Positions 1 through 64,000 of a DNA stretch of 64,000 bases are shown here, piece after piece; the first letter of the stretch is position 1; each line of letters begins with the position of its first letter. The notes under the pieces are model-generated. The model was not told the origin of the DNA and did not search any database. It saw only the letters and a list, made by a program, of their open reading frames with translations. The stretch lies in NCBI RefSeq assembly GCF_030160455.1, contig NZ_BSOJ01000015.1:1-64000 (forward strand), given 5' to 3'. The translations under genes were made by a program, and so were the position numbers. This stretch comes from Limnobacter litoralis. GTDB lineage: Bacteria; Pseudomonadota; Gammaproteobacteria; Burkholderiales; Burkholderiaceae_B.

Positions 1-62
1 ATTCTCCTTGAACCAAAGTATAAAAACACTCCAGTTAACGAGTCCATCTTTCAGGGGCAAGG

Positions 63-821
63 TCATGCCAATGGGGTTCGCAGTTCATGAGCGGCGTCGG
101 CGGTAAAGCGCTTTTCACGGTTCAAGCCGCGTTGAATTCGTTCAAGCGCCATGTTAAGCGCATTCACCAAGGGTTTGATTTCATTGGGTAAATAATCGGT
201 GCTGACCTGCTCGATTCGATGCGCTTCCAACTGGTTTACATCGCTGACGGCCTTTTTGATGCTGCCCAAAGACCGTTGAACGATGGCGCGCACTGCGAGG
301 TAGCTTAACGGCATCATGAACAAGGTAAATAACAACAAATTTTGAAGAAAATGAGCCGAAATTTCCTGTCGATGCTTGATTGAATCCGAGATGAGTACGC
401 GGATGTGCCCGTCTGGGCTGGTGTGGTTGTACACCCTCACCTTGCTGTGCTGGATGGTTTGCCAGCTAAAACCAGTGTGGTCCAAAGGGGCCAGGGGTCG
501 GCTTGGTGCATTGGTGCTTTTGTACCGCAGCCGGTTGGAATCGTCCCACAACTGGAAAGACAAGTACTGATCGGTCAGCCCCATTTCAGAGTCGAAATCG
601 GGTGGACGTCCCTCCGGAATTTCCTGAAATTCGTGATGCGACAGAAAGAGAAGCAGATTTGCCGTTTCGCTCAGCGAAGCATCGAACAGTTCGTTGCTTT
701 CTTTTTCTGACAAGCGATAGATCAAACCAGCGCTGAATGTCCACAGCAGGAGAATCAACAGGAACAGAAAGGCAGTTAATCGTTGTCTGAGCGACCACGT
801 CGACCCTTTTGCTTTGAACAT
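63..821 (-). pseudogene. Sensor histidine kinase, cut off after the H box
   Basis: Partner of the response regulator just upstream; the start ATG shares one base with that gene's TGA stop. An alternative TTG start lies one codon earlier. Seen: an N-terminal membrane segment (about residues 14-34), a periplasmic sensor region, a second membrane segment (about 160-180), a HAMP-like linker and a DHp motif H-E-L-R-T-P-L-A with the phospho-acceptor His near residue 245. A TGA stop follows directly, so the rest of the DHp domain and the whole HATPase domain are missing; QseC/PmrB-type kinases are normally about 430-480 residues. Neither other frame across bases 1-62 gives a kinase-like continuation. 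As it stands the protein could not bind ATP or autophosphorylate. It is either a real rearrangement or a sequence end. Confidence 0.7.
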
Positions 822-1483
822 CAAACAACCTGCCCCAATCGGTATCCAATGCCGTGTACGGTTTCAATGACCGGTTTGGCCAGCTTTTTTCGGAGGTGAT
901 GGATGTGAACCTCCAGTGAGTTGCTTTCCACCTCTTCCCCCCATCCATATATGGCTTCTTCAAGCTGTCCACGGCTTAAAACCTGTCCATTGCTGTTAAA
1001 AAGAGTCATCAGCACCTTGTATTCCTTGGCGGTCAAAGCAATTTCACGACCCTCGTACGCTACTTGTTTTCGAGCGGGATACAAGGTTAGTTTACCGTGT
1101 GAAACCGTGTCTTCTGCCCTGCCCTGCGAACGTCTGCAGCTTACCCGGATTCGAGCCGCCAATTCAGACAAATCAAACGGCTTAATGATGAAATCGTCTG
1201 CGCCGCCATCCAGATGTCGAATCCGTTCTGCAATTTCCTCTCGCGCTGTGATGATCAGCACAGGCATGGTGTGACCATTTTTTCGGGCATATTGAAGAAC
1301 GTCATAGCCCTCCATGCCCGGAAGTCCCAGGTCAAGCACCAGGCAGTCGTAGGTGTGGGTTTCCATCGCGCCTATGGCCATTGCACCGTTTTCAATCCAG
1401 TCCACTGTGTAACCCTCGGTCTGCAGCCCCTTTCGAGTGGCCTTGCCCAGTAGTGGGTCGTCTTCAATCAGCAGGATTTTCAT
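821..1483 (-). CDS. OmpR/PhoB-family response regulator (QseB/PmrA type)
   Basis: A 220-residue two-component regulator. The receiver domain (about 1-115) has the acidic pair D8/D9, phospho-acceptor D51 in V-L-D-L-G-L-P, T79 and K101. The C-terminal winged-helix DNA-binding domain (about 125-218) ends in the usual V-H-G-I-G-Y-R-L. It is transcribed away from the metal-efflux operon and is followed without a gap by the broken sensor kinase. By family it should bind direct repeats and activate the neighbouring operon; a matching C-T-T-A-A repeat lies in the shared intergenic region at 1532-1548. With the kinase broken, its phosphorylation source is unclear. Family assignment is firm; the target is inferred from position. 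Confidence 0.93.
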
Positions 1484-1511
1484 TCTCTAGTCTCACCATT
1501 CCGATAATAGT

Positions 1512-1548
1512 CTTAAGAATATCTCGACATTCTTAATGGCACCTTAAG
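1512..1548. promoter_or_regulatory. PmrA/QseB-type direct-repeat operator
   Basis: Between the divergent regulator gene and efflux operon sit CTTAAT (1532-1537), a 5-bp spacer, and CTTAAG (1543-1548). Two half-sites in direct orientation with an 11-bp period are the arrangement known for PmrA/QseB-family boxes. A third CTTAAG lies at 1512-1517, 20 bp upstream. The site is 53-90 bp before the adaptor ATG. The match is by eye to the family consensus; binding is inferred. Confidence 0.6.
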
Positions 1549-1600
1549 ATGTGCCTGCTACCTTTGCGATCTCCAAAGCAAAGTCAGGAAATTGGCAGAG

Positions 1601-2767
1601 ATGCGACGTTTTCAGAGTTCGGGTGTACTAGGTCTATTTTTGATGTGTATGGCCGCAGCCATGCCTGTTTATGCCGCTGAAACGGCGCAACAGATCGTGA
1701 TTTCAAAGGCACAACTGGATGCAGTCGCCATTCAAACGGCAATGCCCACGCCCCTGACTGCCAGTCAAGATGGAACTTTGACCTTGCGCGGCACCGCAGT
1801 GGCTGCGCCCGGTGCACAGGTTGCAGTTTCACTGCCCGAAGATGTTCTGCTGACCGCAGTGTTGCAAGGCAATTTGATTGAGGTTAAAGCAGGACAAGCT
1901 GTAGTTCGCCTGTCCAGCCCTGTGTTTGTGCAGTTGCAGCGCGACCTGGTGGATGCTGCTTCAGCGCATGCCATGGCCAATCGCGATTTGCAACGGGATC
2001 AAGCCTTGTTCAAGGATGGTTTAATTCCCAAAGTCAGGTTGGATCGCACGCAACAGGCCGCCATTCAGGCGAACGCAGCCGATCAGGCCGCGCGTCAACG
2101 CTTGAAGCTCATGGGTGTGCCTGCCTCTCAGATTGAGTCCATGGCAGCGGGTCATCTGGCAGCAGATTGGGTGGTTCCAGCGCCACGCAGCGGGCAAATT
2201 ACAGGGCTAGAAAGTGCAGTTGGCGATCATGTTTCAGCCGGGAAAGTCCTGTTCAGTGTTCTGGACCCCAAGGCACTGGAACTTCGCCTGTACACCGACC
2301 CTGCCAACGCCACTCGTGTGCGCGCAGGTCAGCGAGTAACAATGGAGGGTTGTCCTCAAGCCGGCACAGTGATCGGGGTGGGAAGCAGCATTGAGGCCGG
2401 CAGTCAGTCTGTGGTTGTGCGTGCCGCATTGAAAGGAGATTTAGGTCAAACCTGCGTGCGGGTCAATCAAATCGTTTCAGCGCATCTTCAGCTCGACAAA
2501 TCAGACTCAAGCCAAGCCGGCGCGGCCACAAGCCGGTTTAGTGTGCCCTCCTCTGCTGTGGTGTTTCAATCCGGAAAAAATTGGCTTTTTGTCCAGAATG
2601 AAAAGGGATTTCAGGCACTGTCGGTCCGAAAAGTGGCCGATGCCGATGACAAAGCGGTGATCGAACTGCCCGTTTCGGCGGCTAAGGGTCTTCAAAATGC
2701 CCGTGTAGCAACCCGTGGAATCGCATTGATCAAGGCCGCGTGGCAGGGCATGGGTGTTGCAGAATGA
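1601..2767 (+). CDS. RND efflux periplasmic adaptor (CzcB/CusB-like)
   Basis: Membrane-fusion protein of about 388 residues joining the inner-membrane RND pump to the outer-membrane channel. Seen: a signal peptide at the N terminus ending near M-P-V-Y-A-A, a barrel-sandwich half around residues 45-90, an alpha-helical hairpin rich in Ala, Gln and Arg (about 95-160), the second lipoyl half (P-R-S-G-Q-I-T), a beta-barrel and a C-terminal membrane-proximal domain. I chose ATG 1601 over the in-frame TTG at 1592 because the signal peptide starts cleanly there; the ribosome site is weak. It overlaps the pump gene by ATGA. No His-rich metal-binding N terminus is seen, unlike some CzcB proteins. Confidence 0.88.
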   Translation: MRRFQSSGVLGLFLMCMAAAMPVYAAETAQQIVISKAQLDAVAIQTAMPTPLTASQDGTLTLRGTAVAAPGAQVAVSLPEDVLLTAVLQGNLIEVKAGQAVVRLSSPVFVQLQRDLVDAASAHAMANRDLQRDQALFKDGLIPKVRLDRTQQAAIQANAADQAARQRLKLMGVPASQIESMAAGHLAADWVVPAPRSGQITGLESAVGDHVSAGKVLFSVLDPKALELRLYTDPANATRVRAGQRVTMEGCPQAGTVIGVGSSIEAGSQSVVVRAALKGDLGQTCVRVNQIVSAHLQLDKSDSSQAGAATSRFSVPSSAVVFQSGKNWLFVQNEKGFQALSVRKVADADDKAVIELPVSAAKGLQNARVATRGIALIKAAWQGMGVAE

Positions 2768-5700
2768 GCCGTCTGATCGCACTGGCCCTGTCGCAAAGGC
2801 TATTAACCTCATTGCTGGCTTTGGTGCTCTTGCTCTCGGGGTTGTGGGCGTTTCAAGGGCTTCCCATCGATGCATTTCCGGACGTGTCCAGCACGCAGGT
2901 CAAAATCATCCTGAAAGCACCGGGTATGACGCCCTCTGAGGTGGAATCGCGGGTTACTCGAATTGTTGAGCAGGAGATGCTGGGAATTCCGCATCAGGCC
3001 GTGTTGCGTTCACAGTCAAAATACGCCATTGCCGACATTACGATCGATTTCGACGAAGGAACCGACATTTACTGGGCCCGGCAGCAGGTGTCTGAAAGGT
3101 TGGGCAGTGTGCTGGCAGGCATGCCTTCCGACATCACAGGTGGCATGGCGCCCATCACCACGCCCCTGGGTGAAATGTTCATGTTCACCGTGGAAGGTCC
3201 GCAAAGTCTGGCCGAGCGCCGAAGCGTGCTGGATTGGGTGATCCGCCCCCAACTGAGAAACATCGTGGGTGTGGCTGATGTGAACTCACTGGGTGGCTAC
3301 GTGCGAAGTTACGTGGTGTCCCCTGATTTTGAGAAATTGTCAGCCTTTGGCATCGGCATTGATGAGCTGAAGATGGCCATCGAACAGAACAATCAAAATG
3401 ATGGCGCTGGCCGAGTCGACAAAGGTGAAGAAGCCCTGTTGGTGCGCAGTGAGGGTCGAATTCAATCGCCAGAGGACCTGCGCAGCATTGTCATTAAAGG
3501 CCGTGGCGCCCAGCTTGTACGCGTGGGTGATGTGGCCAAAGTCAGCATTGAGGGCTTAACGCGTTATGGCGCGGTCACCCAGAATGGCAAGCAAGAGACT
3601 GTCGAGGGGCTTGTTCTGGGCTTGAGGGGGGCCAACGCGCGTCTGCTGGTTGACCAAGTCAGCAAGCGGCTGGACGAGATTGCCAAAACCTTGCCGGCGG
3701 GCATGACCATCAAACCTTTTTACAACCGGGGCACCTTGGTTGGCAAAGCGGTGCACACGGTCACCAAGGCACTGTACGAGGCCATCGTTCTGGTTCTGAT
3801 CCTCTTGGTGGTGTTTCTCGGCAATTTGCGGGCAGCGCTGGCTGTGGCAGTCATTTTGCCGCTTTCCGCTTTGGGTACATTTTTACTGATGCGCTGGGTT
3901 GGGCTGTCTGCCAACCTGATGTCGCTGGGCGGCCTTGCCATTGCGATAGGCATGCTGGTTGATGCGGCTGTGGTTGTGGTTGAAAACATTGAAGCGCGTC
4001 AGAGTGGATCAAAACATGCCGGTTTTTTAAATGCCATTTACGAGGCCACTCGTGAGGTGGCTGTGCCCATTACCTCCGGTATCCTGATCATCATGACCGT
4101 GTTTTTGCCCTTGCTGACGCTGGAGGGACTGGAAGGCAAGATGTTTGCCCCAGTGGCCTTGACGATTGTGTTTGCCTTGGGCTGCTCACTGTTGCTGTCA
4201 CTCACCGTGATTCCGGCATTGGCCAGCATGCTGCTCAAACAGGGGCATCATCAAAGCCCCCGTTTTGTTCTGTGGCTAGAGCGTAACTATAGCCATTTCC
4301 TGAAGTCTGCCTTGGCCCACCCTCGTCAAATTTATGCAGTGGCACTGGTGTTGTTGGCCGGTGCGATTGGGGCAGTCAGCTTTGTCGGCAAGTCGTTCAT
4401 TCCGACACTGGATGAAGGTGACATCATTATGCAGGTCGAAAAGCTGCCTTCCATCTCACTCGCTGAATCCTCTGCCATCGACTTAAGAATCCAGCAAGCC
4501 GTGATGAATGCCGTACCAGAAGTCGAGCGCATTGTGGCGCGGGTAGGCTCTGACGAGCTTGGTTTGGACCCCATGGGGCTGAATGAGACTGACACATTTA
4601 TGGTTTTAAAGCCGACCGATCAATGGCGTTTCAAATCCAAAGACGAGTTGATTGAAGCCATCCGCAAGGCGGCCGGCGACATACCCGGTGTGAATATTGG
4701 ATTTACACAGCCCATTGAAATGCGAACCAGCGAAATGTTGTCGGGTGTACGCGGAGATCTGGCTGTCAAAATATACGGCCCAGACCTTCAAACGCTGAAT
4801 CAATTGGCCGAGCAAACTTTGAAAATGCTTGAGAATGTGCCTGGCTCACAAGACGTATTGACCAGCCAGGCTGTCGGTGTTCAATATCTGCAGGTCAGCC
4901 TGAATCACGACGTCATGGGGGCCATGGGTCTTTCGACCCTGGAGGTGCAGTCAATGCTTCGCCAAATGGTAGAAGGCATGCCCATCAGCGAAGTGCAAGA
5001 ACTGGAACGTCGCACTCCATTGCTGATCCGTGCCGACAAAACCAGCCTGCAATCGCTAGCCCAGCTTCGATTGCCAACCCGGTCTGGGCAAATGGTTCCG
5101 CTTTCCTCCATCGCGACACTCACCGAGCAAGCTGGCCCGGTGCGAATTGATCGAGAAAATGCCTCACGGATGACCGTGGTGCGCGCCAATGTCAATGGCC
5201 GCGACCTGGTTGGTTTTGTGGACGAAGCGAAAAAGAACTTTGCACAACAAATCAAGTTGCCAACGGGTTATCGGGTCAGTTGGGGTGGGCAATTTGAAAA
5301 CCAGCAAAGGGCCGCCAAGCGTTTGCTCACCGTCATTCCAATTGCACTTGGCTTGATTGTGCTGATTCTGTTTTTCACCTTGGGCAATGTGCGGCAGGCC
5401 GTTCTTGTGGTTTGCAACATTCCGTTTGCCATGGTGGGGGGCGTTTTTGCTCTGCTGGTTTCCGGGCAATATCTGTCAGTGCCGGCAGCGGTCGGCTTCA
5501 TTGCCCTGATGGGTATTGCGGTGTTGAACGGGCTGGTACTTCTGACGGAATTCAACAATTTACTCAATGCCGGCAACACCTTGCAGCGCACGGTGCACCT
5601 GGGTTCGGTCCGTCGTCTCCGCCCGGTGCTGATGACCGCCTCCATTGCCGCTTTGGGTCTGATTCCCCTTCTATTTGCCACCGGGCCCGGTTCTGAAGTT

Positions 5701-5829
5701 CAAAAGCCCCTGGCTATCGTGGTCATTGGCGGTTTGGTGACTGCCACAGCCCTGACATTGCTGGTGATGCCAGCCCTGTTTCAGCGTTTTGGCGTCTCGG
5801 CCAAACAGCGCCTGGAGATTGAACAATGA
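2764..5829 (+). CDS. Heavy-metal efflux RND pump (CzcA/CusA family)
   Basis: A 1021-residue inner-membrane proton-driven pump, full length for the family. Seen: TM1 at residues 10-30, a large porter domain, TM2-TM6 (about 335-520), a second porter domain and TM7-TM12 (about 865-1010) with G-P-G-S-E-V-Q-K-P-L near the end. The TM4 proton-relay motif is A-I-G-M-L-V-D-A-A-V-V-V-V-E-N, residues 394-408, with D400 and E407. It lacks the D-F-G start of classical CzcA (Zn/Co/Cd) pumps and is nearer the CusA type (Cu/Ag) or other less characterised heavy-metal pumps, so the metal is not settled. The start ATG overlaps the adaptor stop and the stop overlaps the next start, both as ATGA, so the operon is tightly coupled. 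Confidence 0.92.
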   Translation: MSRLIALALSQRLLTSLLALVLLLSGLWAFQGLPIDAFPDVSSTQVKIILKAPGMTPSEVESRVTRIVEQEMLGIPHQAVLRSQSKYAIADITIDFDEGTDIYWARQQVSERLGSVLAGMPSDITGGMAPITTPLGEMFMFTVEGPQSLAERRSVLDWVIRPQLRNIVGVADVNSLGGYVRSYVVSPDFEKLSAFGIGIDELKMAIEQNNQNDGAGRVDKGEEALLVRSEGRIQSPEDLRSIVIKGRGAQLVRVGDVAKVSIEGLTRYGAVTQNGKQETVEGLVLGLRGANARLLVDQVSKRLDEIAKTLPAGMTIKPFYNRGTLVGKAVHTVTKALYEAIVLVLILLVVFLGNLRAALAVAVILPLSALGTFLLMRWVGLSANLMSLGGLAIAIGMLVDAAVVVVENIEARQSGSKHAGFLNAIYEATREVAVPITSGILIIMTVFLPLLTLEGLEGKMFAPVALTIVFALGCSLLLSLTVIPALASMLLKQGHHQSPRFVLWLERNYSHFLKSALAHPRQIYAVALVLLAGAIGAVSFVGKSFIPTLDEGDIIMQVEKLPSISLAESSAIDLRIQQAVMNAVPEVERIVARVGSDELGLDPMGLNETDTFMVLKPTDQWRFKSKDELIEAIRKAAGDIPGVNIGFTQPIEMRTSEMLSGVRGDLAVKIYGPDLQTLNQLAEQTLKMLENVPGSQDVLTSQAVGVQYLQVSLNHDVMGAMGLSTLEVQSMLRQMVEGMPISEVQELERRTPLLIRADKTSLQSLAQLRLPTRSGQMVPLSSIATLTEQAGPVRIDRENASRMTVVRANVNGRDLVGFVDEAKKNFAQQIKLPTGYRVSWGGQFENQQRAAKRLLTVIPIALGLIVLILFFTLGNVRQAVLVVCNIPFAMVGGVFALLVSGQYLSVPAAVGFIALMGIAVLNGLVLLTEFNNLLNAGNTLQRTVHLGSVRRLRPVLMTASIAALGLIPLLFATGPGSEVQKPLAIVVIGGLVTATALTLLVMPALFQRFGVSAKQRLEIEQ

Positions 5830-6122
5830 TTTTATTGACCATCACAGCCCCGCATCGTGAACAGGACTGGCTCAAAGGCCGACTACAGGACGCTGTTCCG
5901 GGCGACTATCGCATGTGGACTTCAGAGGTGCAAGAGTCAGGCCCAGGGGCCCCTCTTGAATCCACCTATGAACAGGTGACTGGGGCGGCCCGCATGGTGC
6001 GTGTTCAATTGTTGCTGCCGCAGGCAGACGCACAGGCTTTGATTGACAAATTGGGGCAGGGCCGGCATCCACAGCATGTCGAATGGATGATGATGCCCTT
6101 GCTGGAACAAGGAGTGCTTTGA
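5826..6122 (+). CDS. DUF3240 family PII-like protein linked to metal RND pump
   Basis: A 98-residue cytoplasmic protein matching the DUF3240 family by its opening hydrophobic strand, central S-T-Y-E-Q-V-x-G-A-A-R and the closing P-L-L-E-Q-G. The family has a GlnB/PII-like ferredoxin fold and is repeatedly found inside CzcA/CusA-type operons; its biochemical role is not established. Here it overlaps the pump stop by ATGA and directly abuts the outer-membrane channel gene, so it is made with the pump. A sensory or allosteric role on the pump is a reasonable inference. No signal peptide or membrane segment is visible. C-terminal Met residues (M-M-M) could be metal ligands but this is speculative. 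Confidence 0.8.
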   Translation: MILLTITAPHREQDWLKGRLQDAVPGDYRMWTSEVQESGPGAPLESTYEQVTGAARMVRVQLLLPQADAQALIDKLGQGRHPQHVEWMMMPLLEQGVL

Positions 6123-7445
6123 ATGTTTCGTCGTACCGTGATCACGTTGGCAATTGCCAGCCTTGCATTCAGCACTGCCAAAGCAGAGAACCTTGCACCC
6201 GCCAGCCTGCCCAAAGTAGAGGCCTTGGGCAGTTGGGTTGCCCCCGCCCTGCCCCCACTCGAAGTCGTCATGCCATTGCTGACAAACAGCACACGCGTGC
6301 AAACCGGCCTTGAGCAAAAAAAGATTGAACAGGCCAACAGCCGTCTGAGTCAGCAAAGCCCCTACGAGTGGGAGGCACTGGTTGCGACAAGGCACCGCAA
6401 CGAACGGTTGCAGAATCTGAGTCAGCAAGACTACGAAATTGGCATTTCGCGAACCGTCAGAATTGGATCCAAAGCCAAAATTGATCAACAGATGTCAGGT
6501 CAGTACGGCGAGTTGGCGCATCTAACGGCGGCCGATGCCTGGCACGAAACGGCGCGTACCCTGAACGACTACTGGTTTGAGTTGCGTTACCAGCAGGCAC
6601 GAGTCGCTCTTCTCCATCAACTCGCAGACGCCACCCTGACCTTTAGCAAACAGCAACAGCGACGCTTTGAGTTGGGCGAGATTTCTGCCACGGACAGCCA
6701 GCAAAGCAAGCTGGATTATCAAGCCCAGTTGGCTCAGCTTCAAGCTGCTCAGTTGGATGAACAACGCGCTGCAGCAGCCCTTCAGGAGCAGTTTCCGGGG
6801 TCCTCAGCCTTGATTCAGGGTCAGAAAGCTCCTCAATCCATGGAAAACAGGCTCGAGGAGCCCTTGCTGACCGACTCCGAGCAAAAAAACTGGATAGATC
6901 GGATGATTGAAGAGAATCATGGTCTTGAGTTGGCCAGGGTACAGTCTGAACTGGCCGCAAGCCAGGCCAGCCGCAAAGCCGCTGAAAAATTGGCGGACCC
7001 CACTTTGGCCTTGACCTATTCCAGAGAACGCAACAACGCCGAGCAAATTCTGGGGCTTCAGGTGAACTTTCCAATTGGGGGCGCAAAACGCAGTGAATTG
7101 GCTTTACAGGCACAAAGCCAGGCTGAACAATCCCGCCTTGCATTTGAGTTGGCAAACCGAGGTGCACAAACCCAGGCTACCCTCACCACCCAGGCATACA
7201 CACAAGCTGCCGCTGCATGGAAGATATACGCCAGCACCCAACAGGCACAATTGGACCTGTTTCAGAAGCAGTTAAGGGCCTATTCTCTAAGCGAAATTAG
7301 TCAGTTCGAATTGCAAGCTGCGCGTTTGCGTACCGCACAGGTTCAGCTGGACGCCTTGAAAGCACGTCTGGATGCTGAAAAAGCGGCGGCTCGGCTTCTG
7401 ATTGATTCACATGTGCTGTGGGCCGCACCCGAAAGCATTGAGTAG
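6123..7445 (+). CDS. Outer-membrane efflux channel (TolC/CzcC family)
   Basis: A 440-residue OEP-family protein that completes the tripartite metal pump. Seen: a signal peptide ending near A-K-A (about residue 21), then long Gln/Ala-rich helices in two repeats (about 45-215 and 260-430) typical of the alpha-helical tunnel, with short beta segments between (for example Y-E-I-G-I-S-R-T-V and L-G-L-Q-V-N-F-P-I-G-G). Like CzcC and unlike E. coli CusC it has no lipobox cysteine. The start ATG follows the DUF3240 stop with no gap. It is the last gene of the operon. Confidence 0.88.
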   Translation: MFRRTVITLAIASLAFSTAKAENLAPASLPKVEALGSWVAPALPPLEVVMPLLTNSTRVQTGLEQKKIEQANSRLSQQSPYEWEALVATRHRNERLQNLSQQDYEIGISRTVRIGSKAKIDQQMSGQYGELAHLTAADAWHETARTLNDYWFELRYQQARVALLHQLADATLTFSKQQQRRFELGEISATDSQQSKLDYQAQLAQLQAAQLDEQRAAAALQEQFPGSSALIQGQKAPQSMENRLEEPLLTDSEQKNWIDRMIEENHGLELARVQSELAASQASRKAAEKLADPTLALTYSRERNNAEQILGLQVNFPIGGAKRSELALQAQSQAEQSRLAFELANRGAQTQATLTTQAYTQAAAAWKIYASTQQAQLDLFQKQLRAYSLSEISQFELQAARLRTAQVQLDALKARLDAEKAAARLLIDSHVLWAAPESIE

Positions 7446-7450
7446 CAACC

Positions 7451-7488
7451 AAAAAAAATCCGGCTGGCCCAATCATGGGCTACCGGAT
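7451..7488 (-). terminator. Rho-independent terminator of the DUF5666 gene
   Basis: ATCCGG (7458-7463) and GCCCA pair with TGGGC and CCGGAT (7483-7488) around a 4-base loop with a small internal bulge. On the minus strand the stem is followed by eight Ts (7451-7458), giving a good intrinsic terminator for the minus-strand gene. The plus strand has no T run after the stem, so it would stop the efflux operon less well. Confidence 0.75.
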
Positions 7489-7532
7489 AACAGGGCCAGT
7501 TCCACCTCAAGAACTGGCGCCAGCGGCAACAA

Positions 7533-8987
7533 TCAGTTGCGTTTGTCCTCCAACTCGATTTTCACAGCCTTGACCCGGTTATTCGTGTTGTCAAACTGCC
7601 CCTTTACCTCAACACGCTCGCCAGCACTCAAATCAGCAACACTCCCATCTTCAAACTGGGCTGCGCTGTAATCCACCGTTGTGCCGTCGGTCAGGGTAAA
7701 CAGGCTTGAACCTTGACTCAGACTGGCAATGACGCCATGAAGTTCAAAACTGTTGTTGGAAAATGTAGAGCCGCCTGTGGACTTGCATTCCACATTGTTC
7801 GCGACCAGGGTTCCATTGCTGAGATTGCCCTTGACCTCTACATAGGGTGTCCCTGTGGTGATACCGCAAACGTCAGAGGCACTTGAGTAACTGACATTCA
7901 CGTTTTGAACCGTAAAGGTCAGGGTGTTACTGGTCGTGTTCAGTGTGCCGTTTTTCGCCAGACCGTAAAGCTCGTTTCTACCGCCATCTTCTTTTTCCCG
8001 CTCGGCCTCTGTAGTAACGCGCGTGGCCTGTAATGTTGTGCCGTCATAGTTGCCCTTAACTTCAACAAACGCACCCACGGTGACCTGAGTCAAACCACGA
8101 AGCGAGGCGCCGCTGACGTTTACAGGCAGATCCGCGATTGTGAAAGTGTTCGGATCTTGATCGCCGGCATCATTTTGCACATAGCCCTCGATTTCAATCG
8201 CTGAATTCGCAAATTGGTCTTTTGCAGTTTTTGAAATAAGCTTGGTGGCTTGCAGGGTGGTGCCACCAGCAGTCAAGTTGTTACCGACCACCTTTACAAG
8301 CTGACCATTCGCCAGCCCGGTTGGCGCGGGTTGAACCCCACTGTAGTCAACAGTCAAGCCTGTGCCGATCTGAAAACTTGTATTGCCGGTGTTCAGGTTG
8401 GTGATTTGTCCCTGTGCTTCGTATACATTGCTGGCTGGTGCCATTGTTTTTTTAACCACCAAAGTGGCTTGATAGCTTCCGTCCGGTTTTGCGAGGGCAT
8501 ACACCTCCACGTAATTTCCCGCAGCAAGACTGGCAAAACTGCTGGCTTGGTCTTGATAGAAAGTGCCAGTATCCACAGTAAACGTCTGACCCAGCAACGT
8601 GAACTGGTTTGCACCAGAATTCACTGACGAAATGGTCCCAGCGAATTCCTTGTCCACGAGAATGTCGTTGGCCATACATTCAGTGCCTGTAGAATCGCTG
8701 TTACCATCAATTTGTACTTGCATGCCCATGTACAGATTGTCGGTACCCAACGGATTGCCGAGGTCATCATGCACCTTGGATTGAATGGTCGACCAACGAC
8801 ACCCGTTTATGACAATCGAGCCAAATCCCCTGATGGGGCCGGACGCAGATGCGGGTGCTACCGAAGCAGGCAAGGTGCTTGCGCCTCCTCCGCCTCCGCA
8901 GGCTGCCAAGGCGCTACCGACTGCAAGCACGATGACGAGCAATTTCAAAGGCACTGAAGGTGTGACGATCTTGACTTTGATGGACAT
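7533..8987 (-). CDS. DUF5666-repeat lipoprotein
   Basis: A 484-residue predicted lipoprotein of unknown function. The signal peptide ends in the lipobox L-A-A-C followed by a run of Gly. The rest is a series of about five to six beta-rich repeats of roughly 65-75 residues with motifs such as G-x-x-V-E-V-K-G and F-x-L-x-G-x-x-V-D-Y, characteristic of DUF5666 domains (compact beta-barrels, role unknown). It is probably exported and lipid-anchored. It is divergent from the S8 protease gene with about 128 bp between starts, and has its own terminator. The protein is Thr/Ser/Asn/Gly-rich with almost no Cys after the lipobox, as usual for secreted proteins. Not an enzyme as far as can be seen. Confidence 0.8.
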   Translation of the reverse strand: MSIKVKIVTPSVPLKLLVIVLAVGSALAACGGGGGASTLPASVAPASASGPIRGFGSIVINGCRWSTIQSKVHDDLGNPLGTDNLYMGMQVQIDGNSDSTGTECMANDILVDKEFAGTISSVNSGANQFTLLGQTFTVDTGTFYQDQASSFASLAAGNYVEVYALAKPDGSYQATLVVKKTMAPASNVYEAQGQITNLNTGNTSFQIGTGLTVDYSGVQPAPTGLANGQLVKVVGNNLTAGGTTLQATKLISKTAKDQFANSAIEIEGYVQNDAGDQDPNTFTIADLPVNVSGASLRGLTQVTVGAFVEVKGNYDGTTLQATRVTTEAEREKEDGGRNELYGLAKNGTLNTTSNTLTFTVQNVNVSYSSASDVCGITTGTPYVEVKGNLSNGTLVANNVECKSTGGSTFSNNSFELHGVIASLSQGSSLFTLTDGTTVDYSAAQFEDGSVADLSAGERVEVKGQFDNTNNRVKAVKIELEDKRN

Positions 8988-9070
8988 TTCAAAATTTCCT
9001 GTAACAATTGGAATGCTGTGTGCACTCGCAAATTTAAATGATCGTTAAACAGCTGAATCTAAAATTAAGC

Positions 9071-9108
9071 AACCATTGGTAACACATGGTTACACATCAC
9101 AGGCGGAG
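9071..9108 (+). promoter_or_regulatory. Inverted repeat and ribosome-binding site before the S8 protease
   Basis: Overlapping inverted repeats AACCAT/ATGGTT (9071-9076, 9086-9091) and GTAAC-N5-GTTAC (9079-9093) sit just upstream of a strong Shine-Dalgarno AGGCGGAG (9101-9108). The Shine-Dalgarno lies 7 bases before a GTG codon at 9116 and decides that start. The repeats could be an operator; no protein is identified. Confidence 0.4.
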
Positions 9109-9115
9109 TGTATTC

Positions 9116-11071
9116 GTGAAATTGAGTGGTATTTTCCTGGCATTAATTGCCTTTGGCGCACAGGCCAATAACACGCGATTGGTCATTCAGTTCAAGCAAA
9201 CGGACCCCCATCGCCAATCTGTACTGCAAAGCAAAGACCTGCAAAGTCGTCTTGACGAGGTTGCCAAGGTTGTTGGAACGCCCTTGCCCAGTTTGCGGCG
9301 ATTTGGCAACCATGGCAGCGTAGTGTCAATACCATCCGGTCATAATGTGGACCAGATCGTTCAGCGACTGCAATCCGACCCCAGCGTTCAATCTGTGGCG
9401 CTTGATCGTCGCATTCGTATTCGCGCCCAGTCTTCGATTGTGGGTCTTCTCAACGCATTGGATCCGTCCCATCAAGCAAGATCCTGGAACCTTCAGGACA
9501 AGTCCACTCAGCCCGCCTCTGCCAACGTGTTTCCTCTGTTTACAAACCATCACGGCACAAGCCCGACAGTGGTGGCAGTGCTCGACACAGGCGTGCGCTT
9601 TGATCACCCTATGCTGTTGGGGCACCTGTTGCCCGGTTACGACTTTGTCAGTGATGCATTCAACGGCAATGATGGCCAAAGCACCGGTGCCAGTGACCGT
9701 GATGCCGACCCCACAGACCCCGGTGATGGCGTGTCCGCCACCGATCTGGCAGCCGACCCAGGGTGCGGCTCTGTCAGCAGCTCTTCTTGGCATGGCACCT
9801 TCACCGCCGGCATGATTGCTGGAAACCCCATTGCGTCCGAAGGCGTTTTTCCAATGGACTGGAATGCAGTGGTTGAGCCCGTGCGCGTGCTTGGCAAATG
9901 TGGTGGCTACACCACCGATTTGGCCGATGCCATTCGATGGGCTGCCGGACTTTCTGTAAACGGCGTGCCTGCCAACCCCTACCCCGCCAAGATAATCAAC
10001 CTCAGCCTTGGCGCAAGTGGGGCTTGTGTCAATGCCATTGAGGGCCAGGCTGTGGCCGATGCGCGAGCCGCCGGGGTTTTGGTTGTGGCTGCTGCAGGCA
10101 ACAATGGTGGCTCTGTGGACACACCCGCGAACTGCCCGGGCGCCCTTGCAGTGGCAGCCACGGATCAACAGGGTTTGAAATCAAGTTACAGCAATTTCGG
10201 ATCCCCGGTCGCGCTAACTGCCCCTGGCGGGGACTCCGCCTATCCCATGTGGGGTGCCGGCAACACGGGCATCGCTGGGCCACTGACCAACACCTACAGC
10301 GCTAAAATTGGAACCAGCTTTGCGGCCCCGCAGGTGTCTGCAGCGCTGGCAATGGCCCACGCATTGAACCCGAGCCTTAGCTCCGATCAATTGGTTGCCC
10401 AGTTGCTTGCAACCACTCGTCCATTCTTGAGCACGTCAGGCTACCCGGCTTGCAGTACATCCAGCACAGGTACTTTTTGCAATTGCACCACTGCCACTTG
10501 CGGTTCCGGAATGCTCGATGTTGATCAGTTCATCCGTCGAGTGTCCGCAGCGCCATTGGTGAACCTGTACTCCAATTCCGGAACGGTCATTCCGCCCGGG
10601 CAATCCAGTCAGTTTTCTGCCCAGGGCAGCATCAGCAGCCAGGGCGTTGTGGCTTCAAGCGCCAGCTTTTCCATCAGCAATGTTCAAAAGTCCGATTTCA
10701 CAGCGCCAGACCCCACGCTGAGTGTCTCTGGACTTGATGTCAATGTGATGGCACCCCAGGGCGTTCAGGCTTTCAATCTGACAGCCACATTGGGCGACGG
10801 CAGCAGCGTGACAGCACCCATTACGGTGGCAACAGCCGGCTCGACTTCGCCGACGCTGCTGGCCGGGCTTTTGTCCCCATTGGTGAACAACACAGACGCC
10901 ATTTCACTGGTGGGTGCCACCACAGGCACCAACCCTGCGGTTGGAGAGAACTCTACAACGGGTGGCAGCAATGGGAGTACAGGTGGCGGTGGTGGCGGTT
11001 CATCACCAGCCTTGCCTGGCCTTGTCATCTTGGCAGTCTTGTTGGCTCTGTATCGGTGCAGATCTACTTAA
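9116..11071 (+). CDS. Secreted subtilisin-family (S8) serine protease
   Basis: A 651-residue protease. I start it at GTG 9116, not the in-frame ATG 9086, because of the Shine-Dalgarno and because the product then opens directly with a clean signal peptide (K-L-S-G-I-F to A-Q-A). An I9-like propeptide follows (about 20-105). The catalytic triad is D157 (L-D-T-G), H226 (S-W-H-G-T-F) and S401 (G-T-S-F-A-A-P), with the oxyanion Asn in A-A-G-N-N-G. Several Cys in the catalytic domain suggest disulfides. A beta-rich Ser/Thr domain (about 470-600) ends in a Gly/Ser linker, one hydrophobic helix and a short R-C-R-S-T tail, resembling GlyGly-CTERM sorting signals. Probably exported by Sec, then cell-surface attached or cleaved. 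Confidence 0.9.
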   Translation: MKLSGIFLALIAFGAQANNTRLVIQFKQTDPHRQSVLQSKDLQSRLDEVAKVVGTPLPSLRRFGNHGSVVSIPSGHNVDQIVQRLQSDPSVQSVALDRRIRIRAQSSIVGLLNALDPSHQARSWNLQDKSTQPASANVFPLFTNHHGTSPTVVAVLDTGVRFDHPMLLGHLLPGYDFVSDAFNGNDGQSTGASDRDADPTDPGDGVSATDLAADPGCGSVSSSSWHGTFTAGMIAGNPIASEGVFPMDWNAVVEPVRVLGKCGGYTTDLADAIRWAAGLSVNGVPANPYPAKIINLSLGASGACVNAIEGQAVADARAAGVLVVAAAGNNGGSVDTPANCPGALAVAATDQQGLKSSYSNFGSPVALTAPGGDSAYPMWGAGNTGIAGPLTNTYSAKIGTSFAAPQVSAALAMAHALNPSLSSDQLVAQLLATTRPFLSTSGYPACSTSSTGTFCNCTTATCGSGMLDVDQFIRRVSAAPLVNLYSNSGTVIPPGQSSQFSAQGSISSQGVVASSASFSISNVQKSDFTAPDPTLSVSGLDVNVMAPQGVQAFNLTATLGDGSSVTAPITVATAGSTSPTLLAGLLSPLVNNTDAISLVGATTGTNPAVGENSTTGGSNGSTGGGGGGSSPALPGLVILAVLLALYRCRST

Positions 11072-11170
11072 GGTTTATTGTAAGTAACTGTTTTATATGG
11101 TTTTGTTTCAAGGCAACATTAGAATGAATACTCCAATCATTGCCATTGCGCAATGATACAGTTCCAATAC

Positions 11171-11184
11171 TGACTAATTAGTCA
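11171..11184 (+). promoter_or_regulatory. 14-bp perfect palindrome before a small membrane protein gene
   Basis: TGACTAATTAGTCA is a perfect inverted repeat placed 23 bp before the ATG at 11208, next to the AAGGAG ribosome site (11193-11198). A second inverted repeat, TCATTG/CAATGA (11138-11143, 11151-11156), lies upstream. Position and symmetry suggest a repressor operator at or just after a promoter; no clear -10/-35 pair was resolved. Confidence 0.45.
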
Positions 11185-11207
11185 TTAATTTGAAGGAGTA
11201 TCTCACC

Positions 11208-11429
11208 ATGAAAGCACTGCGAAATTATCCTGGCGTGCTCACGATCTTGTTGGTGGCAACCGCCTTGGCAATCAATGGACTGGTCGAGTACATCGACTAT
11301 CAACTGGCAGGACCCAGTTTCCTTGCCGCTTTGGGCTGTGTTTTTTCTGCGCTTTTGATCGTCGGCGTGTACGAATTCAAAAGCTTTCGATCAAACCGCA
11401 AAGCGCTGAAAGCCCCTTCAAAGGCTTGA
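11208..11429 (+). CDS. Small two-helix membrane protein, unknown function
   Basis: A 73-residue protein not recognised by family. ATG 11208 is chosen over an in-frame start at 11190 because AAGGAG ends 9 bases before it. Two hydrophobic segments are visible, about residues 9-25 and 40-58, joined by a short acidic loop with E-Y-I-D-Y. A positively charged tail rich in Lys, Arg and Ser follows, which by the positive-inside rule suggests both ends are cytoplasmic. It appears to be a single-gene unit with a palindrome in its leader, and its TGA stop directly abuts the stop of the convergent TPR gene. Confidence 0.6.
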   Translation: MKALRNYPGVLTILLVATALAINGLVEYIDYQLAGPSFLAALGCVFSALLIVGVYEFKSFRSNRKALKAPSKA

Positions 11430-12437
11430 TCAATTGTTGAATGGGCGCTTCGCAGCGGCGTCTTCCGCTGCGATGACCGCCTGAAGATTACGCTGGGTGC
11501 TGACGGTCAGTGGATCCTTCTCACCCAGCAAATCTTTGCGGATGATGTAGGCCCTGCTCAGAGCCTGTTCTGCCCGCTGAAGATTGCCTGCCCGAAACAA
11601 GACAACGCCAAGGTTGTTCAAAGACTGACTGGTTCGTAAATCGTTGGGGCCGAAAGCAGTTTGCCGAACGTTAAATGCCTCTTCGTAGTGCATAGCGGCA
11701 GTGGGCAGATTGTTGTCTTGCATCTCCATCGTGCCCAAAAATGTCAATATTTCAGCGCGAATGGGCTGGTTCGCGTAATAAGTATCGGTGTTAACTATGT
11801 TGGCCAGCTCTTCAAAACGTGCCTTCGCCTGGTCCGCCTGCCCGAGATCCATCAACGCCACCGCGTGGTTCAGGCGTGTGTCGATGGTTTTTGGATTGTC
11901 AGCGCCGAGCCGAATTTCATACACAATGCGCGATCTTAAAAATGCATGTTCTGCTTTATCAGCCTCTTTCTGTTGCGCGTAAAAGGTGCCCATCGAATCA
12001 TAGACAACCGCCGAAGGCACTGAACGCTCACCTGAAGTCACTTTCAGGGTTTTCAGGGCTTTCATGTATTGGGCGTAAGCCAGCTTGGGCTTGTCCATCT
12101 GGGCGTAGGTTTGGGCGATCAGCACCTGCAGTTCAGCCCACTTTTGATTGGCCTCTGGTTGGTCTTTGGCAGGCAGCGTGTACTGGCTTGCCTCATTCCA
12201 TGAGGCGATCGCGATGTCTTGTTCACCCTGAGCCAGATAGGTCTTTCCCAGTATCGTCAAAATTTCTTCTTTCATGCCATGGCTGATAGGGCCATGCAGC
12301 TCATCCCGACAAACATTGATGGTCGTTTTTGTCGGTTCACGTTCAAAACTGGCGCCACACCGGGTTTGAGCAAACCCCAAGGCGGGAATGAGAAGAACAG
12401 CAACAAAAAGCGATCTGTGAAGCACGGGTGAATTCAT
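11430..12437 (-). CDS. Exported TPR-repeat protein
   Basis: A 335-residue protein with an N-terminal signal peptide (about residues 1-24, ending F-A-Q) and at least five to six tetratricopeptide repeats between about 55 and 320. Repeats show the usual spacing, for example G-T-F-Y-A-Q-Q-K-E-A-D-K-A-E and L-N-N-L-G-V-V-L-F-R-A-G-N. The later repeats resemble the 42-residue kinesin-light-chain type. It probably acts as a periplasmic or envelope protein-protein scaffold; the partner is unknown. Two Cys near the mature N terminus could form a disulfide. Stop codons of this gene and the convergent small membrane protein touch, giving TGATCA with no spacer. Confidence 0.75.
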   Translation of the reverse strand: MNSPVLHRSLFVAVLLIPALGFAQTRCGASFEREPTKTTINVCRDELHGPISHGMKEEILTILGKTYLAQGEQDIAIASWNEASQYTLPAKDQPEANQKWAELQVLIAQTYAQMDKPKLAYAQYMKALKTLKVTSGERSVPSAVVYDSMGTFYAQQKEADKAEHAFLRSRIVYEIRLGADNPKTIDTRLNHAVALMDLGQADQAKARFEELANIVNTDTYYANQPIRAEILTFLGTMEMQDNNLPTAAMHYEEAFNVRQTAFGPNDLRTSQSLNNLGVVLFRAGNLQRAEQALSRAYIIRKDLLGEKDPLTVSTQRNLQAVIAAEDAAAKRPFNN

Positions 12438-12481
12438 TTTTTAAGTTTTTGGACAAAGACGAAATCTTCTAAAACCAATTG

Positions 12482-12778
12482 ATGCAAAGCCAAGTATCAA
12501 CTTACATACAACACATACGAGCAGTACCCCAAACAATGAACTCAAAATCGCTAGATCAACCAGGAAACCTTGTTCAAATGGGCAGAAAATTTGAAACTCT
12601 CACGCTGGTTGACAGACTCATAGAAGAGAATCAAGCTTTAAGACATGAGCTTAACCTAAAAACCCGTCGATTAAGAAAGCTGCAACTGGCCGTGCATACC
12701 TTTTTGATTACAGAAGATGGGCCCGGTAAAGACAGGCAGTTAAACGCCGTGTTGGAGGAAAAATCGCATGAAATTTGA
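12482..12778 (+). CDS. Small hypothetical protein with a coiled-coil stretch
   Basis: Up to 98 residues; family not recognised. The central part (about 43-70) is a charged, Leu-spaced helix likely to form a coiled coil, with a basic patch K-T-R-R-L-R-K. The start is uncertain: ATG 12482 has no clear Shine-Dalgarno, and ATG 12536 (80 residues) is equally possible. The first part is noticeably more AT-rich than the neighbouring genes. It overlaps the DUF3135 gene by 11 bases, which supports it being real and co-translated. It is divergent from the TPR gene with a gap of about 44 bp. Confidence 0.5.
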   Translation: MQSQVSTYIQHIRAVPQTMNSKSLDQPGNLVQMGRKFETLTLVDRLIEENQALRHELNLKTRRLRKLQLAVHTFLITEDGPGKDRQLNAVLEEKSHEI

Positions 12779-13205
12779 ATTCAATGAGTGGAAAGAACTC
12801 TATGCGACGGACCCCGACGCTTTTGAAGTCAAGCGGATTGATGCCTTGCAGGGCTACATCGATTCTGTTGAAGAAAAAGGCCGAAAAGCCCTTGAACAGA
12901 CTCTGTTTCGCATCGAGATGACTCGAAAGCGATCTAAAAGCCCCCTGCAGTCCGCCATCGAGGCCTCCCGCTTGATGTGGGAATCTTTTGACAAGCTAAA
13001 AGGTTCTCTGGAGGAGTTTCAGAGTGCAGCCCAGCAACTGGAAGACAGTGCCAAGGCCAACCATGTCAATGCAAGCAATACCTTGAGACTGGTGGGGGCC
13101 GACGACCTTGCCAACGTCGAAAGCGACAGTCAGCCGACAGTTCGACCCCAGCCAATCGCTGAATCTTTACCCAAGGCCTCTGTCATCCAGTTTCGGCCGC
13201 GTTAA
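12768..13205 (+). CDS. DUF3135 family protein
   Basis: A 145-residue soluble protein. The first 90 residues match the DUF3135 pattern: F-x-E-W-K-E-L-Y-A-T-D-P-D-A-F-E, then a helix ending F-R-I-E-M-T-R-K-R, and A-S-R-L-M-W-E-S-F. The family is common in beta- and gammaproteobacteria and has no established function. The C-terminal 50 residues are low-complexity with Pro and Ser. The start is strongly supported by GGAGGAA at 12754-12760, 7 bases before ATG. The gene overlaps the preceding small gene, so the two form a pair. It ends 10 bp before the convergent SIMPL gene. Confidence 0.75.
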   Translation: MKFEFNEWKELYATDPDAFEVKRIDALQGYIDSVEEKGRKALEQTLFRIEMTRKRSKSPLQSAIEASRLMWESFDKLKGSLEEFQSAAQQLEDSAKANHVNASNTLRLVGADDLANVESDSQPTVRPQPIAESLPKASVIQFRPR

Positions 13206-13215
13206 TTCAGTCTGT

Positions 13216-13938
13216 TCAAGGCTTTAAGCACACCTGCCCGTTGACCGACACGATCACTTGGTTGGTTCCACCCGCAACCGGCACATTCATTTTGGCCATG
13301 GGTGCTTCGGCCGCATAAGCGCGTGTGGCAAACACAGGTCTTGGTCCGCCACCGCTTTGATCGTTGATGTTGACATCACCCAGACTGTAGCCTGCTTGCC
13401 CAAAGCCCTTGGCCACTTCGGACGCCTTGCTGCGAAACTCGCGGATTGCCTGCTGGATAAGTACCGCACGGGTCTTTTCCAGCACGTCTGGGCTCGTGAA
13501 GTACTGGATGTTGGTCAATGCCACATTCTCGGGCAAAGCCAGGTCACTGTTTTTTTCCAATGCCGCCAATGGCATTTCAAAACTCAATGAACCGGTGGAC
13601 ACCCAACCAGTAACCAGCTGGTCTTTGCCATATCTTGGATAAGTCTCAACATTGCTGCGTAAATTACGCACGTTCGCGTTTTTCTTCAAAGTGGCAAGCG
13701 CCTCATTCAAGGTATTGCTGGCGTCTCTCATCGCCTTGCCGGCGGCACTGCGTTCTACTTGAACTTGCCAGTTCATTTGGACCATGTTGTTTTCCACTTC
13801 CTGCATGGCTTGTGCGCTTAAATTGACGGCGGGTGACTTCTCGCAAGTTTGTGCGAAGACAGGGTTACTGAGTGCAATGCCACTCAAGCCAAGGGCTAAA
13901 AATAACAGGGGTTTGCTTTTTGTGATCAGCTGATTCAT
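13216..13938 (-). CDS. SIMPL (DUF541) domain periplasmic protein
   Basis: A 240-residue exported protein. ATG 13938 gives a signal peptide ending N-P-V-F-A-Q and lies behind a GAGGAA ribosome site. The mature part matches the SIMPL/DUF541 family (E. coli YggE, BP26): N-terminal beta-strand, the A-x-x-x-A-N-T-L-N-E-A-L helix, a middle segment with Y-P-R-Y and a C-terminal V-I-V-S-V-N-G-Q-V. The two Cys (after the signal peptide and near the C terminus) could pair. Homologues form periplasmic channel-like rings and have been linked to oxidative stress, but a defined role is lacking. It is transcribed divergently from the AI-2E permease gene. Confidence 0.85.
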   Translation of the reverse strand: MNQLITKSKPLLFLALGLSGIALSNPVFAQTCEKSPAVNLSAQAMQEVENNMVQMNWQVQVERSAAGKAMRDASNTLNEALATLKKNANVRNLRSNVETYPRYGKDQLVTGWVSTGSLSFEMPLAALEKNSDLALPENVALTNIQYFTSPDVLEKTRAVLIQQAIREFRSKASEVAKGFGQAGYSLGDVNINDQSGGGPRPVFATRAYAAEAPMAKMNVPVAGGTNQVIVSVNGQVCLKP

Positions 13939-14020
13939 TGCGCCGAATTCCTCAATCGTTGTAAAAATGGTGCTGGCCGCCAAAGCTTTTGCGACCCAGC
14001 GGCAAGCTGGTGTCCAGCGT

Positions 14021-14029
14021 TGTTACAAT
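14021..14029 (+). promoter_or_regulatory. Extended -10 promoter for the AI-2E permease/purT unit
   Basis: TGTTACAAT matches an extended -10 element (TGnTAnAAT). It lies 52 bp before the permease ATG in the divergent intergenic region. No good -35 is seen, as is common for extended -10 promoters. Confidence 0.45.
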
Positions 14030-14081
14030 AGCACCCTAACGGCCACACAATCCCAAACGCACCTCCAACCCACCGGCTGAC

Positions 14082-15161
14082 ATGGCAGAGCATTTAAGAC
14101 AACCCAAATCCCTGATCAGCACGCTGTTCACCATTCTGATACTGCTGGGTGCAGCGGTGGTGCTGTCGCCGTTTCTGCTCTCTATATTGTGGGCGGGCAT
14201 CATTGCAACAGCCTTTTGGCCCCTGCACTGTCGAATTCGCACCCGCTTTCCAGGGCGTCCAAACACCGCGGCCTTTATCACCACGCTTGTGGTTGCGTTT
14301 CTTTTGGTAGGACCCATGATCGGTTTGATCGTATTCATGGTTCGCGACGTCTTGCACATCACCACATTCCTTCGTCTAGCAGACAAACAGGGCGTGGCTG
14401 TGCCCGACTGGCTTTCACATGTGCCGGCCATGGGCGATTTCCTGGTGCAAAAGTGGAAAGAATATCTCAGCATTCCTGAACAAATCTCTGGCCTGCTGCG
14501 CGACACATTTACCCAACGACTGGGTGCCATCCAGGGCACAGCTTCAGCCATTCTGCTCGAATTGCTGGGCCGAGTGGCCACCCTGTTTTTTGCCTTGTGG
14601 GTGCTGTTCTTTTTCTATCGTGACGGCTCGGCAATCAGTATCCGCATGAACCGAATTGGTAACGATTGGCTGGGCCAACGCTGGCGCCCTTATGTTTCTC
14701 ACATGCCGCCCGCCCTGCGTGCAGCCGTCAACGGTTTGGTGATTGTCAGTTTTGCCGAGGCAGTCATTCTTTCAGGTCTGTTTGCCTTGTGTGGTGTTTA
14801 CGCGCCAGTGCTGCTGGGTACCACCACCGCTGTCATCGCATTCGTACCAATGGCTGCGCCCGGCGTGTTGGGTATTTTGGGCACTGTGCTATTTTTAAGT
14901 GGGCACGGTGTGGCTGGTATCGTGTTGGTCAGTGTTGGCATGTTGGTGGTCATGATCGCCGATTATCTCATTCGCCCGCTCTTGATTCAGGGCGGCACTC
15001 ACCTGCCCTTTTTGGCGGTTTTGTTTGGTGTGTTTGGTGGCGTGGTCACCATGGGCATCGTCGGCTTGATCATTGGCCCAGTTTTGCTGGTGTTGCTGGT
15101 GGTGTTCTTTGATGAGGCGTCACACGCACACCACCACGATCAGCCAGAATCCATTAATTAA
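14082..15161 (+). CDS. AI-2E family transporter (PerM/YdiK-like)
   Basis: A 359-residue inner-membrane protein of the AI-2E transporter superfamily (Pfam family of TqsA, YdiK, PerM). About seven to eight hydrophobic segments are seen, in the usual order: two pairs near the N terminus, a soluble middle region (about 95-165), then a cluster of helices with P-x-x-x-G-x-x-L-G and the end motif G-L-I-I-G-P-V-L-L-V. Members include autoinducer-2 exporters and Na+/H+ antiporters, so the substrate is unknown. No clear Shine-Dalgarno precedes the ATG. purT follows after 20 bp and is probably co-transcribed. Confidence 0.88.
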   Translation: MAEHLRQPKSLISTLFTILILLGAAVVLSPFLLSILWAGIIATAFWPLHCRIRTRFPGRPNTAAFITTLVVAFLLVGPMIGLIVFMVRDVLHITTFLRLADKQGVAVPDWLSHVPAMGDFLVQKWKEYLSIPEQISGLLRDTFTQRLGAIQGTASAILLELLGRVATLFFALWVLFFFYRDGSAISIRMNRIGNDWLGQRWRPYVSHMPPALRAAVNGLVIVSFAEAVILSGLFALCGVYAPVLLGTTTAVIAFVPMAAPGVLGILGTVLFLSGHGVAGIVLVSVGMLVVMIADYLIRPLLIQGGTHLPFLAVLFGVFGGVVTMGIVGLIIGPVLLVLLVVFFDEASHAHHHDQPESIN

Positions 15162-15181
15162 TCACTTGAGAGACAGACACA

Positions 15182-16414
15182 ATGATTGAATTTCCAGCGC
15201 GCATCGGTACGCCCCTGTCGCCCAATGCACTCAAAGTCATGTTGTTGGGCAGCGGTGAGCTTGGCAAAGAGGTCATCATCGCTTTTCAGCGTTTGGGTGT
15301 AGAGGTGATCGCGGTTGATCGCTATGACAATGCCCCCGGCCAGCAGGTTGCCCATTCAAGCCATGTCATCAACATGACCGATGCAGAGCAATTGAAGGCG
15401 CTCATTCGTCGCGTGAAGCCCCACATCGTGGTGCCGGAAATTGAAGCCATTGCAACACCCGCCTTGAAAGAGCTGGAGGCTGCAGGCGAGGTGCGTGTTG
15501 TGCCAACCGCCAATGCCGCCTGGCTGACCATGAATCGCGAGGGAATTCGCAGACTGGCTGCCGAAACCTTGGGGCTGAAGTGCTCCAGCTATGCGTTTGC
15601 CAGCAGCTTTGAGTTGTTGAAGCAAGCGGTTGAGCAAGGACTGGATGGTAAGCCAGCCATCGGCTACCCCTGTATCATCAAGCCCGTCATGTCGTCGTCC
15701 GGTAAGGGCCAATCCAAGGTAGACAGCGCTGATGAACTGCAAGCCGCATGGGACTACGCAGCCTCAGCGGGTCGCGTCGATGCAGGCTTGGTGATCGTGG
15801 AAGGTGTGGTCGATTTCGACTATGAAATTACACTGCTGACTGTGCGTTCACGCGTGCCTGGCACCGTGGCTGACATTCAGACCAGCTATTGCGAACCCAT
15901 TGGCCACCTGCAGCAAAGTGGCGACTATGTTGAAAGCTGGCAGCCCCAGCCAATGAGTACCGTGGCCCTTGACATGGCCAAGGCCATGGCTGATTCCGTG
16001 ACCGCTGCCTTGGGTGGAACCGGTATTTTTGGTGTTGAAATGTTCGTTAAAGGCGACGAAGTGTGGTTTTCAGAAGTCAGCCCACGTCCGCATGACACCG
16101 GCATGGTCACCATGATTACCCAATGGCAAAATGAATTTGAGCTGCATGCGCGCGCCATATTGGGCTTGCCGGTTGACACAAGCCTGAAAGCCGTTGGCGC
16201 CAGCGCGGTAATCTACGGTGGGCAAGACAAAACGGGCATGGCCTTTGAGGGCGTTGCCGAGGCCTTGGCTGAGCCCGGCACCGACGTGCGCCTTTTCGGA
16301 AAGCCAGAATCATTCAAAAAGCGCCGCATGGGTGTGGCTTTGGCACGCGACACCAACATCGAGCTGGCCCGCGCCAAGGCACGCAGGGCTGCCGCAAAGG
16401 TAAAGCCGGTTTAA
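15182..16414 (+). CDS. purT: Formate-dependent phosphoribosylglycinamide formyltransferase (PurT)
   Basis: A 410-residue ATP-grasp enzyme that converts GAR, formate and ATP to FGAR in purine synthesis, independent of folate. Seen: the N-terminal G-S-G-E-L-G-K-E nucleotide-fold motif, the [10 protein letters not shown] segment, the ATP-grasp loop [11 protein letters not shown] and the acid residues near [11 protein letters not shown]. coli PurT is 392 residues, so this is full length. It follows the AI-2E permease gene by 20 bp and is closed by a hairpin at 16422-16447. Confidence 0.96.
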
Positions 16415-16421
16415 TTGAAAA

Positions 16422-16447
16422 GGCCCTCAGCACAAAGTCTGAGGGCC
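16422..16447. terminator. Hairpin terminator between purT and the ABC-F gene
   Basis: A perfect 9-bp stem, GGCCCTCAG (16422-16430) with CTGAGGGCC (16439-16447), around an 8-base loop. On the minus strand TTTTCAATT follows, so it best terminates the ABC-F gene; it can also end purT transcripts, though the plus-strand T run is weak. Confidence 0.75.
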
Positions 16448-16454
16448 AAGCACT

Positions 16455-18056
16455 TTAGGCGCTCATTTCCTGTTGCTCAAGGTACTCTTCGTAGGTGCCT
16501 CGATAATCAACGATGCCATCGGGTTTCATCTCAAAAATACGGCTGGCAATACCGGACACAAACTCCCGGTCGTGCGATACAACAATCACGGTGCCTTCAA
16601 ACATCTCAAGCGCATATTGCAGAGATTCAATGGACTCCATGTCCAAGTGGTTGGTGGGTTCGTCCATCAACAACACGTTGTGCCTTCCCAGCATCAGGCG
16701 GCCAAACACCAACCTGTTTTTCTCACCCCCTGAACACACTTTGGCTTTTTTGCTGATTTCCGAATTTGAAAACAGCAAGCGCCCCAAAATGCCGCGAATG
16801 GCCTGATCGTCATCGCCTTCTTGCGCAAAGCGCTCGACCCATTCAACCAGGGTTTGATCGTCTTGAAACTCATCGCTGACGTCTTGTGCCATGTAACCCA
16901 GGTTGGCGTTTTCAGACCACTTTACTTCACCATGATCTGGCTTGATGGCCTGCGCCAGCAGCTTCAACAGCGTGGACTTGCCCGAGCCGTTTGAGCCCAC
17001 AATGCCGATTTTGTCACCCGACTCAATCATGACCGAGAAATTCTTGATGACGGAATTGCCGTCGTAGCCTTTGCTGACTGAATCCAGTTCAACCGCCAAG
17101 CGGTGCATTTTCTTCTTTTGCTCAAAGCGGATAAACGGGTTTTGGCGTGAGCTGGGCTTGAGCTGCACAGTTTCAGACTTGATTTTCTCAATCTGCTTCT
17201 GACGTGAAGTGGCCTGCCTTGCCTTGGACTTGTTGGCAGCAAAGCGACGCACAAAGTCTTGCAGTTCACTGACCTTCTCTTTGGCGCGTGCATTGGCAGC
17301 CTGTGCCCTTTCCCGCGCTTGCGCAGCAGCCAGCATGTAGTCGTCGTAGTTGCCCGGAACAACCTGCAAGGTGCCGTAGTCCAAATCGGCCATGTGGGTG
17401 CACACGGAGTTCAGGAAGTGCCGGTCGTGGCTGATGATGATCATCGTGCTGTCGTACTGGTTCAGCACGTTTTCAAGCCAACGAATGGTGTAAATGTCCA
17501 GGTTGTTGGTGGGTTCGTCCAGCAACAACAGGTCTGGCTTTGAAAACAGGGCTTGAGCCAACAGCACGCGCAGTTTCCAGCCCGGTGCGATTTCACGCAT
17601 GGGGCCCTGATGCTGCTCCAGCGCAATGCCTGCACCCAGTAGTAGTTCACCTGCCCTGGCCTCTGCCTCATACCCACCGAACTCGGCGAACACAGCCTCC
17701 AGCTCGGCTGCACGCATGTAATCTTCGTCTGTGGCTTCCAGGTTGGCGTAAATGGCATCGCGCTCGGTCATGGCTTTCCACATTTCTTTGTGGCCCATCA
17801 TGACAACATCCAGCACGCGCAGGTCTTCAAATGCAAATTGGTCCTGACTCAACTTGCCCAGCCGAACGTTGGGGTCTAGCACCACGGTGCCATGGCTGGG
17901 TTCAAGATCACCCCCCAGTATTTTCATGAGCGTTGATTTGCCGCATCCGTTCGCGCCAATCAGACCGTATCGATTGCCGTCGCCAAACTTTGCATTGATG
18001 TTTTCAAACAGCGGCTTGGCGCCGAACTGCATGGTGATATTTGCTGCTGTAAGCAT
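16455..18056 (-). CDS. ybiT: ABC-F ATPase, YbiT type
   Basis: A 533-residue cytoplasmic protein with two ABC ATPase domains and no membrane part, very similar in layout and motifs to E. coli YbiT (530 residues). Domain 1 has Walker A G-A-N-G-C-G-K-S and Walker B with D-E-P-T-N-N-L-D; domain 2 has G-S-N-G-S-G-K-S, the signature S-G-G-E-K and D-E-P-T-N-H-L-D. The charged linker with K-x-R-Q-A-T-S-R-Q-K lies between. ABC-F proteins act on the ribosome, and YbiT relieves stalling at certain peptide motifs. ATG 18056 is chosen because it matches the YbiT N terminus; in-frame upstream codons extend into the promoter region. Confidence 0.93.
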
Positions 18057-18092
18057 AAGTCCCAGATAATTAAAAGGAATTTCAAAAATAGC

Positions 18093-18109
18093 TGGCATTA
18101 TACATGCCA
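18093..18109 (-). promoter_or_regulatory. Palindrome overlapping a -10 box before ybiT
   Basis: TGGCAT-N5-ATGCCA is a perfect inverted repeat centred on TATAAT read on the minus strand (18097-18102), about 40 bp before the ybiT ATG. It could be an operator covering the ybiT promoter, or a weak hairpin terminator of the upstream ldcA gene, since a short T run follows on the minus strand. No good -35 was found. Confidence 0.4.
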
Positions 18110-18117
18110 CGTGATGC

Positions 18118-19068
18118 CTAGCTTTGCACCAGGCTCCATTGAGGCAAACCATTCGTGGATGGTGACGCTTGGCGTAGCTGCCCCTTCTTGCCTTGATACC
18201 AGCAACACTTGGGGGTGCAATGCCCAAAGGGAAATTGGGTCAGCACGGGCAGGCCAGTCAGCTTGGCAAGATACTGGGCCAGGATGGACAGGTCGTAGCC
18301 ATTGTCATGCACGCTGGGTGCAGGTTCGTTGAACTGGCCAAGCACGATCGCCTGCTGTGTCGCCAACACCCCCGCTTGGTGCAACTGAAGCAACATGCGC
18401 TCAATTTTGTAAACGGCTTCGTTCACGTCTTCGAGTATCAAAATGCCAGCCTGTATTTTGGGCAGACTGGGTGTACCGACCAACGCACACAACATGGTCA
18501 GGTTTCCGCCCCACACCGGGCCTTCCAGCGGTTCAAAACTACCTGCATCATCCCGATCGTAAATCGCCCCTTCCCAGTGAATCGAGACCTGGCCGCCCAA
18601 GCTGGACAGGAAGTACTGCAAGGTCGATTCATGAACACCGGCTTCATCGCCAAAATCGAAGCTGGCCATTGGGCCGTGTAACAGATGCTCTGGCCGTGCC
18701 CCAGCCGCCATTAAGGCCAATTGAATGGCAGTGATGTCACTGTGGCCACACAGCACATGCTGGTGCGCATTCAAATGCCTGGCCAGTGTGGGCCAATCTG
18801 CCTTGTCCATCAATCGTGAGGCGCCGTAACCACCCCGGGTGGCCATAATAAAGCTTGGATCTGTGCTTGCCAACACAGCCTCAAGATCAGACAGGCGTTG
18901 TTCGTCAGTTCCGGCAAAACGTTGATGCCGGGTTCGACAATGCACACTCTCCTTGACTTCAAAACTGAGGCTTTGCAGCGCTGAGACCGCCCTGTCAAGG
19001 CGATCTGGCTCAAGAAGCGCCCCGCTTGGTGAGCACAATACAACCCGATTCGTAGGTTTATTTGTCAA
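18118..19068 (-). CDS. ldcA: LD-carboxypeptidase (S66 family)
   Basis: A 316-residue cytoplasmic enzyme that removes the terminal D-alanine from murein tetrapeptides during cell-wall recycling. Seen: the V-V-L-C-S-P-S-G start, A-T-R-G-G-Y-G, the nucleophile S110 in C-G-H-S-D-I-T, the E-D-V-N-E segment carrying the catalytic Glu and a C-terminal H near P-F-G-H-C. I choose TTG 19068, not the in-frame ATG 19140, because it overlaps the tadA stop as TTGA and has GGAGGG 8 bases upstream; length then agrees with E. coli LdcA (304). Translation is probably coupled to tadA. Confidence 0.87.
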
Positions 19069-19850
19069 TGCGGCAGCCCTCCGTCTGCAGGCAAATAGGT
19101 CTTCCAAGACCTCACTACATTGCCCCGCAGGTAGTCGCACAAGCTACTGAGCATCGCAATTTCTTGCGCATGCTCCAGACGGCTGAGTGTTTGGATGTGG
19201 CGCTCAATGCGTTCGGCATTGGCCTCCATGGTGGGCTGCAGTAAATCACTTCCCTGTTGATAACCCAGCGCCTGAAGTTGTCTCAAAGCGGATTTGCCGA
19301 TGTTGGGAAGGTCTGAAAGGCTGGACAGGAGCATCAATGCAGATTCTCTGGAGTGTCGCCTGGAATCAAAAAAGGCCACCAGTTTTGATCGAGACTCGTC
19401 AGCCAGACAATCTGTTTCAAATGCACACGAAGACCACGCGTGGTTGCCCTCAAAATGAGACAGCAACTCTGAAATAGGCGGTGCAAAGCGCGAATCAGTG
19501 GCACCGACCACCACACGCCCTACCCTTGCATGAAAAATCGCCCCCAGGCACATCAAACAGGGCGCCAAAGTGACGTACAAAGTTGCGCCAGGCGCCAGGC
19601 GGTAATTGCCGAGGTGCCGACAGGCGCTGCGAAGGGCGACCACTTCGGCATGCGCCGTGGGGTCATGCCTTGCGATGGGTTGGTTGTAGCCGGCACCAAT
19701 TTCAGTGCCATTTTCGACCAGCACCGCACCGATCGGGACTTCACCCTCTCGCGCTGCTTCGTCGGCCAGCTCCAGCGCACGGCGCATCCAGGCCAGATCC
19801 TGCTGGTCGCCTTGGTGCTGCCGAAGCTGAAATCGCTGGCTGTTGTTCAT
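19065..19850 (-). CDS. tadA: tRNA-adenosine(34) deaminase TadA with extra C-terminal domain
   Basis: A 261-residue protein. The first about 150 residues are a normal TadA: zinc/catalytic motif H67-A-E69 and P-C98-L-M-C101, plus the A-R-H-D-P-T-A-H-A-E segment. It deaminates A34 to inosine in tRNA-Arg(ACG). E. coli TadA is about 167 residues. The remaining about 100 residues carry L-P-N-I-G-K-S-A-L-R-Q-L-Q-A-L-G-Y, which looks like a helix-hairpin-helix, followed by two charged helices. That extension is unusual. ATG 19850 is preferred over GTG 19871, which would overlap guaA; neither has a strong ribosome site. The gene lies in a guaA-tadA-ldcA run. Confidence 0.9.
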   Translation of the reverse strand: MNNSQRFQLRQHQGDQQDLAWMRRALELADEAAREGEVPIGAVLVENGTEIGAGYNQPIARHDPTAHAEVVALRSACRHLGNYRLAPGATLYVTLAPCLMCLGAIFHARVGRVVVGATDSRFAPPISELLSHFEGNHAWSSCAFETDCLADESRSKLVAFFDSRRHSRESALMLLSSLSDLPNIGKSALRQLQALGYQQGSDLLQPTMEANAERIERHIQTLSRLEHAQEIAMLSSLCDYLRGNVVRSWKTYLPADGGLPH

Positions 19851-19861
19851 CGGTTTGGGTG

Positions 19862-21484
19862 TTATTCCCACTCAATGGTTGCAGGCGGTTTGCCGGATAC
19901 GTCGTACACCACACGATTGACGCCCTTCACCTCGTTGATGATGCGATTGGACACACGCCCGAGCAAGGAATACGGCAAATGCGCCCAGTGGGCAGTCATA
20001 AAGTCTTGTGTTTGAACCGCGCGAATCGCAACCACATATTCGTAGGTTCGCCCGTCGCCCATCACACCCACCGATTTCACCGGCAAAAAGACGGCAAAGG
20101 CCTGACTGGTGAGGTCGTACCAGCTTTTACCAACCTGTTCAGCAGTGCAAAGGCCTGCGGCGGCGTCTTGGGCCGTGGCTTTGGTGTTGCGCAACTCTTC
20201 AATAAACACAGCGTCAGCCAATTGCAAAATACTGGCGTATTCGGCCTTCACTTCGCCCAAGATGCGCACACCAAGCCCTGGGCCTGGGAACGGATGGCGA
20301 TACACCATCTCAGGGTCCAGCCCCAGCTCAACACCCAGCTTGCGCACCTCGTCTTTGAACAGGTCGCGAAGCGGCTCCAGCAACTTCATGTTCAGTGTGT
20401 CGGGCAAGCCGCCCACATTGTGGTGGCTCTTGATGTTGGTCGCCTTGCCTGTTTTGGCCCCGGCCGATTCAATGACGTCGGGGTAGATGGTGCCCTGGGC
20501 CAGCCAGCGCGCGTTTTGGCGTTGTTCAGCTTCGCGCTGAAACACGTCCACAAAGGCCTTGCCGATGATTTTGCGCTTCGCCTCCGGGTCGGTGACGCCC
20601 TTTAATTGCCCCATGAATTCATCCGTGGCGTTGACGTGTACAACCCGCACACCCAGGTGCTTGGCGAAAGTCTCCATCACCTGCTCGCCTTCCCTGTGCC
20701 GCAACAGGCCATGGTCCACAAACACACAGGTCAACTGATCGCCAATTGCGCGGTGAATCAATGCCGCCGCCACTGAAGAATCTACGCCGCCAGACAGGCC
20801 GAGAATCACCTCGTCGCTGCCGACTTGCTCGCGTATGCGTTCAATGGATTCTTCAATGAAGCCTGGCATGGACCAGTCACCCTGGCAGCCGCAAATGTCG
20901 CGCACAAAGCGCTGCAGAATCAAGTGGCCCTTCCTGGTGTGCGTCACCTCCGGATGAAACTGCACACCGTAAAAACGTCTTTCTTCATCAGCCATACCGG
21001 CAATCGGGCATGAAGGCGTGGATGCCATCAGTTTGAAACCCGCAGGCAATTGAGTCACTTTGTCGCCGTGGCTCATCCAGACATCCAGCAGGCCGTGGCC
21101 CTGCTCATTGGTGCTGTCTTCAATGCCGTTTAGCAGCTGTGTGTGGCCGTGGGCACGAATTTGCGCATGTCCGAATTCACGGACCGTACCCGCCTCCACC
21201 TTGCCACCCAACTGCTGGGCCATGGTCTGCATGCCGTAACAGATGCCCAAAACAGGAACGCCCAGGTTAAACACAATGTCGGGGGCTTTGTCGGTGCTTT
21301 CCTCATAGGCGGATTGATGACTACCAGACAACACAATGCCTGAAGCGCCATAGTCGGCGATGCGCTGGGGGTCAGCGTCACAGGGTAGAATTTCGCAAAA
21401 TACACCACATTCCCGCACTCTGCGAGCGATCAGCTGCGTTACTTGTGAGCCAAAATCAAGCACTAATATTTTTTGATGATTCAT
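19862..21484 (-). CDS. guaA: GMP synthase (glutamine-hydrolysing)
   Basis: A 540-residue enzyme converting XMP, ATP and glutamine to GMP. The class I glutamine amidotransferase domain (about 1-200) has C82 in L-G-I-C-Y-G-M-Q and the downstream H/E pair near F-H-P-E-V-T-H. The ATP-pyrophosphatase domain has the P-loop G-L-S-G-G-V-D-S-S, and the C-terminal dimerisation domain ends in P-P-A-T-I-E-W-E as in other GuaA proteins. Full length for the family. It is downstream of guaB on the same strand, with a GAF/GGDEF-like gene between; tadA starts 11 bp after its stop. Confidence 0.98.
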
Positions 21485-21545
21485 TCGACAATTGCCTTCA
21501 GGGCATTCAATGTTGTGGTTTTTGGTGGAGCTTGATTCAGTCGAA

Positions 21546-22529
21546 TCAAAGCGTGGAAATCCAGTGGGCTGCGCCCTTGGCGATTTGAGGTTCAGACTCG
21601 ATCAGTACTGCATTGATGTCGATTTCAACCAAGGCCTGGATGCCTTGGGTTTCCAGCAAAGACTGCGCAAATAGAAATTTGAGGTCCGACTGGGTCTGAA
21701 AATGCTTTTCGTGATCATGAAAGGGGCAAACAAGAAAAAACTCGCCTTTGCCCAGATAAGCAAGACTGGCACTTTCCAGCACGCAATCACGAATGTTGGC
21801 CGCTGCAAACTTCAAAATGTCGGCGACCCGGTCTTGCCCAAAGCGTTCATGCAGATCGCTGTAGCCCCGCAGGCGGATTTTCATGGCGGACAGTCCAAAT
21901 TCACGACTTCGACATGCACGAAGTTCGCGAGTTAGCACTTCCTCGATGCCAGCCGCGTTCCAGGCGCCCGTGAGTGGTTCCAACAAGGCAGCACGCTGTT
22001 TCGAGTCAAGCAGCGCCAGAAAATCATCCACCACAGGCGAAGCCGCACGCTTGGCCAGTTCGCCCTCAACCAACTTGGCGAAATCGCGCAAATCCTTTCG
22101 GTCTTCGTGACTGAAAGCGCGTGGCTCGTTGTGCAGCAGACACAGCGTGCCCAAAGTGACGCCGAAGCGGTTGTGAATGGGTTGCCCAGCGTAAAAACGG
22201 ATGTGTGGAGGCCCCAACACCAAGGGGTTGTCGCTGAAACGGTCGTCCTCAAGTGCATTCTCGATCACGAAGGGACCGTCATTGAGAATGGCGTGCCCGC
22301 AGAACGAAATGTCCCTTGGTGTGCATGGGGTATTCAAGCCTTGGCGAGCCTTGAACCATTGTTCTTCCCCATACACCAGAGACACCAGCACAGACTTGAC
22401 CTTAAAAAACTTCTTGGCCAAACGGACAATGCGATCAAACCGTGCTTCGGCCGGCGAGTAAACAACCCCAAGCTCATCCAGCGCTCTCGTTCTTTCGAAC
22501 TCATTCTCGGGAATTTGGGGGCTTTTCAT
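21546..22529 (-). CDS. GAF domain protein with degenerate GGDEF domain
   Basis: A 327-residue cytoplasmic protein. A GAF domain spans about 20-155, with C-G-H-A-I and F-Y-A-G-Q-P-I typical of the free-standing GAF family seen in bacterial diguanylate cyclases. A GGDEF-like fold spans about 185-325, opening L-T-G-A-W-N-A-A-G, but the signature is G-K-G-E-F at residues 260-264 instead of G-G-D-E-F, and the metal and nucleotide residues look lost. It is therefore probably not an active cyclase and may instead bind a nucleotide or a partner. It starts 8 bp after guaB and ends 61 bp before guaA, so it sits inside the GMP synthesis unit. Confidence 0.85.
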
Positions 22530-22537
22530 GGCTTGCT

Positions 22538-24053
<1,516 letters not shown>

Positions 24054-24064
24054 CCATCAGTGCA

Positions 24065-24406
24065 TCACTTTGGTGATGCCAGTCCACTTTTTCGGACACC
24101 TTTTGGGTGTTGGTTTTTATGTGCTGCCCGCCGGCGACGACTTTCCATTGGATTGAATCGGAGTTTGTCCAGAATTTCAATCCGGTCGCCTGGATGTAAA
24201 AGAACGCCAGGTGTGGCGTACTGACCAAAAATAGAGACGCCCCTGGTCTGAATCAGATCTTGAATTTGCCCGGCGTTGTAACCCAAGAGCGCCAGTGCCG
24301 ATTCGATGCTTGAACCCTCTGGAACCTGAATGGCAGTCGGAAGCCGGTTCAGCACGCCTGCATCGTCTTCTTCAAGACGGATCCAGCTTATTTCAATGCT
24401 GGGCAT
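24065..24406 (-). CDS. rnfH: RnfH family ubiquitin-like protein
   Basis: A 113-residue protein of the RnfH family (UPF0125), with a ubiquitin/ThiS-like beta-grasp fold. Seen: P-S-I-E-I-S-W opening strand, a central helix with G-S-S-I-E-S-A-L, the I-F-G-Q-Y-A-T-P segment and the closing G-D-R-I-E-I-L-D-K-L, followed by a basic tail R-R-R-R-A. The function is not settled. ATG 24406 overlaps the end of ratA by 14 bases; an in-frame start 10 codons earlier is less likely. The ratA-rnfH pair next to a divergent smpB is a conserved proteobacterial arrangement. Confidence 0.9.
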   Translation of the reverse strand: MPSIEISWIRLEEDDAGVLNRLPTAIQVPEGSSIESALALLGYNAGQIQDLIQTRGVSIFGQYATPGVLLHPGDRIEILDKLRFNPMESRRRRAAHKNQHPKGVRKSGLASPK

Positions 24407-24827
24407 TGTATTCTGCCCTTTTGATGAAACTGTCAACCAAGTTGTTGGTGATGCTCGTAAACACCGGCCCGATCAGTTGTTCCAGCACGCGGCTGGAGAA
24501 TTCATAATCGATGGAAAATGTTACCTTGCAAGCGTCTTCCTTCAGCTCGATAAAGCGCCATTCCCCCTGCAATCGCTTGAAAGGCCCGTCTGACAAGCGC
24601 ATGTGGATGGCACGCCCCTCTTCCAGCTCATTGAGGGTGGTAAAAGCCTGCTTGACACCTTTGAAAGAGATCTCAACCGTTGCCTTTTCCGTGTTCTCGG
24701 TGATCCATTCAGCGGACGCAGCGCTGCACCAAGGCAGAAATTTGGGATAATCCTCCACCTTCTGCACGAGATCAAAGATTTGCTGTGCACTAAAATGCAC
24801 GAGAACGGATTTTTCTACAGTTGCCAT
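24393..24827 (-). CDS. ratA: RatA/COQ10-type START-domain protein
   Basis: A 144-residue protein of the polyketide-cyclase/START superfamily that includes E. coli RatA and the coenzyme-Q-binding protein COQ10. Seen: the start V-x-A-Q-Q-I-F-D-L-V-Q-K-V-E-D-Y-P, then F-L-P-W-C, and a long C-terminal helix with F-x-x-I-T-N-N-L-V-D-S-F. RatA has been described as blocking 70S assembly, while COQ10 homologues aid ubiquinone function; which applies here is not decided by sequence. Its start codon is only 24 bp from the divergent smpB start, so each promoter must lie within or beyond the other gene's 5' end. Confidence 0.92.
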   Translation of the reverse strand: MATVEKSVLVHFSAQQIFDLVQKVEDYPKFLPWCSAASAEWITENTEKATVEISFKGVKQAFTTLNELEEGRAIHMRLSDGPFKRLQGEWRFIELKEDACKVTFSIDYEFSSRVLEQLIGPVFTSITNNLVDSFIKRAEYNAQH

Positions 24828-24851
24828 GTATCGTTGGAGTAATCTGTACTC

Positions 24852-25301
24852 ATGAGCCTAATACAAAATAAAAAAGCCAGCTTCGATTATTTTATTGAAG
24901 AAACCTATGAAGCGGGTATGGTGCTGGACGGATGGGAAGTCAAATCCATCCGGGCCGGCAAAGTCCAGATTCGTGAAAGTCACGTAGTGATCAAAGACGG
25001 CGAATTGTACCTTCTCAACGCACACATTTCACCGCTGATCAGCGCATCGACGCATGTTCGCCCAGATTCCACCCGCACCCGCAAGTTGTTGATGCACAAA
25101 ATGCAGATCAATCGACTGATCGGCAAAGTGGAGCAAAAGGGCTATGCACTGGTGCCTTTGAACCTTCATTTCAAGAATGGTCGCGTGAAATGCGACATTG
25201 CGTTGGCCAAGGGCAAAAAGCTTCATGACAAGCGCGACACATTGAAAGACAAAGACTGGAAGCGTGAGCAGGAGCGATTGATGAAGGTGCATCGGACCTG
25301 A
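24852..25301 (+). CDS. smpB: SsrA-binding protein SmpB
   Basis: A 149-residue small basic protein that delivers tmRNA to stalled ribosomes in trans-translation. Seen: N-terminal N-K-K-A-S-F-D-Y, the [15 protein letters not shown] segment, H-I-S and the C-terminal Lys/Arg-rich tail [11 protein letters not shown] that enters the mRNA channel. Length is slightly below E. coli SmpB (160). GGAG stands 11 bases before the ATG. No tmRNA gene was found beside it. The repeat island begins 34 bp after its stop. Confidence 0.97.
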
Positions 25302-25335
25302 AGAGGCTCCGCGTATAGCCTATCTGACTTACCGT

Positions 25336-25490
25336 CCTTCGTGCACTGCCCGGTCTATCTCGCCTTCCTTCGTGCACAGCCCAGTCTGTCTTGCCTTCCT
25401 TCGTGCACAGCCCAGTCTGTCTTGCCTTCCTTCGTGCACAGCCCAGTCTGTCTTGCCTTCCTTCGTGCACAGCCCAGTCTGTCTTGCCCT
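25336..25490. repeat. 31-bp tandem repeat, 5 copies
   Basis: Units begin with CCTTCGTGCAC at 25336, 25367, 25398, 25429 and 25460, an exact 31-bp period. The last four are identical over nearly the whole unit; the first carries several substitutions (for example CTGCCCGGTCTATCTC). Each unit holds the palindrome GTGCAC. There are no spacers, so this is not a CRISPR. The period is not a multiple of three, which argues against a coding role. Confidence 0.95.
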
Positions 25491-25521
25491 TGAATTGCCC
25501 ATTCAACTTGTAATTGCCTCT

Positions 25522-25600
25522 GGCCTTGGAAGCCCGAGCGACAACTCGCCCCGGATAAAGCCGGGGCTCAGACAAGTCGCAGGTCGGGCAAGTTCCAAGT
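25522..25600 (+). repeat. Long imperfect palindrome, copy A
   Basis: A 79-bp element that can fold as one long hairpin: CTTGGAA (25525-25531) with TTCCAAG (25593-25599); GCCCGA (25532-25537) with TCGGGC (25584-25589); GCGAC (25538-25542) with GTCGC (25576-25580); and an apical 7-bp stem GCCCCGG (25548-25554) with CCGGGGC (25561-25567). Copy B is an inverted relative 270 bp away. The first 27 bases of the two copies match at 26 positions while the apical stem differs yet still pairs. Its position between convergent genes resembles REP/BIME elements. Confidence 0.85.
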
Positions 25601-25723
25601 CTGCGAGTCAACACAAGTGGGGCAATTCTTGAATCGGGCTGCGACAGAACAGGCAGTGCGCTTGGGGCAGACCGAGGCTTCGGTCGAAGTTGGTGAACAG
25701 TACGATAAGGGTCAAGCTAAGTT

Positions 25724-25771
25724 GGTCAGCAGGTCAGCAGGTCAGCAGGTCAGCAGGTCAGCAGGTCAGCA
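25724..25771. repeat. 8-bp tandem repeat GGTCAGCA, 6 copies
   Basis: Six perfect, uninterrupted copies of GGTCAGCA. Short perfect arrays of this kind usually vary in copy number by slipped-strand mispairing. The array lies between the two inverted hairpin copies and not inside a recognised gene or promoter. Confidence 0.95.
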
Positions 25772-25872
25772 GATTGGTTTGAATCCCTGTGCCGGTGTTC
25801 CGCGCTGTCAGGCTTTGCAGGTGGGTGTGTCACGCAGCGCGATTCAGGGTTGCCCGGCTGCTCAGCACCCGC

Positions 25873-25950
25873 AGCTTTGGAACATGCTCGACCTGCGACA
25901 TGTTTGAGTGGCTTGCAAAGCCACGAGTTGTCGCTCGGGCTTCCAAAGCC
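25873..25950 (-). repeat. Long imperfect palindrome, copy B (inverted relative to A)
   Basis: Read on the minus strand it parallels copy A. Outer stem: TTCCAAAGC (25941-25949) with GCTTTGGAA (25874-25882), 9 bp. Middle stem: GTCGC (25930-25934) with GCGAC (25895-25899). Apical stem: GTGGCTT (25908-25914) with AAGCCAC (25918-25924), 7 bp. The apical stem has the same length as in copy A, but five of its seven base pairs are different; a change in the outer stem is also matched on both sides. This preservation of pairing is direct evidence that the fold, and not the sequence, is conserved. Confidence 0.85.
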
Positions 25951-25980
25951 AGGGTTCGGAACAGCGTCATTTCGGGCAAG

Positions 25981-26121
25981 CCAAGCGCAAGTGACATGCA
26001 CACCTGCAATAGCCGACTGAGCAACAACCAAGCGCAAGTGACAAGCCCACCTGCAATAGCCGACGCAGCACCTACCAAGCGCAAGTGACATGCACACCTG
26101 CAATAGCCGACTCAGCAACAA
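25981..26121. repeat. 47-bp tandem repeat, 3 copies
   Basis: Units start with CCAAGCGCAAGTGACA at 25981, 26028 and 26075, an exact 47-bp period. Units 1 and 3 are almost identical; unit 2 differs at several sites (ACAAGCCCACC in place of ACATGCACACC, and a changed last 12 bases). The period is not a multiple of three. The array ends 33 bp before the qmcA stop. Confidence 0.93.
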
Positions 26122-26154
26122 GCACGGCCTACAACCACCGCCTCATCAAAACGA

Positions 26155-27072
26155 TCAGGACTTCCCTGCCCCAGTCTGCTTGACCACTTGCATGGCACTG
26201 GCCACCATGCTGCCCATATTCGACAGGTCGCTCGGCAAAATCAAGGTGGTGCCTTGCTTGGCCACGCCGCTGAACGCCTCGATGTATTGCTCAGCCACTT
26301 TCAGGTTGACAGCCTCAAGTCCTCCGGGCGCATTCACGGCAGAGGCCACTTTGGTGATGGCGTCTGCGGTCGCTTTTGCAATTTCGGTGATTGCCGCGGC
26401 TTCACCCTGCGCGCGATTGATGGCCGCAATACGCTCTCCTTCAGACCTTGCAATCGAAGACTCCCGCTCGCCGGTGGCGATGTTGATCTGTTCTTGCTTA
26501 CGGCCCTCAGAGGCCGCAATAAGCGCCCTCTTTTCCCGTTCGGCCGTAATTTGAGCCTGCATAGAATGCAAAATCTCGTTCGGTGGGGTCAGGTCTTTGA
26601 TTTCATAACGCAATACCTTCACACCCCAGTTCATGGCGGCTTCATCCAGCGCGTTCACAATGTTGGCGTTGATGTGCTCGCGCTCTTCGAATGTTTTGTC
26701 GAGCTCCATTTTGCCGATAATCGAGCGCAGGGTGGTTTGAGCCAACTGGGTAACCGCGCTGATGTAGTCACTGGAGCCATAGCTGGCGCGCATGGGGTCT
26801 GTGACTTGAAAATACAGAATGCCATCCACTTGCAATTGGGTGTTGTCTTTGGTGATGCAAATCTGACTGGGCACATCCAGTGGGATTTCTTTCAGCGAAT
26901 GCTTGTAAGACACCCTTTCAATAAAGGGAACCAGAAAGTTCAGGCCCGCCTGCATGGTGCGATCGTATTTCCCCAGGCGTTCAACCACCCAGGCACTTTG
27001 CTGAGGCACAATTCGAACCGCCTGACTGAGAAAAACCACAGCCAGAATAAGAATAATCAATGAGACTTGCAT
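26155..27072 (-). CDS. qmcA: SPFH/stomatin-like membrane protein (QmcA/paraslipin)
   Basis: A 305-residue protein anchored by one N-terminal membrane helix (residues 2-20), then an SPFH/band-7 domain (about 22-190) with I-V-P-Q-Q-x-A-W-V-V-E-R-L-G-K-Y, and a long Ala/Glu/Arg-rich coiled coil (about 180-255). It ends in a Ser/Gly-rich tail. Members form large ring-shaped membrane scaffolds and in E. coli QmcA works near the FtsH protease complex. The NfeD-type partner lies 40 bp upstream on the same strand, the usual pairing for this family. The promoter probably lies upstream of that gene or of ppsA. Confidence 0.93.
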   Translation of the reverse strand: MQVSLIILILAVVFLSQAVRIVPQQSAWVVERLGKYDRTMQAGLNFLVPFIERVSYKHSLKEIPLDVPSQICITKDNTQLQVDGILYFQVTDPMRASYGSSDYISAVTQLAQTTLRSIIGKMELDKTFEEREHINANIVNALDEAAMNWGVKVLRYEIKDLTPPNEILHSMQAQITAEREKRALIAASEGRKQEQINIATGERESSIARSEGERIAAINRAQGEAAAITEIAKATADAITKVASAVNAPGGLEAVNLKVAEQYIEAFSGVAKQGTTLILPSDLSNMGSMVASAMQVVKQTGAGKS

Positions 27073-27112
27073 ACAACCTCCAATACATCAATAAAACAAT
27101 AGCTTATAAGTA

Positions 27113-27535
27113 TTACTTTAACTTGAGCTTAAGTGTACTGCCCTGCAAATCCACAATGACGTGTTCGCCGGGCGCCGGTTGTTCATCAAGGCATTGGGCA
27201 GACCAGCGCGCACCTCGATATTGAACTTGGGCATGGCCGTTGGGAGACCATTGCTCAACCTGTACTGAATTACCAATGTCCAGATTGTTGTGCAATCGAT
27301 CTTGTTCGGTGTTGACGCTGCCCTTGCGGGCCCGCTGCAACATAAGACATGAAAGTACAGCAAACACGGCCGCACTTCCAATTTGAATTTCAAGAGGCTG
27401 GCCCAGGTAGGCCACCAGGGAGCCAAGTGCGGCCCCCAGTGAAATCAGCAAGATGTAAAACGTCCCGGTCGTCAGCTCTGCAATCAGCAACAAACCAGCC
27501 AGAATCAACCACAGAGACGTGTCACTCAATGCCAT
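27113..27535 (-). CDS. NfeD family membrane protein, partner of the SPFH protein
   Basis: A 140-residue protein with two to three hydrophobic segments in the first 65 residues (W-L-I-L-A-G-L-L-L-I-A-E and the following Gly/Ala/Leu-rich helix), then a C-terminal OB-fold-like domain (about 85-140) with G-x-x-V-x-V, A-R-W-S-A and a final L-K-L-K-L-K. This short form without protease domain is the YbbK-partner (NfeD1b-type) protein, thought to assist assembly of the stomatin ring. It begins immediately after the ppsA stop (TAAATG) and is followed by the SPFH gene after 40 bp. Confidence 0.88.
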   Translation of the reverse strand: MALSDTSLWLILAGLLLIAELTTGTFYILLISLGAALGSLVAYLGQPLEIQIGSAAVFAVLSCLMLQRARKGSVNTEQDRLHNNLDIGNSVQVEQWSPNGHAQVQYRGARWSAQCLDEQPAPGEHVIVDLQGSTLKLKLK

Positions 27536-29947
27536 TTACCCCTTTTTGTTGTGGCGTTCAGCCAGCTTTTGCCAAGTGTCAACCACCGAATCAGGGTTCA
27601 ATGAGATGGACTCAATGCCCTCGTTGGCCAACCACAGCGCAAAGTCGGGGTGGTCTGAGGGGCCCTGGCCGCAAATGCCCACGTATTTGCCTTGCGCGCG
27701 ACAAGCCTGAATGGCCTTGGTCAACAACGCTCTGACCGCCGGGTCACGCTCGTCGAAATCGGCAGCCAGCAGATCCAGCCCGGAATCACGATCCAATCCA
27801 AGCGTCAGCTGGGTCAAATCGTTTGAACCCACTGAGAAGCCGTCGAAATACTCCAAAAACTGATCGGCAAGCACTGCGTTCGAAGGCACTTCACACATCA
27901 TGATCAGTTTCAGGCCGTTTTCGCCCCGCTTTAAGCCGTTTCGGGCCAACAGATCAACCACACGAGCCGCCTGGTTCAGTGTGCGCACAAACGGAATCAT
28001 GATCTGGACATTGTCCAACCCCATCTGTTCACGCACACGTTTCAGTGCGAGGCACTCCATCTCAAAACATTCCGCGAATTCTTCAGAAATGTAACGTGCA
28101 GCACCACGGAAGCCCAGCATCGGGTTCTCTTCTTCAGGCTCATACCGGCTGCCGCCCACCAACTTGCGATATTCATTGGACTTGAAGTCGGACATACGGA
28201 CAATCACGGGCTTGGGGTAGAACGCCGCCGCAATGGTGGCCACACCCTCTGCCAGCTTGTCTACAAAGAAAGCCACCGGGCTTGCATGTCCACGGGCCAC
28301 AGACTCTACCGCCTTTTTCAGGTCGGCGTCGACATTGGGATAATCCAGAATGGCTTTGGGGTGCACGCCGATCGCGTTGTTGATGATGAATTCAAGACGG
28401 GCCAAACCCACGCCCTTGTTGGGCAACTGGCAGAATTCGAAAGCAAGTTGAGGATTGCCCACGTTCATCATGATCTTGACTGGAATTTCGGGCAATTCAC
28501 CGCGCTGAACCTCGGTGACCTCGGTTTCAAGCAGGCCTTCGTAAATGTAGCCAGTGTCACCTTCAGAGCAAGAGACCGTCACCAACGTGCCCTCTTTCAG
28601 CTGTTCGGTTGCGTCTCCACAGCCCACCACGGCTGGAATACCCAGTTCACGGGCAATAATGGCTGCATGGCAGGTGCGTCCGCCGCGGTTGGTCACAATG
28701 GCAGCTGCCCGCTTCATGACGGGCTCCCAGTTGGGGTCGGTCATGTCGGTCACCAGAATGTCGCCTGCCTGAACCTTGTCCATCTCAGCGGCGTCATTGA
28801 TCAGTCTGACCGTACCAGCGCCAATTTTTTGTCCAATGGCCCGACCGCTGCTGAGTACCGCCGAATTGCCTTTGAGCTTGTAACGCAGTTGAACATCGTT
28901 GCCCTTCTGGCTGTTGACCGTCTCTGGACGCGCCTGAAGGATATAGAGCTTGCCGTCCACACCGTCTTTGCCCCACTCGATGTCCATGGGGCGTCCGTAG
29001 TGCTTCTCGATGATCATGGCGTACTTGGCCAACTCAATGACGTCGTCGTCGTTCAGCGAGTAACGGTTGCGCTGCTCGGGCGCCACATCCACGGTGCGAA
29101 CGCTGCGACCTGACGCTTTTTCCAGATCAAACTCCATCCGGATCAGTTTCGAGCCAATTTGGCGGCGGATGATCGGATATTTTCCGGATTGCAGCGTGGG
29201 CTTGAAAACGTAAAATTCGTCGGGGTTGACCGCGCCCTGAACCACTGTCTCGCCCAAACCATAGCTGGATGTGATGAAAATGACCTGGTCGAAACCCGAC
29301 TCGGTGTCGAGCGTGAACATCACACCGGCTGAACCCACATCAGAACGAACCATGCGCTGCACGCCTGCACTCAAGGCCACATCAGCGTGCGCAAAGCCCT
29401 TGTGTACTCGGTAAGAAATGGCACGGTCGTTGTACAGTGAGGCGAAAACTTCCTTGATTTTTTCAAGAACGTCGTCGATGCCATCCACGTTCAGGAAGCT
29501 TTCCTGCTGACCCGCAAATGAGGCGTCAGGCAAGTCTTCAGCAGTTGCCGAGGAGCGGACCGCGACAGTGATGCCGCCGCCGCTTTGAGCCATCATGTGG
29601 GCATACGCTGCGCGAATTTCGTCTTCCAGCTGTTTGGGCAGGGGCGCTTCAACAACCCATTTGCGAATTTCAGCACCGGCTTGGGCCAGTGCGCGCACGT
29701 CATCCACGTTCAACTGGTCCAGCTTGTTGTTGATGCGTTCAACCAGACTGTTTGCATTCAAAAACTCGCGAAAGGCATGGGCAGTGGTGGCGAAGCCACC
29801 GGGCACACGCACGCCTGCATCGGCCAGTTGGGAAATCATTTCACCCAGCGAGGAGTTTTTACCTCCCACTGTATCTACATCTTCCTTTCGAAGCTGCTCG
29901 AAAGGCAGTACAAGTGCGTCTGCTGCAACACCTGAGTTATTTGTCAT
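27536..29947 (-). CDS. ppsA: Phosphoenolpyruvate synthase
   Basis: An 803-residue enzyme making phosphoenolpyruvate from pyruvate and ATP for gluconeogenesis. Seen: the N-terminal ATP-binding domain with [10 protein letters not shown], the swivelling phosphohistidine domain with [13 protein letters not shown] (catalytic His near 420), and the C-terminal PEP-utilising barrel with [10 protein letters not shown] and [11 protein letters not shown] 29947 is chosen because AAGGTG stands 7 bases before it, over an in-frame codon 7 residues upstream. It is divergent from its own regulator gene ppsR, and the NfeD gene starts right at its stop. Confidence 0.97.
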
Positions 29948-30090
29948 GTGAATCACCTTATTTAGCAAAAGAAATAATGAATCGCGCGCAAGATCACTTC
30001 ACGATTGATTATTTCCCCTGATAATTTTGCTTGCTTCACGATTGTAACTGCTACGAACCTATTTGCCACTGCGCGGCTGGAGTTTGATTC

Positions 30091-30927
30091 ATGTCATCAC
30101 CTTCCCTACAAGAAAGAACTGTTGTATTCGTGTCAGATGGTACAGGCATCACTGCAGAAACCCTGGGCCACTCCGTTTTATCACAATTCGAAGGCATCCG
30201 TTTCAAGCAGATCCGCATCCCGTTTATAGACAGTGAGGTTAAGGCCATTTCTGCGCGCCAGAAGATCAACGACATCGCCTCGTACGATGGTGTAAAACCC
30301 ATTGTATTCAGCACGTTGGTGAACACCATGATCAACAGCGTCGTGAAGCAAGCTGACGGGGTTTTCATGGACTTGTTCATGACATTTGTGGAACCGCTGG
30401 AGGTCGAGCTGGGTGTGAAAAGCACCCATCGCATCGGCAGGTCACACAACATTTCAGACAACGAGCAGTACAAAAACCGGATCGAGGCCATCAATTACGC
30501 CCTCGCTCATGACGACGGCCAAACCAGCAAAGACCTTGCTCTGGCCGATGTCATTCTGGTCGGGGTTTCCCGATCGGGCAAGACGCCTACAAGTCTTTAC
30601 CTGGCGATGCAATACGGCATCAAAGCCGCCAATTACCCGCTTATTCCGGAAGATTTTGAAAGGGGTGAATTGCCCCCAGCCCTGCTGCCTTTCAAAGACA
30701 AATTGTTCGGCCTGTCCATCACGCCAGAGCGTTTGTCTGAAATCCGCAATGAACGGCGCCCAAACAGCCACTACGCCTCATTGGACAATTGCCGAAAGGA
30801 AATCAAGGCCGCTGAATACATGATGAGGCGCGAAGGCATTAACTGGCTGCTGTCCACCAGCAAGTCCATTGAAGAAATTTCGACCACCATCTTGCAGCAG
30901 TTAAACCTGGGCCAGGCGATTTACTGA
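30091..30927 (+). CDS. ppsR: PEP synthase regulatory protein (kinase/pyrophosphorylase)
   Basis: A 278-residue DUF299 protein that inactivates PEP synthase by ADP-dependent phosphorylation of a Thr and reactivates it by phosphate-dependent removal. Seen: N-terminal [14 protein letters not shown], the P-loop-like [15 protein letters not shown] near residue 153, and the conserved G-L-T/S-I-x-P-E-R-L and Y-A-S-L-D-N-C segments. The location divergent from ppsA, with 143 bp between starts, agrees with this role. A GGAG lies 9 bases before the ATG. Its stop touches the stop of the convergent photolyase gene. Confidence 0.96.
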
Positions 30928-32595
30928 TCAATCAAACAGGCTGCCCTGTTGCGATTGCTGTGTTGATCGTTCATCAATTTTTTTGCGGCTTGCAGATCTG
31001 CTTTTTCTGGGTGTTCCGTTTCTGTTCGGGTTTCTGGACCCATGCTTGGCGTAGACCGCCTTGGCCAATTGGTCGAATTGGGGCGACTTCCGCCACGCCG
31101 TCATTTTTTGCCGTGCAAGGGAAATTGCAGTGTCCGGATTCACGATCGGTGACGGGTAGGTCTGGCCGATCATGCATCCCGTTTCCTGCTGAATCAGGCC
31201 CGGCAAGTCCCAAGGATTCCCAATCCAGTCTACTGGGCAGTCTTTCAGCTCAGGAATCCACCGTCGAATGAATGTGCCTTCAGGGTCATGGTCCTTGGCC
31301 TGCTTGACCGGGTTGTAAATGCGCAAGGTGTTGATGCCCGTCACTCCAGATTGCATCTGAAACTGGGCATAGTGGATTCCGGGCTCGTAATCGAGAAACT
31401 CTCGGGCCAACAGTGGGGCCGTGTGTCGCCAGTCAAGCCAAAGCTGATAAGACGCAAACGCCACCAACATCGCCCGCATTCTGAAATTCACCCATCCTGT
31501 GCTTCTCAGCATCCGCATGCAGGCGTCAATCATCGGAAAGCCTGTGTTTCCTGTGATCCATGCCTGCAGGCGAGCCGCTTCTTCATCGGTCAAGGGGCCG
31601 TGGTTGCGAAGATCATTCAAGGCGGGGTGCGCGGACCTGAATTCCAGCTCAGGCTCGGTTTCCAGCTTCTGAATGAAATGGCAATGCCAGTGCAATCGAG
31701 ACTCGAATGATTTGAGCGAGGCCTTCCATTGAGGTTCGTCCTTGCGATTTTGATCGAGTATCTGAAGCACTTCCCGAATTGAAAACACGCCAAAGGTCAA
31801 ATAGGGCGACACCCTAGAACAGGCGCTTTCAGCGCTCAATGGACTAGACATCTCATAGCGGTAATGCTTGCCACGATGATCCAAAAAAGCCTGTAATGTA
31901 GACAGGGCTTCCCGGCGGCCGCCGCGCTGTCGATTTGTCTTGTCCGATTCACCGATCGGGAAGAAATTCTCAACATTCATCCAGTCTGGCCGGGGCTGTT
32001 TACCTTGGTGCCAATGTACGCTTGGAAATGACCCAAAACCTGTGTTGGAGGACCCGGCAGGCGCAGCCGAACCCTCCATCAACGCCGGGGGAACAGGCAA
32101 CACCGGCTTTTGCATGACCTGCAGCCACATCTGACTCCACACATCCCGGTTGCTGAGCGTTCGAACCACCGCATTGCTCTGGAACTGATGCCAGCTTGCA
32201 CCGTTCGATTTCAGCAGGCGAGCCACCACTTTGTCGCGTTCAAAGCTGGCCCAGTTGCCCGTTTCTTCGTGGCTGAACACATGCAAAGTTTGGTCTGGTT
32301 CCAAATGGTCCAGCAGGCTCCTGAAAAACTCGGGGGCGTCTGCACGCACCAATTCAAGGGGGGTGTGGGCAGGAAGCTGCTCAGCGAGATCCTGCAGACA
32401 TTCCAGGGCGAACATGAAATGTTGGGGTGCAGAGTCCGGTTGGGCAAGAAGCGTGGGTTCAATCAGGTAAACAAGCCGAAGTTGCACCCTGCCCTGTGAA
32501 TTTTTTAGGCGCGCCAAAGCCTCGGTCAGAGGTTTGTGATCTGACAGGCGTATGTCTCTTTTGAACCAGACGAGGTGAACTGTGCTACCGCTCAT
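30928..32595 (-). CDS. Cryptochrome/DNA photolyase family protein
   Basis: A 555-residue flavoprotein. The N-terminal alpha/beta photolyase domain (about 1-140) starts H-L-V-W-F-K-R-D-I-R-L-S-D-H. The FAD-binding helical domain has Y-R-Y-E-M-S-S-P, S-R-V-S-P-Y-L-T-F-G, the R-L-H-W-H-C-H-F segment, and T-G-F-P-M-I-D-A-C-M-R-M-L with G-W-V-N-F-R-M-R. This pattern belongs to a bacterial photolyase/cryptochrome branch distinct from classical PhrB; whether it repairs cyclobutane dimers or acts as a photoreceptor cannot be told. The C-terminal tail (about 515-555) is basic and Ser/Arg/Gln-rich. It directly abuts the ppsR stop codon. Confidence 0.88.
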   Translation of the reverse strand: MSGSTVHLVWFKRDIRLSDHKPLTEALARLKNSQGRVQLRLVYLIEPTLLAQPDSAPQHFMFALECLQDLAEQLPAHTPLELVRADAPEFFRSLLDHLEPDQTLHVFSHEETGNWASFERDKVVARLLKSNGASWHQFQSNAVVRTLSNRDVWSQMWLQVMQKPVLPVPPALMEGSAAPAGSSNTGFGSFPSVHWHQGKQPRPDWMNVENFFPIGESDKTNRQRGGRREALSTLQAFLDHRGKHYRYEMSSPLSAESACSRVSPYLTFGVFSIREVLQILDQNRKDEPQWKASLKSFESRLHWHCHFIQKLETEPELEFRSAHPALNDLRNHGPLTDEEAARLQAWITGNTGFPMIDACMRMLRSTGWVNFRMRAMLVAFASYQLWLDWRHTAPLLAREFLDYEPGIHYAQFQMQSGVTGINTLRIYNPVKQAKDHDPEGTFIRRWIPELKDCPVDWIGNPWDLPGLIQQETGCMIGQTYPSPIVNPDTAISLARQKMTAWRKSPQFDQLAKAVYAKHGSRNPNRNGTPRKSRSASRKKIDERSTQQSQQGSLFD

Positions 32596-32604
32596 GGCGA
32601 CAGT

Positions 32605-33402
32605 TTAACCGCGTTGCCTCACTTGTTCATAGAGGCAAACTGCGCTGCTGACCGCCACATTCAAGCTTTCGATCAAAGGCGATTGCGGTATGCGAATGCA
32701 TTCAGTGGCCCGGGACAACCAGAAAGGGCTGACACCCTGCCCTTCACTGCCGAATACCCAAACCCCTGGGGCTCGCAAATCGCAGTCGAACAGACTTGCA
32801 GAATTGGGTTGCAATGCAGTTGTTCGAATGGGCAATGCCTTTTTTTCGAGGGTGTTCAACAGCGTTTTGGTGGAAAAAAAGTGGGCTGCAACATGGCCAC
32901 CCATGGCTGCCCGCAGCACTTTGTCACCCCAGGCCCAGGCCCCACCGTCAGTGATCACCACTTGTGTGATGCCTGCGGCAACCGCAGTTCGAATCAGGGT
33001 GCCGGTATTGCCCGGGTCCTGCACACCGTCCAGTAACACAACGTCCTGATTGGGGTTCAGCGCTGTGGCTTCCTCTGGGACTCGAAAAAATACCCCAGGC
33101 CCCGTGGGCTTTTCAACCCGGGTTAACTTGCTGTACAGGCGATCGGGAAGGACTAGCCAGTCAATCGCCTGCAATCGGGGGGCGCGGTTCATGGCTTTAA
33201 AGTCCTCATGATCCAGAAGACTTTGAGGAACCCAAAGCATTTGAATGTCAAATCGATCTGAATGGGCAAAAAGACTTTCAAACAGATGAAGGCCCTCAGC
33301 AAAAGCCAGGCCCTCTTTTTTCAAGCCCTGGGTGCTGCTTGCCAGCTTGCATGCGGTCTTGAACGTGTCATTGGCCGCAGATTCAATGAAGTGCAATCCC
33401 AC
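32605..33402 (-). CDS. TrmH/SpoU family RNA 2'-O-methyltransferase
   Basis: A 265-residue SPOUT enzyme using SAM to methylate a ribose 2'-OH in tRNA or rRNA. The three SpoU motifs are present in the C-terminal half: D-G-V-Q-D-P-G-N-T-G-T-L-I-R-T-A, V-F-G-S-E-G-Q-G-V-S, and I-P-Q-S-P-L-I-E-S-L-N-V-A-V-S-S-A. The N-terminal about 100 residues form an L30e-like substrate-binding domain. The start is GTG 33402, one base after the rnhB stop, behind GAGAGG. Target nucleotide unknown. A conserved neighbour of rnhB in Burkholderiales. Confidence 0.9.
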   Translation of the reverse strand: MGLHFIESAANDTFKTACKLASSTQGLKKEGLAFAEGLHLFESLFAHSDRFDIQMLWVPQSLLDHEDFKAMNRAPRLQAIDWLVLPDRLYSKLTRVEKPTGPGVFFRVPEEATALNPNQDVVLLDGVQDPGNTGTLIRTAVAAGITQVVITDGGAWAWGDKVLRAAMGGHVAAHFFSTKTLLNTLEKKALPIRTTALQPNSASLFDCDLRAPGVWVFGSEGQGVSPFWLSRATECIRIPQSPLIESLNVAVSSAVCLYEQVRQRG

Positions 33403-33403
33403 G

Positions 33404-34057
33404 CTAGAAGACCTCTCGGCTGGTACTCAGAATCTCACGGACTGGCCGAAAACTGCGTCGATGCAATGGGCTTGCGCCGTGACGCCTCAGCAATTCCAGG
33501 TGACGGGGTGTCGGGTAACCCATGTGTACATCCAATTCGTACTGGGGCCATACGAGGGCCTGTTCGCGGCACCACTCGTCACGGCTGACCTTGGCCACAA
33601 TGGATCCTGCTGAAATGGAAGGCACCAAGGCATCGCCTTTGACAATCGATTTTGACAGATAGGACCAAGCGGGCAGCTTGTTGCCATCCACCAGCACCAG
33701 GCACTGTTCCGGATTTAAACCCGCCTTGTCAACAACCTGATCAACTGCCCTGCGCATCGCAAGCAGACTGGCTTGCAGAATATTAAGTTCATCAATCTCC
33801 TCGACGCTTGAAATGCCCACTGCCCATGCTTTTGAATGCATCCTGATTGAGTCGAACAGTCGAACTCTGGCTTTATCACTCAAGGTTTTTGAACAGGCCA
33901 AACCATCAATGGGATTGGGTTCAGCAAGCAGGCAGGCACCAGCCACCACAGGGCCAAACAATGGGCCCCGCCCCGCCTCATCCACCCCTACAATCGCAAG
34001 GCCTCGATGTTTGGCCCAATTTTGAATTTCAGGCCAGCTGGGCATTTCAGTCGTCAA
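33404..34057 (-). CDS. rnhB: Ribonuclease HII
   Basis: A 217-residue enzyme that cuts RNA in RNA/DNA hybrids and removes single misincorporated ribonucleotides. Seen: the catalytic V-D-E-A-G-R-G-P-L-F-G-P-V-V-A-G with D and E ligands, the later V-D-G-N-K, and the conserved S-I-V-A-K-V-x-R-D segment. The start is TTG 34057, overlapping the lpxB stop as TTGA; AGGAG stands 8 bases before it. An ATG at 34045 has no ribosome site. This suggests translation coupled to lpxB. Confidence 0.95.
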   Translation of the reverse strand: MTTEMPSWPEIQNWAKHRGLAIVGVDEAGRGPLFGPVVAGACLLAEPNPIDGLACSKTLSDKARVRLFDSIRMHSKAWAVGISSVEEIDELNILQASLLAMRRAVDQVVDKAGLNPEQCLVLVDGNKLPAWSYLSKSIVKGDALVPSISAGSIVAKVSRDEWCREQALVWPQYELDVHMGYPTPRHLELLRRHGASPLHRRSFRPVREILSTSREVF

Positions 34058-35232
34058 ATCAAATACTCCTGCAGTGCCTGTGCGGCCAATTGCCCGGAAG
34101 GTCTTCTCAGCAAACGATGCTGCTCCGCAAATTTGCGCTCAAGTCGCTGTCGATTGGCTTCATTGTCGAGCTGAAACAGGGCTTTGTTGGCCAGTGCCTG
34201 CGGAGTGGCCTGGTGTTGAATCAGTTCAGGCACCGCGAATTCTTGAAGGAGAATATTGGGCAAACCAATGTAGGGCATGTACCCTTTGTCCTTCATCATT
34301 CGATAGGAAAGCCAAGGCATTTTGTAGGCAATAACCATGGGTTTTCGCCACATCATGGCCTCCAAAGTGGCCGTGCCACTGGCCAGCATGACCGCGTTCG
34401 CCGCGGCCATGCATTCGTGAGAATGCCCTTCGACCACCCTCCAGCAATGCTTGAGCGCGGCCGGAATCCAGCTTTCAAACTTTGATTTCCACGGCCCGGG
34501 CTGCAGGGGAGTCACAAACTCCAGATCAGGCTTGTGCCGTTTCATTTCCACACAGGCTTGCACAAAAGCGGGGCCGATGTGTTTAATCTCTGCGCCGCGA
34601 CTGCCTGGTAAAACTGCCAGTAAAGGCGCATGGGAGGACAATCCAAGCTTTTCCCGATAAGTCTTCGGCTCATAAGCGTCGGGAATGATGCTGGCCATTG
34701 GATGGCCGATGTAGCTGGCCCGAATTCCGGACTGTTCCAGTATTTCCGGCTCGAACGGGAAGACACACAGCACCTGACTGCACGCAGCCTTGATGGTGTG
34801 TATACGCTCCATACGCCACGCCCAAATGGATGGACACACCAGATGGACAGTCGGTACATTGTGCTCACGCAGATGGTGTTCAAGCTTCAGGTTGAAATCG
34901 GGCGCATCCACACCCACAAACACTTTGGGCTTGGAATGAACGGCCCAGTGGTTCATCAAATTCTTGCGCATTTTCAACAGGCGCGGCAGATGCCTTAAAA
35001 CCTCGACGTAACCGCGCACAGACAGTTCTTCAGACTGGTGCAACGGCCGCACGCCCAAGGCCCGCAACTTTGGTCCTGCAATACCCTCGATGTCCAGAGC
35101 CCGGCTTGAGTACAGCAACTCTTCAATGGCCAAGGCAGCGATCCAGTCCCCTGAGGCCTCGCCAACGCACAAAGCAATGTCAGACTGGCTGGAGGGGTAA
35201 GGATCCATCATCGTGGCATCGGTGGACTTCAT
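34054..35232 (-). CDS. lpxB: Lipid-A-disaccharide synthase
   Basis: A 392-residue peripheral membrane glycosyltransferase (GT19) that joins UDP-diacylglucosamine and lipid X in lipid A synthesis. Seen: A-L-C-V-G-E-A-S-G-D near the N terminus, the V-C-P-S-I-W-A-W-R segment, G-H-P-M and L-P-G-S-R-G-A-E-I, and A-S-G-T-A-T-L-E with the C-terminal donor site. ATG 35232 lies 2 bp after the lpxA stop; an ATG seven codons later is possible. Part of the lpxD-fabZ-lpxA-lpxB-rnhB run. Confidence 0.97.
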   Translation of the reverse strand: MKSTDATMMDPYPSSQSDIALCVGEASGDWIAALAIEELLYSSRALDIEGIAGPKLRALGVRPLHQSEELSVRGYVEVLRHLPRLLKMRKNLMNHWAVHSKPKVFVGVDAPDFNLKLEHHLREHNVPTVHLVCPSIWAWRMERIHTIKAACSQVLCVFPFEPEILEQSGIRASYIGHPMASIIPDAYEPKTYREKLGLSSHAPLLAVLPGSRGAEIKHIGPAFVQACVEMKRHKPDLEFVTPLQPGPWKSKFESWIPAALKHCWRVVEGHSHECMAAANAVMLASGTATLEAMMWRKPMVIAYKMPWLSYRMMKDKGYMPYIGLPNILLQEFAVPELIQHQATPQALANKALFQLDNEANRQRLERKFAEQHRLLRRPSGQLAAQALQEYLI

Positions 35233-35234
35233 GC

Positions 35235-36023
35235 CTATCGGACAATGCCGCGTGTGGCTTCGGCCAGAAATTGTCGCATGTGCTCAAGATGAGGCTTGGC
35301 GTCGGCGGGCGCACTGCCCTCAAGGTCGAGAATGGCTGCTTTGGCCTCTTCGATACTCAGCCCCTGCCTGTAAATCGCCTTGTATGCCCGTTTGATGAAC
35401 AGAATGCTGTCGCTGGAAAACCCGCGACGCCGCAGCCCTTCTGAATTGATGCTGGCGGGGCCTGCTGGATAGCCGGCGGCCATGACAAAGGGTGGCACAT
35501 CTTGCATCAACTTGGTTTGGAACGCAGTCATGGCGTGGTCGCCCACCCGAATAAACTGGTGCACGCCTGTCATGCCACCCAGAATGACCCAATCACCGAT
35601 GTGAACATGGCCGGCCAGTTGAACGCTGTTGGCGATGATGGTGTTGTTGCCAATGTGGCAATCGTGGGCCACATGCACATACGCCATAATCCAGTTGTCG
35701 TCGCCCATGCTGGTCAGGCCACCATCTTGAACTGTGCCCGTATTGAAGGTGCAGTATTCGCGAATGGTGTTGCGTGAACCGATGCGCAACTCAGTGGGTT
35801 CACCTTTGTATTTTTTGTCCTGGGGGTCGCCGCCAATCGTTGCACTGCCATGAAAGACATTGTCCTCGCCGATGGTGGTGTGCCCAGACACAATGACATG
35901 TGGGCCCAGGCGTGTGCCAGCGCCGATTTTGACATTGGGGCCTACGATGCAATAGGGGCCAATTTCGACGCTCGAATCGATCTCTGCAGAAGGATCAATG
36001 ATCGCTGTTGCATGGATGGACAT
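35235..36023 (-). CDS. lpxA: UDP-N-acetylglucosamine O-acyltransferase
   Basis: A 262-residue left-handed beta-helix acyltransferase, first step of lipid A synthesis, using hydroxyacyl-ACP from the FabZ branch point. Hexapeptide repeats run from about residue 8 to 180, and the catalytic region has V-A-H-D-C-H-I-G-N. The C-terminal helical part contains R-R-G-F-S and I-K-R-A-Y-K. ATG 36023 gives the same length as E. coli LpxA (262) and opens with I-H-A-T-A-I-I-D-P; an in-frame codon 12 residues upstream is rejected. Confidence 0.97.
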   Translation of the reverse strand: MSIHATAIIDPSAEIDSSVEIGPYCIVGPNVKIGAGTRLGPHVIVSGHTTIGEDNVFHGSATIGGDPQDKKYKGEPTELRIGSRNTIREYCTFNTGTVQDGGLTSMGDDNWIMAYVHVAHDCHIGNNTIIANSVQLAGHVHIGDWVILGGMTGVHQFIRVGDHAMTAFQTKLMQDVPPFVMAAGYPAGPASINSEGLRRRGFSSDSILFIKRAYKAIYRQGLSIEEAKAAILDLEGSAPADAKPHLEHMRQFLAEATRGIVR

Positions 36024-36037
36024 GGATACACTTTTCC

Positions 36038-36487
36038 TTACACTTCGCGGGCGGTGCACATCAGGTCGCCTTCAGCGGCCACCTTTCCGTCAACCAGTGC
36101 CTGCGCATTGAATTTCCAGATACCCCGCGAGACCCGGTTGACTCTGACGTCCAGCATCAAAATGTCACCAGGCACGACAGGACGCTTGAATCTTGCATTG
36201 TCAATGCCCACAAAATAGTAGACAAAATTGTCGCTGGGTTTGACTTCCATGGAATTGAAAGACAACAAGCCAGCTGCCTGGGCAAGTGCTTCCATAATCA
36301 GCACGCCCGGCATGACCGGGTGAATCGGGAAGTGCCCCGGAAAATAGGGTTCGTTGTAGCTCACATTTTTCTGGGCAAGAATGCGCACGTTGGGTTCGAT
36401 TTCGAGAACCCTGTCTACCAAAACAAACGGGTAGCGATGTGGCAACTGTTCGAGAATGCCTTTAATGTCCATTACAGGTGTAGTCAT
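36038..36487 (-). CDS. fabZ: 3-hydroxyacyl-ACP dehydratase FabZ
   Basis: A 149-residue hot-dog-fold dehydratase of fatty acid synthesis, acting on the same hydroxyacyl-ACP used by LpxA and LpxD. Seen: [13 protein letters not shown] and the catalytic [15 protein letters not shown] with His, followed by the Glu in the M-E-A-L-A-Q helix. Full length for the family. It lies between lpxD (30 bp) and lpxA (14 bp), the standard order. Confidence 0.97.
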
Positions 36488-36517
36488 AGCTTCTGAGGTT
36501 TTTTGATTAATTGAATG

Positions 36518-37603
36518 TTATTGTTTTTTAAGTTCACGCACTTCTGCGCGCAGCTTCATGATCTGCCGCAATGCCACAGCAGTTTTTTCCCAGGCTTTGT
36601 GCGTGTCGATCGGGAAAATTCCGGTGTATGCCCCTGCCTCGGTGATTGAACTCATGACCGTGGTGGCTGCTGAAATGTGCGTACCCTCCACAATGTTCAA
36701 GTGCCCCAGCACCATGGCCGCGCCGCCAATTGTGCAGCGTGCGCCTATTTTGGTGCTGCCAGCCACGCCGACACAACCTGCCATGGCGGTGTGCTCGCCG
36801 ATCTCCACATTGTGGGCAACCATGATTTGATTGTCCAGCTTTACACCGTACCCAATCAAAGTGTCATCCAGCGCACCTCGGTCGATGGTGGTGTTGGCAC
36901 CTATTTCAACTTCGTCGGCGATGAGAACCCGACCCACCTGTGGAATCTTGATCCATGCACCATTCTCGGGTGCAAAACCAAATCCATCGGCGCCAATCAC
37001 CGCCCCACTGTGAACGATGCAGTTTCGCCCAAGTTCGCATTCGTCATAGACCACAGCATTGGGGTAAATTCTTGTGTTCTCACCCACTTTGACACCACGC
37101 CCCAGCACAACCCCAGCACCAATGTTCACGCCGGCAGCAATCACCGCATGAGCCCCAATCACCGCATTGGCTTGAATAGACGCGTCTGGATCGACGATTG
37201 CTTCAGGATCAACCACCGCACTGGGATGGATGCCCGCGGGCACCTTGAACTCGCTGCGAGCAACCCACCACTGCTGAATGCGTGCGTAATACAGGTAGGG
37301 GTCTGCCACAAGCCAGAAGACTGGCCATGGCTCTGGCCTGGATTGAGTCGAAAGCCATTCGCGTAGCTCGTCAAACCGTGACTCGCGAACAATGACGACG
37401 CCTGCGCGGGTGGTCAAAAGCTGGCTTTTCAGTTTGTTGTTGGACAGGAAGCCCAAATGGCAAGCTTGCGCGCTGTCCAAAGGGCGTATGCCGACAAGTG
37501 CAATATCCGCAAGATCAACTTGTTCAGGCACCGCATTCAGAACCTCAACCCTGCCCCCAAACAGGGGCAGAAGCTCAGACAAGCGGCTGGGTGTGAATTT
37601 CAC
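36518..37603 (-). CDS. lpxD: UDP-3-O-acylglucosamine N-acyltransferase
   Basis: A 361-residue trimeric left-handed beta-helix enzyme, third step of lipid A synthesis. An N-terminal uridine-binding domain (about 1-105) is followed by hexapeptide repeats (about 110-310) with the catalytic M-V-A-H-N-V-E-I-G, and a C-terminal helix ([14 protein letters not shown]). The start is GTG 37603, 15 bp after the skp stop; no strong Shine-Dalgarno is seen. E. coli LpxD is 341 residues. Confidence 0.96.
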
Positions 37604-37618
37604 GGGCTAAAAGCAGGC

Positions 37619-38131
37619 TTATTTGCCAGAATCAAGTGCAGTCAAAACCTGGTCGGTAATGTCGATGCGCTTGTTGGCGTAAACAGCCTCTTGGAAAATG
37701 ATGTCATATCCCTCTTTCTCGGCAATGCTTCGGATAATGCGGTTCGCGCGTTCTACGAGCTCACCCACCACCTGGCTTTTGCGCTGAGCCAGGTCTTCAT
37801 CAAACTCACGGCGCTTGCGCTGAAAGTCACGATCCATTTCGGAGAGATCGCGTTGTCGCTTGGTCTTTTCAGCCTCTGACAAGGTGATGGAGTCCTTGTC
37901 CAGCTTGGCGGCTTCAGCTCTTACCTTGGCAGCAGTGTCTTCGAGGTCTTTCTGACGCTTGGCGAAGTCTTTCTCGAGCTTTTTCTGGGATTCAACCGCA
38001 AATTTAGAGTCGCGCAGGATGCGCTCAGTGTTCACAAATCCAATTTTGGTCGCTTGTGCATTGGCCGCTACAGGCGCTGCCAAAGATACGGTAATGGCCA
38101 CTGCGGCGAGGGCTTTAGCAAAACGGTTCAA
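37619..38131 (-). CDS. skp: Periplasmic chaperone OmpH/Skp
   Basis: A 170-residue periplasmic chaperone that escorts unfolded outer-membrane proteins to BamA. The signal peptide (about 1-26) ends A-N-A. The mature protein opens K-I-G-F-V-N-T-E-R-I-L and then forms a long charged coiled coil (about 45-130, with K-K-L-E-K-D-F-A-K-R-Q-K-D), the jellyfish tentacles of Skp. It lies directly downstream of bamA, the conserved place. Confidence 0.95.
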   Translation of the reverse strand: MNRFAKALAAVAITVSLAAPVAANAQATKIGFVNTERILRDSKFAVESQKKLEKDFAKRQKDLEDTAAKVRAEAAKLDKDSITLSEAEKTKRQRDLSEMDRDFQRKRREFDEDLAQRKSQVVGELVERANRIIRSIAEKEGYDIIFQEAVYANKRIDITDQVLTALDSGK

Positions 38132-38169
38132 AACTTTCTCCAGATGAAAATAACAAGTAATAGCGCGGC

Positions 38170-40476
38170 TTAGAAGCCGGTTCCAATTGTAAATTGAATT
38201 CTTTGAATGTCGTCAGTCGGCTTGGTGTTCAGTGGGAAGCCCAAACTGAACTTCAATGGGCCGACCGGTGAAGTCCAGGAAATACCAAACCCGGTTGAGT
38301 AACGCAATTGTCCGAGTGAAATCTTCTCATTGCTCTGGTACACGTTACCAGCGTCCAGGAAGGTAAACGCACGGAAGGTTCGATCTTTCTTCAGACCCGG
38401 CAACGGGAAATAAAACTCTGCGTTACCGATGAGGCGTTTTGCTCCACCAGTGGGTACGCCGTCCGCATCCACGGGGCCGAGCGAAGAGGCGCGGTAACCG
38501 CGAACAGATCCTATACCCCCGGCGTACACATTCCGGAAAATCGGATACGGTTTGCCACCAAAACCGAATCCGGAGGTGATTTCACCGTTCAAAGCCAATG
38601 TGTACTTCTTGCTCAAGGGGAAGTAGACCTGTTCTTGATAAGTGGTCTTCAAGAACTCCTGCTGACCTAGCGGAGTGGCCAAATCGGCACTCAAACGGCG
38701 CAGGTGACCGCGGGTTGGCGCAATGGCAGAGTCACGGGTGTCCAGTTGATAGCCTGCATTGAGCAAAATGGCGTACGTTGAATTACCAAACTGCTGCACG
38801 TAGTTTTGGTAACGGGCGGGACTGGTGGCGTCCACACTCAGGTTGGTGCCTTCATAGGATGTTCCGAAAGACAGCCGCTCATATTCGGTAATCGGGAAAC
38901 CGAACGACACACCGGCTCCGGTGGTGCCAATCTTGTAGTTACCCAGGTTCAACTGACTGGCGTCAGTTTGACGGTCGTAAATGTTGAACGAGCGGGAAAC
39001 GCCGTCGATCGTAAAGTACGGATCGGTTTCATTGAACGAAATGGTGCGGTTCACCTTGCTGGTGTTCAATTCCAGACCCACTGTTTTGCCGGTACCAAAC
39101 AGGTTTTGTTGCTGAATCGCCGCAGAAAGGATCAACGCATCTGTACTGGAAATGCCAGCGCCCAGCAACAGGTTGCCGGTTGGCTTTTCTTCAACCTCAA
39201 AGTTGACATCCACCTGGTCGGAAGTGCCCGGAACCGGCTGGGTGTCCACCTTCACGTCCTTAAAGTAGTCCAGCTTGTCTACACGCTCTTTGGAAAGCTG
39301 AATTTTACGGGCGTCGTACCAGGCCGATTCAAACTGCCGGAATTCCCGACGAATCACCTCGTCTTTGGTGCGTGTATTGCCACCAATGTTCATTCGACGC
39401 ACATACACACGCTTACCGGGGTCAACCACAATATTGATATTAACTTCATGGGTGTCACGGTCGATGTCCGGAATGACGTTGGCATTGGCGAAGGCATAAC
39501 CATAATTGCCCAGGTCGTCTTGAATGGCCTTGGTGCTGTCGGAAAGTTGTTCGCCGTTGAATGTTTCACCCGGTTTAATGGTCAACAAGGATTCCAGCTC
39601 TTTCTGTCGATCCAGCATGTCGCCGCTCAACTGCACCTTGCCAAACTTGAATTTGTCGCCCTCTTTGATGCTGATGGTGATGTACACATCTTGCTTGTTG
39701 GGGGAAATCTGGACCTGTGTGTTCTCGATGCTGAAGTCAGCGTAGCCGCGGTTCAGATAGAAAGACCTCAAACGTTCAAGGTCGCCACTCAACTTCTGGC
39801 GCGAATACTGGTCATTTTTGGTGTACCAGGAAGTCCAGGTGTGCGTGCCTAGTTGAAACTCGTCCAACAAATCCTGAGTCTTGAAGGTTTTCGCACCGAT
39901 GATTTTCAGCTGCTTGATGGAGGCGGTCTCACCCTCCTCCACATTAAACGTGATCGCAACACGGTTGCGTGGCAAAGGTTTCACTTCGGTTTGAACTTGC
40001 GCGCCGTATTTGCCGCGCGCCAGATACTGCTTCTTGAGCTCTTGTTCGGCTTTGTCCAACAAAGAGCGATCAAAGATTTTACTTTCGCTGATGCCGATGC
40101 CTTTCAGTGCATTTTTAAGCGTGTCTTTGTCGAATTCTTTTGTACCGTTGAAGTCAACCGACGCAATGGCAGGCCTTTCAACCACGGTCACGATGAGCAC
40201 GTCGTCTTTGGCAGAAATTTTGACGTCATCAAAAAAGCCCGTTGCATACAGCGAACGAATTGCTTTAACCGCCACTTCATCGTTGAATGTGTCGCCCACT
40301 CGAACTGGAAGGTAACTGAATACTGTTCCCGCTTCAGTGCGACGCAGGCCTTCGACTCGAATGTCCTTGACCTTGAATTCATTGATGGCCGCGTGTGCTA
40401 CACCGAGCTGAAGGGCACAGCAAGCCACAACCGGATACACCAGGCGAGCCGGGAAAAGTCTACTTCTCATTGTCAT
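38170..40476 (-). CDS. bamA: Outer-membrane protein assembly factor BamA
   Basis: A 768-residue Omp85 protein, the core of the machine that inserts beta-barrels. The signal peptide ends A-H-A, followed by five POTRA domains (about 30-430; first F-K-V-K-D-I-R-V-E-G-L-R-R) and a 16-strand barrel with the V-R-G-Y motif of loop 6 and a terminal F-T-I-G-T-G-F. GGGAGGAA stands 10 bases before ATG 40476; a second ATG two codons later is equally possible. It follows rseP by about 50 bp and precedes skp. Confidence 0.97.
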   Translation of the reverse strand: MTMRSRLFPARLVYPVVACCALQLGVAHAAINEFKVKDIRVEGLRRTEAGTVFSYLPVRVGDTFNDEVAVKAIRSLYATGFFDDVKISAKDDVLIVTVVERPAIASVDFNGTKEFDKDTLKNALKGIGISESKIFDRSLLDKAEQELKKQYLARGKYGAQVQTEVKPLPRNRVAITFNVEEGETASIKQLKIIGAKTFKTQDLLDEFQLGTHTWTSWYTKNDQYSRQKLSGDLERLRSFYLNRGYADFSIENTQVQISPNKQDVYITISIKEGDKFKFGKVQLSGDMLDRQKELESLLTIKPGETFNGEQLSDSTKAIQDDLGNYGYAFANANVIPDIDRDTHEVNINIVVDPGKRVYVRRMNIGGNTRTKDEVIRREFRQFESAWYDARKIQLSKERVDKLDYFKDVKVDTQPVPGTSDQVDVNFEVEEKPTGNLLLGAGISSTDALILSAAIQQQNLFGTGKTVGLELNTSKVNRTISFNETDPYFTIDGVSRSFNIYDRQTDASQLNLGNYKIGTTGAGVSFGFPITEYERLSFGTSYEGTNLSVDATSPARYQNYVQQFGNSTYAILLNAGYQLDTRDSAIAPTRGHLRRLSADLATPLGQQEFLKTTYQEQVYFPLSKKYTLALNGEITSGFGFGGKPYPIFRNVYAGGIGSVRGYRASSLGPVDADGVPTGGAKRLIGNAEFYFPLPGLKKDRTFRAFTFLDAGNVYQSNEKISLGQLRYSTGFGISWTSPVGPLKFSLGFPLNTKPTDDIQRIQFTIGTGF

Positions 40477-40525
40477 TCAAAAAGTTCCTCCCAGCCTCGT
40501 CGACTGGAGATCAAATTAAGCAAGA

Positions 40526-41872
40526 CTAAAACAGTCTCTGAATATCATTAAAAAATGCGATGCACGTCAACGCGCCTATCAAGGCCAGACCAATTTTCTG
40601 GCCTCGGATCATCCAGGCCTCGCTGACCGGCTTTCCCGTCAACAATTCGGCAAAATAATACATCAAGTGACCACCGTCCAAGACCGGAATGGGCAAAAGA
40701 TTCAAAATGCCCAAACTCACAGACACCATGGCCAAAAAGCCCACAAAAGGCAAAAAACCCAAGCTTGAAGACTCACCCGCGGCTGATGCAATTGAAATGG
40801 GCCCGCTTAGGTGGGTCCATGACAGGTCGCCCGTCAACATTTTTCCCATGGCTGCCAGAGAAAACACACTGACCTCGATCATTTTTCCAACGCCGTCGGA
40901 AAGGGCCGAGAAGACACCGGGCTGACGCTCAAGCACATCGAGCTTGCCACCCATGCCCAATCCGATCCGGGAATAGGTCTTGCCTTTGCGGTCTGTCAGG
41001 TGCTCAGGCACCACTGTCAACTCGAGTACCGCACCGTTATCCCGCTGAACGCCAATCTTAACTTCTTTGGCCTTGCTTTCACGGATCATTTGCGTAAATT
41101 GAGAGGAAGACTCAATTGGCGTGCCATCCAGCGTTAGCAAGACGTCACCATTTTGAAATCCGGCCTTTTGCGCAGGGCTATCGGGCAGGACCTGACGGAC
41201 GGAAACCTGTTGCTCGTAGGGATAAAACCCGGCTTCAGTCGGTAAATTCGGGCCAAGGTCAAATTCTAGTCTGTTGCTGCTGACAGTCGGCAAAGTCAAG
41301 GCCTGCCCTTCTCGCTGAACACGCACAGTCAGGTCTTGGTTGAACAGTTTGACACGAATGAGATCCCATGAAACCTCACTCCAGTCATCAGCCTTTCTGC
41401 CATTAATCTCCAGAATTTTATCGCCCTTCTTGAGGCCAGATTCCGCTGCAAGCGTTCCAGCCAAAGGTTGTGAAATACGGGTACCCAACACGGAGGTCTG
41501 TGAGAAAGAAATGACGCCATACAGACAACTGGCCAATATCAGGTTTGCAAGTGGACCCGCCAATACAATGGCGATGCGTTGCATGACAGGCTTGCGATTG
41601 AACGCATTCTCTAGCTGTGCTGGGCTTACATTGTGCAGGCTGTCTGGGTCTCTTTCGTCGAGCATCCGCACATAGCCACCCAGGGGTATCCACGACACAG
41701 TCCATTCCTCTCCGGATTTTTTACTGACCCATTTAAAAATTGGCTTTCCAAAACCCACTGAGAAGCGAATGACGCGAACTCCGCAAAGCTTCGCGATGCT
41801 GTAGTGCCCCAGTTCGTGGAAGAAAACCAGAATACCAAGCGCAACGATAAAAGAGGTCAAAGAATGGAGCAT
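40526..41872 (-). CDS. rseP: Site-2 zinc metalloprotease RseP
   Basis: A 448-residue inner-membrane protease that makes the second cut in anti-sigma factors and clears signal-peptide remnants. Seen: H19-E20-L-G-H23 in the first membrane helix, two PDZ domains (about 110-290) and the C-terminal L-P-I-P-V-L-D-G-G-H zinc-ligand motif in a later helix. Length matches E. coli RseP (450). It starts 6 bases after the dxr stop with GAGGA overlapping that stop. Confidence 0.96.
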   Translation of the reverse strand: MLHSLTSFIVALGILVFFHELGHYSIAKLCGVRVIRFSVGFGKPIFKWVSKKSGEEWTVSWIPLGGYVRMLDERDPDSLHNVSPAQLENAFNRKPVMQRIAIVLAGPLANLILASCLYGVISFSQTSVLGTRISQPLAGTLAAESGLKKGDKILEINGRKADDWSEVSWDLIRVKLFNQDLTVRVQREGQALTLPTVSSNRLEFDLGPNLPTEAGFYPYEQQVSVRQVLPDSPAQKAGFQNGDVLLTLDGTPIESSSQFTQMIRESKAKEVKIGVQRDNGAVLELTVVPEHLTDRKGKTYSRIGLGMGGKLDVLERQPGVFSALSDGVGKMIEVSVFSLAAMGKMLTGDLSWTHLSGPISIASAAGESSSLGFLPFVGFLAMVSVSLGILNLLPIPVLDGGHLMYYFAELLTGKPVSEAWMIRGQKIGLALIGALTCIAFFNDIQRLF

Positions 41873-41878
41873 GGGTCC

Positions 41879-43084
41879 TCAGCGACTGAATTCAGGAACA
41901 GACTGACGAGCATGGGCGCGAACCTCCTGATCCAGATCAAATGCGCTGTCCAGGCTATCCACAGCGCGGTCTGCAAAACTTGCCATGCATTCACTGACCA
42001 TTGCGTAAATGTCCTTGTAGCCAATTCGTTCATTGAGAAACTCATCGACTGCAATTTCATTGGCGGCATTGAACACCGGTGCAAGAACATCTGGCTTATG
42101 AAGGGCCTGTCGAGCCAGTGTCAGCATCGGGAAGCGGTTCAGATCGGGTTCTTCGAAGGACAGATTGCCGATTTCAGCCAAATTCAAGCGCGCTGAGCCG
42201 GACTCGATCCGGTTTGGCAAACCCAACACATGGGCAATGGGCGTTCGCATGTCTGGGCAGCCCAGTTGAGCCAGTACGCTGCCATCCCGATATTCCACCA
42301 TGGAATGAACGATGGATTGCGGATGGATCAGGACACTCAAACTGGTTGCTGGCAAACCGAACAACCAGAGTGCCTCAATCAGTTCAAGACTCTTGTTCGC
42401 CATCGTCGCGCTGTCCACAGAAATCTTTCGACCCATGACCCAATTGGGATGCGCCACTGCCTGAGCAGGCGTAATTTGTTCGAAACAAGACAGGGGGAGT
42501 GTACGGAACGGACCTCCAGAGGCCGTCAAAATCAAACGGTCCACGCCATGACTGGCGGGTTGCTTGATGTCGTAGTCAGCAGGCAGGCACTGGTAGATCG
42601 CGTTGTGTTCGGAATCAATCGGCAAAAGCGTTGCTTTGGCCTTTAAACAGGCTTCCATCATAAAGCGACCCGCGAGCACCAGAGACTCCTTGTTCGCGAG
42701 TAACACACGCTTGCCAGCCTCCAGACTTCGCAATGTCGGAAATAGCCCGGCTGCGCCCACAATGGCTGCCACCACTGTGTCCACTTTCTCGTGCTGGCAA
42801 ACAGTGGTCAAGGATTCTTGACCAGTCACTTCCAGAGTTTTGCCGGTCTGGCTTCGGTATTGATTTGAAAACCCAAGGGCGATCCATTGATCAAGAGACG
42901 CTGAATCGCAGATAACCAGGTGCTCGGGCTGAAAACGAAGCGCCTGCTCTAGCAAAAGCTGGATGTTTTTGTGGCCAACCAGGCAAAACACTTCGAATTT
43001 GTCTGGGTGCCTGGCAATGACGTCCAGCGTGTTGACGCCGATTGTCCCAGTAGAACCCAGAATGGTAATGACTTGTTTTGACAT
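41879..43084 (-). CDS. dxr: 1-deoxy-D-xylulose 5-phosphate reductoisomerase
   Basis: A 401-residue NADPH enzyme of the MEP isoprenoid pathway, target of fosmidomycin. Seen: I-L-G-S-T-G-T-I-G-V-N-T-L nucleotide fold, A-N-K-E-S-L-V, the metal/substrate segment L-P-I-D-S-E-H-N-A-I, the loop L-T-A-S-G-G-P-F-R and M-G-x-K-I-S-V-D-S-A-T-M-A-N-K. Full length. It lies 5 bp after cdsA and just before rseP, the common order. Confidence 0.97.
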   Translation of the reverse strand: MSKQVITILGSTGTIGVNTLDVIARHPDKFEVFCLVGHKNIQLLLEQALRFQPEHLVICDSASLDQWIALGFSNQYRSQTGKTLEVTGQESLTTVCQHEKVDTVVAAIVGAAGLFPTLRSLEAGKRVLLANKESLVLAGRFMMEACLKAKATLLPIDSEHNAIYQCLPADYDIKQPASHGVDRLILTASGGPFRTLPLSCFEQITPAQAVAHPNWVMGRKISVDSATMANKSLELIEALWLFGLPATSLSVLIHPQSIVHSMVEYRDGSVLAQLGCPDMRTPIAHVLGLPNRIESGSARLNLAEIGNLSFEEPDLNRFPMLTLARQALHKPDVLAPVFNAANEIAVDEFLNERIGYKDIYAMVSECMASFADRAVDSLDSAFDLDQEVRAHARQSVPEFSR

Positions 43085-43089
43085 GCGAA

Positions 43090-43932
43090 TTAAGCCCCGA
43101 CAGCACCCAGCAGCAACATCGCCAAGGGGAGCACTGGCAATTGTGCATCAATGCGGTCTAGTACGCCACCGTGACCGGGTAACAACTGGCTACTGTCCTT
43201 CATTCCCGAATTGCGTTTCAGCAGGGACTCGAACAAATCGCCCACGATGCTGAAAGCACTGAGCACAGCCAGCCAAAACGAGAACAGCAAAGGTGAGAAC
43301 TTTTGTGCCGCCTGAAATTGCCAAGTGTCTTGCAGGACAGTGTAATGCCCCGCGAGGCTTACCACTGCCCAGCTGAGAAGAATCACACACACAGTTCCGC
43401 CGATGGCACCTTCCCAGCTTTTGCCGGGTGAAACGCGGGGGGCAAGCTTTCTTTTTCCAAAAAGTCGCCCAAACACGTAAGCAAAAACGTCTGCCACCCA
43501 GCAAATTGCAACCACGCTTAACAAAAACACAACGCCATGCGTGTAAGCCAGCCCCAAAGCAAGACCTGCAGCGCAAACAAGCATCAAGCCCAAACTCAAA
43601 TAAACGAGGGGTCGGGAAATCAATTTGATGGAGACCTGGCGAAGGCAAAATGGCGCAATGGACACCCAAAACACACCGGCCAAAGCCAGAATTGGAAAGG
43701 TGAGTGTTTCAGGTCTTGAAAGGTAGAGAAGACCACCGAACAGGGCGGTCGAAAAGACCGCATAAACCAGCGATTGGCTGCTTTTAAGGCCACCCAAGCG
43801 ACCCCATTCCCAGAAAGCGGCCAGCAAAGTGATGCCCACGAATTCGTTCCAGCCGGTTGGACCGCCCCAACCCAGTACGGCCAGCAGCACGATCAAAAGT
43901 ACAACTGCCGTCGCAATACGGGTCATCAGCAT
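43090..43932 (-). CDS. cdsA: Phosphatidate cytidylyltransferase
   Basis: A 280-residue multi-spanning membrane enzyme making CDP-diacylglycerol from phosphatidate and CTP. About seven to eight hydrophobic helices are visible, and the C-terminal part has the family signature: S-P-G-K-S-W-E-G-A-I-G-G, then S-x-x-G-D-L-F-E-S-L-L-K-R and K-D-S-S-Q-L-L-P-G-H-G-G-V-L-D-R-I-D. ATG 43932 with AAGG 8 bases upstream is used; the longer in-frame reading would overlap uppS. Confidence 0.95.
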   Translation of the reverse strand: MLMTRIATAVVLLIVLLAVLGWGGPTGWNEFVGITLLAAFWEWGRLGGLKSSQSLVYAVFSTALFGGLLYLSRPETLTFPILALAGVFWVSIAPFCLRQVSIKLISRPLVYLSLGLMLVCAAGLALGLAYTHGVVFLLSVVAICWVADVFAYVFGRLFGKRKLAPRVSPGKSWEGAIGGTVCVILLSWAVVSLAGHYTVLQDTWQFQAAQKFSPLLFSFWLAVLSAFSIVGDLFESLLKRNSGMKDSSQLLPGHGGVLDRIDAQLPVLPLAMLLLGAVGA

Positions 43933-43960
43933 GTGGAAGCCTTTACGATGTTTTGCGCGA

Positions 43961-44743
43961 TCAACTGGACAACCGCAATTCGGGCGGCACAGACAGTTGC
44001 TCAGACGTACGACCAAAACGTCGTTCGCGCTGATTGTAGGAAGCAATGGCCTCGTTCAGCATATCGAGACCGAAATCCGGCCAAAATTTGGGGGTGAAGT
44101 AAAATTCGGTGTAAGCCAGCTGCCAAAGCAGAAAGTTGGACACGCGCTGCTCACCGCCCGTCCGGATGAACAAATCAGGCTCGGGACTCTCGCTGAGACA
44201 CAGGTGCGGCGCCAAATCGCTTTCCTGAATCAACTCGGGAGACTTGGCAAGGGCTGGCTGTGAAGCCAACATTTTTTGAGTGGCTTGTATGATGTCCCAG
44301 CGCCCGCCATAGTTGGCCGCCACATTGAGACACAGCCCGGTGTTGGAGGCAGTCAAGGCTTGCGCCGAATGAATTGCCGCCTGCAACTCGGGTTCAAATG
44401 CGGACACATCGCCGATGATTTTCAAGCGAATGTTTTCACGATGCATCGATTCAACATCACGACGCAAAACCCGGATAAACAAGCGCATCAAAAGGGACAC
44501 TTCATCAGCCGGGCGCCGCCAGTTTTCGGATGAAAAAGCGAACAGGGTCAGGTGTTTGACCCCCAGTTCACAACACGCTTGCACCGTTCGACGTACAGCA
44601 TCCACGCCGCGTTTGTGACCGGCCACACGAGGCAGCATGCGCTGCTTGGCCCAGCGACCATTGCCGTCCATCACGATTGCAACGTGCTGGGGAATGGACC
44701 CCGTCTCCGGAATTTCAATCGTCGAACTAGGATGGACGGTCAT
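43961..44743 (-). CDS. uppS: Undecaprenyl diphosphate synthase
   Basis: A 260-residue cis-prenyltransferase that makes the C55 lipid carrier for peptidoglycan and LPS. Seen: [11 protein letters not shown] with the catalytic Asp, G-H-K-R-G-V, the F-A-F-S-S-E-N-W segment, N-Y-G-G-R-W-D and the C-terminal [13 protein letters not shown]-x-S-N-F-L-L-W-Q. Full length. It follows frr with a 6-bp gap. Confidence 0.97.
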
Positions 44744-44749
44744 GGCGAC

Positions 44750-45310
44750 TCAAACAGTCATGATTTCGGCTTCTTTGACCTGCAAAACCTTGTCAATTTC
44801 AGCAACAAAACGGTCAGTCAGCTTTTGGATGTCTTCTTGGGCACGACGCTCATCGTCTTCAGAAATTTCTTTGTCTTTTACGAGCTTTTTGAACGCATCG
44901 TTGGCGTCACGACGCAGGTTTCGAATGGCCACTTTGGCATGCTCGCCCTCGCCCTTGATGAATTTGGTGAGCTCACGGCGGCGTTCCTCTGTCAATGGTG
45001 GCATTGGGACGCGAATGGTTTCACCCATGCTGGCCGGGTTCAGACCAAGGTCAGATTCACGAATGGCCTTTTCAACTGCGTTCACCATGTTTTTTTCCCA
45101 GGGCTGCACTGTGATTGTGCGTGAATCGGCAAGACTCAGGTTGGCCACTTGGGAAATGGGCACGGGTGAGCCGTAATAATCCACTTGCACATGGTCCAGA
45201 ATGCCCGTGTGCGCACGACCAGTGCGAACTTTCTGCAAATCTGTTTTCAGGGACTCGATGGTTTTGTTCATCTTGTCTTCGGTTTGGGTACGAATTTCAG
45301 CAATGCTCAT
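44750..45310 (-). CDS. frr: Ribosome recycling factor
   Basis: A 186-residue tRNA-shaped protein that splits the post-termination ribosome with EF-G. Seen: M-N-K-T-I-E-S-L-K, then [22 protein letters not shown], and the long C-terminal helix with R-R-D-A-N-D and Q-K-L-T-D-R-F-V. Length is typical (185). It lies 21 bp downstream of pyrH. Confidence 0.98.
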
Positions 45311-45331
45311 TTTTAAATCACCGTATTTGAA

Positions 45332-46042
45332 TTACATGTGCACCAATGTGCCTTCATTGTCACCTGTCACTGCACGATATAACGCACCAGGCTTGTTGAT
45401 GGAAAACACGCGGATGGGTAATTTTTGATCTCTGCACAAGGCAAACGCTGTCGCGTCCATCACCTCGAGGTTTTTGGCAATGGCTTCATTGAAGCTGATG
45501 CGCTCATATCGCGTGGCGTCTGGGTTCTTGTTGGGGTCTGCCGAATAAATGCCGTCCACTTTGGTGGCCTTCAAGACGATTTCAGCGCCAATTTCGGAAC
45601 CACGCAGCGCGGCGGCTGTGTCTGTGGTGAAAAACGGGTTCCCCGTGCCGGCTGCAAAAATGACAACCTTGCCCTCTTCCAGATAGCGAATGGCCTTGGG
45701 TCGGATATAGGGTTCAACCACCTGCTCGATGTTCAAGGCCGATTGCACCCTTGCCGTCACACCGGCGCGCCGGAAGGCGTCCTGAAGCGCCAGCGCGTTC
45801 ATGACAGTGGCCATCATGCCCATGTAATCAGCCGTGGCACGATCCATGCCCGTTGCACCGGGCGCAACGCCTCGGAAAATGTTGCCACCCCCAATGACGA
45901 TGGCCAATTCAATGCCAAGCGCAGCCACTTCTGCAACCTCTGACACCATGCGTTCGATGGTGGCCCGGTTGATGCCGTAGGAGTCATCTCCCATTAGTGC
46001 TTCGCCTGAAAGTTTCAGTAACACACGCTTGTATGCCGCCAT
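45332..46042 (-). CDS. pyrH: UMP kinase
   Basis: A 236-residue amino-acid-kinase-fold enzyme phosphorylating UMP to UDP. Seen: [35 protein letters not shown] and [20 protein letters not shown] stands 6 bases before the ATG. It begins a new unit after the tsf terminator, together with frr and probably the downstream lipid genes. Confidence 0.98.
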
Positions 46043-46106
46043 TCATGCCTCTTAGTTACACCATGACGAGATTCTATAACGTAAATTCTCGTTGATTGAG
46101 ATCCAA

Positions 46107-46143
46107 CAAATAAAAAGGGGGATTCCCTGACGAGACTCCCCCT
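46107..46143 (-). terminator. Rho-independent terminator after tsf
   Basis: Read on the minus strand, AGGGGGA (46143-46137 complement) and TCCCCCT (46122-46116 complement) form a 7-bp stem with a 14-base loop followed by TTTTATTTG. It lies 19 bp after the tsf stop and separates rpsB-tsf from pyrH-frr. Confidence 0.8.
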
Positions 46144-46162
46144 GTTTTCAGTGCAACACGTA

Positions 46163-47047
46163 TTAACGGGCTGCAGCTGCGGCCTGTGCTGCCACTTCGG
46201 CTGCAAAGTCGTTGACTTTCTTCTCAATGCCTTCACCCACGATGTACAGGTGGAAGCCGTTAACAGCACTGTTGTTGCTCTTGAGCATCGCTTCAACGGT
46301 TTGCTTGTCGTCTTTGACGAAAGGCTGTGACAGCAGAGCCACTTCCTTCAGGAACTTCTTCACTGAACCCTCGACCATTTTCCCGGCGATGTCAGCTGGC
46401 TTGCCAGACTCTTCTGCCTTGGCCTTGGCCACTGAACGCTCGCGATCAATGTCTTCCTGGGGAACACCAGACTCATGCAGTGCCTTTGGCTTGGTGGCGG
46501 CAATGTGCATGGCCACGTCTTTACCCACGTTCTCGTCGGCGCCGGTGTAATCAACCAACACACCGATTTTACCGCCGTGAATGTAAGACGTCAGGCGACC
46601 CTGAGCCTGTACGCGTGAGAAGCGGCGTACAGACATGTTTTCGCCAATCTTACCAATCAAGGCTGTGCGAATGGACTCTACAGTGCCCTCACCCAGCGGC
46701 AATTCGCTCAGTGCGGCCACGTCTGCGGGTGCCTTGTCGGCCACCAGCTTGGACACGTTGGCTACAAACTGGATGAAGTCGTCGTTCTTGGCCACAAAGT
46801 CAGTTTCGCAGTTGACTTCGACGATACTGCCAAGCTTGCCTTCTGCATCGATGTAAATACCCACCAAACCTTCAGCGGTAACGCGTGTGGATGCCTTGCT
46901 GGCCTTGCTGCCAAGTTTGACACGCAGAATTTCTTCAGCCTTGTCCAGGTCGCCATCGGCTTCGGTCAGGGCTTTCTTGCATTCCATCATGGGCGCGTCA
47001 GTTTTTACGCGAAGCTCTTTTACGAGTGCTGCTGTAATTTCAGCCAT
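46163..47047 (-). CDS. tsf: Elongation factor Ts
   Basis: A 294-residue nucleotide exchange factor for EF-Tu. Seen: N-terminal UBA-like domain with [19 protein letters not shown] and G-D-L-D-K-A, the [12 protein letters not shown]-Tu-contact segment, and the coiled-coil and C-terminal modules ending in an Ala-rich tail. AGGAG stands 8 bases before the ATG. It follows rpsB across a strong hairpin (see 47084-47111). Confidence 0.98.
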
Positions 47048-47083
47048 TGTTCAATCTCCTGATGTCTGATGTACGGACACATT

Positions 47084-47111
47084 AAAAAAAAAAGGGGCGA
47101 CAGGTCGCCCC
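47084..47111 (-). terminator. Intrinsic terminator/attenuator between rpsB and tsf
   Basis: On the minus strand GGGGCGA and TCGCCCC pair around a 4-base loop (47111-47094) and are followed by ten Ts (47093-47084). This is a textbook strong terminator lying inside the rpsB-tsf unit, 21 bp after the rpsB stop. It probably lowers tsf relative to rpsB by partial read-through. Confidence 0.85.
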
Positions 47112-47132
47112 GATTGAAGTTCGCAGGGTCAA

Positions 47133-47888
47133 TCAGCCTTCGGCGCTGTCTTCTGACACTTCAACGAATTCGTCGTTGGACTTGATGGCCTCGACAACCT
47201 CGTTGACCGCTTGCTCACGGCCAGCCAATACGGCGTCGGCCATAGAGCGGGCGTACAGGCGGATGGCACGGGCTGAGTCGTCGTTGCCAGGAACAACGTA
47301 GCTGACACCAGCGGGCGAGTGGTTGGTATCGACCACGCCTACAACTGGAATACCCAGCTTTTCAGCTTCTGTGATCGCAATTTTGTGGAAACCAACGTCA
47401 CACACAAAAATGGCGTCTGGCAGGGAATTCATGTCCTTGATGCCGCCAATTGATGAGTTCAGCTTTTCCAGTTCACGCTCGAACAGCAGACCTTCCTTCT
47501 TGGACATGCGCTCAAGGCCGCCGTCAGCAATGATGGCTTCCATGTCTTTCAGACGCTTGATGGATGTCTTCACGGTTTTGAAGTTGGTCAACATGCCGCC
47601 CAGCCAGCGCTGGTCAACGTAAGGCATGCCACAACGCTGCGCTTCTTCAGCGATGATTTCGCGGGCTTGACGCTTGGTGCAAACAAACAGGATGTTGCCG
47701 CGGTTGGCAGACATACGCTTGATGAATTTGGTGGCTTCTTCGAGCATCACAACCGTTTTTTCAAGGTTGATGATGTGAATCTTGTTACGATGGCCGTAAA
47801 TGAAAGGGGCCATTTTGGGGTTCCAGAAGCGAGTTTGGTGGCCAAAGTGGCAACCAGCTTCCAGCATTTCGCGCATAGATGCTGCCAT
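47133..47888 (-). CDS. rpsB: 30S ribosomal protein S2
   Basis: A 251-residue ribosomal protein at the head of rpsB-tsf. Seen: [22 protein letters not shown], the [12 protein letters not shown] segment, and the S-L-P-D-A-I-F-V region with D-T-N-H-S-P. GGAG stands 7 bases before the ATG. The leader between the promoter at 48024 and the ATG is about 130 nt, long enough for S2 autoregulation as known in other bacteria, but no specific motif was assigned. Confidence 0.98.
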
Positions 47889-48023
47889 GAATTTCTCCAG
47901 TAGACAGGGTTAAATAAGATTTGCGCTGGGCCTGATTCATGCCTGAAACGGGCACCCTGTCGCGCAAACCAAGAAATTTGCCCAGATTCAAACCCGAAAA
48001 GGATGAAACTTGAGCAGCGGATG

Positions 48024-48053
48024 ATTATACTCAACGAAAGCCCATTAGCTCAA
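48024..48053 (-). promoter_or_regulatory. rpsB: Sigma-70 promoter of rpsB-tsf
   Basis: On the minus strand TTGAGC (48053-48048), an 18-bp spacer and a perfect TATAAT (48029-48024). It gives an rpsB leader of about 130 nt. The site lies in the divergent region just before map. Confidence 0.7.
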
Positions 48054-48072
48054 GCAGGAATCTCAATAATTT

Positions 48073-48882
48073 ATGAACATAGTGATTAAAAATGACGTGG
48101 ACATCGAAAAAATGCGCGTCGCCGGACGTTTGGCCTCGGAGGTGCTTGATTTTATTACGCCCCACGTTGTCGCCGGCATCACCACCGGAGAGCTCGACAA
48201 GCTCTGTCACGATTACATGGTCAACGTGCAGGGAACGATTCCTGCCCCACTGAATTACGCGCCACCGGGCTACAAGCCCTACCCCAAATCCATCTGCACA
48301 TCCGTGAATCACCAGATTTGCCACGGCATTCCTGGCGATAAGAAGCTGAAAAGCGGCGACATTGTGAATCTGGACATCACCGTCATCAAGGATGGATACC
48401 ACGGCGACACCAGTCGAATGTTTGTGGTCGGTGAAGGGTCCGTGGCGGCGCGCAGGCTGTGTCAAATCACTTATGAAGCCATGTGGATTGGCATTGATCA
48501 AGTTCGGCCCGGCGCAACCCTGGGCGATGTGGGCCACGCCATCCAAAAATTCGCTGAGGGTTTCGGCTACTCGGTGGTTCGGGAGTTTTGTGGCCACGGG
48601 ATCGGCACCAAATTCCACGAGGAGCCACAGGTTCTTCACTATGGCAGACCTGGCACAGGCGTTCGCCTTGAAAAAGGCATGATTTTTACCATTGAGCCCA
48701 TGTTGAATGCCGGCCGTCGTGAAATCAAGGAAATGCCAGACGGCTGGACCATCGTCACCAAGGACCACAGTCTGTCGGCTCAGTGGGAGCACACAGTGCT
48801 GGTTACTGAGGATGGTTACGAGGTGTTGACAGTGTCTGAGGGCGCGCCCGCCAAGCCCGACATTGCGGCGTTGACGGCCTAG
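48073..48882 (+). CDS. map: Methionine aminopeptidase, type I
   Basis: A 269-residue metalloprotease that removes N-terminal Met from new proteins. Seen: the metal ligands in L-D-I-T-V-I-K-D-G-Y-H-G-D-T-S (two Asp), the C-G-H-G-I-G-T-K-F-H-E His, and the two Glu in F-T-I-E-P-M-L and W-E-H-T-V-L. Length equals the usual 264-270. It is divergent from rpsB and lies 24 bp before glnD, a common arrangement. Confidence 0.97.
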   Translation: MNIVIKNDVDIEKMRVAGRLASEVLDFITPHVVAGITTGELDKLCHDYMVNVQGTIPAPLNYAPPGYKPYPKSICTSVNHQICHGIPGDKKLKSGDIVNLDITVIKDGYHGDTSRMFVVGEGSVAARRLCQITYEAMWIGIDQVRPGATLGDVGHAIQKFAEGFGYSVVREFCGHGIGTKFHEEPQVLHYGRPGTGVRLEKGMIFTIEPMLNAGRREIKEMPDGWTIVTKDHSLSAQWEHTVLVTEDGYEVLTVSEGAPAKPDIAALTA

Positions 48883-48906
48883 ACAAACAACCCTGACAGG
48901 ATCGGA

Positions 48907-51507
48907 ATGGCCACAAGCCCGGAGCACCAGCAGCAATTGACGAACATGGATGCAGTGCGTCGAGACATTCGACAAGCTCTGAAAGGCGAGGCCTCAAGCT
49001 GGCTCAAGCCGCTCAGTGCGGCCGACAAAGGCAATCAGGTTGAGCACACGCTGACACACCGATGCATGTGTGTGGACGAGGCGCTTCGGCAACTCTGGCG
49101 TGCCCTTTCCATGCCTGAAAGCTGGTGCCTTGTGGCTGTTGGGGGATATGGTCGCGGAGAGCTGTTCCCCTTCTCGGATGTAGACGTTCTAGTACTTATT
49201 GATCAGGAGCCTGAGGCAGAGCTCGTCGAAAAACTGGAACAATTTTGCGGTTCGGGTTGGGACATTGGTCTTGAGATTGGCCACAGCGTCAGAACGCTGG
49301 ACCAGTGTCTTGAAGAGGCAGGCAAGGACATCACAATTCAGACAGCACTTGTAGAATGCCGGCTAATCATCGGGAACAAAAAGAATTTTTCCGAACTTCA
49401 ATTGCGTTTTGATGAGTCGCTGGATAAAAAGCAGTTTTTTCGAAAGAAGACATTGGAGCTTCAGCAGCGGCACGCCAAATACCAGGAAACGCCCTACAGC
49501 CTCGAGCCAAATTGCAAAGAAAGCCCAGGGGGGCTGCGGGATCTGCATGTCATTTTGTGGGTGGCCAGGGCTGCAAAGCTTGGCAAGAGCTGGTCAGAAA
49601 TGGCCAGAAATGGACTTATCACGCCCTTTGAAGCGGCAAAATTGCGCAAGTACGAGCGCACTTTGAAGCTGATCCGCTACCAGTTGCACGTCACCACAGG
49701 TCGACGTGAAGATCGACTGGTGTTTGATGTGCAAACCCAACTCGCTGAATCATTGGGCTACAAAGCCACACCTGCCAAAAGGTCGAGCGAGCAGCTGATG
49801 CAAACTTACTACCTGGCGGCCAAATCGGTCATGCAACTCAACGCCATCCTGTTGCAGAACATTGAGCTGTCGATCTTTGGTTCAAGCAGCCAGCCCGTTC
49901 ACATCGACGATGAGTTTCAGGCCATTGATTCATTTCTGGACATTCGTGACGACGATGTGTTTGCCAGAAACCCCTCGGCGATGTTGCGCGCCTTCATAGT
50001 GATGCAGCAAAACCCTTCTTTGAAAGGCATGAGTGCCCGCACATTGCGGCAACTCTGGCACAACCGGGTTCGGATTAACAGCAGCTTCAGAAAGAACCCT
50101 GTGAACAAGGCTTTGTTCATCGAATTTTTCAAGCAACCACGCGGCATTGTTCATGAGTTGCGTCGCATGAATGAAACCAGTGTTTTAAGCCGCTATCTGC
50201 CTGCATTTCGCAAAATTGTGGGTCAAATGCAGCATGACCTGTTTCATGTGTACACCGTTGACCAACACATCCTGACCGTGGTGCGCAATCTTCGCCGGTT
50301 TACGATGGCTGAACATGCGCATGAGTATCCTTTCTGTAGTCAGTTGATGGCCAACTTCGATGAACATTGGCTGTTGTACATCGCTGCGTTGTTTCACGAT
50401 GTTGCCAAAGGCCGCGGTGGGGACCACAGTGAACTGGGTGAAGTCGATGCCCGTCGCTTCTGCAAAGAACATGGCTTCGATCAGGAAAGTACCGACTTGG
50501 TGGCCTTTCTGGTCAGACATCACTTGACCATGTCCAACACCGCTCAGAAAAAGGATCTGTCGGACATCGAGGTGATTCAGGAATTTGCTGAACTGGTCAA
50601 GACGCCAAGAAATCTGACCGCCTTGTATCTTTTGACCGTTGCGGACATTCGCGGCACCAGTCCCAAGGTTTGGAATGCCTGGAAAGGCAAATTGTTGGAA
50701 GACCTCTACCGGATTACTTTGAAGCAACTCGGAGGGCAAGCGCCCAATCGCCGCGAGATGCTGGAAGAGCAAAAAGGTGAAGCCAAGCGAATTTTGCGAC
50801 TCTACGCCCTGTCAGACGATGTTCAAGACAAGCTTTGGGAAAATCTGGAGGTCTCTTATTTTCTGAGGCAAGACCCGAGCGAAATAGCGTGGCACACAAG
50901 GCATCTGTTCTGGCGTGTCAACGCTGAACAGCCAGTGGTGAAAGCGCGTCTATCCCCGATTGGTGAGGGGCTGGAGGTGCTGGTCTACACCAAAGACGAG
51001 ATGGATTTGTTTGCCCGAATTTGTGGTTACTTTGACTCAAAAAACCTGAGCATTCTGGATTCCAAAATTCACACCACAAAGCATGGTTATGCGCTCGACT
51101 CTTTTTTGATTCAGCACGACAGCGGCGATGAGTTTTACCGCGAAACCATTAGTTTGATTGAAGCCGAATTGCAGGATGTTTTGACGCGCAAGCCGCCCTT
51201 GCCTGCCCCGGTTTTCGGTCGCATGTCCCGCCAATCCAAGCATTTTCCGGTTAGGCCACGCATTGATCTGAAGCCTGACGAAAAAGGAAATCAGTACTTG
51301 CTCAGCATTTCCGCGACCGACCGCACAGGCCTTCTCTATTCAATTGCCAAAGTTCTGGCGCAGTACAAGGTCAGTATTCAAACTGCGAAAATCATGACCT
51401 TGGGAGAGCGCGCCGAGGACAGCTTTTTGGTGTATGGCCCTTCCCTGTCCTCTCAAAAGCTGCAAATTCAACTGGAAGCCGATTTGCTTGAGCTGCTCTC
51501 CATCTAA
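48907..51507 (+). CDS. glnD: PII uridylyltransferase/uridylyl-removing enzyme
   Basis: An 866-residue bifunctional nitrogen sensor that uridylylates PII protein when glutamine is low and removes UMP when it is high. Seen: the nucleotidyltransferase motif G-G-Y-G-R-G-E-L-F-P-F-S-D-V-D (about 80-94), an HD hydrolase domain with A-L-F-H-D-V-A-K-G-R-G-G-D-H-S (about residue 495), and two C-terminal ACT domains (about 690-860; L-E-V-L-V-Y-T-K-D and I-S-A-T-D-R-T-G-L-L-Y). Full length. AGGATCGGA precedes the ATG. Confidence 0.97.
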   Translation: MATSPEHQQQLTNMDAVRRDIRQALKGEASSWLKPLSAADKGNQVEHTLTHRCMCVDEALRQLWRALSMPESWCLVAVGGYGRGELFPFSDVDVLVLIDQEPEAELVEKLEQFCGSGWDIGLEIGHSVRTLDQCLEEAGKDITIQTALVECRLIIGNKKNFSELQLRFDESLDKKQFFRKKTLELQQRHAKYQETPYSLEPNCKESPGGLRDLHVILWVARAAKLGKSWSEMARNGLITPFEAAKLRKYERTLKLIRYQLHVTTGRREDRLVFDVQTQLAESLGYKATPAKRSSEQLMQTYYLAAKSVMQLNAILLQNIELSIFGSSSQPVHIDDEFQAIDSFLDIRDDDVFARNPSAMLRAFIVMQQNPSLKGMSARTLRQLWHNRVRINSSFRKNPVNKALFIEFFKQPRGIVHELRRMNETSVLSRYLPAFRKIVGQMQHDLFHVYTVDQHILTVVRNLRRFTMAEHAHEYPFCSQLMANFDEHWLLYIAALFHDVAKGRGGDHSELGEVDARRFCKEHGFDQESTDLVAFLVRHHLTMSNTAQKKDLSDIEVIQEFAELVKTPRNLTALYLLTVADIRGTSPKVWNAWKGKLLEDLYRITLKQLGGQAPNRREMLEEQKGEAKRILRLYALSDDVQDKLWENLEVSYFLRQDPSEIAWHTRHLFWRVNAEQPVVKARLSPIGEGLEVLVYTKDEMDLFARICGYFDSKNLSILDSKIHTTKHGYALDSFLIQHDSGDEFYRETISLIEAELQDVLTRKPPLPAPVFGRMSRQSKHFPVRPRIDLKPDEKGNQYLLSISATDRTGLLYSIAKVLAQYKVSIQTAKIMTLGERAEDSFLVYGPSLSSQKLQIQLEADLLELLSI

Positions 51508-51529
51508 ACGGTGAGCAGCTTGCAAGCGA

Positions 51530-52276
51530 TTATTCGTGTTGCAGCTGAACGAGTGATTTGAGAATGCCAAGCACTCGGCCCATGCCATCTTGAACGGTGC
51601 GCGTAATCTCGGCGTGAGAGATCTCGAGGGCACTGTCACCCACCCCTGCCGCCTGATTGACCACCAAGGCCAGATGCGCATAAGGAATACCCAGCTCTCG
51701 CGCCAGCGATGCCTCGGGCATGCCTGTCATGCCAACAATGTCAGCGCCATCGCGCGCCAGACGCTTGATCTCGGCAGCAGTTTCAAGCCTTGGGCCTTGT
51801 GTGCAGGCATAACACCCCCCGCTGACCACCTCTTCGTTGATGGAATTGGCCGCGTGCGCCAATGCCGTGCGTAGCGCATTGTCATAAGGCCAGGTGAAAT
51901 CAATGTGCTGGACGGGTTCTTCCTGCCCCTCAAAGAACGTGGCGCCACGACCATGGGTGTAATCAATGATCTGGTCAGGAATCATCAGGTGACCTGGCAT
52001 TAAATCAGACCGGATACCACCGACCGAAGCCACCGCAACGATTCCATCCACCTCAACCTGAGAAAGTGCCCAAATGTTGGCCCTGTAATTGATTTCATGT
52101 GGCGCAATGGTGTGCCCGTAACCATGCCGGGCCAAAAACACGATTTCCGTGCCGGCCAAAGTGCCAAAAGTAAGCGCACCGGAGGGTTCGCCATAAGGCG
52201 TCCGTTGAACCTGCCGACGCGTGACCTCAAACTCTGGCAGTTGACTTAATCCACTTCCCCCGATGACTGCGTACAT
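51530..52276 (-). CDS. S-methyl-5'-thioinosine/thioadenosine phosphorylase
   Basis: A 248-residue purine nucleoside phosphorylase-family (MtnP) enzyme that splits a methylthio-nucleoside with phosphate in polyamine by-product salvage. Seen: V-I-G-G-S-G-L, the phosphate/ribose site A-R-H-G-Y-G-H-T-I-A-P-H-E-I-N-Y-R-A-N, C-T-Q-G-P-R-L-E-T and M-T-G-M-P-E-A. The base site reads V-V-N-Q-A-A-G instead of the Asp pair of adenine-specific MTAP, which suggests preference for 6-oxopurines such as methylthioinosine. ATG 52276 with AGGGG 9 bases upstream is preferred over TTG 52285, which overlaps the galU stop. Confidence 0.85.
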   Translation of the reverse strand: MYAVIGGSGLSQLPEFEVTRRQVQRTPYGEPSGALTFGTLAGTEIVFLARHGYGHTIAPHEINYRANIWALSQVEVDGIVAVASVGGIRSDLMPGHLMIPDQIIDYTHGRGATFFEGQEEPVQHIDFTWPYDNALRTALAHAANSINEEVVSGGCYACTQGPRLETAAEIKRLARDGADIVGMTGMPEASLARELGIPYAHLALVVNQAAGVGDSALEISHAEITRTVQDGMGRVLGILKSLVQLQHE

Positions 52277-52281
52277 GCGCT

Positions 52282-53157
52282 TCAACCCCTGTTCTTTAAA
52301 TAATCTGCAAATCCCTCAGCAACCTCGGGATGCTTCAAGCCCAACTCCACGGTGGCCTTCAGGTATCCCAATTTGGAACCACAGTCGAATCGGGTTCCGT
52401 CGAATCGATAGGCCAGCACGGGTTGATCTTCCAGCAATGATGCAATGCCGTCGGTCAACTGGATTTCGCCCCCTGCTCCTTTGCCTGTTTTTTCAATGTG
52501 GCTGAAAATCTGGGAGGTCAGCACATAACGCCCCACCACGGCCAGAGTGGTGGGGGCTTTGTCAGGATCAGGCTTTTCTACGATGGCATTGACCCGTTCT
52601 GAACGCGCATTCCATGGACTACTGGACACAATGCCGTACGATTTGGTCTCGGCGCGAGGCACCTCTTGAACGGCCAGAATACTGGCATGCTCTCTCTCGA
52701 ACACCTTGACCATTTGGGCGGTGACAGAAGGAACACCCTTGTTGGTGTCCATCAAATCGTCCGCAAGCAATACTGCAAACGGGTCGTTGCCGACGACAGG
52801 ACGCGCGCAGAGCACGGCATGCCCCAAACCCAAAGGCTCCATTTGTCGAATGTAAATACAGTTCACATGACTGGGTACGATATTGCGCACCAAGTCGAGC
52901 ATGGCTTTCTTGCCGCGAGCTTCCAGTTCAAATTCCAGCTCAGCGTTTTTGTCGAAATGGTCTTCAATCGCACGCTTGCTGCGCCCGGTGATGAACACCA
53001 TTTCAGTGATGCCTGCCTGAAGGGCTTCCTCAACGGCATACTGAATGAGCGGTTTGTCAACGACAGGCATCATTTCTTTAGGGCTGGCCTTGGTCGCAGG
53101 CAAGAATCGAGTACCCATCCCTGCCACTGGAAACACTGCTTTTCTAACCTGAGTCAT
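52282..53157 (-). CDS. galU: UTP-glucose-1-phosphate uridylyltransferase
   Basis: A 291-residue enzyme making UDP-glucose for surface polysaccharides. Seen: [19 protein letters not shown] nucleotide-binding motif, [10 protein letters not shown], and the K-P-D-P-D-K-A-P and G-E-I-Q-L-T-D segments. Length matches bacterial GalU. AGGAG stands 8 bases before the ATG. It lies 26 bp after ligA. Confidence 0.97.
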
Positions 53158-53183
53158 TGGAAATCTCCTGTTTTATTGTCCGA

Positions 53184-56292
<3,109 letters not shown>

Positions 56293-56296
<4 letters not shown>

Positions 56297-59200
56297 ACGG
56301 TTTCCATCGCCATCTTTTCTGCGGAAGCCAGATCGACTGCAACTATGCGGGAAACGCCTTTTTCCTGCATGGTTACGCCAATCAACTGTTCCGCCATTTC
56401 CATGGCTATTTTATTGTGAGAAATGAACAAAAACTGAGTTTGTTCAGACATTTGCTTGACTAACTTAGAAAATCTCTCTGTATTGGCGTCGTCCAGCGGG
56501 GCGTCCACCTCATCCAGCAGACAGAAAGGCGCCGGATTCAATTCAAAAATCGCAAACACCAGCGCCGTGGCGGTGAGTGCCTTTTCACCACCTGACAGCA
56601 GATGGATTGTGCCGTTTTTCTTGCCTGGAGGCTGCGCGAACACCTGAACGCCGGCATCCAGAATTTCATCGCCCGTCATAACCAGACGGGCTTCACCCCC
56701 ACCAAACAGCAGAGGGAACAGGCGCGAGAAGTGTGAATTCACCAAATTAAAGGTTTCAGACAAAAGGTCTCGTGTTTCCAGATCAATTTTATGGATTGCA
56801 TCTTCCAGGGTGTTCATGGCTTCAAGCAGGTCTTGCGCTTGGGCATCCAAAAATGACTTGCGATCGCTGGCGGCGCCCAATTCGTCAAGCGCAGCCAGGT
56901 TGACGGCCCCGAGTGCCTGCATGGCATTGCCAAGTCTCGTCACATCGGCTTGAAGCACGGATGCTTTTGGAGGAATGTCCATTGCAGCAAGTTCGGATGC
57001 CAGCGCTTGTCGATCAGCCTGCACCTCAGTCAGTAATTGATCAAATTGATCAATGGTTAACTCGGCAGCTTGCACTTTGAGAGCCAAGTCCTGTATGGAA
57101 TCACGCAGGGGCTGGGCCAGCTTCTCACCTTCTTTTTCCAGCAGTTCCATGCGACTGACTTCAGAAATGATCTGTTCCAATCGCTCTCGTGAAGCAGCCA
57201 CCTGGTCTTCGGCAATGACCCGGGCTTGCAGTGCATCCTGTAGCAAGGATTGCCCCTCATCTTCAGAAAGCCCCGACAATTCGACTTGCGCCTGGGATTT
57301 GCGCAGTTCAAGCTGATGAGCTTGTTCTTGCGCATATCGAATTTCCCGCTCGAATTCGCGCACACGCGATTCCTGATTGCGAATGGCAAACTCGACATCC
57401 TGTTTTTTGCGCTGCGCCTGCTGAATCATGGCCTGCTTGTCACGAAGCTGCTGCTCAAGCCGCATGGCATTGGTTTTGGCCGATTCCAGTTCTTCGCTGG
57501 CTTGCGCGAGCGTTTCATCAAGCTCGGCAAACACAGCTTCGCTTTCCATCAAGACGGCTTGCTGTTCTTCCTGTTCCGACTTCAGCACCGCAATGTCCAG
57601 TTCGATCTGTTCACGACGACTGTTCGCGCGCCCTTGGGCTTCCTGCAGCTTGAGTAAAATCATCTGTGATTCATGGGTCTGGCGAACCAGTCGATCCAGT
57701 TTCTGGCGATCCGCGCTCAGTTCAGCGCGTTGCTCAGACAGGCGCATTTGCAAGCGATCCCGTTTGGCCATGGATTCGCTGCGAAGCATTTCCAATGCCT
57801 TCAATTCAGTCGAAAGCGCGTCAATTTGCTGGTTTCGCTCGAGCCTGCCAGACTGCTCACCCTCGGCGGCGTAAAAGGAAAGACCGGTACTGACCACGCA
57901 ATGGCCTTGCTGCGTGTAAATTCGTTGGCCAGCCTGCAGGGACTTTCGGCGCTGAAGCGCCGCTTGCAGACTGTCTGCCATCAACACCCCGGCCAAAAGC
58001 TGATCCACAACACGCTTCAGGTTCGCATCGGATGCACTGACCACACTGGCAAGCTCATCAGGCCCGGGTGAACGATGATTCGCCACATTTCCCTGCGTTT
58101 CAACAAAGGCAATGCGGCTGGGCGGCGGCGCGCTGGCAAATCCGGCAACAGACTCCAGCGAGCCCGCTTCAAAGCTGTCCAGGTGTTCACGCAGTGCCGA
58201 TTCAACCGCCTTTTCCCACCCGCGTTCCACCTTCAGGCGGTTCAATATTCGGGGTGTGCTGGCAAGTCCATTGCGCTCTATCCAGGGCTTTAGTTCGGTG
58301 GAGTCTGCGAGCTGAGCATTTAACTCGGTCAGTGCCTGAAGTTGCGCTTGCACATTGGCATGCCGGTCTCGCTCCTGGTTAAACAGACGCTGGCTTTCTT
58401 CGAATTCATGCTGCAACTCAGCCACGGAAGCTTCGCGGGTCGACAGGGACTGTCGCAGATCGTTCAATTCGGCACTGTAACGCTGATGTTCAGCCTCTGC
58501 CGTCTGAATTTCATGGTCAGAAGGGGCTGCGACCTGCCCACGCTCCTGGGTCAATCTTTCCAGTTTGATTTGAAGATTGGACAGGCTTCTGGAGGCGGAT
58601 TCCTGCTGTGAAGACGCAAGGCTCAAATCGCGCTGAATCTCGATGACTTTCGCACGCTTCGCTTCGATGTTCTGCCTGGCGGTCGACAGCCCAGCCTCCA
58701 CAGGTTCCAGTGCCGCCTCTGCATCCTCCAGCGCCACCACAGCCTCTTCCAGCAAAAAGGCATGAGATTCCGTCTCTTCGCGAGCTGCCTCAAGATTTTG
58801 AACGGCCGCACTTTCACGTTCCGACCAAAGCGCCAATTCACCTTCGAGCTCTCGCACTCTGGCCGACAGGCGCGATCGGGACTCAGCCATCACACGAAGA
58901 TCGGCCTCCAGCTTGCTGACATTGCGGTTGGCTTCGATCCACACAGACTGATCGGCATCCAGCTGTTGCTGGGCATCCATCTGCTTTTCCCGCATCAGCA
59001 AAAGCTCAGTCTGCGTGTGCACGGATTTCGACTGAATCTGTTCCAGATCGGCTCGCGCGCGCTCAAGACGGGCCGAACAGGCGTTTTTCTGGTCTTGCGC
59101 GTCGATCAAGCGTGTAAACCACAGCATTTGCTGCTTGGACGACTTTTCAGCCTCATATTCTTTGTATTGACGCGCCACGACGGCCTGTTGTTCCAGGCGC

Positions 59201-59817
59201 TCAATTTGCCCCGTCAATTCGCGCCGGATGTCTTCCACCCGCGTCAGGTTGTCCCGAGTGTCCGCCAGACGGTTTCCAGTCTCGCGACGCCTTTCCTTGT
59301 ACTTGGAAACGCCTGCCGCCTCTTCGAGGAAAATTCGAAGTTCTTCCGGGCGTGCCTCGATCAAACGGGCAATCATGCCCTGACCAATAATGGCGTAGGC
59401 ACGAGGCCCTAGCCCTGTTCCCAGGAAAATGTCTTGCACATCACGCCGGCGGACTGCTTGCTGGTTGATGTAATAAGTAGACGCACCGTCGCGTGTCAAA
59501 ACACGCTTGACCGACAATTCGGAATATTGATTCCAGCTGCCGCCAGCACGTCCCTCAGAATTGTCAAATACCAGTTCAACACTGGCTCTGGAGGCGGGTT
59601 TCCGATTGGTTGACCCGTTAAAAATGACGTCCTGCATGGACTCGCCGCGCAATTCGGACGCCTTGGATTCTCCCAGGACCCAACGAACGGCATCAATGAT
59701 GTTTGATTTACCACATCCATTTGGACCAACCACACCCACCAGGTTGCTGGGCACGGCGAATGACGTCGGTTCAACAAATGACTTGAAGCCAGCGAGGCGG
59801 ATGTGTGTTAAGCGCAC
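56293..59817 (-). CDS. smc: Chromosome segregation protein SMC
   Basis: An 1174-residue structural-maintenance ATPase for chromosome compaction. Seen: Walker A G-P-N-G-C-G-K-S at 31-38, two long coiled coils (about 170-500 and 670-1000) rich in Gln, Glu, Arg and Leu, a hinge (about 520-650), and the C-terminal head with signature L-S-G-G-E-K-A-L-T-A and Walker B L-L-D-E-V-D-A-P-L-D-D. The start is GTG 59817 (R-L-T-H-I-R-L-A-G-F-K-S-F matches the family N terminus). A TTGACA at 59847-59852 (minus strand) may be its -35, but no well-spaced -10 was found. Confidence 0.97.
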
Positions 59818-59890
59818 GATTGATAAGGTTTATAGACCAATAGAACTGTCAAATTCCGCCAGAGACGGGATACTGAAAACGCAGTGACCT

Positions 59891-59984
59891 TATAATAACA
59901 AAGCCACCGGGGGTTCTTGCCTTGCGGACCGTTCTTCGGTCCGCAATTTGCATTTCACCGATTTAAACCCGTTTTGGCATCCCC
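59891..59984 (+). promoter_or_regulatory. queF: Leader of queF: -10 box and strong hairpin
   Basis: A TATAAT at 59891-59896 is followed by a perfect 10-bp stem, TTGCGGACCG (59922-59931) with CGGTCCGCAA (59937-59946), loop TTCTT, then TTTGCATTT. Flanking blocks GGGG (59910-59913) and TGCC (59918-59921) can pair with GGCA (59976-59979) and CCCC (59981-59984), enclosing the hairpin. This is more structure than a simple leader needs and may be an attenuator or an RNA switch; no known preQ1 riboswitch motif was recognised. Confidence 0.5.
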
Positions 59985-60006
59985 TTGTACGCAAGATGAG
60001 CGCATT

Positions 60007-60426
60007 ATGAGCACCAAGCCAAACAGATCACTAGAAACATTTCCAAACCCTAACGTGGATCGTCCCTATCACGTGCACATCGAAGTGCCTGAATTCAGCT
60101 GTTTGTGCCCTTTGACCGGTCAGCCCGATTTTGCAACCCTGGTGATCGATTACCTGCCCCACCTGCGCAACGTTGAATTGAAAAGCCTGAAGCTTTACAT
60201 GTGGTCCTATCGCGATGAAGGCGCATTTCACGAGGCCGTCACCAACAAGATTCTGGATGATCTGGTGGCAGCCACTGATCCACGGTACATGAAACTGACC
60301 GCCAAATGGTATGTGCGCGGCGGGGTTTACACCACAGTGGTGGCTGAACATCGCCAGGCTGGCTGGCAGCCCCTGCCCCGCGTTGAACTCGACCAGATTT
60401 CCACCATGAACCCCACCCGCGGCTGA
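60007..60426 (+). CDS. queF: NADPH-dependent preQ0 reductase QueF (single-domain type)
   Basis: A 139-residue enzyme reducing preQ0 to preQ1 in queuosine synthesis. Seen: the nucleophile C34 in [12 protein letters not shown] (D41 nearby), the QueF motif E-L-K-S-L-K-L-Y at 58-65, and R-D-E-G-A-F-H-E at 69-76 with the substrate-binding H and E. This is the short unimodular form, as in Bacillus. ATG 60007 gives the family N terminus; the longer in-frame reading from 59917 runs through the leader hairpin. A five-codon reading frame (59996-60010) ends in a stop overlapping the queF ATG. dapC follows after 8 bp. Confidence 0.94.
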
Positions 60427-60434
60427 GGTTTCAA

Positions 60435-61625
60435 TTGAATCCGAACCTGGACAAACTGCAAGCCTATCCCTTCGAGCGTCTGGCCAAACTGTTTGCTGGT
60501 GTAACGCCCAACCCGGCGTTGCGCCCAATCAGCCTGTCCATCGGCGAGCCGAAACACCCCACGCCCGAGGTGATCCGCAACGCATTGTGTAGCCACATCG
60601 ACGGATTGGCGGTCTATCCAGGTACCAAGGGTCTTCCAGTGCTTCGGCAGACCATCAGTCAGTGGATCAATCGCCGGTTCGACGCGCACATCGACCCTGA
60701 AACGCAGGTTGTACCCATTCTTGGTTCGCGCGAAGCCCTTTTTTCATTTGCGCAAACGGTCCTTGGCGAATGTGAAAAAGGCACTCGGGTTGCTTTTCCG
60801 AATCCGTTTTATCAAATTTACGAAGGCGCCGCCTTTCTGGGTGGCGCAGAGCCGGTGTTTGTGAATATCGACGCAGACACGGGTTTGGCCGACTTCTCTG
60901 CCCTGTCTGATGAAGTGCTCGACCAGGTGGCGCTGCTGTACGTGTGCAGTCCAAACAATCCAACCGGCGCTGTCATGTCACTGGACAATTGGCAAACCCT
61001 GTTTGATCTGGCTGACAAACACGACTTCGTGATTGCATCGGATGAATGCTACTCCGAAATATATTTTGATGAATCAGATCCGCCCGTTGGCGGGCTTGAG
61101 GCTGCAAGCCGACTGGGGCGATCTGATTACAACAACTTGGTGGTGTTCAGCAGTCTGTCCAAGCGATCCAACGCACCTGGCCTGCGGTCGGGTTATGTGG
61201 CGGGCGACGCAGACCTGATCAGCAAGTTCCTGTTGTACCGCACCTATCACGGCTCAGCCATGTCTGTTACCGTGCAGCATGCCAGCGTTGCTGCTTGGTC
61301 TGACGAAGTGCATGTGCAGCAAAACCGTGAACTCTACCGTCAAAAATTTCAGGCTTTTCAATCCATTCTGAAAGACACGCTGCCATTGACCATGCCTGAA
61401 GCGGGCTTTTATTTCTGGGCCAAGGTACCAGGCAGTGACACCCAATTTGCACTCGACCTGTACCAGCAACAAAACGTGACAGTGCTACCGGGCAGCTATT
61501 TGGGCCGTGAGTGCAATGGACACAACCCAGGCGAAGGACATGTAAGACTGGCCCTGGTCGCCTCGGTTGAGGATTGCAATGAGGCGGCTCATCGAATCAA
61601 AGCCCTGCTAAGTGCAGGCCATTGA
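60435..61625 (+). CDS. dapC: Succinyldiaminopimelate transaminase
   Basis: A 396-residue class I PLP aminotransferase of the succinylase branch of lysine and diaminopimelate synthesis. Seen: L-S-I-G-E-P-K-H-P-T-P, P-N-P-F-Y-Q-I-Y, the C-S-P-N-N-P-T-G motif, D-E-C-Y-S-E-I-Y and the PLP lysine in S-L-S-K-R-S-N-A-P-G-L-R-S-G-Y. The start is TTG 60435, behind GAGG, 8 bp after queF. Specificity is inferred from the adjacent dapD. Confidence 0.9.
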   Translation: MNPNLDKLQAYPFERLAKLFAGVTPNPALRPISLSIGEPKHPTPEVIRNALCSHIDGLAVYPGTKGLPVLRQTISQWINRRFDAHIDPETQVVPILGSREALFSFAQTVLGECEKGTRVAFPNPFYQIYEGAAFLGGAEPVFVNIDADTGLADFSALSDEVLDQVALLYVCSPNNPTGAVMSLDNWQTLFDLADKHDFVIASDECYSEIYFDESDPPVGGLEAASRLGRSDYNNLVVFSSLSKRSNAPGLRSGYVAGDADLISKFLLYRTYHGSAMSVTVQHASVAAWSDEVHVQQNRELYRQKFQAFQSILKDTLPLTMPEAGFYFWAKVPGSDTQFALDLYQQQNVTVLPGSYLGRECNGHNPGEGHVRLALVASVEDCNEAAHRIKALLSAGH

Positions 61626-61670
61626 ACAACACAGACAATTTACAAATACACATCACTCAGGAACAACACC

Positions 61671-62501
61671 ATGACCAATCAATACGAATCCATCATTAAC
61701 CAGGCTTGGGAAGACCGTGCCGAGATCAGCCCCGCAAAAGCCCCTGAGGCGGTGCGCGAGGCAGTTTGCGCCGTGCTTGAGCAACTGAACACTGGCGAAC
61801 TTCGTGTCAGCTCCAAGGAAAATGGAGACTGGGTCACCCACCAGTGGATCAAGAAGGCCGTTCTGCTGTCTTTCCGTCTGGAAGACAACAAACCCATGGC
61901 AGCAGGTGGATTCACCCAGTTTTACGACAAAGTGCCCACCAAATTTGCCGATTATTCCGAGGCTGATTTCAAGGCGGGCGGCTTCCGTATTGTACCACCC
62001 GCAGTCGCGCGTCGTGGCAGCTTCATCGGTAAAAACGTCGTGCTGATGCCCTCTTATGTCAACATTGGTGCCTATGTGGATGAAGGCACCATGGTAGACA
62101 CCTGGGCCACAGTCGGTTCATGTGCTCAAATCGGCAAAAATGTGCACCTGTCCGGCGGTGTAGGCATCGGCGGCGTGCTGGAGCCCCTGCAGGCCAACCC
62201 GACCATCATTGAAGACAACTGCTTTATCGGTGCCCGCTCTGAAATCGTTGAAGGCGTCATTGTCGAAGAGAACTCTGTAATTTCAATGGGTGTTTACATC
62301 GGCCAAAGCACCAAAATCTACAACCGCGAAACTGGCGAAGTCAGCTACGGTCGCATTCCAGCCGGTTCAGTCGTGGTCAGCGGTTCTTTGCCCAGCGCCT
62401 GCGGCAAGTACAGCCTGTACTGCGCGGTCATTGTAAAGCGCGTTGACGCCAAAACCCGCGCCAAAACCGGCATCAATGAATTGCTGCGTAACGCAGAGTA
62501 A
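61671..62501 (+). CDS. dapD: Tetrahydrodipicolinate N-succinyltransferase
   Basis: A 276-residue trimeric left-handed beta-helix enzyme that succinylates tetrahydrodipicolinate with succinyl-CoA. Seen: a helical N-terminal domain (about 1-95), hexapeptide repeats (about 100-235; [16 protein letters not shown]) and a C-terminal V-D-A-K-T-R-A-K-T. Length matches E. coli DapD (274). AGGA stands 10 bases before the ATG. It follows dapC by 45 bp. Confidence 0.97.
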
Positions 62502-62537
62502 GTCACCCAACAAATCAACAAAGGGGAAATGCACGCA

Positions 62538-62876
62538 ATGATTGCGAAGGTGTACGGAATTCCAAATTGTGGAAGTGTCAAAAAGGCGGTTGCCTCGCTT
62601 AAAGCACAAGAGGTCGACGTGGTGTTTCATGACTTCAAGAAACACGGCGTTGACCCACAATTGATTGATGAATGGCTAAGCACCTTTGGAGTGGACAAAG
62701 TGATCAATCGCAAAGGGACCACCTGGCGCAATCTCGACGAGCACTACAAAGCCAAGGCCGACTCGCCAGAGGGTGCAAAGGCCTTGCTGCTTGAGTTCCC
62801 AACGGTTATCAAGCGCCCCGTTGTTGAATACAAAGGTGAACTCAGCATCGGGCAAACCGAATTCGGAGCACAATAA
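62538..62876 (+). CDS. ArsC/Spx/YffB-family thioredoxin-fold protein
   Basis: A 112-residue protein of the ArsC-like family, closest in pattern to E. coli YffB. Seen: Y-G-I-P-N-C-G-S-V-K-K-A with a single Cys in the C-x-S position, R-G-T-T-W-R-N-L near the middle, and I-K-R-P-V-V-E-Y near the end. YffB-type proteins bind glutathione and are not proven arsenate reductases, so no arsenic role is claimed. ATG 62538 is preferred over ATG 62529, which is too close to the ribosome site GGGG (62523-62526). It sits between dapD and prmB. Confidence 0.85.
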   Translation: MIAKVYGIPNCGSVKKAVASLKAQEVDVVFHDFKKHGVDPQLIDEWLSTFGVDKVINRKGTTWRNLDEHYKAKADSPEGAKALLLEFPTVIKRPVVEYKGELSIGQTEFGAQ

Positions 62877-62881
62877 ACACC

Positions 62882-63790
62882 ATGCCTGCCAGACTGCCCC
62901 GCAAGGATCAAACGCTTGAAGAACTGCTAACAGTCAGGGACTGGGTGCGCTTTTTTGTGTCTGAAATGAACCGTTACAAGGTGTTTCTGGGTCACGGTTC
63001 CAGCCATGTGCTGGACGAAGCGATCTACCTGGTCCAGAGTGCCTTGAATCTGCCGATCGAGGACGTGTCGCCTTATCTGGATGCGCGCGTACTGCGGGCC
63101 GAGCGTGAGCAATTGTACAGCTACCTGACTCAAAGAACTGAAGACAGAAAGCCAGCCAGTTACATCACCGGGCAAGCCTGGCTGCAGGGGCATGCATTCA
63201 AAGTCGATCCGAGGGTCATTATTCCCAGGTCTTTTATTGCTGAAATTCTGGCCGATCAGATCACCCCCTGGATCAACGACCCCGATCAGCCTTTTCGAAT
63301 TCTGGATTTGTGCACCGGGTCGGGCTGCCTGGCCATTTTGGCGGCCATGGTATTTCCACACGCCAGTGTGGACGCAGTTGACCTTTCCCCGGCAGCACTC
63401 GAGGTGGCACGCGAAAACATTGCGTTACACAACATGGGCGACCGTGTGAACGCCATTGAGTCAGATCTGTTCGACGCACTGGCGGGCAAGCAATACGACA
63501 TCATCATCACGAACCCGCCCTACGTGAACGAAAGCTCAATGAAGGCCCTGCCACCCGAGTACTTGCATGAACCGCGCATGGCGCTGGCCGGTGGTGACGA
63601 TGGTATGCGCCTGATTGAACGAATCATGGCCCAAGCGCCCGCTTTTCTCAGTGAGGAGGGGCTGCTGATTCTCGAACTTGGCAATGAAAAGCCCTACTTC
63701 GATCAAGCGTTCCCCGACCTCTCTCCAACCTGGCTTGAAACATCCGCAGGCGACGAGCAGGTGTTCCTGATGCATCAAACGGACTTCTGA
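62882..63790 (+). CDS. prmB: Ribosomal protein L3 N5-glutamine methyltransferase
   Basis: A 302-residue SAM-dependent enzyme of the HemK/PrmB family. Seen: an N-terminal helical domain (about 1-105), R-V-I-I-P-R-S-F-I-A-E, the SAM motif L-D-L-C-T-G-S-G-C-L-A-I-L and the catalytic N-P-P-Y-V-N. The R-S in place of the PrmC pattern P-R-x-E-T and the N-P-P-Y-V-N-E context fit PrmB more than PrmC. It starts 5 bp after the ArsC-like gene. Confidence 0.93.
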   Translation: MPARLPRKDQTLEELLTVRDWVRFFVSEMNRYKVFLGHGSSHVLDEAIYLVQSALNLPIEDVSPYLDARVLRAEREQLYSYLTQRTEDRKPASYITGQAWLQGHAFKVDPRVIIPRSFIAEILADQITPWINDPDQPFRILDLCTGSGCLAILAAMVFPHASVDAVDLSPAALEVARENIALHNMGDRVNAIESDLFDALAGKQYDIIITNPPYVNESSMKALPPEYLHEPRMALAGGDDGMRLIERIMAQAPAFLSEEGLLILELGNEKPYFDQAFPDLSPTWLETSAGDEQVFLMHQTDF

Positions 63791-63803
63791 GTCTGCTTTC
63801 TCA

Positions 63804-64000
63804 ATGATTCAATTCAACCAAGTCACCCTGGCCAGGGGCAGCAAAACCATTTTGCGCGACGCCCAGGCCACTCTTTTCCCCAAGGAAAAAGTTGGGCTTG
63901 TGGGTCTGAATGGCGCAGGTAAGTCTTCGTTGTTGTCGGCGCTTTTGGGCGAAATCAGCCTTGACCAAGGCTCAATCGATATACCGAAAAACTGGAACCT
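63804..64000 (+). CDS. ABC-F family ATPase, N-terminal part (cut by window end)
   Basis: Translation from ATG 63804 stays open to the window edge, 65 codons and two bases. It starts I-Q-F-N-Q-V-T-L-A-R-G and has Walker A G-L-N-G-A-G-K-S-S followed by L-L-G-E-I, the pattern of ABC-F proteins of the YheS/Uup type. The ATG is 13 bp after prmB. Only the first ATPase half-domain is visible, so the type within ABC-F is not settled. It is distinct from the YbiT-type gene at 16455-18056. Confidence 0.8.
   Translation, partial: MIQFNQVTLARGSKTILRDAQATLFPKEKVGLVGLNGAGKSSLLSALLGEISLDQGSIDIPKNWN

Follow-up and report, generated by a model that had tools for sequence, protein, structure and literature searches.

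The convergent genes smpB and qmcA stand 856 bp apart in Limnobacter litoralis and 25-35 bp apart in eight congeners, which raises the question of what the pair of long inverted hairpins in the enlarged gap is and how it came to be there. We examined the locus in the window, by which we mean the whole stretch of 64,000 nucleotides analysed (contig NZ_BSOJ01000015.1, positions 1 to 64,000), along with the genome, the genus, the order and other phyla. Since the gap is this short in the eight congeners and no congener had a pattern match at smpB-qmcA, the element is, judged by sequence comparison, a gain of this genome.

Two inverted copies of a hairpin had been reported here in a preliminary description, and we recovered both (Table 1). 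They fold far better than shuffled sequences (−41 to −46 kcal/mol for each 91-nt stretch vs. about −30 for shuffles, z = −3.6 to −4.6), with a stable fold on both strands. The apical stem is GCCCCGG/CCGGGGC in A and GTGGCTT/AAGCCAC in B, such that five of seven pairs are changed with pairing intact, as had been described, and the outer-stem pair said to be altered on both sides indeed occurs as U-A (12 copies) and as C-G (9 copies). The limits first given to the copies, those of the core hairpins, were too narrow: the cores lie at the centres of imperfect palindromes of ~220-260 nt each, within a longer repeated composite. In the folds, the unit of the 31-bp left array serves as palindrome A's outermost arm on the left, and palindrome B has its outermost right arm within the 47-bp right array.

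Table 1 Features of the hairpin element between smpB and qmcA, in window coordinates.
Feature	Position	Strand	Basis and remarks
Composite repeat element	25323-26121	.	Between smpB and qmcA; limits approximate, outer limits fuzzy
Left tandem array	25323-25488	+	31-bp unit, 5.4 copies; TRF, fold
Extended imperfect palindrome A	~25430-25688	+	RNA fold −118.9 kcal/mol, DNA fold −62.5
Core hairpin A	25522-25600	+	Model R1; independent model R2 match 25532-25586
Conserved core of A, AACTCG-[apical stem]-CTCAGACA	25543-25574	+	Pattern match
(GGTCAGCA)n array between hairpins	25724-25772	+	TRF, 6.1 copies; copy alignment
Extended imperfect palindrome B	~25802-26022	-	RNA fold −117.4 kcal/mol, DNA fold −68.0; inverted repeats I3-I5
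Core hairpin B, inverted vs. A	25873-25950	-	Model R1; independent model R2 match 25940-25889
Conserved core of B, AACTCG-[apical stem]-CTCAAACA	25901-25929	-	Pattern match
Right tandem array	25981-26121	+	47-bp unit, 3 copies; TRF, fold

A nucleotide search of the genome returned ten A-type and nine B-type copies, scattered over contigs and not clustered, and genome alignment showed near-identical copies at unrelated loci. When aligned and oriented, nine loci carried the complete unit, always with the A-type copy on the left and the B-type copy on the right, head to head, and differed in the copy number of the spacer array and outer arrays; the (GGTCAGCA)n spacer array was variable or missing in other genomic copies, and the tenth A-type copy (C30) was solitary. 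A second subtype, located between genes that we read as flhB and flhA (C17), forms a head-to-head pair of the same polarity at 540 bp, with GAC/GTC in stem three replaced by CGG/CCG, and two further divergent copies lie downstream of lysS (C2). A and B always form the left and right end, respectively, of a single repeated unit, so comparing the two alone gives weak evidence of selection; the strong evidence is that from independent families in other taxa.

Those families differ in their stems and share the invariant part stem-AACTCG-[apical stem]-CTCA(A/G)ACA-stem. In the core, AACTC and TCA(A/G)ACA form the two sides of an asymmetric internal loop, and the stems on either side of it drift with compensatory change. 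In 37 distinct stem families, the arms paired at a mean of 8.24 of 10 positions compared to 5.55 ± 0.20 when right arms were permuted, and none of 5000 permutations was as high as the observed value. The covariation score over 28 aligned families was 0.544, as against 0.170 ± 0.022 when shuffled and 0.08-0.32 when slid, and in the second stem each of the ten pairs changes on both sides. Selection on the folded form, which had been proposed from A and B, is thus strongly supported. A covariance model built from the 28 families with sequences of the genus excluded (R2) had just two matches in the window, A (E = 6.1e-6) and B (E = 2e-4), and also recovered copies within the genus; we give no count from its phylum-wide search, in which 31 candidates were scored per genome and known carriers were missed. 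An Rfam scan of the window and 15 loci matched nothing at the hairpins, even with E-values of up to 5-10 admitted, so that a Betaproteobacteria toxic sRNA, considered as a candidate, was rejected. Positions 2081-2133 of locus L138 showed a sub-threshold Rfam match to c4-a1b1, the targets of C4 antisense RNA (33.7 bits vs. a cut-off of 46.7).

Further copies, sought in the genome and its relatives, were found in number together with covarying homologues. Within the genus, pattern matches were concentrated in four genomes (26 in L. litoralis, G000; 24 in G015, 23 in G011 and 15 in G016), each an independent amplification with its own stem sequences, and ranged from 0 to 6 elsewhere, near the reversed-pattern control; nine of 17 congeners had no hairpin beyond control level in this search. 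Across the order, 88 of 399 genomes matched and many had 5-17 copies; with the reversed control, more than one match was rare. The exact apical version occurred, among the matches listed, in Zoogloea, Denitromonas, Rhodoferax, Gallionella, Acidithiobacillus, Desulfobacterales and Syntrophaceae, as well as in Geobacter, Nitrospirae, Oribacterium, another Lachnospiraceae and Paludibacter, and the cross-phylum matches fold to the same shape. Because the 14-base core is near-identical, we infer from these sequences that the matches are homologous across phyla, as opposed to having converged on one fold. The plasmids searched held no match to the window element.

Several copies are shared between genomes at the same position. 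A single hairpin occupies one orthologous intergenic locus in four congeners (L050, L051, L053, L093), where it adjoins a gene for an amino-acid ABC transporter ATPase, and G000 and G015 have orthologous copies 3′ of lysS (L046, L066), of a family that has multiplied in G015 along with a conserved right tail of ~200 nt. Given these two shared copies, some copies persist by descent, possibly on account of a host function. A phage origin was rejected, as only about four of 121 pattern matches in viral contigs carried the stem. The clear viral cases lie in two contigs with phage-like genes (L359:7077-7125, 7907-7955 and 1138-1179; L278:5166-5214), and in L359 two true core hairpins adjoin duplicated small genes. 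Reading frames that run across hairpins (L163, L204, L222 and others) yield the recurring peptides KLALRAQT and NSPFGLKQ in unrelated genomes, and such frames would probably be wrongly annotated as proteins.

The paired arrangement extends beyond L. litoralis. Among 30 pairs of neighbouring hairpins 30-700 bp apart, which represent at least eight genera and include several from the same species that are not all independent, 28 were head to head, two direct and none tail to tail, with spacings clustered near 175, 221 and 300 bp. The locus that in G285 holds one pair holds an array of pairs in G397. The Zoogloea unit exceeds 600 bp and forms a nested palindrome whose ends fade. At Zoogloea dura loci (L144, L171 and others) the spacer is inverted in some copies with the orientation of the ends unchanged, as if from recombination between arms. 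In both units of G145, an intrastrand-triplex motif (CCCTCTCCC..GGGAGAGGGGTTGGGGTGAGGG) lies midway between the hairpins (L126:2053-2087, L127:2217-2251); as a general part of the element it was rejected, since it is present in that one family and not in most hairpin units examined.

The reading that we consider probable is that of a non-autonomous, dispersed DNA element of the REPIN or MITE kind, recognised through its folded ends by a factor encoded elsewhere. The unit consists of two long hairpins placed head to head, with a short non-coding spacer between them. In single-stranded DNA or in an extruded cruciform, the factor would recognise both folded ends and copy or move the unit. Slippage at the hairpins probably yields the tandem arrays of outer arms and spacer, and solitary hairpins are probably remnants of pairs. 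Movement is suggested because near-identical copies are dispersed, and a recognising agent seems called for because the core is strictly conserved across phyla and the polarity of the pairs is fixed.

We assessed gene context for 47 hairpins with callable neighbours, using long reading frames as an approximation to genes and leaving out another 19 hairpins that fall within long frames in GC-rich genomes. Fifteen hairpins were in sense (++), 11 in antisense (--), 10 between convergent and 11 between divergent genes, such that the convergent setting mentioned in the preliminary description is true of the smpB-qmcA copy and not general. The families listed for 81 flanking proteins were ordinary ones, and none recurred except acyl-CoA dehydrogenase (two). 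This context speaks for a DNA element that is indifferent to transcription, and against a terminator, because the hairpins are oriented at random with respect to genes and show no overall preference for convergent sites. The same counts weigh on the alternative that the hairpins are a multi-copy structured RNA that functions once transcribed, as a small RNA or UTR element, since sense and antisense, and convergent and divergent, placements are about equal. An RNA would agree with the stable fold on both strands, with an invariant asymmetric internal loop resembling those of protein- or ligand-binding RNAs, and with the retention of one orthologous copy in four congeners, but because the pairs are symmetric and head to head, one hairpin is always antisense to its partner; with more than half of the 17 congeners at control level and nothing in Rfam, we regard this alternative as unlikely.

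We found no target duplication, sharp ends or clean empty site at the loci compared, where similarity fades outward, and at candidate empty sites in three related genomes the homology of the flanks ends short of the element, with right flanks that are not alike. Such fuzzy ends, together with the tandem arrays at arms and spacer, with the local arrays, and with the interiors flipped between the ends in Zoogloea copies, would fit hairpins that arose passively, through replication slippage, template switching and gene conversion, without a dedicated mobiliser. Neither the conserved core and pair polarity nor the near-identical copies at unrelated loci are in keeping with this origin, which we hold to be quite improbable.

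Recognition of the dispersed DNA element by an enzyme from one of several known families was assessed by protein searches. Y1 transposases (PF01797) were absent from all four element-rich genomes (G000, G011, G015 and G016), the assembly of L. litoralis being a draft of 47 contigs, so that the REP-associated tyrosine transposase that the preliminary description had proposed to look for was not found in the host; in the genus, Y1_Tnp occurred only in G009, which carries a single old copy. Reverse transcriptase (PF00078), as would drive a group II intron or a retron, was likewise absent from the four, and integron integrase (TIGR02249 over cut-off) was found in six of 23 element-rich and five of 20 element-poor genomes. 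These three enzymes do not explain the distribution of the element. No transposase or other mobiliser was found among the flanking genes and families searched, nor a known insertion sequence that explains the hairpins, and a parent transposon with the same ends was not seen among flanking genes, with few wider pairs observed. The 23S intervening-sequence protein had no match, though its control likewise matched nowhere.

These results bear on whether the element is a REP, BIME or REPIN proper, one that a RAYT (Y1 transposase) moves. The architecture of such elements, namely inverted doublets that are intergenic and dispersed, accompanied by singlets and by doublets in tandem array (PMC3116915), is that seen here, and to this extent the likeness to REP/BIME noted at the outset stands. 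The transposase is what is lacking, in L. litoralis and the three other element-rich congeners, and a core hairpin of ~80 nt within a palindrome of ~220-260 nt contrasts with a REP, a palindrome of 20-40 nt with a GTAG/CGTC tag at one end (PMC3733652). The conserved block also lies near the tip and not at a GTAG foot, where no GTAG/CGTC tag was found among the invariant columns of the core hairpin, and a strict REPIN is accordingly very doubtful. That the hairpins are bidirectional transcription terminators or mRNA stabilisers is scarcely credible, for although smpB and qmcA converge and convergent genes flank several copies in L. litoralis, a placement that is as expected of tolerated insertions, convergent sites are not preferred across taxa and only some congeners have hairpins.

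More tentatively, the non-autonomous element may belong to a superfamily of mobile paired-hairpin DNA that spans phyla and was hitherto unclassified, with the folded core AACTCG/CTCAAACA, recognised single-stranded or extruded by a factor other than RAYT, integron integrase or reverse transcriptase. A search for strings of the element's sequence in open-licence papers without their supplements returned nothing relevant, and an earlier description under another name is possible. If this reading is right, one structural signature would link intergenic repeats that seem separate and lineage-specific in many bacteria and would point to an enzyme that reads the shape of DNA, with the covariance model and core pattern as a means to seek that enzyme by co-occurrence. 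The element may also account for some spurious short proteins.

Among known systems, integron attC sites resemble the element in combining variable sequence with conserved structure in imperfect hairpins, but the present copies are scattered inverted pairs and not a cassette array, integron integrase is absent from most carriers tested, and the invariant columns contain no GTTRRRY/RYYYAAC boxes. ERIC, NEMIS and SMAG-type palindromic repeats are likewise lineage-specific amplified palindromes of intergenic space and have been described in narrow taxa, whereas the one core of the present element recurs across phyla. Palindromic families are also described among Geobacter multicopy sequences. Intrastrand triplex (TM) repeats (Holder et al. 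2015, PMC4666352) resemble our element in that they are structured, intergenic and widespread and have no transposases beside them, but differ in a motif that most hairpin units examined do not contain. MITEs share the short non-coding unit, inverted ends and many copies, although here the ends are structured palindromes with fading borders and neither a parent transposon among flanking genes nor a target duplication at the loci compared was found. The closest likeness is to REPINs, from which the element departs in its far longer hairpin with a conserved near-apical internal loop in place of a tagged foot, in a host without Y1_Tnp, and in the recurrence of the same core in several phyla. As in REPINs, whose unit is an inverted doublet with decayed singlets and tandem clusters (PMC3116915), the element has no gene of its own and takes the form of intergenic inverted doublets, singlets and tandem clusters, with the head-to-head doublet as the unit in nearly all neighbouring hairpins.
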